A stretch of DNA of 32,143 nt from Desulfosarcina sp. (GTDB lineage: Bacteria; Desulfobacterota; Desulfobacteria; Desulfobacterales; JAFDCJ01). The translations under genes and the position numbers were made by a program. Under the pieces are notes generated by a model that worked only from the letters and a program-made list of their open reading frames with translations, was not told the origin of the DNA and made no database searches. The DNA is taken from contig JARFPZ010000613.1 in NCBI GenBank assembly GCA_029288035.1, positions 1 through 32,143 of the forward strand. Reading direction: 5' to 3'. This document shows, piece after piece, positions 1-32,143 of this stretch (the first letter of the stretch is position 1; every line of letters begins with the position of its first letter).

Positions 1-2230
1 TGGGACTATTGCGGTTGGCGATAACAATTTTCTGAGTTGAACTTTCTATCAGGGTTTCCAGTTCGTTCAGAGGTGCCTGCACTGCCAGCATGGCGCCTTC
101 TGGTGCATTGTGATTTGCCACGGCTGCCGCCATGAGGCGACCGCGGGTGATCGAAAGTTTCGTTAGGGCTTGTTCATCAATCCACCCGGCTGCGCACAGC
201 GCCATCAACTCTCCGAAACTGTGTCCGCAGACGGCATCGGGGTTAATTGCGAACTTCTGTAGCACTTTCAGCATCGCCAGGCTGACGGCGCCAATAGCCG
301 GTTGGGTAATATCGGTCCTTTTTAAGATTTCTTCCTGCCGTTGCCGTTCTTCAGGCGTATGTGCTGTCGGTGGATAGATTAGATCGCTAAGAAGCGTCGG
401 GCTTTTAAATTTTTTATTGGCATCTTCCAGGATCTTCATGGCCTGGGGAAAGGTGCAGACAAAATCCCGCCCCATGCCAAGGTATTGGCTTCCCTGTCCC
501 CCAAAGACAAAAGCAAGTTTACCGGCTTTTTGAGGACCGCCGATGTAGATATTTTTCAAATCCGGTGAATCTTGCCCGTCTCTGAAATTCAATGCCGTTA
601 ACGCACGGTTTAAAAGTTTTGAGATTTGAACGGTCTGTTCATGAATCATCAAAAGGCGATGGGAATGTTCGGCTGAAAAATTCTTACGCGATTCAGCCGC
701 CCGGATCCTAAACTGATCGTTGGATAAACCGTTTTCGGCATCGTCCCGAAGCGTCTTGACAGAGCGGATCAGGTCATTTTTTGCGGCGGCGGAAAAGGCC
801 ATTATTTCGATGTTGCCGTCCCAGGATATTTCAGTCTTGGCCGGGAGGTACTCTTCAAGGACAACGTGAAAATTGCTGCCGCCAAAGCCAAAGGCACTGA
901 CACCTGCCCGGCGAGAATGTCCATTTTTGGAAAACCAGGGTCGGGTGGATGAATTCAGATAAAAATTGCTGTTGCCGATGTCCAGATCCGGGTCCGGCGT
1001 TTCAGCTTTCAAGGTCGGCGGTATTACCTTATGATAAAGGCCAAGTGCTGCTTTGATCAAGCCGGCAGCACCGGCGGATGCCTTGGTATGGCCGATCATG
1101 GATTTGACGGAACCCAGCGCGCATTTATTGCCGTTGGCACCGGATTCTTTGAAAATCCGATTCAGGGCCTTGAACTCAACCTTGTCCCCGACGCGGGTAC
1201 CGGTACCGTGGGCTTCGATCAGCCCGACGGTGGCGGGATTGATGCCGGCATTTTCGTACGCTGTTCGCAAGGCCTTGATTTGTCCTTCAACGCTGGGTGA
1301 ATAGATGCTTTGCGATTTGCCGTCGCTGGAAGAGCCGAGCCCTTTGATGACTGCGTAAATTCTATTTTCGTCTCTTTCAGCGTCCTTCAGCCTTTTTAAC
1401 ACCAGGATCCCGATGCCTTCACCAAGAACGGTGCCATCGGCATCTTTTGAAAATGGCCGAGCGTCTCCGGTGGCGGATAGCGTATGGGTCTTGGAAAAGC
1501 ACATGTGCATAAAAATGTCATTGAGTGTATCCACCCCACCAGTGACAACCATGTCACTGCGACCGGACATCAATTCCAGGGTGGCAAGATGGATGGCGCT
1601 AAAAGAACTTGCGCAGGCAGCATCAACGACACAGTTGGTTCCCCGCAAATCCAGGCGATTGCTTATTCGGCCGGCCACCACATTACCGAGAAGGCCCGGA
1701 AAGGAATTTTCCTGCCAGGGGATGTAGGAATCAGAAATTTTTTGAATGATTTCTTCTGTTTTTGCCGGAGGTATGGCAGAATCTTCCAGGGCTTTACGCC
1801 ACCTGGGGTGACCAAGCCTCGAACTTAAGGGAATCACCAATTCCTGGGTTCCGGTAACGCCCAGAATGACGGCGGTGCGGTCCCGGTTAAAGTCCCGGCC
1901 ATTGCCGTAGCCACAATCTTCCAGTGCCATTTTTGCTGCCAACAGTCCCAATAGCTGAGACGTGTCGGTGGCTTCGAGGGAAGAGGGCGGGATGCCGAAT
2001 TCCGATGGATCAAACGAGACGGGCTCCAGAAACCCTCCTCGCTTGCAGTAGACGCGATCCGGTGATTTCGGATCGGTGTCAAAATAATCTTCTGGTGACC
2101 AGTGCGATGCGGGGACCTCAGTGATGGCATCTTTGCCGTGGTAAAGCAATTTCCAATATTCTTTGAGACCCGTTGATTTTGGGAATAAACATCCCATACC
2201 AATGATGGCCACCGGGTTGTTGTCATGCAT
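1..2230 (-). CDS. pfaA: PfaA-like polyketide/PUFA synthase, KS-AT N-terminal part (partial)
   Basis: The ORF track omits this frame because it has no stop inside the window. I read 743 codons from ATG at 2230 to the left edge. Residues 5-460 are a ketosynthase: IIGMGCLFP near the start, catalytic Cys206 in DAACASS, His341 in EAHGTGT and His381 in GHTKASAG. About 570-743 is an acyltransferase with FVFGGQGSQ and the nucleophile motif GHSFGE (Ser671). In this family KS and AT domains load and condense malonyl units for iterative polyketide or polyunsaturated fatty acid synthesis, and tandem ACP domains usually follow; here they would lie off the edge. AAAGGA lies about 11 bases upstream of the start. 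The PfaD-type gene at 3023-4675 supports a pfa-like locus. The product could instead be another iterative lipid, so the symbol is by family. Confidence 0.88.
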   Translation of the reverse strand, partial: MHDNNPVAIIGMGCLFPKSTGLKEYWKLLYHGKDAITEVPASHWSPEDYFDTDPKSPDRVYCKRGGFLEPVSFDPSEFGIPPSSLEATDTSQLLGLLAAKMALEDCGYGNGRDFNRDRTAVILGVTGTQELVIPLSSRLGHPRWRKALEDSAIPPAKTEEIIQKISDSYIPWQENSFPGLLGNVVAGRISNRLDLRGTNCVVDAACASSFSAIHLATLELMSGRSDMVVTGGVDTLNDIFMHMCFSKTHTLSATGDARPFSKDADGTVLGEGIGILVLKRLKDAERDENRIYAVIKGLGSSSDGKSQSIYSPSVEGQIKALRTAYENAGINPATVGLIEAHGTGTRVGDKVEFKALNRIFKESGANGNKCALGSVKSMIGHTKASAGAAGLIKAALGLYHKVIPPTLKAETPDPDLDIGNSNFYLNSSTRPWFSKNGHSRRAGVSAFGFGGSNFHVVLEEYLPAKTEISWDGNIEIMAFSAAAKNDLIRSVKTLRDDAENGLSNDQFRIRAAESRKNFSAEHSHRLLMIHEQTVQISKLLNRALTALNFRDGQDSPDLKNIYIGGPQKAGKLAFVFGGQGSQYLGMGRDFVCTFPQAMKILEDANKKFKSPTLLSDLIYPPTAHTPEERQRQEEILKRTDITQPAIGAVSLAMLKVLQKFAINPDAVCGHSFGELMALCAAGWIDEQALTKLSITRGRLMAAAVANHNAPEGAMLAVQAPLNELETLIESSTQKIVIANRNSP

Positions 2231-2347
2231 GCTCGGATTGTCCTTTCGCGGCCGGCTTTCTGTCTGGGAAAAACTGGCAGGAGAGTCTTAATGTCTTAAT
2301 ATAATATTGATAGAAAAATTTATCAAGAGGTTGATTTAAAAATAATA

Positions 2348-2378
2348 AGTTGATATGTTGGCATATCAACTCAATAAT
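2348..2378. promoter_or_regulatory. Perfect 10-4-10 dyad with overlapping promoter elements
   Basis: AGTTGATATG-TTGG-CATATCAACT (2348-2371) is a perfect inverted repeat in the AT-rich gap between the divergently read KS-AT gene and the MerR-like gene. On the plus strand TTGATA (2350-2355), 17 bases and AATAAT (2373-2378) form a plausible sigma-70 promoter overlapping the dyad. On the minus strand TTGAGT and TTATTA flank the dyad with about 20 bases between them, the long spacing typical of MerR-controlled promoters. A T-run follows on the plus side, so a terminator is an alternative, but no plus-strand gene lies upstream. Function as an operator is inference. Confidence 0.5.
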
Positions 2379-2454
2379 TTTTTTTTTAAGAATCTGAGGG
2401 CATCATTCCGTTAAAAAATTTAGAACATTCTTTCAATGCCAGTCTATCAACATC

Positions 2455-3018
2455 ATGATTAAATTTTATACCAACAAAGAGCTTTCCCAGAATTTCAATG
2501 TTAACCTTGCCAGATGGAAACGCTGGTCCCGCGAATTTTTAGCGCCCGATCCTCTGGGAGGATTGCAGTCGGGTTATGCGCGGCAGTATAATCCTGATGA
2601 GGCGTTTACAGTGGTCCTCGGAGGCCATCTTTTGGGAGAATTGAAATTTTCAGTACCGGAGACAAAACAGATCCTGGTCGATTTGCATCAATGGCTGGTG
2701 GATCACCGTTTTTATTTTTACGTATCTAAAAGTTCGGAATCAGACAAACACCATATTTCTGAAATTAGAGATTATCAGCTTATCATCAGCAATCGAGCGC
2801 TACGCTGTGACAAGGAGCGCGGTTTGTCATATTGGGCCCGAGGCATCATCTCAGTTGATTCCATCAATCTTAACGGTGAGCCGGTAAAACGGGAGTATTT
2901 TCGTGAATCATCCATCGGCCCAAGGGAAAGTGAATCTCCTCGGATCAATGCTGAAAGTTATCGTGTGTTAAACATAAGCGTGTTCCGAAAAAACTTTTTA
3001 AATCGGCTCCAGGGTTAA
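2455..3018 (+). CDS. MerR-like helix-turn-helix regulator inside the pfa locus
   Basis: 187 residues. The N-terminal 75 residues look like a winged helix-turn-helix of MerR type: YTNKELSQNFNVNLARWKRW resembles the recognition helix and RQYNPDEAFTVVLGGHLL the wing and following helices. The remaining ~110 residues are not recognised and contain no metal-binding cysteine cluster, so any signal it senses is unknown. It is the only plus-strand gene between two minus-strand synthase genes. It is divergent from the KS-AT gene across the dyad at 2348 and convergent with the PfaD-type gene, with only 4 bases between the two ends. No good ribosome site precedes ATG 2455. Local and autogenous regulation of the synthase is inferred from position only. 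Confidence 0.65.
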   Translation: MIKFYTNKELSQNFNVNLARWKRWSREFLAPDPLGGLQSGYARQYNPDEAFTVVLGGHLLGELKFSVPETKQILVDLHQWLVDHRFYFYVSKSSESDKHHISEIRDYQLIISNRALRCDKERGLSYWARGIISVDSINLNGEPVKREYFRESSIGPRESESPRINAESYRVLNISVFRKNFLNRLQG

Positions 3019-3022
3019 GGGC

Positions 3023-4675
3023 TTATGTCTCATCCAACAATTCTATAATTTTCGATAGTTCAAGCGGATAGAATCGCTCTGCCTCGTGGGGCAGGGTAAC
3101 TCCCTGATGACGCAGCCAATTGACGCGGGTGGCCACCGTCGCGCCAAACATCAGATTCATGGCCACCGTGGCGGTTTTTCGATTTTTGCGGTTTTCAAGA
3201 AATGTGCCTTTCACCCATTGGTTAAAGACGCCCATTGACGGGCCACACCATATTTGATAGTCGATTTTTCTTGATGGATCACCGCTGTTCGCCCATGTCG
3301 AAGACTGACCAAGATAGGACCGAAATACGAGGGCCATCTTGTGCTTGGGTTTATTCTCGGCAATCTCAATTTGTTTTGGATCCCGTTGGGCAAAAAAATG
3401 CTTTGTTTTTTCCCACTCCTCATGAAAAGTGCATCGAAAAAAATCCCTTTGAAGAATATCGCGTTGATTGGTTGGTATCTCTGCATAACTGCCATATCGC
3501 GAATATAGTTCATAGAGTTTGGCCGCCCGCAAAGCAAACATGGTTCCGCGTTTTAATACTTGAACCTTGACGCCGAGTTCAAACATATCGGCTGAGGGGG
3601 CCATGGCGACGTCGGCCTGTTCGGCTTCCGCTAACATCTGGCGAACGGTATCAGAGGTACCGGCCTCCACGCAAGCTTGGTTAATCGATCCGGTGAGCAC
3701 ATAGGCAGCACCCATGGCAAAAGCGGCTGCAGTTGATTCCGGCGTGGCAATACCACCGGCCAATCCGATACCAATCGAATTCACATAGTCATGTTTTGTC
3801 GTGATATCGTCGCGCAGAGCCAACATGGTCGGTAAAAGCGTCAGCGCCGGTCGGTTATCCGTGTGACCCCCGGAATCTGCCTCGGCGGTCAAGTTATCCG
3901 CCATAGGAATTGCAGCAGATAGGGCCGCCTGTTCGGATGTTATTAGATTTTTTTCAACCAGCAATTTTAAAAACTTTTGCGGTGGCGGTGAAAGAAATTT
4001 TCGGGCCACCTCGACCCGTGATACTTTTGCGACCACTTTGCCGGGACAAATGACCTTGCCGTTGTTATCGCGGTGGATACCGTTGACCCGGAAATACACC
4101 AGTGGAAGGGTAAGATCCAAATAGGCCGAAGCGCTAATTAATTTGATCCCGCGCTTGATGTACAGGTTCACCGTAGCGGCTTCGAGTTCCGGATCCGTCG
4201 GGTTGTGAATCAGGTTCATACCAAACGATCGGGATTCCATGCGATCTTGGAGCAAGTCGATGGCATCTTCGATTTGATGCGTCAATAGCCCGGCTGCGCC
4301 AAAAAAACCGATCATCCCGCTACGTCCAGCTTCTTCGACCATTTCAACAGATGTAATTCCATTGGCCATGGCCCCGACGACATAAGCATAGCGAAGGTTA
4401 TGTGCTTTTTTAAACTGTGGATCCCCTAAATCCTTTGGATGTATGGCCGGTGCATACCCAATCAGCGGCAGGACATCAGATCCGGATGGTTTTTTGTTTC
4501 CAATGGTGGCGGTGCCGCCCATGGAAACGGCCATTTTACCGTTGCAGTTGATCAAAAAAAGGGGATGGGTGACCCGTTTAATGGCATCTAATAGCGCTTG
4601 GTCGCCGGCAGTGGGTTGGTTTATGGTGGGCTGCCACCAGCCTAAGGGTTTTGTATTCATTTTCATTAAGGGCAC
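3023..4675 (-). CDS. pfaD: PfaD-type enoyl reductase (nitropropane dioxygenase fold)
   Basis: 550 residues, a normal length for PfaD. PfaD proteins are FMN-dependent trans-acting enoyl reductases of the nitropropane dioxygenase/TIM-barrel superfamily that reduce acyl intermediates made by the PfaA synthase. Visible family sequences are LGWWQPT near the start, MGGTATIG, VGAMANGITSVEMVEEAGR and, in the flavin phosphate region, GLAGGIATPESTAAAFAMGA. The chosen start is GTG at 4675, with AGGAA 9 bases upstream. The ATG five codons later has worse spacing. It is read toward the KS-AT gene, but the MerR-like gene lies between them in the opposite direction, so the two synthase genes are probably not one simple transcript. 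Confidence 0.88.
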   Translation of the reverse strand: MPLMKMNTKPLGWWQPTINQPTAGDQALLDAIKRVTHPLFLINCNGKMAVSMGGTATIGNKKPSGSDVLPLIGYAPAIHPKDLGDPQFKKAHNLRYAYVVGAMANGITSVEMVEEAGRSGMIGFFGAAGLLTHQIEDAIDLLQDRMESRSFGMNLIHNPTDPELEAATVNLYIKRGIKLISASAYLDLTLPLVYFRVNGIHRDNNGKVICPGKVVAKVSRVEVARKFLSPPPQKFLKLLVEKNLITSEQAALSAAIPMADNLTAEADSGGHTDNRPALTLLPTMLALRDDITTKHDYVNSIGIGLAGGIATPESTAAAFAMGAAYVLTGSINQACVEAGTSDTVRQMLAEAEQADVAMAPSADMFELGVKVQVLKRGTMFALRAAKLYELYSRYGSYAEIPTNQRDILQRDFFRCTFHEEWEKTKHFFAQRDPKQIEIAENKPKHKMALVFRSYLGQSSTWANSGDPSRKIDYQIWCGPSMGVFNQWVKGTFLENRKNRKTATVAMNLMFGATVATRVNWLRHQGVTLPHEAERFYPLELSKIIELLDET

Positions 4676-4932
4676 GATTTGTGTTTCCTGCTAGGTATAT
4701 TGGTTTCAAAGCATTGAGAAAAAACAGCCTGTCTAAATGAAATATTGGCTGGTGTCAATGCTATTGATAGCGAAGATTCGCTTCTGTCCGACAGGTAGAG
4801 GCGTATTTAAAATCCTTTTTCATCTAAAAAGCGAAATCTGCTATCAGTGATAATCTTTAGAAATTATTTGGTATTCCAAAACCTGAGGCAAAGATTAAGA
4901 GTATTTCTGATGTAGACTCCAATCGCTCCGAA

Positions 4933-5853
4933 TCAACCCCTCGGATGAAAGCGTTTGTGCAAATCTTTGAGGTGCTTGCGGGTGACGTGGGTATATATCT
5001 GGGTCGTTGAAATATCGACATGACCGAGCATTACCTGAACAGCTCTTAAGTCGGCTCCGCCTTCCAGCAAGTGGGTTGCAAACGAATGCCGCAAGCTGTG
5101 AGGAGTGATTTTTTTATTCAGATGGGCCAATTTGCCATAGCGCCGCAACAATTTCCAAAAACCCTGGCGCGTTATTGGTTTTGCCGCTCGGGCAACGAAA
5201 ATGTAAGGACTGACTTGATTTTTCAAGAGCATATTTCTTGAATGTTCCAGGTAAAATTGGATTTTTTCTTTGGCAAGCGATCCAATAGGAACCACCCGCT
5301 CTTTTGATCCCTTGCCGAACACTCTTACAAAACCGGATTCTAAATTAAGACTTTGCAATTTCAGATTAATCAACTCAGATACTCTCAGACCGGCAGCATA
5401 CAAAAGTTCTAGCATGGCGGCGTCCCTTGCACCGATCGGCTTAGCGGGATCCGGTTTACTCAGCAGCTGGGACACCTCTTCCACCGAAAGAACATCCGGA
5501 AGTTTAAGGCTTGTTTTCGGAAGATCAACCAGATCGGCGGGATCACGTTTGAGTACTTTTTGTTTGACTGCAAAACGATAAAACCCCCTTATCGACACCA
5601 GATGCCTGGCTCTGGAGCGCGCGCCCAGGCCGGCATTTCTAAGAGCGATCAAATGTTTCAGGATCAACACCGTATCGGTTTCAGAAATACACCCAATGTC
5701 GCTATCCTGCAAGAATAGTTGGTAGCGGATCAAATCCCGACTGTAAGATTCCAATGTGGAACTAGAGAGCCCCTTTTCGACCAGCAAATAATTCAGGTAT
5801 TGATCGATCAAAATATCCATCGGGGGTATTTGGGATGGCAACATATAAACCAT
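4933..5853 (-). CDS. xerD: Site-specific tyrosine recombinase XerD/XerC
   Basis: 306 residues, close to the ~298 of XerD. The N-terminal SAM-like core-binding domain runs to about residue 105 (DQYLNYLLVEKGLSSSTLESY) and the catalytic domain follows. All catalytic residues are visible: Arg157 (AAGLRVSEL), Lys184 or Lys181 (GKGSKERVVPIG), His252 and Arg255 (HSLRHSFATHLL), His278 (MLGHVDISTT) and nucleophile Tyr287. Family members resolve chromosome dimers at dif with FtsK. The Met at residue 12 (MDILIDQYL, position 5820) matches the usual family N-terminus better than 5853, and neither has a clear ribosome site. It stands alone, with no integrase-associated genes, so a housekeeping role is more likely than phage integration. 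Confidence 0.88.
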   Translation of the reverse strand: MVYMLPSQIPPMDILIDQYLNYLLVEKGLSSSTLESYSRDLIRYQLFLQDSDIGCISETDTVLILKHLIALRNAGLGARSRARHLVSIRGFYRFAVKQKVLKRDPADLVDLPKTSLKLPDVLSVEEVSQLLSKPDPAKPIGARDAAMLELLYAAGLRVSELINLKLQSLNLESGFVRVFGKGSKERVVPIGSLAKEKIQFYLEHSRNMLLKNQVSPYIFVARAAKPITRQGFWKLLRRYGKLAHLNKKITPHSLRHSFATHLLEGGADLRAVQVMLGHVDISTTQIYTHVTRKHLKDLHKRFHPRG

Positions 5854-6131
5854 AAGTTGAGCGGTTCAGGGTTCAGCGTTCCAAGTTGAATAACATTTTG
5901 AGCGGTTATACAGGTACCTCGTAAAACGATAGTTAAAACCTGTTGCCGTGTCAAGCAATGATAATCAGGATTGACGTGCTCAGGGATTTCGAAGCGCTGC
6001 AGGAATGAGTCGACGGTGGTGTCCGCAAGTGATAAGCCAGCTGCGGGATCTGCTGCCTTGGGTTTAAATCAGAATCAGGGATTTGGAAATAAATAAATCC
6101 TTGGGTATCTTTTTAATTCCGCGACCCTCTA

Positions 6132-7358
6132 TTAAAGATTTTTTGACAGCGCCAATACGTTTTTGTTTACCGTTAGATGAAAATCCGGTTGAATAAACTC
6201 ATGATGTCCTTCCTTAAAGGGCATAAATACGAGGGTAACGCTTTTCGGGTCAATTCGGATATCACGAAGGCGCTCCACAAGCGTTCTGCGCGGTTTCATG
6301 AAATCAGCCAAGGTAATCTTTAGGCTTTCAACGGCTTCTTTGATGGGTAACGTGGTGGGATAAATCCTGGCGGCCGGCAGTTCGGAGATCAGTTTTTCGC
6401 CTGGTTGGGAAAGTGTGGTTTGGGATGCCAGGTGCAGAAATACCTTTGGACGAACCTTAAATGCGGGACTCCAGAATCGAAAAGGAATATCTTTCCAGCC
6501 GCTTTGTGCGACTTTAGGAAGATTGGCAACTGCGATCAAATCGGCATAAGATTCAAGATTTATTCCTGTAATATCGGCTTTAATGCGCCAGAAGGGCAGA
6601 TAGATGGCCTCGTCTTTTTTGCCCGGAAAATATGCAAATTTTAACTGTTTCAGTTTTTTGCCCACCGGGTACCAGGTTGAATTGCAGTTTTTGCAACCTA
6701 ACACCCATGCGTCGCGTTCGCCCTCCAGATTCCAGCCGCAGTTGGGACACAAGGTAGAAACAAATTGGATGTGCCGATGGGGATGATCTTCGCTGAAATT
6801 ATCGATATTAAAATCATCCGGCAGTTTCGTTGATACCGGTTTGCATAGGATGGCATCATAGAGTCTATCTGTCAGATAAAACGGTGAATAGATCAGGCTG
6901 AGGGTTTCTCCAATGCTGGATTGGTGTAAAATAGGTTTTGGCAGCGACTTGCCGAATCTTTCCTGGAAGGTATTTAGAAATTTATCAAAGCACTGCTGAG
7001 GTTTGAGAAATCTGCCGACCGTATCTGCGGTCGCAAAACGAAGCTTCATTGCCTGACTACGGACGCCGACTGAGCTGGGGAAACTGGGTGCCTCAATAGC
7101 CTGATGGCTGACGTCGACAAACCGGTTCAGAATGCCCGATGGCCCACAGAAAAAGAGCATACCCTTGAAGCGCCAATAGGGGAAATACACAATATCTTTG
7201 TTTTCATTAGGTGAATGCGGTAGCAGGTAGTGAAAAACATCATCTGTCATCAGATATGAATTTACCCGACAGAATTGGCAGGCAAACAGGCGGTCTGTTT
7301 CCTCTAAAATAGCGGGTGCCCCGCATTGGGGGCACTGATGTTCGATGAGAAGATTAAT
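6132..7358 (-). CDS. Double zinc-ribbon protein, partner of the SPFH gene, probable ATT start
   Basis: About 408 residues if started at ATT 7358-7356. The first zinc ribbon (Cys9, 12, 27, 30; HQCPQCGAPAI...ACQFC) sits at the very N-terminus and a second is at Cys204, 207, 222 and 225 (CPNCGWNLEGE...CKNC). Each ribbon is followed by a similar motif, YFPYWRFKG at about 58 and YLPFWRIKAD at about 253, so the protein seems to be an internal duplication. The upstream SPFH gene ends at 7369, and between that stop and the first ribbon there is no ATG, GTG or TTG. A perfect AAGGAGG (7370-7364) lies 5 bases before ATT. The track's start at 7526 would overlap the SPFH gene by 158 bases. Function is unknown; pairing with an SPFH protein recalls the ydjG/ydjI-type arrangement. 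Confidence 0.75.
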   Translation of the reverse strand: MNLLIEHQCPQCGAPAILEETDRLFACQFCRVNSYLMTDDVFHYLLPHSPNENKDIVYFPYWRFKGMLFFCGPSGILNRFVDVSHQAIEAPSFPSSVGVRSQAMKLRFATADTVGRFLKPQQCFDKFLNTFQERFGKSLPKPILHQSSIGETLSLIYSPFYLTDRLYDAILCKPVSTKLPDDFNIDNFSEDHPHRHIQFVSTLCPNCGWNLEGERDAWVLGCKNCNSTWYPVGKKLKQLKFAYFPGKKDEAIYLPFWRIKADITGINLESYADLIAVANLPKVAQSGWKDIPFRFWSPAFKVRPKVFLHLASQTTLSQPGEKLISELPAARIYPTTLPIKEAVESLKITLADFMKPRRTLVERLRDIRIDPKSVTLVFMPFKEGHHEFIQPDFHLTVNKNVLALSKNL

Positions 7359-7368
7359 GATAACCTCC

Positions 7369-8499
7369 TTAAAGTTTTTCGCCGCACTCGTTACAGTAGA
7401 GGGAATCAGTAATATTTTCATTGCCGCAATTAGGACAGGATTTGGATATCGTCTTTTCTTCCACCCCATGCCCGCAGCGGGAACAAAACTTGGCGCTTGG
7501 TGTGAGATTTTTGCCGCAGGCTTCACATTGATTGAACACCAGTTGCTGATGTCCGCACTGGGGACAGAATTTAGCGTCGATCGGGATCAATTGATGGCAA
7601 TCTGGGCAGGAAACTGCCTGCTGTTCTTCCTTTTCCTTGGACTGTGGTAAGGCACCGGCAAAATACTGCGCAAACATCGCCGGCATCATGAGCCCCATTC
7701 CGGTGCCCATCCCAGTGCCGGATCCACCTTCTGCCTCTGACGCTTTTTCCATGGCCATTGCGCTTTTCATTTGCATGAGTTTGTTCATGTCATCGAAGAC
7801 ACCCATGCGGCTTCTATCGTCAATCGCTTGCTGAACCTCGGGCGGCGGTGTGATGGCGTTGACATAAAGATGGGTCAAGTTTATACCGAAATGGCTGAAA
7901 TCTTCATGTAGGCGTTTGGCAAGTCCTTCTGAAAGCTCATCGTATTTGGCGGGCAGGTTAAGGATCGAATCTATGGTTTCTCCCATATAATCGTTAAACC
8001 TGGAAACAATGACCCGGTTTAGATATTCTTCAATTTCGGCCGTTGAAAACATCCCCTGGGTTCCCACCAGACGGTTGATAAACAATACCGGTTGCACCAC
8101 TTGAAGATTAAAAACGCCAAACGCCCTCAGGCGGATGAGGCCCAGTTCGGTATCTTTGAATGCTACCGGATCCCGTGTTCCCCACTTCAGATTGGTGAAA
8201 ACCTTTAGATTTACGAAGTACACTTCTGCCCGGAGAGGACTTTTCATACCCCAGGGGATACTGGCAATTTTTGTCAGCAGAGGGATGTTTGCCGTTTTGA
8301 GGGTATGGCGGCCCGGGCCAAATGCCCCAACTGCTTTGCCTTTATAGTAAAATATGCCGGCCTGGCTTTCCCGTATGGTTAGCTGGGCGCCGTATTTAAT
8401 TTCACCCGATCCTTCTTCCGGGAGACGATGGACCAGTTCCTGGCCGGTTTCATCAAACCATTCCAGATTTTCCAAAAAAAGAATGTTATTGGTACCCAT
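7369..8499 (-). CDS. SPFH/band-7 domain protein with three C-terminal zinc ribbons
   Basis: 376 residues. Residues ~1-245 resemble the YdjI-type SPFH domain (virion-core-like band 7 family): LFLENLEWFDETGQELVHR, GPGRHTLKTANIPLL and ALTHLY-like segment INLTHLYVNAITPPPEVQ. A Gly/Met-rich linker follows (GSGTGMGTGMGLMMP). Then come three zinc ribbons with Cys298/301/313/316, Cys325/328/340/343 and Cys355/358/370/373. SPFH proteins form oligomeric scaffolds, often at membranes. No signal peptide or clear transmembrane segment is visible, so it is probably cytosolic or peripheral. The start has GGAG about 9 bases upstream. Its stop codon touches the ribosome site of the following zinc-ribbon gene, which implies translational coupling and a shared complex. 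Confidence 0.82.
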   Translation of the reverse strand: MGTNNILFLENLEWFDETGQELVHRLPEEGSGEIKYGAQLTIRESQAGIFYYKGKAVGAFGPGRHTLKTANIPLLTKIASIPWGMKSPLRAEVYFVNLKVFTNLKWGTRDPVAFKDTELGLIRLRAFGVFNLQVVQPVLFINRLVGTQGMFSTAEIEEYLNRVIVSRFNDYMGETIDSILNLPAKYDELSEGLAKRLHEDFSHFGINLTHLYVNAITPPPEVQQAIDDRSRMGVFDDMNKLMQMKSAMAMEKASEAEGGSGTGMGTGMGLMMPAMFAQYFAGALPQSKEKEEQQAVSCPDCHQLIPIDAKFCPQCGHQQLVFNQCEACGKNLTPSAKFCSRCGHGVEEKTISKSCPNCGNENITDSLYCNECGEKL

Positions 8500-8947
8500 A
8501 TCAGATGTCTCCTTCTATCTTGATTTGCATGTACACTGTATATCGGCTTTCTGGTGGTCAACTTAAGTAGACTTAAGGTTGTGCGGTTTCGGGATCTGGG
8601 CTCAGAGATAGAAATCTAATGACATTTTTTATGTCCACCGCGATGGTCGGATTGGCCCTATCCACCGAAAGGTTTTCAACCAGCAATACAGTCCGTTGAA
8701 CCGCTCTACCCAGACTGATTTTATTTGACAGAAATCCTTCTATAGTCAATAATATCTTTCTAGATATCAAACGGTCCCTTGGCAAACGCAATCGGAACAA
8801 CGGTTAGCTCGCATGGAAATGGTAGCAGCTTTTTAACTTATCGTCGGGACACAAGGGGTAATTTTCTACTCGGATATTGATAACTTTCTGTACGTTATTG
8901 ACGTAAATTGGGAACTGTTCTACTGATCCCAGCGACAGGAGGCATGA
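8500..8947. other. Intergenic region between SPFH gene and PilZ gene
   Basis: This gap separates two divergent genes and should hold both promoters. Next to the SPFH side, CTTAAG-TCTA-CTTAAG (8562-8577) is a perfect inverted repeat immediately upstream of a minus-strand TTGACC (8561-8556), a possible -35. A 75-codon minus-strand ORF at 8573-8800 is open but starts at TTG without a ribosome site, so I do not call it. No other structure was seen. Confidence 0.4.
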
Positions 8948-9268
8948 ATGACGCCTTATGAGGAGAAAAGGAAGTATAAACGATACGAACTCAAAACCCG
9001 AGTTATATATGCCTATCAGGATTCCGACCAGTTTACAAAAGCCCAAATGTGCAACTATTGCGAAGGCGGTATGTGCATTGAAGCCTCCAATGCAATTGAG
9101 CCGGGATCTAACATATACGTTATGATGGAAAATTTTTCCCCGGATCCAATTGATGCTGAATTCTATGACGGCTATCGTGCTGAAGTTCGGTGGTGCAGGA
9201 ATATATCCCTTGAAAATAACAACGAATTTAAAGTTGGGGTAAAATACTATAAAACTATTATCAAGTAG
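8948..9268 (+). CDS. PilZ domain protein (c-di-GMP binding)
   Basis: 106 residues, essentially a single PilZ domain. The N-terminal arginine-rich switch KRKYKRYELKTRV carries an RxxxR-like arrangement and is followed by a beta strand. NYCEGGMCIEA stands where the (D/N)xSxxG motif normally lies, with Cys replacing the usual Ser, which could weaken or alter ligand binding. VRWCRN...FKVGVKYY matches the final strands (usually GV.F). PilZ domains bind cyclic di-GMP and transmit it to motility, exopolysaccharide or transcription machinery; there is no effector domain here. AGGAGG lies upstream (8938-8943), slightly close to ATG 8948. The ATG at 8944 gives only five codons. It is monocistronic. Confidence 0.8.
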   Translation: MTPYEEKRKYKRYELKTRVIYAYQDSDQFTKAQMCNYCEGGMCIEASNAIEPGSNIYVMMENFSPDPIDAEFYDGYRAEVRWCRNISLENNNEFKVGVKYYKTIIK

Positions 9269-9618
9269 ACCATCAAAATGGCCGACCCATTTATTCTGTC
9301 CTAGTGACGACTTTTTGAAAAAACTCCTTTTTTATACGCTAAGGCTTCCAGGTATCTATTTTCTGATAACTCTGGGTATCCTGCTTGATTTCATCCTCCA
9401 ATTGCCTTTTCTGGTCATCTGCTCCGTTGAAAATTTGTATCACAGGCGGATTCGCTAATATGTGACGCCATACTCGCGTAGGCATCATCGCTTGATAGGT
9501 AAACATGGGGGATGAGAAGTTTCTCTCATTCTATAAACCATAATCCCGCGGATTGCAATGGAATTGAGAAAAACTGCCGGGGACGGGTCAAAGGCAATGT
9601 CCATTATCATAGGTTGTT
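9269..9618. other. Intergenic region, no convincing gene
   Basis: The 350 bases between two convergent genes contain only a 55-codon minus-strand ORF (9339-9506; product ends KIDTWKP) without a clear ribosome site. It could be a remnant or a small gene too short to judge. No strong terminator or repeat was recognised. Confidence 0.35.
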
Positions 9619-9831
9619 TTAATCATTGATCAGCAAGAGGATGATCGGCAGACTCAGTGCCGCAAGTATGATTAAACCCGGTAAGGATACATAAGGTTTG
9701 TACCACGGTTGCTCATTCACTTTTGCTTTTTTGACTTCGCTCAAGAACCAGTTCCCGACAATGATGGCAGCAACCAGAACAGCGACATATTTAATAAGCT
9801 TGAGTAGATTTAATCCATCCATGGTTGTCAT
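9619..9831 (-). CDS. Small membrane protein, two transmembrane segments
   Basis: 70 residues. The sequence has two hydrophobic helices, residues ~11-28 (LIKYVAVLVAAIIVGNWF) and ~50-67 (PGLIILAALSLPIILLLI). They are joined by a charged loop (SEVKKAKVNEQPWYKPY). This composition is unlikely for a shadow ORF, and no larger gene overlaps it on either strand. A weak GA/GG-rich stretch precedes the ATG. I do not recognise a family, so the function is unknown. Its neighbours are a PilZ protein and a tRNA, neither suggestive. Confidence 0.55.
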   Translation of the reverse strand: MTTMDGLNLLKLIKYVAVLVAAIIVGNWFLSEVKKAKVNEQPWYKPYVSLPGLIILAALSLPIILLLIND

Positions 9832-9982
9832 ATCCCAATCCGAATAAACCGGAATTGGCTATTGAAATTTTTATATTTTATTGTATAGTGGGGTCGTTGG
9901 TACCGAGGATTTAAAAGCTAACATACGGTAAGGCAGCCTGTTAACGAAATCTGAATCAGATCAATCTTGCCCCGGCTGAGCC

Positions 9983-10022
9983 GCCTGTTCCTATATTTGC
10001 GACCGAAAGGCTCGTCGCAGGC
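9983..10022. other. Stable hairpin of unknown role
   Basis: GCGAC (9999-10003) pairs with GTCGC (10014-10018) around a CGAAAGGCTC loop. GCCT (9983-9986) can extend the stem with AGGC (10019-10022) across a one-sided bulge. It lies between the membrane-protein gene and tRNA-Arg. It has no T-run, so it is not a standard terminator. Confidence 0.3.
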
Positions 10023-10108
10023 AGAACCAGATCCTGAGAGAGTAAATTGGCTATTGCAATTACGAATTTATGGCTTTAAGTTCGGCGTCAGGACCTAAGG
10101 TTCAGGGC

Positions 10109-10185
<77 letters not shown>

Positions 10186-10279
10186 ACATGGTTGAAGCCA
10201 TATCATAGCTGCCGTGTTCTGTCCATAAGTAAATTGTTGCCGGATCCTGCGATTGGTGCCATTTTGCCGATCTTGATTT

Positions 10280-10290
10280 TATAATATAAT
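10280..10290 (+). promoter_or_regulatory. Candidate -10 region of rpoH
   Basis: Two overlapping TATAAT hexamers (10280-10285 and 10285-10290) lie about 40-50 bases upstream of the rpoH start. The best -35 with 17-base spacing to the second is TTTTGC, which is weak. Promoter assignment is inference. Confidence 0.4.
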
Positions 10291-10330
10291 GAACGATAGT
10301 TAAATTTATCCATTCAAGCGGACTGAGTTT

Positions 10331-11296
10331 ATGAAGAAAAAAACCGCCATTAAAAAGAAAGCAACAAAAAAGCCGGTTGTAAAGAATGCGGCGACTTCAA
10401 ACAAGCGTCGGCGTTCCTCAACGGAGCGTTCTGCTGATAAAGCTCTGGTAAAGTTCGATCCGCTTCAACGTTATCTAACGGAAATCAGCAATTACAAATT
10501 GCTGACTAGAGAGCAGGAAAAGGAGCTGGGCTTTCAAGTCAGAGAACATGGTGATAAGCAGGCTGCATATCGGCTGGTTACCTCCAATCTGAGGCTTGTC
10601 GTAAAAATTGCCCTGGAATTTCAGCGAGTTTGGATGCAAAATCTACTGGATCTTATTCAGGAAGGTAACATCGGCTTGATGCAGGCTGTCAAAAAGTTTG
10701 ATCCTTATAAAAATGTAAAATTTTCTTACTATGCCTCCTTTTGGATAAAGGCATACATATTAAAGTTTATTATGGATAATTGGCGCCTGGTTAAAATCGG
10801 AACGACCCAAGGACAGCGTAAATTAATTTTCAAACTGAAAAAGGAAAAACAGAAATTAATTGATATGGGCTTTGAACCGAAGCCCAAACTTCTTTCGGAA
10901 AGGCTGGGTGTTTCCGAAAGAGAAATTGTCGATATGGACCAGCGTCTGGATGGCTGGGATGTTTCACTGGACGCTCCGTTAAAGGAAGATTCAGATACGG
11001 AACGAATCGAATTTTTGAGCACTGCAACTGAATCCATCGAGGATCAAGTCTCCAAAAAAGAGATTGAAGCCCTGTTGCATAACAAAATTGTCGAATTCAG
11101 AAAAAAAATGACACCTCGCGAAATTGAGATATTCGACCTACGAATTTTTTCTGATAATCCCGTTACATTGCAAGAGATCGGAGATCGATACGGGATTTCG
11201 AGGGAACGGGTTCGCCAGGTGGAAAAAAATATCATTAAAAAGATGCGGGAATTTTTTAAAAAAGAAATCCCCGATTTTGCTTCTTACACTGAATGA
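10331..11296 (+). CDS. rpoH: RNA polymerase sigma-32-type factor (RpoH)
   Basis: 321 residues. Group 3/RpoH-type sigma-70 family factor directing transcription of heat-shock genes. Region 1.2/2.1 begins at LQRYLTEISNYKLLTREQE (~46). Region 2 core is LVVKIALEFQ...LLDLIQEGNIGLMQAVKKFDPYKNVKFSYYASFWIKAYI. The RpoH box, usually QRKLFFNLR, appears as QRKLIFKLKKEK. Region 4 has TLQEIGDRYGISRERVRQVE near 270-290. The first ~40 residues (MKKKTAIKKKATKKP...) are an unusual, very basic, probably disordered extension not present in E. coli RpoH. A tandem TATAAT lies upstream. The next gene follows after 36 bases, so the two are probably co-transcribed. Confidence 0.9.
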   Translation: MKKKTAIKKKATKKPVVKNAATSNKRRRSSTERSADKALVKFDPLQRYLTEISNYKLLTREQEKELGFQVREHGDKQAAYRLVTSNLRLVVKIALEFQRVWMQNLLDLIQEGNIGLMQAVKKFDPYKNVKFSYYASFWIKAYILKFIMDNWRLVKIGTTQGQRKLIFKLKKEKQKLIDMGFEPKPKLLSERLGVSEREIVDMDQRLDGWDVSLDAPLKEDSDTERIEFLSTATESIEDQVSKKEIEALLHNKIVEFRKKMTPREIEIFDLRIFSDNPVTLQEIGDRYGISRERVRQVEKNIIKKMREFFKKEIPDFASYTE

Positions 11297-11332
11297 AGGT
11301 ACGGTCGACGTTTTAACAGGATTATTTAACTT

Positions 11333-13045
11333 ATGAAAATTTTGCGTTTGAAGCGGATCATATTATTATCTATTTTTTGTTTTGCCGTTGGCTGTATGGT
11401 GAATCCAGCCAAACCAACCCCGTCAAAGACGGAGCCCAAGACTTTTTATGGTCCGGAAAATCAATATTATTATTTCACCGCAGCCCAGGTTCAACGTAAT
11501 AAAGGCAATCTGGACAAAGCTGTCAGCCTGCTCCAAAAAGCGATTGAAATTGTTCCAGATTCTGCTTATCTGCAACGAGAACTGGCGACGGTTTATTTGC
11601 AGAATAAGGAAAATGACAAAGCTATCGAGGTATTGGAGGGGGTGCTGCAAAAAAATCCCAACGATTTAAAATCACTCATAATATACGGTGGTATCAAACA
11701 GGTTCGCAAAGAATCCGATGATGCTATTGTTATATATGAAAAAATACTGTCTATCGATCCCAAACAACAAAGAATTTATGCAATGCTGGGCGGTCTGTAC
11801 ATGGAAAATGGAAACCTTGAGCGCGCTGCAGAGGTTTTCAATCGGGAACTTGAAAATTTTCCCGGATCTTATACCGGACATTTTTATCTCGGTAGAATTT
11901 ACGCCAAACAGGGCAAATTGAAAGAAGCGGAGACAAAGTTTCGCAAAGCACTTGAATTAAAACCTGATCGTTCCGAACCAGGATTTGAACTTGTCGAAAT
12001 TTACAAGACGCGGAAGGAAACCAAAAAAGTCATTGGACTATACCAAGAAATTCTCCGGAGAAACCCTGCCAATGTACGGGCAGCCATGGAACTCGGGTAT
12101 TATTATCATCAGCGGGGAATGAAAAAAGAGGCTGAAAAATATCTGGCCAAACTGGGGCTGAGAAGTCAGAATGAATTTGAGGTTATCATCAACGTTATTC
12201 AATTGTACATTGACTTCAAAAAATTTGACGATGCCCTGGTTGTCATTAACGGAATGCTAAAGGGCAACCCGGATAACCCTGATATTCATCACCTGGCGGG
12301 CATATCTTATTATGGAATTAAAGACAATGACATGGCACTTTTTCATTTTGAAAAAGTAACACAAACGTCTAGGTTTTTCCAGGATGCCGTGGTGCATGTG
12401 GCCTTCATATATCAAGATCAGCAAAATAACGAAAAAGCAATCCAATTCTTAAGTTCAGCCATCGCCAAAGATCCGGAAAATCCTGATTTTAAATATTACT
12501 TAGGCACTTTTTATGAAGAGACCGAAGATTACATAAATGCCGAGGATAACATTAAAAAAGCCATTGAAATCGATCCTGACAATCCCCGCTATTACTTTCG
12601 TTTAGGGGTCGTATATGACAAATGGAATAAAAAAGATGCCTCCATCGAGACCATGCAAAAGGTCATCGCCCTCGATCCCAAACATGCCAATGCATTAAAT
12701 TACCTTGGTTACACCTATGCTGATTTAGGCCGGAATCTGGATGAAGCCGAGCGTTTGATCAAAGAAGCCTTAAAGTTCAAGCCCAACGATGGCTACATCA
12801 CCGATAGTCTGGGGTGGGTCTATTATAAAAAGGGACAGTTTGACAAAGCTCTTGAATATATAAAAAAAGCCGTTGAATTAGTGCCTGATGACCCCATCAT
12901 GCTGGAACATATGGGCGACGTTTACCGGAAGCTGAATGATAAACCGAACGCTTTGAAATTTTACCAGAAATCTCTGAAAGTTAAAGAAAAGGATAAAGAA
13001 GCGTTAGAAGAAAAGATCCGGCAACTCAACCCGACCGGCTCATGA
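11333..13045 (+). CDS. TPR-repeat lipoprotein
   Basis: 570 residues. The N-terminus has a lipoprotein signal peptide with lipobox FAVGC (Cys21), so it is probably anchored to the outer membrane, periplasmic side. The rest is almost entirely tetratricopeptide repeats, roughly a dozen 34-residue units. Examples are YFTAAQVQRNKGNLDKAVSLL, GHFYLGRIYAKQGKLKEAE and DSLGWVYYKKGQFDKALEYI near the C-terminus. TPR arrays are protein-protein interaction scaffolds. The family is common in deltaproteobacteria beside the LolB-like gene that follows at 13185. The start follows rpoH by 36 bases with no terminator between them, and a strong terminator follows at 13113. The specific partner is unknown. Confidence 0.88.
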   Translation: MKILRLKRIILLSIFCFAVGCMVNPAKPTPSKTEPKTFYGPENQYYYFTAAQVQRNKGNLDKAVSLLQKAIEIVPDSAYLQRELATVYLQNKENDKAIEVLEGVLQKNPNDLKSLIIYGGIKQVRKESDDAIVIYEKILSIDPKQQRIYAMLGGLYMENGNLERAAEVFNRELENFPGSYTGHFYLGRIYAKQGKLKEAETKFRKALELKPDRSEPGFELVEIYKTRKETKKVIGLYQEILRRNPANVRAAMELGYYYHQRGMKKEAEKYLAKLGLRSQNEFEVIINVIQLYIDFKKFDDALVVINGMLKGNPDNPDIHHLAGISYYGIKDNDMALFHFEKVTQTSRFFQDAVVHVAFIYQDQQNNEKAIQFLSSAIAKDPENPDFKYYLGTFYEETEDYINAEDNIKKAIEIDPDNPRYYFRLGVVYDKWNKKDASIETMQKVIALDPKHANALNYLGYTYADLGRNLDEAERLIKEALKFKPNDGYITDSLGWVYYKKGQFDKALEYIKKAVELVPDDPIMLEHMGDVYRKLNDKPNALKFYQKSLKVKEKDKEALEEKIRQLNPTGS

Positions 13046-13112
13046 TAACGATGGTTATCGGTTAAGATCGGACAAGTTGCGAATCCAGCAGACCCATTCC
13101 CCACCTATGGCG

Positions 13113-13138
13113 CCACAGGCTGAATACCTGTGGTTTTT
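13113..13138 (+). terminator. Rho-independent terminator after the rpoH-TPR unit
   Basis: CCACAGG (13113-13119) and CCTGTGG (13127-13133) form a perfect 7-bp GC-rich stem with a 7-base loop, followed directly by TTTTT. It lies 68 bases after the TPR gene and before the LolB-like gene, so it should end or attenuate the upstream transcript. Confidence 0.85.
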
Positions 13139-13184
13139 ATTTGTTTGATAACGTTAATCTGATTTATATTCTGGAGACTTGCCA

Positions 13185-14000
13185 GTGCCTGAAGACGATG
13201 GGTCAATGAGAAACTCACGGCCTGATTTGCGACCTGTGTTGATCATAGTTTTAGCAGTCGTTTTGTTGGCCGCTTGTAGTAATCTTTCCCGTAAGATTTC
13301 TAAAACCGATGATTTAGCAGCTATGATGGAAGCCCGTAGGGTTCTCCTTGCTTTAAGCAGTCAAAATGAGAAGCTAATAAATTTTAAGGGTATCGGAAAA
13401 ATCAAGGTATGGCATAGCGGTAAAAAAAAAATTGATGAAAAAGTAGCATGGATCGGATCGGAAACATTTAAAATAAGTATCGTGGTATTGATATCCGGAT
13501 ATCCAGCAATTAAAATAGCCAGTGACGGAAAATGGGTCTATTATTATGAAACTCGAAAAGAGGAACCACTTTACATAAAATACCCAGCTACGGATGCAAC
13601 CCTGCAGCGCATCGTCTCGGTGCCTATTAAAATCAGCGATATTATTTCGTTATTGGCAGGTCGGACGCCACTTCGTGAACATCATTCCGCATTGTTGCAA
13701 CGACAGGATTCCGGCAACGGCTATGTCCTGACATTGAAGAAACGGTGGTATGGCGTTGTCGAAAAAATATATCTGGCAGAAGATAAAAGACAAGTCAGTC
13801 AGATCGAGTTTTTTAATCGATCCGGTTCATTGATTTATCGTGCGCGACTTGATGAGATGCAGACTGTTAACACCTATCAGATCCCCACGAAGTTGAGTAT
13901 CTCGAGCGACACGAGCATGGGTTTTCAACTCGTAGTTCAAAAGTACTGGACTGGTATTCCCGTTTTTCCTTCGATGTTTGTTCTGAGACCACCGAATTGA
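13185..14000 (+). CDS. LolB-like outer-membrane lipoprotein (DUF4292-like)
   Basis: About 271 residues from GTG 13185. GTG is chosen over the track's TTG 13179 because GGAG (13173-13176) is 8 bases away; ATG 13206 is an alternative. The signal peptide (LIIVLAVVLLAAC) ends in a lipobox with Cys31. The mature part starts with a helix and then a beta-rich fold: LINFKGIGKIKVWHSGKKK, VLISGYPAIKIASDGKWVYYY and IEFFNRSGSLIYRARL. This matches the half-barrel of LolA/LolB or DUF4292 proteins that bind lipid or lipoprotein acyl chains. LolB inserts lipoproteins into the outer membrane; whether this one does is inferred. It follows the TPR lipoprotein but sits behind a terminator. Confidence 0.75.
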   Translation: MPEDDGSMRNSRPDLRPVLIIVLAVVLLAACSNLSRKISKTDDLAAMMEARRVLLALSSQNEKLINFKGIGKIKVWHSGKKKIDEKVAWIGSETFKISIVVLISGYPAIKIASDGKWVYYYETRKEEPLYIKYPATDATLQRIVSVPIKISDIISLLAGRTPLREHHSALLQRQDSGNGYVLTLKKRWYGVVEKIYLAEDKRQVSQIEFFNRSGSLIYRARLDEMQTVNTYQIPTKLSISSDTSMGFQLVVQKYWTGIPVFPSMFVLRPPN

Positions 14001-14096
14001 AATTACGAAAAATTTATCCTGCCGTACTGAAATAAATTATTTAAAATTGATTTTAATTCAAACTAATTCATATTGTTATAGGATGCTTATTAAAGT

Positions 14097-15356
14097 ATGA
14101 TTTCAGAAATTTTAGTCATCGGGGACGAAATTCGATCCGGTGTAATGGTGGATAGCAACGCCGCTTACATTGCCCGAAAACTCAAAGAAATAGATGTCGA
14201 GGTGACTCGCCACAGTGCGATTGGTAACGATCCGACTGATATCATCAATATTTTAAAAGAGATTAGTCAACGATCTAATATTGCGGTGGTAATCGATGGC
14301 CAGAGTCTTATCGGTGAGAATCTAAAAGCCGCTGCAGCAGCTAAAGTGAAAGATGTGTCTATGAGCGTAGATACCCAAGCATTGGTATCGATGGAAAATC
14401 ATTTTAAAGCCCATAGCCGACCACTGACGCATTTTAATAAAAAAAAGGCTATGCTGCTGCCCTCCGGCACGCGCTGTCTCAGGAACCTCGTCGGTGAATC
14501 TTCCGACTTTCATTTTAAAATTGAACAATGTGATTTTTTCTTTTTACCCGGAGTTCCTTCAGAAATGCGTCAAATGCTGCAGGAACAGGTAATTCCTTGG
14601 ATCAGGAAAATACAGAAAACGACCACGGACGTTCGTTTGATCAAAACTTTTTCAACTTTTGGTTTGACAGAATCTGCCATGGTTGATCATGTGGACGATT
14701 TCAATCAGCTATTTCCCCAGATAGAGCTTAGTTTCCGCACAAATTTTCCTGGCATTCAAGTAAATCTCTATACACGCGGGACTGATGAAGGGGACGTGCG
14801 TGTGCAAATGGAAGCGGCCAACCAATGGGTTTACCGGAAGCTGGGAAATAAGATAATTTCAGATATCGGTGAGTCGATTGAAAAAGTGGTGGGCGATCTT
14901 TTAGGACGGAAACAGGCTCATCTGGCGGTTGCTGAAAGCTGCACGGGAGGGCTTATCGCTGACTTGCTTACCAATGTACCGGGAAGTTCGGATTATTTTG
15001 TTTTCTCGGCCGTCACATATTCCAATCAGCTGAAAATGAAAATCCTTGGAGTGACAGCCCAGACCTTAGACAGATACGGTGCCGTATCCGAACAAACCGC
15101 CAAAGAAATGGCCCATGGAGTTCAACAGATCTCCGATACAACCTATGGGCTTTCAGTCAGCGGTATTGCGGGCCCCGGGGGTGCCACGATTGGTAAACCT
15201 GTGGGAACGGTTTGCATCGGTCTTGCCTCTTCTGATTTCGTCCGAGGTCATCGGTTCTGTTATAAATTTAACGACCGCTGGATGAACAAGTACATTTTTG
15301 CGACAACCGCTCTCGACTTGTTAAGGCAGGAACTATTAGGAATTCCGCACGGATGA
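14097..15356 (+). CDS. cinA: CinA family protein with degenerate N-terminal domain
   Basis: 419 residues, the full length for CinA. The N-terminal MoCF-like (COG1058) domain starts ISEILVIGDEIRSGVMVDSNAAYIARKL, in place of the usual GDELL.G...N.N..YL. The normally invariant GGLGPTxDD motif is missing; VVIDGQSLIGENLKAAA stands there. FLPGVPSEMRQML is kept. The C-terminal PncC domain, from about residue 260, is well conserved: AVAESCTGGLIADLLTNVPGSS, FVFSAVTYSNQLK and VSGIAGPGGATIGKPVGTV. PncC deamidates nicotinamide mononucleotide for NAD salvage. So the amidase is probably active while the N-terminal pyrophosphatase is probably not. It overlaps the next ORF by 4 bases (ATGA). Confidence 0.88.
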   Translation: MISEILVIGDEIRSGVMVDSNAAYIARKLKEIDVEVTRHSAIGNDPTDIINILKEISQRSNIAVVIDGQSLIGENLKAAAAAKVKDVSMSVDTQALVSMENHFKAHSRPLTHFNKKKAMLLPSGTRCLRNLVGESSDFHFKIEQCDFFFLPGVPSEMRQMLQEQVIPWIRKIQKTTTDVRLIKTFSTFGLTESAMVDHVDDFNQLFPQIELSFRTNFPGIQVNLYTRGTDEGDVRVQMEAANQWVYRKLGNKIISDIGESIEKVVGDLLGRKQAHLAVAESCTGGLIADLLTNVPGSSDYFVFSAVTYSNQLKMKILGVTAQTLDRYGAVSEQTAKEMAHGVQQISDTTYGLSVSGIAGPGGATIGKPVGTVCIGLASSDFVRGHRFCYKFNDRWMNKYIFATTALDLLRQELLGIPHG

Positions 15357-15607
15357 TGATTTTATATATTGGAAGCGGTATTCTGTTATTGTTCCTTGTT
15401 TTCAGCTTGTTTCTTACCTATCTCGTTCAACAAATTCCACGCCAATTAGTGCACGACCCACCGGATTGGGGCAACACAATTGATTCCAAAATTTCTGCTG
15501 CTGACGTTAAAGATGCCGGCGATGATAATCCATGGAGAAAAAGACCGGCGTTTTCCGCTGCAATTCGCTTAGAAGCTAAAAAACAGTTTTACACCAAATC
15601 AGGTTGA
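15353..15607 (+). CDS. Small membrane-anchored ORF, possibly truncated
   Basis: 84 codons starting in an ATGA overlap with the cinA stop, an arrangement typical of translational coupling. Residues 3-24 are one strong hydrophobic helix (ILYIGSGILLLFLVFSLFLTYL), followed by a short proline- and aspartate-containing segment (QIPRQLVHDPPDW). The helix plus this segment resembles the start of some membrane-anchored alpha/beta hydrolases, which would make this a C-terminally truncated remnant. No continuation of a hydrolase was found in the downstream frames, so that idea is weak. Function is unknown. The real-gene call rests on the overlap and the hydrophobic N-terminus. Confidence 0.5.
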   Translation: MMILYIGSGILLLFLVFSLFLTYLVQQIPRQLVHDPPDWGNTIDSKISAADVKDAGDDNPWRKRPAFSAAIRLEAKKQFYTKSG

Positions 15608-15790
15608 GCTGCATGTTGCACCCGGTGCAGGTCACAGCGACTCCAGTAAGACGCCTGGTTACCAACCGGCGGTGAAATCGTTTTTGGATCGGCGCATGCA
15701 GACCGAAATAGGTAAGTGACGCGGGCCGGACGATCCATTGATGACAGCGTCTGTCCGGAGGGAGAAGACGGCCAACCGATCATGGAAGAT
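15608..15790 (+). other. GC-rich structured stretch with weak FMN-riboswitch resemblance
   Basis: This stretch is GC-richer than its surroundings. It contains ACCGGCGGT (near 15667) and, further on, TGTCCGGAGGGAGAAGAC (near 15750). These resemble two conserved blocks of the RFN/FMN element (ACCGGCGGT and AGTCCGGATGGGAGAAGA). However, the P1 pairing expected for an RFN element is not visible, and no plus-strand gene follows: the next gene is the 3' end of lptA on the opposite strand. If genuine, it is an orphan or decayed riboswitch; chance resemblance is quite possible. Confidence 0.25.
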
Positions 15791-15843
15791 TTTTCTTGAT
15801 ATCTTAGACAGATTGTTTGTCTGATCCCGAGGACCGAGACTGC

Positions 15844-16455
15844 TTATTGTTTAGGCTTTTCTAACATAAGTTCATCCGAGGTTTCACTTTTAGTAAAGAA
15901 TTCTGCCTTTATGCGTTTGTTTTTACCGCCTAGCACCTTAATCCGTCCGTCTTTTTGATAAAGTATAATTTTAGATCCGGTAATGGAATTTTTACCGTTA
16001 ATTACCGTAGAATTTTCGCCGATCAAAACAATCGTCATGGATGCCGTATCATATTCCAGCTTTTCAGCCTTTGCGATAAATTGTTCCGACGTAATGTTAA
16101 CATTGCCGGTAGCAACAATTTTTTTCAAAATCTCTTCATCGTTTTGCTCTTTTTCGGAATTCAATAATTCCCCCTTGTAATAAATCCTCAATTTATCAGA
16201 GGTAATCACATAATCCGCCTGGATTGCCTTTACATTGCCAATAAATTCAGCAAATTTTGCCTTATTATCTGAATCCAACTGTTCGGCGGTTATTACTATG
16301 GGCATATTTTTCGATTTTGTATCGGATCTCTCAGTCTTTGAACTGTCAGCTGCAAATGCTGCAACCGAAACAAGCGTTGTATTTGCTATAATGCCAATTG
16401 TCCAAAGCAGTACTATTTTAACGATTGTTAACTTAACAAATTGTAACTGTTGCAC
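15844..16455 (-). CDS. lptA: LptA/OstA-type LPS transport periplasmic protein
   Basis: About 203 residues from GTG 16455, with AGGAGG four bases upstream. The track's start at 16494 is a TTG without a ribosome site. A signal peptide (IVKIVLLWTIGIIANTTLVSVAAFA-AD) is followed by an OstA/LptA beta-jellyroll domain. Its signature segments are PIVITAEQLDSDNKAKFAEFIGNVKA, VITSDKLRIYYKG, KIVATGNVNITSEQFIAKAEKLEYD and SITGSKIILYQKDGRIKVLGG. LptA bridges LptC in the inner membrane to LptD in the outer membrane and carries LPS across the periplasm. It usually lies beside lptB and lptC; neither is adjacent here, so the lpt genes are dispersed. The assignment is clear from sequence. Confidence 0.88.
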   Translation of the reverse strand: MQQLQFVKLTIVKIVLLWTIGIIANTTLVSVAAFAADSSKTERSDTKSKNMPIVITAEQLDSDNKAKFAEFIGNVKAIQADYVITSDKLRIYYKGELLNSEKEQNDEEILKKIVATGNVNITSEQFIAKAEKLEYDTASMTIVLIGENSTVINGKNSITGSKIILYQKDGRIKVLGGKNKRIKAEFFTKSETSDELMLEKPKQ

Positions 16456-16963
16456 AAGACCTCCTGAAAAATGGGAATATATTATTCCCAACAACTCTGA
16501 GAGAACGATAAAGAAATGTGCCCTCTGCAGCTCATTGACACCGAATATATCACAATAAATTGGATTCTCTTAACAAAAAAAAGATAATTTCTAAAATTCA
16601 AGTGTTGGCATGCCGCTGACGAACAATTTTTCCTTGCATCGTTATGTCATAAAGAATATAATGTTTCAAATACGATCACACCTTGCAGACGTTTTTCCTT
16701 CTGGTTTAGGGATGTCTCTTTTGCTCAAATAATCATGTCAATCCGGATACCAACCCCCTTGTTCGGCGATATGTTTATGACTGATATTATACTGCCTAAA
16801 AGCGCATTATCTACCCTATCGGGAAGTTGTAAATGAACTATTTTATTCGCAAGACCTCAGTTTTATAAGCGGTCCGGTTTCGTTCTGAAGGAAAAAAGCA
16901 TATGTTTAGCTGGCAGCCTGAAGTTTGGAACCGCGAAGAATCTAAAAGATGGAGGATGGCACC
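16456..16963. other. Long divergent intergenic region between lptA and cold-shock gene
   Basis: About 500 AT-rich bases separate the two divergent genes and should contain the lptA promoter and a long untranslated leader for the cold-shock gene, as is common for csp mRNAs. I could not place a cold-box or convincing promoter hexamers. No protein-like ORF is present. Confidence 0.4.
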
Positions 16964-17164
16964 ATGGCCAATGGAATTGTCAAATGGTTTAATGAACGCA
17001 AAGGTTACGGTTTTATTGAGCAGGATGAGGGTCCGGATGTATTTGTTCATCATTCAGGTATCAATGCGACCGGTTTCAAATCACTTAATGAAGGTGACCG
17101 GGTAAGCTTCGACATAGAAGAGGGACAAAAAGGTCCCCGAGCGGTAAATGTCACAGTAGTTTGA
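16964..17164 (+). CDS. Cold-shock domain protein (CspA family)
   Basis: 66 residues, one cold-shock domain. The start is set at ATG 16964 ([18 protein letters not shown]), with GGAGG about 9 bases upstream. The track's earlier ATG at 16949 lies just before that ribosome site. The RNA-binding motifs RNP1 (KGYGFI) and RNP2 (VFVHHSGI) are intact, as is the C-terminal strand GPRAVNVTV. Members are OB-fold single-stranded nucleic acid chaperones that melt mRNA structure in the cold or during growth transitions. The gene is monocistronic with a long upstream leader and a likely bidirectional terminator after it. Confidence 0.93.
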
Positions 17165-17181
17165 GTGTCTGACCGGGAGAC

Positions 17182-17218
17182 AAAAAGAGCATTTCCGTTT
17201 ATAATGGAACGTCTTTTT
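17182..17218. terminator. Probable bidirectional terminator between csp gene and khpA
   Basis: AAAAAGA (17182-17188) and TCTTTTT (17212-17218) flank an imperfect stem with TTCC/GGAA. The A-tract on one side and T-tract on the other suit termination of both convergent genes. The stem is imperfect, so confidence is moderate. Confidence 0.45.
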
Positions 17219-17234
17219 CTTGCGTGATCACCCG

Positions 17235-17465
17235 TCATTCTATGATTTCAAGGACGTGTCGTTTTCTTGCTTTTCCTGAAGCCGCGCTTAAAATGGTTCG
17301 GATTGCCTGGGCGGTTCTACCCTGTCTGCCGATAATTTTTCCCATATCCTTTTTTGCAACCCTAAGTTCCAATACAGTGGTGTGTTTGCCTTCAACTACA
17401 CTAACTTCCACCTTATTCGGGAAATCAACCAGTGCCCGCGCAATGTAACTGATCAGATCTTTCAT
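17235..17465 (-). CDS. khpA: KH-domain RNA-binding protein KhpA
   Basis: 76 residues from ATG 17465, with AAAGGAGG about 7 bases upstream; the track's start at 17498 is earlier than the ribosome site. It is a single type II KH domain: [52 protein letters not shown] with the GxxG loop (GRQG). KhpA (YlqC) binds RNA, often with KhpB/Jag, and affects cell-division and translation genes. In most bacteria it sits between rpsP and rimM; here neither neighbour is present, so it is relocated. The gene is convergent with the cold-shock gene. Confidence 0.9.
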
Positions 17466-17895
17466 CACTTTGCCTCCTTTGGGAGTTTTCAGTATCAAAT
17501 ATGGATCAGCTTGCTTTTCAAATTAACAAAGGCAACTCGGCTGCCGATATTTCTTACCTGATCTGTAATTTTTTTTCCAATTGCACGCCCTACAAAAAAA
17601 AGAATTTTTTTGCGTAATCCTTGGATTTCCGGTAATTAAAGTATTAAAGGTTGAGTTTAGCATTCAATTCTATTCGTATCAGATAGTTGTTCTGAAGTTA
17701 AGCATTTTTTTCTCGCTGGTATTTAGCTCAACTAAAGAAATAGGAATCTACCTGTTCGTCTGAGGATTTATACCCGAAGAAGATCGACATGTATGCGGGT
17801 AACCGTTTCACCGGTCATGTTTGTACGTGTTTCTGTCTTTGACAAATGATGGGATTCTGGGGGGCAGAAAAAGAATAGACGATTGGTTATTAAAG
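17466..17895. other. AT-rich intergenic region
   Basis: About 430 bases upstream of khpA. It has long A/T runs and a short minus-strand open stretch without a start. No RNA gene, repeat or terminator was recognised; it presumably contains the khpA promoter. Confidence 0.35.
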
Positions 17896-18099
17896 TTAAA
17901 TCAATCTTATGGTTTTAATTCGATTTGTTTTCCGCCGGATAACACCTTTACGTCGATCACTATGAGATCTTCTCTCCGGAATATGCAAACTATATGAAAA
18001 GGTTCTGCGATCAAAACCGATTCTTCTACCACCCTTATCCCTTAATAGTATCTGATCTTCGGAATTTTCAATATCAATTTTATAATGTGTATCTGCCAT
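17896..18099 (-). CDS. Small basic Arg-rich protein, unknown function
   Basis: 67 residues. The C-terminal half carries repeated arginine pairs in a regular pattern: GGRRIGFDRRTFSY, IPERRSHSDRRKGVIRRK. Similar GFDRR...IPERR...DRR strings occur in small hypothetical proteins of deltaproteobacteria, from memory and unverified. The patterned composition argues against a shadow ORF. The spaced DRR motifs suggest nucleic-acid or nucleotide binding, but this is inference. The ribosome site is weak. The gene stands alone between khpA and the sigma-54 activator, all on the minus strand. Confidence 0.6.
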   Translation of the reverse strand: MADTHYKIDIENSEDQILLRDKGGRRIGFDRRTFSYSLHIPERRSHSDRRKGVIRRKTNRIKTIRLI

Positions 18100-18549
18100 G
18101 ACAATCTCGTAAATGGAAATATTTAGATATTTAAATTGGCCCTGAAAGGATCATCACTGTCAGGCTGAATCCTCTTTTTTTGAGAAAGCCGTAAGAGATC
18201 ACTCGGCTCCTATGATCTTTTTGAACTATAAGCAGCATAAATTATGCCAGGGGACCAATAGTCTGAATTTAAGGAACAACAGAAACCGGATAATTTTATT
18301 TTATAAATAATTACAAAATGATAAGTGAAATAATTATCGAATTCAGAAAAAGATAAACTCTATTTTGAGATATTTCGAGAGGTGCTGCTATGAAAAAGAA
18401 GTAATGTTATTATGAAGTGGGTGAAATATTCATCCGTTGGAAGATCGTGTCGATTAAATTTAGAGATCGACCAGGCGGCGGGGCACTAAACCTTTATAGT
18501 TTGGCTTGCAGCAACGCTTCCAGCGAAAGGAATGCATGCTGACTCACTA
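18100..18549. other. Intergenic region with an interrupted mini-ORF
   Basis: Between the small basic protein and the sigma-54 activator. On the plus strand, a GAGAGG-preceded ATG at 18390 opens MKKK and meets TAA at 18402-18404. The same frame then stays open to 18542. A small hairpin CTAAAC...GTTTGG lies near 18487-18505. Neither is recognised. Confidence 0.3.
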
Positions 18550-19581
18550 TTAGAAATTATTCAGGGGGGTTAGTTCTAATTCCTTTATTTTTGTAAGCAG
18601 CGTCTTGTAACTTACTTTTAAAATTTGAGTAGCACGGGTGCGGTTCCAGCCGGTTTTTTCAAGTACATAAGAGATGACATCTTTTTCGACCTGATCCGCT
18701 ACTTGCTTTTTAAACTTTTTGAGTGACAAATCCGAAAGATCCAGTTGCTGACCATTTAGTCCCGAAAATTTGATAAATTTGGGGTTATTACTTACTTGTT
18801 TTTTGTCGTCGTCGATATTTTGGCGGTGATTGGTAATAGGAATCATCGTATCAATACTTTCTTCCCCTTCACCAAGAACAATTATCCGTCTGAGCACATT
18901 TTGCAGTTCTCGCACATTTCCTGGCCAATGGTATGCTATCAGCTTATCCATCAAATTTTTATTGATGTTCAACGGCTGACTGGCCTTTAATTGTGAAACG
19001 TATTGTTCTGTATAATATGAGATCAATGGTGCGATATCTTCCGGCCTTTTACGCAAAGGATCAATATATATACTTGCCATGCTTATTCTATAGTATAGAT
19101 CTTCCCTAAATTTTCCTGCTTTTAGATCTTCAGCCAGATCATGGTTGGTGGCAGCAATGACCCAAGCATTGCTTTTAACTGTTCTCTCAGAACCTAGTGG
19201 AATAAATTCGCCATCTTGCAGCGCGTGCAAAAGCTTCGCTTGAAGGGATAAGGACATGTCGCCTATTTCATCTAAAAACAATACGCCGCGGTTTGCCTGT
19301 TCGAATTTACCTCGCATTTTACGCTGTGCTCCGGTAAATGCCCCCCGTTCATATCCGAACATCTCACTTTCTAACAAGGTATCGGGCAATGCAGCACAGT
19401 TCACTTTAACAAAAGGACCTCCGTTTCGGTCGGATTTTTCATACAGTGTCTTAACGACCAGTTCTTTTCCGACGCCGGTATCACCGAAAACCACTGTGTT
19501 TAATTCGGTATCAGCTATTCGTTGAATCAAATCTCGAACACGAGCTATATTGGTGCTAACGCCTATCAGATTACTTTCCAT
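18550..19581 (-). CDS. Sigma-54-dependent activator without N-terminal sensory domain
   Basis: 343 residues. It begins directly with the AAA+ central domain: Walker A GDTGVGKE (33-40), the sigma-54 contact loop GAFTGA (80-85), Walker B VLFLDEIGD (~100-108), and the sensor/arginine region REDLYYRIS. PWHPGNVRELQ-like HWPGNVRELQN ends the domain at about 220. A Fis-type helix-turn-helix closes the protein (WNRTRATQILKVSYKTLLTKI). Such proteins use ATP hydrolysis to open sigma-54 promoter complexes. No receiver, GAF or PAS domain is present, an architecture like PspF. Control must therefore come from a partner protein or from expression level. It lies 72 bases downstream of the yvcK pseudogene on the same strand. 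Target promoters are unknown. Confidence 0.9.
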   Translation of the reverse strand: MESNLIGVSTNIARVRDLIQRIADTELNTVVFGDTGVGKELVVKTLYEKSDRNGGPFVKVNCAALPDTLLESEMFGYERGAFTGAQRKMRGKFEQANRGVLFLDEIGDMSLSLQAKLLHALQDGEFIPLGSERTVKSNAWVIAATNHDLAEDLKAGKFREDLYYRISMASIYIDPLRKRPEDIAPLISYYTEQYVSQLKASQPLNINKNLMDKLIAYHWPGNVRELQNVLRRIIVLGEGEESIDTMIPITNHRQNIDDDKKQVSNNPKFIKFSGLNGQQLDLSDLSLKKFKKQVADQVEKDVISYVLEKTGWNRTRATQILKVSYKTLLTKIKELELTPLNNF

Positions 19582-19653
19582 GTTTTTAGACTTATAATTT
19601 AACTAGTTGAGTTAATATGTCCTGAGCAAGCAGTTATGTGTATCCGTCAATAA

Positions 19654-20790
19654 TTATATGTCACTGTAATTGCCATCGGAGCATTCAGCGATTCTTGGCA
19701 ATGCTTTCACACTTTTATACATAATCGGCTTTTTGGTGGAATCCTTTAGAGCAAATTCCCTCAGAAAGGGGTCGTTTGTCATATTTTCGCGCTCAAATAA
19801 GTCTTCTTTGGAGATGATTGCTTGAATCAGAGATGCTAATTTTTTCGAATTGTGACGTACCATATCATCTGAAGAATCCAACAGATCGTCGGTATATATC
19901 CGGCGATTGCTTATTTGTTTTTCCAATGCTTCTATTTCAACAAATTCAGACTTTTTTGCGAAATATTTTTTTAAGAGTCTGATATTTGGTCTTTTATTGT
20001 TAAGTATGATTCCATCGACTTGCCTGCCAAGATATATTTAAACTTTTTTTATAAAATCCTGTCCTTTGAAATTATGTGTTTCGCCGAATTTGGTCATGAT
20101 GTTTAAAATATAAAAAATTCTAGCGGTTGTGCTTTGAATTGCTTCTTTAATTCCCGGTACTATGAGACTTGCAATAATACTTGTAAATAAATCACCGGGT
20201 CCTATAAGAATAACGTCAGAATCTTTTATTGATTCAATTACAGGAGGATAAGCTAAAATTGAACCGTTATGGTGAGGAACTAAAAATAGATCCTTGATGG
20301 GCTCCCGGTGCGACTTTTGTGGTATATCAATCGCCGACTCTCCATAAATCCGGCTTCCGTCAACCAACTCGGCGACTAAAGTGGCTTTATTGGTGGTTGC
20401 CGGCAAGACGCGACCGGATACTTCAAGAATTTCAGCTAAAGTTCGTATGGCCGCTGGGAAACTACCTGTGTATCTTGAAAGCATCGTAATCAGCATGTTG
20501 CCGGCTTTGTGACCGCGCATGCGCTGGTCACCTTTCAGCGTTTTCAGCATGATTTTTTTTGCAACATCCCTTAAGGGAGAAAGTGCGATCGCACATTTGA
20601 GAATATCACCGGGAGGCAAGACACCGAGTTCGTCTCTCAATCTGCCGGTGCTGCCGCCGTTATCTGCCATTGAGGCGATAGCGGTAATTTCTACGTTTTT
20701 TAGGTCTCGCAATCCTGATAGAAGTGTGTATTGACCACTCCCTCCACCAAAGGTCAAAATTTTAAGCGCCCCATTTCTAACCAGGTACAT
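19654..20790 (-). pseudogene. yvcK: YvcK/CofD-like gluconeogenesis factor, split by an in-frame TAA
   Basis: The track lists two ORFs, 20038-20790 (250 codons) and 19654-19926. They are in one frame, and I read the gap between them as continuous coding sequence broken only by TAA at 20040-20038. Before the stop: ILTFGGGSGQYTLLSGL, MADNGGSTGRLRDELGVLPP, GHKAGNMLI, LPATTNKATLVAEL and VILIGPGDLFTSIIASLIVPG. After it: IYLGRQVDGIILNNKRP, where family members have a similar glycine/asparagine block. The tail RIYTDDLLDSSDDMVRHNSKKLASLI also looks native. The whole would be about 378 residues. YvcK proteins bind UDP-sugar and affect cell-wall and gluconeogenic growth. A single G-to-T change (GAA to TAA) explains the break; a sequencing error is possible. 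Confidence 0.8.
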
Positions 20791-20999
20791 TTCATAAATT
20801 CCTATCTGTTTATTCTAAAACCAACATGCTCGTGATTGGATTATTTTCAGATTAATTCTGACAATTGGAGTCAAAAAAATTAATGATCTATGAGGATGGT
20901 GACCCCTTGAAAATCTATCGGTTTTAACGGCAAAATCCTTAAGATAAATTTAAGCAAACAGTTTTATTTTGCGTCTTTGTGCGAATTAATCAGTTTTTG

Positions 21000-21698
21000 T
21001 CAGGTTAGAAAAAAAGGCAAAAAAAGATGTCGCAAGTCTTTCAGGGATTTTTCGATGGCATGGGGCAGGCTTTTTGCGAAGTTGTCCAATATGACAATTG
21101 CATTAATTGATGAATCGCTAATAGAGGTGGATCGAAGACGGTTGGCAATAGCTACATTGATGATTTGCATGTTACGATAGATTTTGGTCAGGCCTTCAAG
21201 TTCAAGCTTAGCGGGACGACCTTCCATTGTTAAAAAATATTGTGCCAATAAATACATCGATGTGGCCCGAAACAGGGTCTCCTCGTTGCTTGAAAGGGGC
21301 AAATGAAATCGGCCCATCGCCTTAAAAAAGGCAGTATGTGGACAACCGCAAGTTGCGATGACCAAACCCATCATCGAACTGATAGCTTTTTGGGCGGTTG
21401 TATATTGGGTGATTTGTCGTTCCTGGGTTATGACATCCACCCAAATTTTGTCATATGAGATCAGACCGTTAAATTTCAGCACGATATTGACGATGTTGGC
21501 CGCCAAGGGACAGTGAGGATCTGTGCCGACATCAAGCGGGCAATGCGGGCATTGATGAAAATTTAGTTTGGTCCACTCCGGAAGGGATTGGGGAATATTG
21601 CCCGTAAGTTCCAGATTAAGCGGATTCAGCTCCAATTTAAATTCTTCACTGGAGCTATCTGGGAATCTGAAACAATACTCAATTACGATCGTATTCAT
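21000..21698 (-). CDS. Conserved hypothetical with CPHC/CGC cysteine motifs
   Basis: 232 residues. Residues 1-45 are beta-rich (IEYCFRF...FKLELNPLNLEL). A cysteine cluster follows, HQCPHCPLDVGTDPHCPLAANI (Cys50, 53, 63), and Cys117 and Cys119 lie in the segment ATCGCPHTAFFKAMGRFHLPL. These conserved-looking cysteines suggest a metal site. The C-terminal half is helical (EETLFRATSMYLLAQYF). It resembles the DUF6901-type family seen in Desulfobacterota, but I cannot confirm this. There is no signal peptide, so it is probably cytosolic. No clear ribosome site precedes ATG 21698. Function is unknown. It lies between yvcK and tRNA-Arg on the same strand. Confidence 0.75.
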   Translation of the reverse strand: MNTIVIEYCFRFPDSSSEEFKLELNPLNLELTGNIPQSLPEWTKLNFHQCPHCPLDVGTDPHCPLAANIVNIVLKFNGLISYDKIWVDVITQERQITQYTTAQKAISSMMGLVIATCGCPHTAFFKAMGRFHLPLSSNEETLFRATSMYLLAQYFLTMEGRPAKLELEGLTKIYRNMQIINVAIANRLRSTSISDSSINAIVILDNFAKSLPHAIEKSLKDLRHLFLPFFLT

Positions 21699-21741
21699 TA
21701 TTGCCGATACGCCCGAAATGCAAACATACGGAGGTTATTTC

Positions 21742-21817
21742 TGGTGCCCCCGGCAAGAATCGAACTTGCGGCACATGGATTAGGAATCCATTGCTCTATC
21801 CACTGAGCTACGGGGGC
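21742..21817 (-). tRNA. tRNA-Arg (anticodon CCT)
   Basis: The reverse complement GCCCCCGTAGCTCAGTGG... folds as a cloverleaf: acceptor GCCCCCG/CGGGGGC, D arm GCTC...GAGC, anticodon arm ATGGA-TTCCTAA-TCCAT giving CCT (reads AGG), and T arm GCAAGTTCGATTCTTGC. Discriminator A is followed by an encoded CCA. The total is 76 bases. Its 3' end faces the conserved hypothetical gene, away from the GC-rich transporter block. Confidence 0.96.
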
Positions 21818-22353
21818 ATCAATAATTAATCTCCGGCGATTAAGATTCAATTACGAGATTATGCCTGTCGAAAACCGATCTTGCTTTATGATCAGATACC
21901 ATCATTGCAACTCTTTTATGATACCACATGTTTCTGACGGCAGTTCACTTGAATTTGTGAAACAGGCTTACACCAAATCCAACCGGTATGCAAGCGCTCT
22001 TCCAGGATTTATCAAATCGGTTAACCTGCTCACTTGCATCTTAAGGTGACAGGGTAGGGCAGTGCGCAAGCCTAAAAAACATCGTGTTAACAGAATCCCT
22101 TGCGGATATTATTTTCCTCCAACATGGGAATATAAATTAGTTTATCGCCTTTTGGCGGATTCTGCTGAGTGTCTAATACTTATATACGTATTGATGCTGA
22201 CCACTTCCGGTTATTCGTAGTGATTGTTGTCTCGGATTCTATATCCCATTTCTTGCATGAGATAAGTTGCGCTCCACAATGAATGGTGTCCGCCAGTTTT
22301 TGCTAAAGGTAATCGTATAGTTGCCGATACATCTACAGGAGGAAAGATACGAT
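21818..22353. other. Intergenic region, no convincing gene
   Basis: The 536 bases between tRNA-Arg(CCT) and the ribbon-helix-helix gene hold only a 62-codon ORF (21861-22049) without a ribosome site or recognisable composition. No integrase, att repeat or terminator was found. Confidence 0.35.
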
Positions 22354-22506
22354 ATGGGAAAAAGAAAGATGTATAACACAACTTTGGATGCTGATCTGAT
22401 TAAGCACATTAGGATACTTGCGGCACAATTAGAAAAACGACATAATGATCTAATTGAGGAGGCGATACGAGATTTACTCAAAAAATACAAACTCCAGGAC
22501 AAGTAA
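22354..22506 (+). CDS. Ribbon-helix-helix small protein, orphan antitoxin or regulator
   Basis: 50 residues from ATG 22354 (MGKRKMYNTTLDADLIKHI); ACAGGAGG lies about 11 bases upstream. The track's start at 22321 precedes that site. MYNTTLDADLIKHIRILAAQLEKRHNDLIEEAIRDLLKKYK matches a CopG/MetJ/Arc ribbon-helix-helix. A short beta strand (MYNTTLD) is followed by two helices joined by KRHN. Such proteins dimerise and bind operators, often as type II antitoxins. No toxin gene follows within 350 bases, so it is either a lone regulator or the survivor of a lost pair. A second, decayed antitoxin lies at 30472, so the two bracket the transporter block. Confidence 0.65.
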   Translation: MGKRKMYNTTLDADLIKHIRILAAQLEKRHNDLIEEAIRDLLKKYKLQDK

Positions 22507-22865
22507 AAAGCTTACATCGGAGAAGGTCTGAAACCATAGAAACACAGCCTCCGAAACCTCAGAAAAATGTTCATCGAAAGTTGACCCGTAGAAACCTGAT
22601 AATTTAACAAATTCACAATCATTTCAGATAATCGATAAGTTTTCGTTGCTATCTTACCGTATAAAACTTTCCTTTACTCTCCTTTCCAATACAAGAAATT
22701 AAGATCAAGGCTTTTGAAATGCGAAGCAAGGTCATTCGACCCTGTTTTTCTATATTTTGCAAAAATTTTGGTGTTGACACGAAAACCTTTTTACCCTATT
22801 GAGCTCCTTAAGAAGCCATTCCCCATCTCTCTGCAAAGCCTACAAAACAAGGAAAAGGAGTCGCT
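22507..22865. other. Upstream region of the transporter operon
   Basis: 359 AT-rich bases without an ORF. Base composition shifts sharply to GC-rich at the start of the next gene. The only recognisable signal is the TTGACA-containing promoter candidate at 22774. Confidence 0.4.
22774..22802 (+). promoter_or_regulatory. Candidate sigma-70 promoter of the peptide transporter operon
   Basis: A consensus TTGACA (22774-22779) is followed by a 17-base spacer and TATTGA (22797-22802), a weak -10. The binding-protein start is 64 bases downstream with a good AAGGAG site. The -35 is perfect, but the -10 matches only three bases, so an activator may be needed. Confidence 0.45.
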
Positions 22866-24716
22866 ATGAAAACAAAAACTGTGCTGCTATTCTGCCTGTT
22901 GTTTGTGGTGTGGTCCGCTGTGGCCACGGCCGAGGTAAAAAACCCCGACACTCTCATTGAGGCATTGGCCCTCAACCAGGAATCGCTAGACCCATACTTT
23001 CAGTATGACATCACCTCCAACGAGCCGGTCAAGAACGTTTACGAGAACCTGCTGGCATGGGAGGGCGAAAGCGTAACGGAGTACAAACCGCATCTTGCCA
23101 CCCAGGTTCCGTCGCAGGAAAACGGACTGATCAGCGCCGACGGTCGGGTATACACCTTTCCGATACGCAAAAACGTTAAATTTCATAACGGCAACAGCCT
23201 GACGCCGGAAGACGTTGAATACACCTATGAACGGGCCATGATTTTCGACCGGGCCGGCGGCCCTTCGTGGATGATTTTGGAACCGCTTACCGGCTATTCC
23301 ACCATTGAATCGATCGTGGAGGCTGAAGGTGGTGTGCCCTACCCGAAGATGTTTGATAAAGACGGCAATCTGGCGGACCCGGCCTACAAGGATATTCTGG
23401 TCAAAGTCTTTGAAAAATATGTGGATCCGTCCGTGGAAGTTAACGGCGACAACGTGATTATCACCCTTAAGACCCCTTATGCGCCCTTTCTGAGCCAACT
23501 GCCCCAGGGCGCGGGCTGGTTTTCCATCCTGGACAAGGAATGGTGTATCGAACAGGGGGCCTGGGACGGCAAGGCAGACACCTGGTGGCGGTACCACGAT
23601 CCCAAAGCCGAAAAGGACCCCCTTTATAGCAAGATGAACGGCACCGGCCCGTACAAGCTGGTCAAATGGGACAATGGTGTGGAACTCGTCCTGGAGCGGT
23701 TTGAAGGTTATTGGGGAGAAAAACCCCAGGCCAAGTACGTCAAAATTCTCACGATGCCCGAGTGGAGCACCCGCAAGGCCGCTTTATTGGCCGGTGACGT
23801 GGACATGGCGATTGTCGATCCCCAGTATTTAAGCCAGGTGGAAGGCCAGCCCGGAATCCGGGTGCACAAAAAGCTCGATCAGCTGTCGGTTTACATGCTC
23901 TTTTTCAATCAGACCATCGAGACCGAAGGCGGCAACCGTTACGTGGGTTCCGGCAAACTGGATGGGCAGGGCGTGCCGCCTGATTTTTTTGCCGACATCC
24001 ATGTGCGTAAGGCATTTTCCCACCTCTACAACGATGCGGTCATCATCAACGACGTTCAGGGCGGCCACGCTATTGCCGCTTACGGCCCGGTAGTCAAGCC
24101 CCTGCTGGGATACACGGCCAAGGAGCCCGGATACAACCACAGTATGGAAAAAGCCGCCGAGGAATTCAAACTGGCCTTTGACGGGAAGCTATGGGAAAAT
24201 GGCTTCAAGCTTGTGGCGGCCTATGCGACCGGTCGAATGGTGGACAAGGCGGTCTTGGATTTAATCGCCTACAATGCCCGCAAGCTCAACCCCAAGTTCA
24301 AGGTGGAATCGCAGAGCTTTGCCTGGTCTACCCTGCTGTCCGATTATTTAAAGGGCGTCTATCCCATGTGGATATTGGAGTGGAACGCCGACTATCCGGA
24401 TCCGCACAACATGGCATACCCCATTCTGCATCCCACGGGGTTTTACGGTTCGGCCCTCGGCGCCGCCTACCATGAGTGGGCCAACAAACACCTTGCACCG
24501 CTGTTGGAGCAGGGGGTTTCCGAGTTCGATCCGCAGAAACGCAAAGATTTGTATCGGGAGATCTGCAAGCGGGCCGAAGAAAACGCGGTCATCGTGTTCC
24601 TTTATCAGCCGACGCGGGTGCACGTGGAACGCGAATGGGTCAAGGGCTGGTTCAACAACGCCATTACCGAGAGCACCGGCAGGCACTTTTACCTGCTGAG
24701 AAAATCGGCGGACTAA
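22866..24716 (+). CDS. Peptide ABC transporter substrate-binding protein (SBP_bac_5 family)
   Basis: 616 residues, somewhat longer than DppA/OppA (~535). A Sec signal peptide (VLLFCLLFVVWSAVATA) precedes the mature start. Family-5 binding-protein features are ESLDPYFQYDITSNEPVKNVYENLLAW, DGRVYTFPIRKNVKFHNGNSLTPEDVEYTYERAM, NGTGPYKLVKWDNG and FADIHVRKAFSHLYNDAVI. It captures the substrate (peptide, or sometimes nickel or oligosaccharide) in the periplasm and delivers it to the permease pair downstream. AAGGAG precedes the ATG at good spacing. It is first in an operon with two permeases and two ATPases. A 176-base gap with hairpins separates it from the permease. GC content is visibly above the flanking genes. 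Confidence 0.93.
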   Translation: MKTKTVLLFCLLFVVWSAVATAEVKNPDTLIEALALNQESLDPYFQYDITSNEPVKNVYENLLAWEGESVTEYKPHLATQVPSQENGLISADGRVYTFPIRKNVKFHNGNSLTPEDVEYTYERAMIFDRAGGPSWMILEPLTGYSTIESIVEAEGGVPYPKMFDKDGNLADPAYKDILVKVFEKYVDPSVEVNGDNVIITLKTPYAPFLSQLPQGAGWFSILDKEWCIEQGAWDGKADTWWRYHDPKAEKDPLYSKMNGTGPYKLVKWDNGVELVLERFEGYWGEKPQAKYVKILTMPEWSTRKAALLAGDVDMAIVDPQYLSQVEGQPGIRVHKKLDQLSVYMLFFNQTIETEGGNRYVGSGKLDGQGVPPDFFADIHVRKAFSHLYNDAVIINDVQGGHAIAAYGPVVKPLLGYTAKEPGYNHSMEKAAEEFKLAFDGKLWENGFKLVAAYATGRMVDKAVLDLIAYNARKLNPKFKVESQSFAWSTLLSDYLKGVYPMWILEWNADYPDPHNMAYPILHPTGFYGSALGAAYHEWANKHLAPLLEQGVSEFDPQKRKDLYREICKRAEENAVIVFLYQPTRVHVEREWVKGWFNNAITESTGRHFYLLRKSAD

Positions 24717-24752
24717 TTGCATACATTTGTAATTATGGGAGCACTAAAGGTG

Positions 24753-24867
24753 GCGACCACTACCTGCGCCAATGCCGCATAACATCAAATCAGCGACCAT
24801 CAGCAGAGCATGGCTCCGGCCCCTTCGAGGCCCCCTTGATCCCCGGCGCTGATAGTGGTCGCTGATT
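24753..24867 (+). repeat. Competing inverted repeats between binding-protein and permease genes
   Basis: AATCAGCGACCA (24788-24799) plus TCAGC (24800-24804) pair with GCTGA (24848-24852) and TGGTCGCTGATT (24856-24867), with TAG bulged, to make a strong stem over a 43-base loop. An earlier copy, GCGACCACTA (24753-24762), can pair instead with TAGTGGTCGC (24853-24862). The two pairings exclude each other. Position after the binding-protein gene suggests REP-like stabilisation of its mRNA or partial termination, giving more binding protein than permease. This is inference. Confidence 0.7.
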
Positions 24868-24892
24868 CAAGGCTCAAAGACGGAAAACATCT

Positions 24893-25924
24893 GTGTTTGC
24901 ATACGTCCTTCGCCGGGTCATTATGATTCCCGTGACGCTTCTGGGTGTCACCTTGCTCGTTTTTGCCATGATGCAGCTGCTCGACCCCTATCAGCTGCTA
25001 AGTGCCTATGTGAGCAGTCCGGCGGAGCTCAAGGGGCAGAATATCGAGCGTCTGATCACCAAGTACGGTTTGGACCAGCCCCTGCCGGTAAAATACGCCC
25101 GCTGGCTGAGTCAAGTTGTAAAAGGCGATCTGGGTTGGTCCGAGTCAGCCAGTATGCCGGTTGGAAAGGCGATTCGAACCAAATTTCCGCTAACGCTTGA
25201 ACTGGCTCTCTATGCGTTTTTTCCGATTATCCTGGGCGGTATCTGGCTGGGCAAGCTGACGGCGGTACGCCACAACTCGGCCTTCGACCATTCGACCCGA
25301 ATGGTCGTCATTGTGGGTTGGTCTTTTCCCGACTTTGTATTCGGGCTTTTGGTTATTCTCATTTTCTACAGTTGGTTGGGCTGGTTTCCACCAGGAGTGT
25401 TGAGCAACTGGGCCAGCCAGGTGGTGGAATCGGCCGATTATGCTCGCTATACCGGTTTGCTCACTTTAGATGCGCTGCTCAACGGTCGCCTGGACATCTT
25501 CTGGGATGCCCTGCGACATCTCTTGGGACCGGTAACCACCATGACCTACCTCTGGTCAGCCTTTCTGATCCGCATCACCCGCTCCGGCATGCTGGATGTG
25601 CTGCACAAAGACTACATCCGCACGGCTCGGGCAAAGGGCCTGCCTGAAAAAATGGTGATTCATAAGCACGCTTCCAAGAATGCCATGATCGCAGTTCTGA
25701 CCGTGGCCGGGCGGCTGGTCATCTATCTGCTTACCGGCACGGTAATCATTGAGACGATTTTCAATCGGCCGGGAATGGGAAAATTTGTGGCCTTTGCAGC
25801 CCAACAACTGGACTATTCCGGCATTTTAGGCGGCACGCTGTTTTTTTCCCTGATACTCGTGGTGGGTAACTTGATTGTGGACGTGCTGTACGCGGTCTAC
25901 GACCCGCGCATACAACTCGGTTGA
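24893..25924 (+). CDS. Peptide ABC transporter permease, DppB/OppB type
   Basis: 343 residues from GTG 24893. The N-terminal MFAYVLRRVIMIPVTLLGVTLLVFAMMQL is the standard first transmembrane helix of DppB-type permeases. The periplasmic segment YGLDQPLPVKYARWLSQVVKGDLGWS follows, then five further hydrophobic helices. The cytoplasmic EAA loop that contacts the ATPases is DYIRTARAKGLPEKMVIHKHASKNA, and LLTGTVIIETIFNRPGMGKF closes the family signature. With the next gene it makes the heterodimeric inner-membrane channel. GGAAA precedes the start. The stop is 13 bases before the next gene. Confidence 0.93.
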   Translation: MFAYVLRRVIMIPVTLLGVTLLVFAMMQLLDPYQLLSAYVSSPAELKGQNIERLITKYGLDQPLPVKYARWLSQVVKGDLGWSESASMPVGKAIRTKFPLTLELALYAFFPIILGGIWLGKLTAVRHNSAFDHSTRMVVIVGWSFPDFVFGLLVILIFYSWLGWFPPGVLSNWASQVVESADYARYTGLLTLDALLNGRLDIFWDALRHLLGPVTTMTYLWSAFLIRITRSGMLDVLHKDYIRTARAKGLPEKMVIHKHASKNAMIAVLTVAGRLVIYLLTGTVIIETIFNRPGMGKFVAFAAQQLDYSGILGGTLFFSLILVVGNLIVDVLYAVYDPRIQLG

Positions 25925-25937
25925 GGACCGTTTCGGC

Positions 25938-26819
25938 ATGCAGCTTTTTAAAAACCTGGACAAAGATACCCGGCGCAAGGCCAAGAAACTCCTCACAAAC
26001 CCCACCGCCGTCCTGGGATTCGCCCTGCTGGCGGTCTACATTATAGTGGCGGTCCTGGCCCCGGTGATGGCCCCTCCGGCCGATCCGGAAAATCCATATA
26101 TTATTCCCCGGCTCGGGTTTTTGACGGAACCACAACCGCCCTCAGCGGAAACCGTATTCGGCACTACCGAAGGACAGTACGATATTTTTTACGCAGTTGT
26201 GTGGGGCACCCGCACGGCCTTTAAGATCGGATTCTTGGTTGTGTTTTGCACCACGCTCATTGGTGTGGCCGTGGGTGCGGCAGCCGGCTATTATCGGGGC
26301 GCGACGGATGAAATTTTGATGCGTATCACCGACGTGTTCATGTCCATCCCCTTTCTGATTGCCGTGATTGTGCTCACCACCTTGCTGGGCAAGGGGTTGG
26401 ATAAGGTGATTGTTGCCCTGATCGCCTTTGACTGGATGGACACGGCCCGGCTGCTGCGGGGTAATGTGCTCCAGGCCAGGGAGGAAGAGTATGTTCAGGC
26501 CGCGCGATCCCTGGGCTTGAACGATTTGCGCATCATTGTCGTGCATATCCTGCCCAACACCACCTTCCCCGTCATCATTCAGGCCACCATGCGTATCGGT
26601 ACTCTGGTGGTGGTGGCTTCGGGATTGAGCTTTTTGGGGCTGGGAGCGCCTCAGGACTATGCCGACTGGGGCCAGATCATCAGCTATTCGCGCAACTGGC
26701 AGGGACTGGAATTCTGGTACACTATATTTTTTCCGGCTTTAGGGATGGTTCTTTTCGTCCTGGCATGGAATCTCATCGGCGATGCCCTGCGGGATGTTTT
26801 CGATCCGCGGCTCGGGTAG
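25938..26819 (+). CDS. Peptide ABC transporter permease, DppC/OppC type
   Basis: 293 residues from ATG 25938 (MQLFKNLDKDTRRKAKKLL), with TGAGGA about 11 bases upstream. The track's start at 25875 overlaps the previous gene and is not used. It has an N-terminal helix (AVLGFALLAVYIIVAVLAPVMAP) and a periplasmic loop ending in HXXGTD-like FGTTEGQYDIFYAVVWGTR. The transmembrane core follows, with the EAA loop EEEYVQAARSLGLNDLRIIVVHILPN. The end, LGAPQDYADWGQIISYSRNWQ...DALRDVFDPRLG, is standard for DppC. It partners the preceding permease. The gap to the next gene is 16 bases. Confidence 0.93.
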   Translation: MQLFKNLDKDTRRKAKKLLTNPTAVLGFALLAVYIIVAVLAPVMAPPADPENPYIIPRLGFLTEPQPPSAETVFGTTEGQYDIFYAVVWGTRTAFKIGFLVVFCTTLIGVAVGAAAGYYRGATDEILMRITDVFMSIPFLIAVIVLTTLLGKGLDKVIVALIAFDWMDTARLLRGNVLQAREEEYVQAARSLGLNDLRIIVVHILPNTTFPVIIQATMRIGTLVVVASGLSFLGLGAPQDYADWGQIISYSRNWQGLEFWYTIFFPALGMVLFVLAWNLIGDALRDVFDPRLG

Positions 26820-26835
26820 AACAGGCGATAGGCAC

Positions 26836-27858
26836 ATGGAGAACGAGGTTTTGCTGCAGGTCACCGATCTGCATACCCATTTTTTCACGGACGACGGCGT
26901 GGTGAAGGCCGTGGATGGCGTAAGCTTTTTGGTGCGCAAAGGCAGAACCTTGGGAATTGTGGGTGAGTCGGGCTGCGGTAAATCCATTACGGCGTTGTCC
27001 ATTCTCAGGCTACTGGATCATCCGGGCAGAGTGGTGGCAGGAGAGATCCGGTTCAAGGGTAAAAACCTTTTATCCCTGACGGAAAACGAGATGCGGGCCA
27101 TTCGGGGGTGTACGATTTCCATCATCTTTCAAGATCCCATGACGGCGCTCAACCCGGTGCTCACCATCGGTGACCAGTTGAGCGAAGTGCTGCTGGTACA
27201 CCAGGGCATGACCCCTCATGAGGCCAGAATCGCCGTGATTGACATGCTCTCTCGGGTCGGCGTGACCGAACCGCAAAAGCGATTTGAGCAATACGTCCAT
27301 GTCCTTTCCGGCGGCATTCAGCAGCGCGCCATGATCGCCATGGCCTTGCTGTGCAAACCGGATTTGCTTTTGGCCGATGAGCCCACGACAGCACTGGACG
27401 TCACCATCCAGGCCCAGATTCTGGAACTGATGCGAGATATCCAACACGATCTGGAGACATCCATCGTGTTCATCACCCATGATCTGGGTGTCATCGCCGA
27501 GCTGGCACACGACATCGTCGTCATGTACGCCGGGAAAATTGTGGAATCAGCCCCGGTACGCAAACTGTTCAACGATCCGCGCCATCCTTACACCCAGGGC
27601 CTGTTAAAATGTCTGCCCCGGCTGGACGCCGATGAGACAGAGCTATTCACCATCCGCGGGATCGTTCCCGGACCCTTTGACGTAGTGGCTGGCTGCGCCT
27701 ACCATACGCGTTGCCGATACGTCAAATCCATCTGCCGGGACCGGTCGCCGACATTGGAGGAAGTGGCACCCGGCCATCAGGCGGCTTGCTGGCGAAGCCG
27801 GGACGAGTACAATACTGCTGAGCCAATCTCATCTGAGCCTTCCACAAGGGAGGATTGA
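26836..27858 (+). CDS. Peptide ABC transporter ATPase, DppD/OppD type
   Basis: 340 residues from ATG 26836 ([16 protein letters not shown]). The track's ATG at 26782 lies inside the previous gene. Walker A is GESGCGKS, the Q-loop region [15 protein letters not shown], the ABC signature LSGGIQQR and Walker [13 protein letters not shown], with the H-loop in FITHDLGV. The C-terminal oligopeptide-transporter extension carries [14 protein letters not shown], a cysteine group that in DppD homologues binds an iron-sulfur cluster or metal. The signature has Ile in place of the common Met (LSGGMRQR in many members), a minor change. It powers transport together with the next gene. The two genes are separated by only two bases. 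Confidence 0.93.
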
Positions 27859-27860
27859 AC

Positions 27861-28856
27861 ATGGCCGAACCACTGGTCATTGTCAAGCATCTCAAGAAAT
27901 ATTATCCGGTCAAAGCCGGTATTTTGCAGCGCACAGCAAACTGGGTACGGGCTGTTGACGATATCTCTTTTAATATTCGGCAGGGCGAAACCCTCGGTTT
28001 GGTAGGTGAATCCGGGTGCGGTAAAACTACGGCCGGCAAGGCCATGATCAATCTAGTAAGACCCACCGCCGGGGAAGTGTTGTTCAACATCTCGGATAAC
28101 TGTGAGCGCAGCGAGTACATGGACATTGCAGGGCTGTCCAAGCGCGGACGCCGACGGGCCAGAAAAATGGTGCAGATTATCTTCCAAAATCCATACAGCT
28201 CCCTCAATCCGCGTATGACCGTTTTTCGAATGATGCGGGAAGTGATCGCCTACTACAAACTCGCCCCTGCCGACCAACCGGTGGCCGACCTCATCAACAA
28301 GCTCATGGCTACTGTAGGCCTGCAGCCCAGTGATGCCCATAAATACCCGCACGAGTTCAGCGGCGGACAGCGCCAGCGAATCGGCATCGCGCGTGCTTTG
28401 CTCATCAATCCCAAGCTTATTGTGTGCGATGAACCGGTCTCGGCCTTGGATGTTTCCATTCAGGCCCAGATTATCAACCTGCTGGCCGGTCTAAAAAGAG
28501 ACCTGGGACTCACCTACCTGTTCATCGCCCATGACCTGGCCGTGGTCAAGCACATCAGCGACCGCATCGCCATCATGTATCTGGGCAAGATCATGGAAAT
28601 CGCGCCGCGGAAGGAATTTTATACCAATCCCCTGCATCCATACACCGAAGCACTGATGTCGGCAGTGCCGTCCCCGGATCCGGACCGAAAAAAAGAACGC
28701 ATTTTGTTAACAGGCGAGGTGCCGAGCCCTATGAACATTCCTTCGGGCTGCCGTTTCCACACCCGATGCCCCTTGGCTGAGGCCATCTGCCAGCAGACAG
28801 AACCGGAGCTTACTTCCCGCGGCGGTGATCACAAGGTTGCTTGTCATTTTCGTTGA
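27861..28856 (+). CDS. Peptide ABC transporter ATPase, DppF/OppF type
   Basis: 331 residues from ATG 27861, with GGGAGG 7 bases upstream; the track's TTG 27855 is two codons earlier and less likely. Walker A is [10 protein letters not shown]-loop [16 protein letters not shown], signature [15 protein letters not shown], Walker [13 protein letters not shown] and H-loop IAHDLAVV. The C-terminal extension has [15 protein letters not shown], the cysteine segment typical of this subfamily. It completes the heterodimeric ATPase. In the middle, [24 protein letters not shown] is a slightly longer insertion than in E. coli DppF. It is the last gene of the operon. No clear terminator follows; a 284-base gap precedes the peptidase. 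Confidence 0.93.
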
Positions 28857-28935
28857 GGTTTGCTTGTATGGATGCGGGCCAGTGCATTTTTGATGCATAT
28901 GGTGATATCGATTGACACCCTATGAGGGCCAAAAA

Positions 28936-28965
28936 AACATCGAACATAGAACGTCCAACATCGAA
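28936..28965 (+). repeat. Short direct repeat AACATCGAA
   Basis: AACATCGAA occurs at 28936-28944 and 28957-28965, 21 bases apart, with GAACGT-like sequence between. Strings of this kind are common intergenic repeats in some deltaproteobacterial genomes (from memory, unverified). It lies in the gap after the ABC operon. Confidence 0.35.
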
Positions 28966-29141
28966 TTTTAAATGGAAAAGATCAATAATCAGATTTTAAA
29001 CCAACTCCGTAACGATACATGTCTATATCTTGTATCAACACGGTTATTGACACTTAGAGGTCGTTTTGCCATACTTCCAATTGGTTTTTAATTCAATTGG
29101 GCTTAATTGCGAATTCCATTCAATGCAAAGGATATCCTACC

Positions 29142-30275
29142 ATGGAAGATATTACCCGACACCTTTCACAGACCATCGGTCCACGGCCGGCCGGTAGCGA
29201 GAACGAGCACCGTGCATCTCAATATATCGCCCAAACCATGACTTCCCTTGGTTTGGCGGTTGAAACTCAGCCTTTTTACTTTCTGGGTTGGGAACCCACC
29301 CGGCCCGCCACCGTACAACTTCTCGCCCCGGAGAGTCGTGAAATTCCAGCCGGCAGCTTTTTGTTCAGCGGTAGTGCCCCGGAAGGCGGTATCGAAGGGC
29401 AAGTCGCACATGTGGGCACGATGTATCTGTGCCGCGATTTTTTCGAATGGCCCAAATACGCAGTCAAAGACGCAGACGGATCGGATCTGGGTTATCTGGT
29501 GGCCAATGCCGGCGGCCCGGCAATAACTTTTGTGCTCTATGAATTGGGCCGGTTTTTCGGACGCATGCCTTACGTGGTGGTGGATCTTCCCACCCACGAA
29601 TTTTTTCAGAAGCAGATCGCTGCCGGACGAGAGGTTCGGGTACAGATGGACACAGCTGGAATTGTCAAAGATAATCTCCTGAGTCACAATGTCCTGGGCG
29701 TATTGCCCGGAACCTGTTTACCGAACGAGGAAATTGTGGTTTGCGCCCACTATGACAGCACGCTCACCTCTCCCGGGGCCTGTGACAATGCCAGTGGTGT
29801 GGACGCCATGCTCAGGATCGCCAAAACCCTAGCCCAAGGTCCCAAACCGGCCAAAACCATCCGCTTCATCGCTTTCGGGGCCGAGGAATATCTCATGTTC
29901 GGCTCGAAATTTTATGTCGCCACCCTCAAGGAAAAAGGGATTCTGGATCGGGTAAAAAATGTCGTCAACCTTGATATGGTAGGCTTTGGCGACCATCTCG
30001 CCGTCACCGTAACGCCGGAAAGCTACAAGCGACGTCTTCAGTCGGTTTTTGCAGGTCTAACTGATGCTGTCCGTGTCGAGTACAACAGCGCCGTTTTGCC
30101 CGTCAGCGATCACTTTCCTTTTTACGAAGAAGGCATACCGGTGGCCATGTTTTTAGGTTGGCCCTATGACGACTACCACCAATCCACGGATTCCTACGAT
30201 AAAGTCGATCCAGAAATGATCAGACGAACTGCCGAGGCCGCTACCGAGGTGGTTCGACAGATGGCGGGTGGGTGA
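29142..30275 (+). CDS. M28 family zinc metallopeptidase
   Basis: 377 residues from ATG 29142 (MEDITRHLSQTIGPRPAGSENEHRA), with AAGGA about 10 bases upstream; the track's earlier ATG lacks one. The fold is that of M28 aminopeptidases. The zinc ligands are visible: His in VVCAHYDST, bridging Asp in GACDNASGVD, the catalytic and ligand Glu pair in FGAEEY, Asp in VNLDMVGFG and His in DDYHQSTDSYDKVD. M28 enzymes release N-terminal residues or hydrolyse dipeptides. No signal peptide is visible, so it is probably cytoplasmic, consistent with digesting peptides imported by the adjacent transporter. It shares the GC-rich composition of the operon but is separated by a 284-base gap that may hold its own promoter. 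Confidence 0.9.
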   Translation: MEDITRHLSQTIGPRPAGSENEHRASQYIAQTMTSLGLAVETQPFYFLGWEPTRPATVQLLAPESREIPAGSFLFSGSAPEGGIEGQVAHVGTMYLCRDFFEWPKYAVKDADGSDLGYLVANAGGPAITFVLYELGRFFGRMPYVVVDLPTHEFFQKQIAAGREVRVQMDTAGIVKDNLLSHNVLGVLPGTCLPNEEIVVCAHYDSTLTSPGACDNASGVDAMLRIAKTLAQGPKPAKTIRFIAFGAEEYLMFGSKFYVATLKEKGILDRVKNVVNLDMVGFGDHLAVTVTPESYKRRLQSVFAGLTDAVRVEYNSAVLPVSDHFPFYEEGIPVAMFLGWPYDDYHQSTDSYDKVDPEMIRRTAEAATEVVRQMAGG

Positions 30276-31129
30276 TACTTTAGCCCTTACTGCTTCAATA
30301 CGATTATTGATATTCAGAATCACAACATATTGTACACGGCTTATTTCGGTTCAATTGATGCTTCAGTATGCTGGGCGGCAGCTGCTTTCAAAAAACGACT
30401 ACTTATCACAGTATTGACAACCTTTTTCGAAATGGGCAGTGTATACATTACGTTGTGATTGGAGATATGCGATGTCCAATCTGAAGAGAAAACAGATTTG
30501 TCTTGATTAAGATGGCGATCGGGCGCTTAAGATGCTTGCAATTGAGACCAAAATTTTGCAATCCGAGCATATTCGCAGGACAGTTTAAAGTATATCGCGA
30601 AACCAAAGATTGCGATTGCCGAAAAGAAACCGATTCTGGAAATTATTGGAACTTGTGACGATGCGCAAGGCTCCAGCGACGCCTCTATTCACCATGATCG
30701 TTATCTATATGGAAAAAAATGAATTAAGGTTATGGACTAAATGCTATAAACATTCCGGTCATGGAGATATAGTTTTTTTTGGGGGGATATCGTGCGTGTA
30801 TGAATTATAGAAATTTTGCAGATACTTATAAGCTGTCTTTATCGCATCGTATCTCTGATGTATGAGAATTTACTTAAATTTATTGCTTGTCGGGATTAAG
30901 CTATGCTTAGCGGAGACCAATTGATGGCTGGGTTGTACAATAACGATCAAAGAGTTATATATTGGCACTACACAAGACCAATAAACATCCCAGTAAATAT
31001 AGGGGCACCAGACCCGGTTTAAATTTTTCCGGCAAATATTGTTTTTGAATGTTTCTCATGGGAATATGCATTATATTAATCCAATTCTGGTAAATAGCAA
31101 TAAATTAGAATCATAAGGAGGTCGATCTA
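30276..31129. other. Degraded intergenic region with pseudogene remnant
   Basis: This 850-base AT-rich gap between the peptidase and the GAF protein has no intact gene. It holds the antitoxin pseudogene (30472-30722) with the small palindrome TGTATACA at about 30441-30448. After 30722 the sequence has many stops and no recognisable toxin. A good AAGGAGG precedes the GAF gene. Confidence 0.5.
30472..30722 (+). pseudogene. Decayed ribbon-helix-helix antitoxin
   Basis: A good GGAG lies 7 bases before ATG 30472. The frame reads MSNLKRKQICLD, then TAA at 30508-30510. It continues DGDRALKMLAIETKILQSEHIRR and then loses one base near 30583. In the shifted frame it ends ILEIIGTCDDAQGSSDASIH and HDRYLYGKK with a TGA stop. 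The two frames together make an ~83-residue ribbon-helix-helix protein of the kind that neutralises a PIN-type toxin, with a long acidic C-terminal tail. Total length (251 bases) fits one net deletion. It has a nonsense codon and a frameshift, so it is not functional. No toxin was found downstream. The track ORF 30610-30810 is only part of this decayed reading. Confidence 0.7.
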
Positions 31130-32143
31130 ATGGCCGCGAAACAAAATACAACATTTCTTGATTTGTTTATCGAGGTAACCAAAACAATTACTTCGAGCCT
31201 TCACCTCCACGAAGTGTTTGATCTCATCACGCAGAAGATCCCTGAAATTCTCAATGTCGATGCGGCAACCATAAGATTGTTAGATGCTTCGGGTAAAAAA
31301 CTGGTATTGAAAGCGGCTCACGGTCTGAGTCAGACATACCTGAACCGCGGGACAATCGATACCGAAGAATCTGTTTTCAAAGCGCTTGAAGGCGAACCGA
31401 TAGTCATTGGAGATGCCACGCAAGATCCCCGGATCAAATATCCAGAAGCTACAAAACAGGAAGGCATCAAAAGTATTTTAGTGGTTCCAATTCCAATCCG
31501 AGGTAAAATATATGGCATTTTAAGATTGCTCACAAAATACTCGCGATCTTATAACCAGGATGAAATTGATTTCGTTACTGCCTTAGGTGAGCAATGCGGT
31601 ATAGCCATTGAAAATGCGCGTATTTTCGATGAACTGCAGACACAGTTAAATTACTTTGAAGTCATTCATGAGATTAGCAAAGAGATTAATGCTACATACG
31701 AACTCGATAAGATTCTCGATCTTATCGTTACCCGCTTGCCAGCGGTTATGAACCTAAAAGCGGCAACCATCAGACTGCTTGAAGCTCGCGATGGCAAACT
31801 GAAGCTGAAAGCAGCATACGGATTGAGCCAAAGGTATCTGGAAAGGGGGCCGTTGGACGAAGAGATGTCTATTCACTACCTCAGGCAGGGAGAGCCATTT
31901 TTTATTCCTGATGCCAAGAAAGACATCCATACCATATATCATAAAGAAGCTGAATCAGAAGGCATTAGTAGCATACTGGCCGTACCCATAACCTTCCAAG
32001 ATGAAGTTATCGGAATTTTGCGGCTGCTCACGGCTGAAATCCGCTATTTTACAGACGCTGACTTCAACTTTGCCATGGCAGTAGCTGGACAGGGTGGTGT
32101 TGCCATCCAAAGAGCCATTGACTATAATCGGCTAGAAAAGTCT
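31130..32143 (+). CDS. Multi-GAF-domain signalling protein (partial)
   Basis: The frame is open from ATG 31130 to the right edge, 338 codons, so it is missing from the track. AAGGAGG lies upstream. There are two GAF domains in tandem: residues ~20-165 (ITSSLHLHEVFDLITQKIPEILNVDAATIRLLD, then ILVVPIPIRGKIYGILRLL) and ~185-330 (YELDKILDLIVTRLPAVMNLKAATIRLLE, then ILAVPITFQDEVIGILRLL). The two copies are similar, which suggests a recent duplication. GAF domains bind small ligands such as cyclic nucleotides. The output domain (histidine kinase, cyclase/diguanylate cyclase or sigma-54 activator) lies beyond the edge. No transmembrane segment is seen, so the sensor is probably cytoplasmic. Confidence 0.85.
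   Translation, partial: MAAKQNTTFLDLFIEVTKTITSSLHLHEVFDLITQKIPEILNVDAATIRLLDASGKKLVLKAAHGLSQTYLNRGTIDTEESVFKALEGEPIVIGDATQDPRIKYPEATKQEGIKSILVVPIPIRGKIYGILRLLTKYSRSYNQDEIDFVTALGEQCGIAIENARIFDELQTQLNYFEVIHEISKEINATYELDKILDLIVTRLPAVMNLKAATIRLLEARDGKLKLKAAYGLSQRYLERGPLDEEMSIHYLRQGEPFFIPDAKKDIHTIYHKEAESEGISSILAVPITFQDEVIGILRLLTAEIRYFTDADFNFAMAVAGQGGVAIQRAIDYNRLEKS

Follow-up and report, generated by a model that had tools for sequence, protein, structure and literature searches.

Comparison of orthologues strongly supports initiation of translation at an ATT codon in the zinc-ribbon gene that follows an SPFH gene in Desulfosarcina sp. Moreover, judged from the orthologous sequences, start-codon strength and Shine-Dalgarno (SD) strength trade off in this gene, such that a strong SD accompanies AUU, AUC, or UUG, and AUG or GUG stands without an SD. 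The gene pair lies in contig JARFPZ010000613.1, positions 1 to 32,143 of which are referred to here as the window (Table 1). On the minus strand, the SPFH stop codon TAA (7371-7369) overlaps AAGGAGG (7370-7364), which is followed by the spacer TTATC (7363-7359) and ATT (7358-7356). A preliminary description had claimed this arrangement of SD, five bases, and ATT, each element of which is present, and had held that the stretch from the SPFH stop to the first Cys codon (7334-7332) contains no in-frame ATG, GTG, or TTG, which is true in the window. The next canonical start downstream of ATT is at residue 37, beyond Cys9, Cys12, Cys27, and Cys30. Upstream of ATT, the zinc-ribbon frame continues open into the SPFH gene, where it contains an ATG at -87 and a GTG at 7526, so that the window alone was compatible with an earlier start; in-frame stops upstream in relatives do exclude it.

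Table 1. Features of the window around the SPFH and zinc-ribbon gene pair.
Feature	Position	Strand	Remarks
ATT start codon, zinc-ribbon gene	7356-7358	-	Same alignment position has ATT/ATC in 66 orthologues, ATG in other lineages; first invariant Cys lies 8 codons downstream
Shine-Dalgarno AAGGAGG	7364-7370	-	5 nt before ATT, overlaps SPFH stop; SD motif at 61/66 ATT/ATC starts
Zinc-ribbon protein, 408 aa	6132-7358	-	Two four-Cys zinc ribbons (C9 C12 C27 C30 and C204 C207 C222 C225); no assigned family
SPFH/Band 7 protein with C-terminal zinc ribbons	7369-8499	-	ATG start; first of pair; PF13421, E=3.4e-65
Hairpin GTGCCCC/GGGGCAC	7310-7336	-	Near-perfect; encoded by CPQCGAP motif
PilZ-domain gene, 106 aa	8948-9268	+	Divergent from SPFH gene; homologue in same place in L173, L174, and L175
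Tyrosine recombinase/integrase gene	4933-5853	-	Directly downstream of zinc-ribbon gene; homologue near pair in L173
tRNA-Arg gene (anticodon TCT)	10109-10185	-	
tRNA-Arg gene (anticodon CCT)	21742-21817	-	

The protein had a match in 119 of 194 genomes of the order, and we compared 159 orthologous loci from the same order, comprising a first sample of 110 and a held-out set of 49, with N-termini aligned by anchoring on the first invariant Cys. ATT or ATC occurred exactly 8 codons before this Cys in 66 of the 159 orthologues, and one further locus had ATA. In the first sample, this position held ATT in 23 loci and ATC in 19, distributed over 20 of 48 families; the rest had ATG (25) or GTG (7) within 8-9 codons, TTG (6), or a GTG overlapping the SPFH gene (28), and 2 were unassigned. 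Loci without ATT or ATC had ATG, GTG, or TTG at this position or at the adjacent codon, or else the overlapping GTG. The Ile codon is invariant in the ATT/ATC loci by definition of the class, and the codons flanking it vary on both sides. In 28 ATT/ATC loci (21 in the first sample), an in-frame stop upstream is followed by no canonical start before the first invariant Cys. All five same-genus genomes (61-83% identity) had ATT or ATC at the start position behind a GGAG-type motif, with an in-frame stop just upstream in 4 of them. Outside the order, copies mostly had ATG, TTG, or GTG, and only L150 had ATT. All 82 aligned orthologues have Cys9, Cys12, Cys27, and Cys30, canonical starts further downstream would cost Cys9 and Cys12, and the AlphaFold model has a strand at residues 4-8, immediately before the first Cys pair.

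These comparisons bear out the preliminary proposal of an ATT start, which is shared as ATT or ATC by the 66 orthologues, 28 of them lacking a canonical alternative. That description had suggested an alignment as a check for ATG at the equivalent position, and other lineages do have ATG there or adjacent to it. It had also named two observations that would count against ATT: a sequencing error that changed ATG to ATT is ruled out by the relatives with ATT or ATC, and conservation of an N-terminus in the overlapping frame is absent at the protein level upstream of ATT/ATC. The great rarity that it ascribed to ATT starts holds for bacteria generally but not for this gene, where they are common.

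SD motifs, scored as AGGA, GGAG, or GAGG, preceded 61 of 66 ATT/ATC starts in both samples together, compared to 1 of 35 ATG and 1 of 42 GTG starts. In the first sample, the motif was present at 40/42 ATT/ATC, 4/6 TTG, 1/7 GTG, and 0/28 overlapping GTG starts, and at 0/25 ATG starts, among which L028 and L103 would count as positive if the SD window were widened to -20 to -5 (as in PMC5622118). Its spacing to ATT/ATC was 4-8 nt in this sample. As a control for chance, an SD motif stood upstream of only 58 of 804 ATT/ATC codons (7%) in the interior of these genes, compared to the 40/42 at the start position. Because the split between SD and start codon had been noticed after the fact, the 49 held-out loci, from genomes absent from the first sample, were scored identically; the motif was found at 21/24 ATT/ATC compared to 1/17 ATG/GTG starts (p=1.4e-7), and the ATA start found in this set also had an SD. 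The split persisted whether the SPFH stop overlapped the start, was near it, or was more than 30 nt away, and at these greater distances an SD was present at 17/17 ATT/ATC and 0/8 ATG starts. A clear SD was missing in the remaining 5 of the 66 ATT/ATC loci, including L237, which also has an overlapping GTG.

The SPFH gene served as an internal control. It starts with ATG at 92 of 94 scored positions (four loci without a canonical start near the aligned position were left out), and 85 of the 92 ATG codons have an SD motif; therefore, these genomes do not lack ordinary starts. Where the two genes overlap, the Gly codon of a Gly-Glu pair in the SPFH gene is GGA in 16 loci, which makes GGAG with a start at ATT, ATC, or TTG, and GGT in 27, which makes GTG. 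The association of GGT with GTG is partly by construction; its independent parts are the start-capable codon at -24 with GGA and the lack of GGC or GGG, which never occur at this codon where the genes overlap, compared to 28 of 54 loci without overlap. ATT shares its last base with the start of the SPFH stop codon in 12 genomes (AT-TAA or AT-TAG), an arrangement that makes ATG impossible. Among eight compared loci, the SPFH gene was the only neighbor common to all. In family f45 (L062, L081, and L056), the SPFH protein seems to be without its last C-terminal zinc ribbons, and the zinc-ribbon gene is kept.

Start types changed repeatedly within the order. On a quick tree built from the zinc-ribbon protein itself, with many open forks, Ile-codon and other starts were separated by 16 changes, compared to a mean of 33 for shuffled labels. 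Independent contrasts between start type and SD numbered 15 pairs on the best tree, all in the same direction; the 4 on well-supported branches also agreed, and are too few for a formal sign test.

Two other readings of the junction place initiation elsewhere. The true start could be a canonical codon within SPFH, so that a longer protein would be made from an overlapping frame, as the open frame in the window with its ATG at -87 and GTG at 7526 would allow; moreover, the overlapping GTG of the 28 first-sample loci, at -33, is probably their start. We regard this as very unlikely for the ATT/ATC loci, given the 28 with an in-frame stop and then no canonical codon before the first Cys, the lack of protein-level conservation 5' of ATT/ATC, and the SD placed 4-8 nt ahead of it. 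A fusion with the SPFH protein by frameshifting or stop readthrough is less credible still. The SPFH stop is in the zinc-ribbon frame in L002, L005, L008, and L009, but among ATT/ATC loci its offset varies between -412 and -14 and falls in every one of the three frames, some loci have extra in-frame stops between the genes, and the SD lies directly 5' of ATT/ATC.

Taking ATT as the start, we think it probable that the initiation site of this gene is kept deliberately weak, either by a strong SD with AUU/AUC or by AUG/GUG without an SD, so that less zinc-ribbon protein is made than SPFH protein. The zinc-ribbon gene comes second in a conserved two-gene unit and, on this reading, initiates at AUU; stabilizing selection would hold its initiation site weak, and its product would be made in lower amount than the SPFH partner, which has ATG and an SD. 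SPFH proteins oligomerize in known families. AUU gave about a tenth of the output of AUG in Staphylococcus aureus reporters (PMC13009471), and in Listeria ATT was the lowest among ATG, ATA, and ATT (PMC13068326); therefore, ATT with a strong SD and ATG/GTG without an SD are both expected to be weak sites. The strong combination of ATG and SD is nearly absent from the zinc-ribbon gene (1/35), and selection for low output relative to SPFH would be the simplest account of the sequences. Some ATG/GTG starts overlap or adjoin the SPFH gene, and coupling may drive their translation even where no SD is present; because of this, low output is something that we infer. The arrangement likely originated in a start/stop overlap (AT-TAA or AT-TAG), with ATT/ATC persisting once the genes had separated. 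From the known discrimination of IF3 against starts other than AUG, we would expect the AUU/AUC versions to be sensitive to the amount of IF3. A more far-reaching reading, which we put forward tentatively as possible rather than probable, is that start codon and SD switch reciprocally across an order and thereby confine initiation to a narrow low band, with AUU/AUC plus strong SD functionally equal to AUG without SD, and that the AUU/AUC lineages additionally place the SPFH membrane module under IF3 level.

Selection for weakness might instead be unnecessary, if ATT/ATC were a neutral relic of gene overlap for which a strong SD sufficed. The base shared with the SPFH stop in 12 ATT loci fits such an origin, and a change from T to C at the third base is in general the most frequent kind of mutation. 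We consider this unlikely, because it leaves unexplained that ATG versions lack an SD even at distances above 30 nt from SPFH (0/8), the occurrence of ATG with SD at 1/35 starts here compared to 85/92 in SPFH, and the approximately 16 changes between start types. Alternatively, ATT/ATC could be a regulatory switch read by IF3, with the module rising when IF3 is short, as for Streptomyces sigR. Non-canonical starts are repressed by IF3 in E. coli and Streptomyces (PMC5472188), and infC of the same order starts with ATA, ATC, or ATT in 30 of 30 loci, including that of the window's own genome. Many lineages, however, use ATG/GTG without an SD, which would not be controlled by IF3 in that way; IF3 control therefore cannot be the conserved purpose, and we judge this reading highly improbable.

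The zinc-ribbon gene resembles infC, which encodes IF3, in having a conserved AUH start (AUU, AUA, or AUC) after a strong SD. infC autoregulates through its own product, whereas the zinc-ribbon protein is not an initiation factor. The preliminary description had hinted at autoregulation of the infC type, which found no support: no translation-factor domain was detected in the zinc-ribbon protein, there was no sign of feedback, and the genome has infC as a gene of its own. A rate of initiation that is deliberately low suits the pattern better. The third base also differs, being T or C in 66 of 67 zinc-ribbon starts, compared to ATA in 27, ATC in 2, and ATT in 1 of the 30 infC loci (L114-L143; own genome L128), where two loci with two candidate codons were read as ATA. 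The infC start context is usually AGGAGGTGNNNN ATA GCT. Among 287 coding-like ORFs in 260 kb surveyed from a relative, no other convincing AUH start came up; the survey rule without its codon-usage filter does recover the zinc-ribbon gene in its own locus. E. coli pcnB likewise has an AUU start, its product is unrelated to the zinc-ribbon protein, and we know of no reciprocal switching to ATG with SD loss in pcnB. As cited in PMC13009471, Binns and Masters (2002) reported that its inefficient AUU start limits expression. In Streptomyces, sigR (PMC5472188) combines a non-canonical start and a strong ribosome-binding site with an operon in which partner stoichiometry is important. Its start is GTC/GTT, conserved in 34 species, rather than ATT/ATC, sigR is the first gene of its pair, and IF3 control was demonstrated for it, whereas for the zinc-ribbon gene such control is a prediction. 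Staphylococcus aureus cvfC1 (AUU) and ccpN (AUA) have conserved non-AUG starts with extended SDs that cut output to about a tenth of AUG (PMC13009471); these are other genes in another phylum, and their starts were mapped experimentally. Belinky et al. (2017; PMC5622118), who scored the three SD motifs applied here, found weaker start codons with stronger SDs as a genome-wide tendency for GUG/UUG, whereas the split in the zinc-ribbon gene is almost all-or-none and involves AUU/AUC; AUU was too rare to analyze in that study, where 1 of 61,358 AUG starts went to AUU.

If the favored account of a weakly held start is true, two interchangeable routes would keep production of the zinc-ribbon protein low. 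Few bacterial genes are known with an AUU or AUC start, and a rule that admits only ATG, GTG, and TTG misplaces such starts, which here deprives the protein of its first zinc ribbon or gives it an extension overlapping SPFH. The family offers many evolutionary switches of start type within one gene, and the trade of start codon and SD for protein level is therefore directly testable by reporters.

The AlphaFold model of the zinc-ribbon protein has a mean pLDDT of 90. Searches with this protein gave only a marginal zf_Rg match in Pfam, no match in NCBIfam, and no PDB match at E<=0.001; weak arrestin-like matches were dismissed as meaningless. In Bacillus subtilis, YdjI is an SPFH protein that acts together with YdjG and YdjH as part of the PspA membrane-stress network, and the ydjG primer in the same report encodes MIISYKCPNC (PMC8581546), which has a Cys motif just past the start, as in the zinc-ribbon protein. 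We take this likeness to YdjG as a lead only. Besides SPFH, no conserved neighbor was common to all eight compared loci. The hairpin after the start was considered and rejected, since mean z values relative to synonymous shuffles were only -0.23 and -0.38 and the effect was not particular to ATT/ATC starts; synonymous codon choice leans slightly towards GTGCCCC/GGGGCAC in all start classes.
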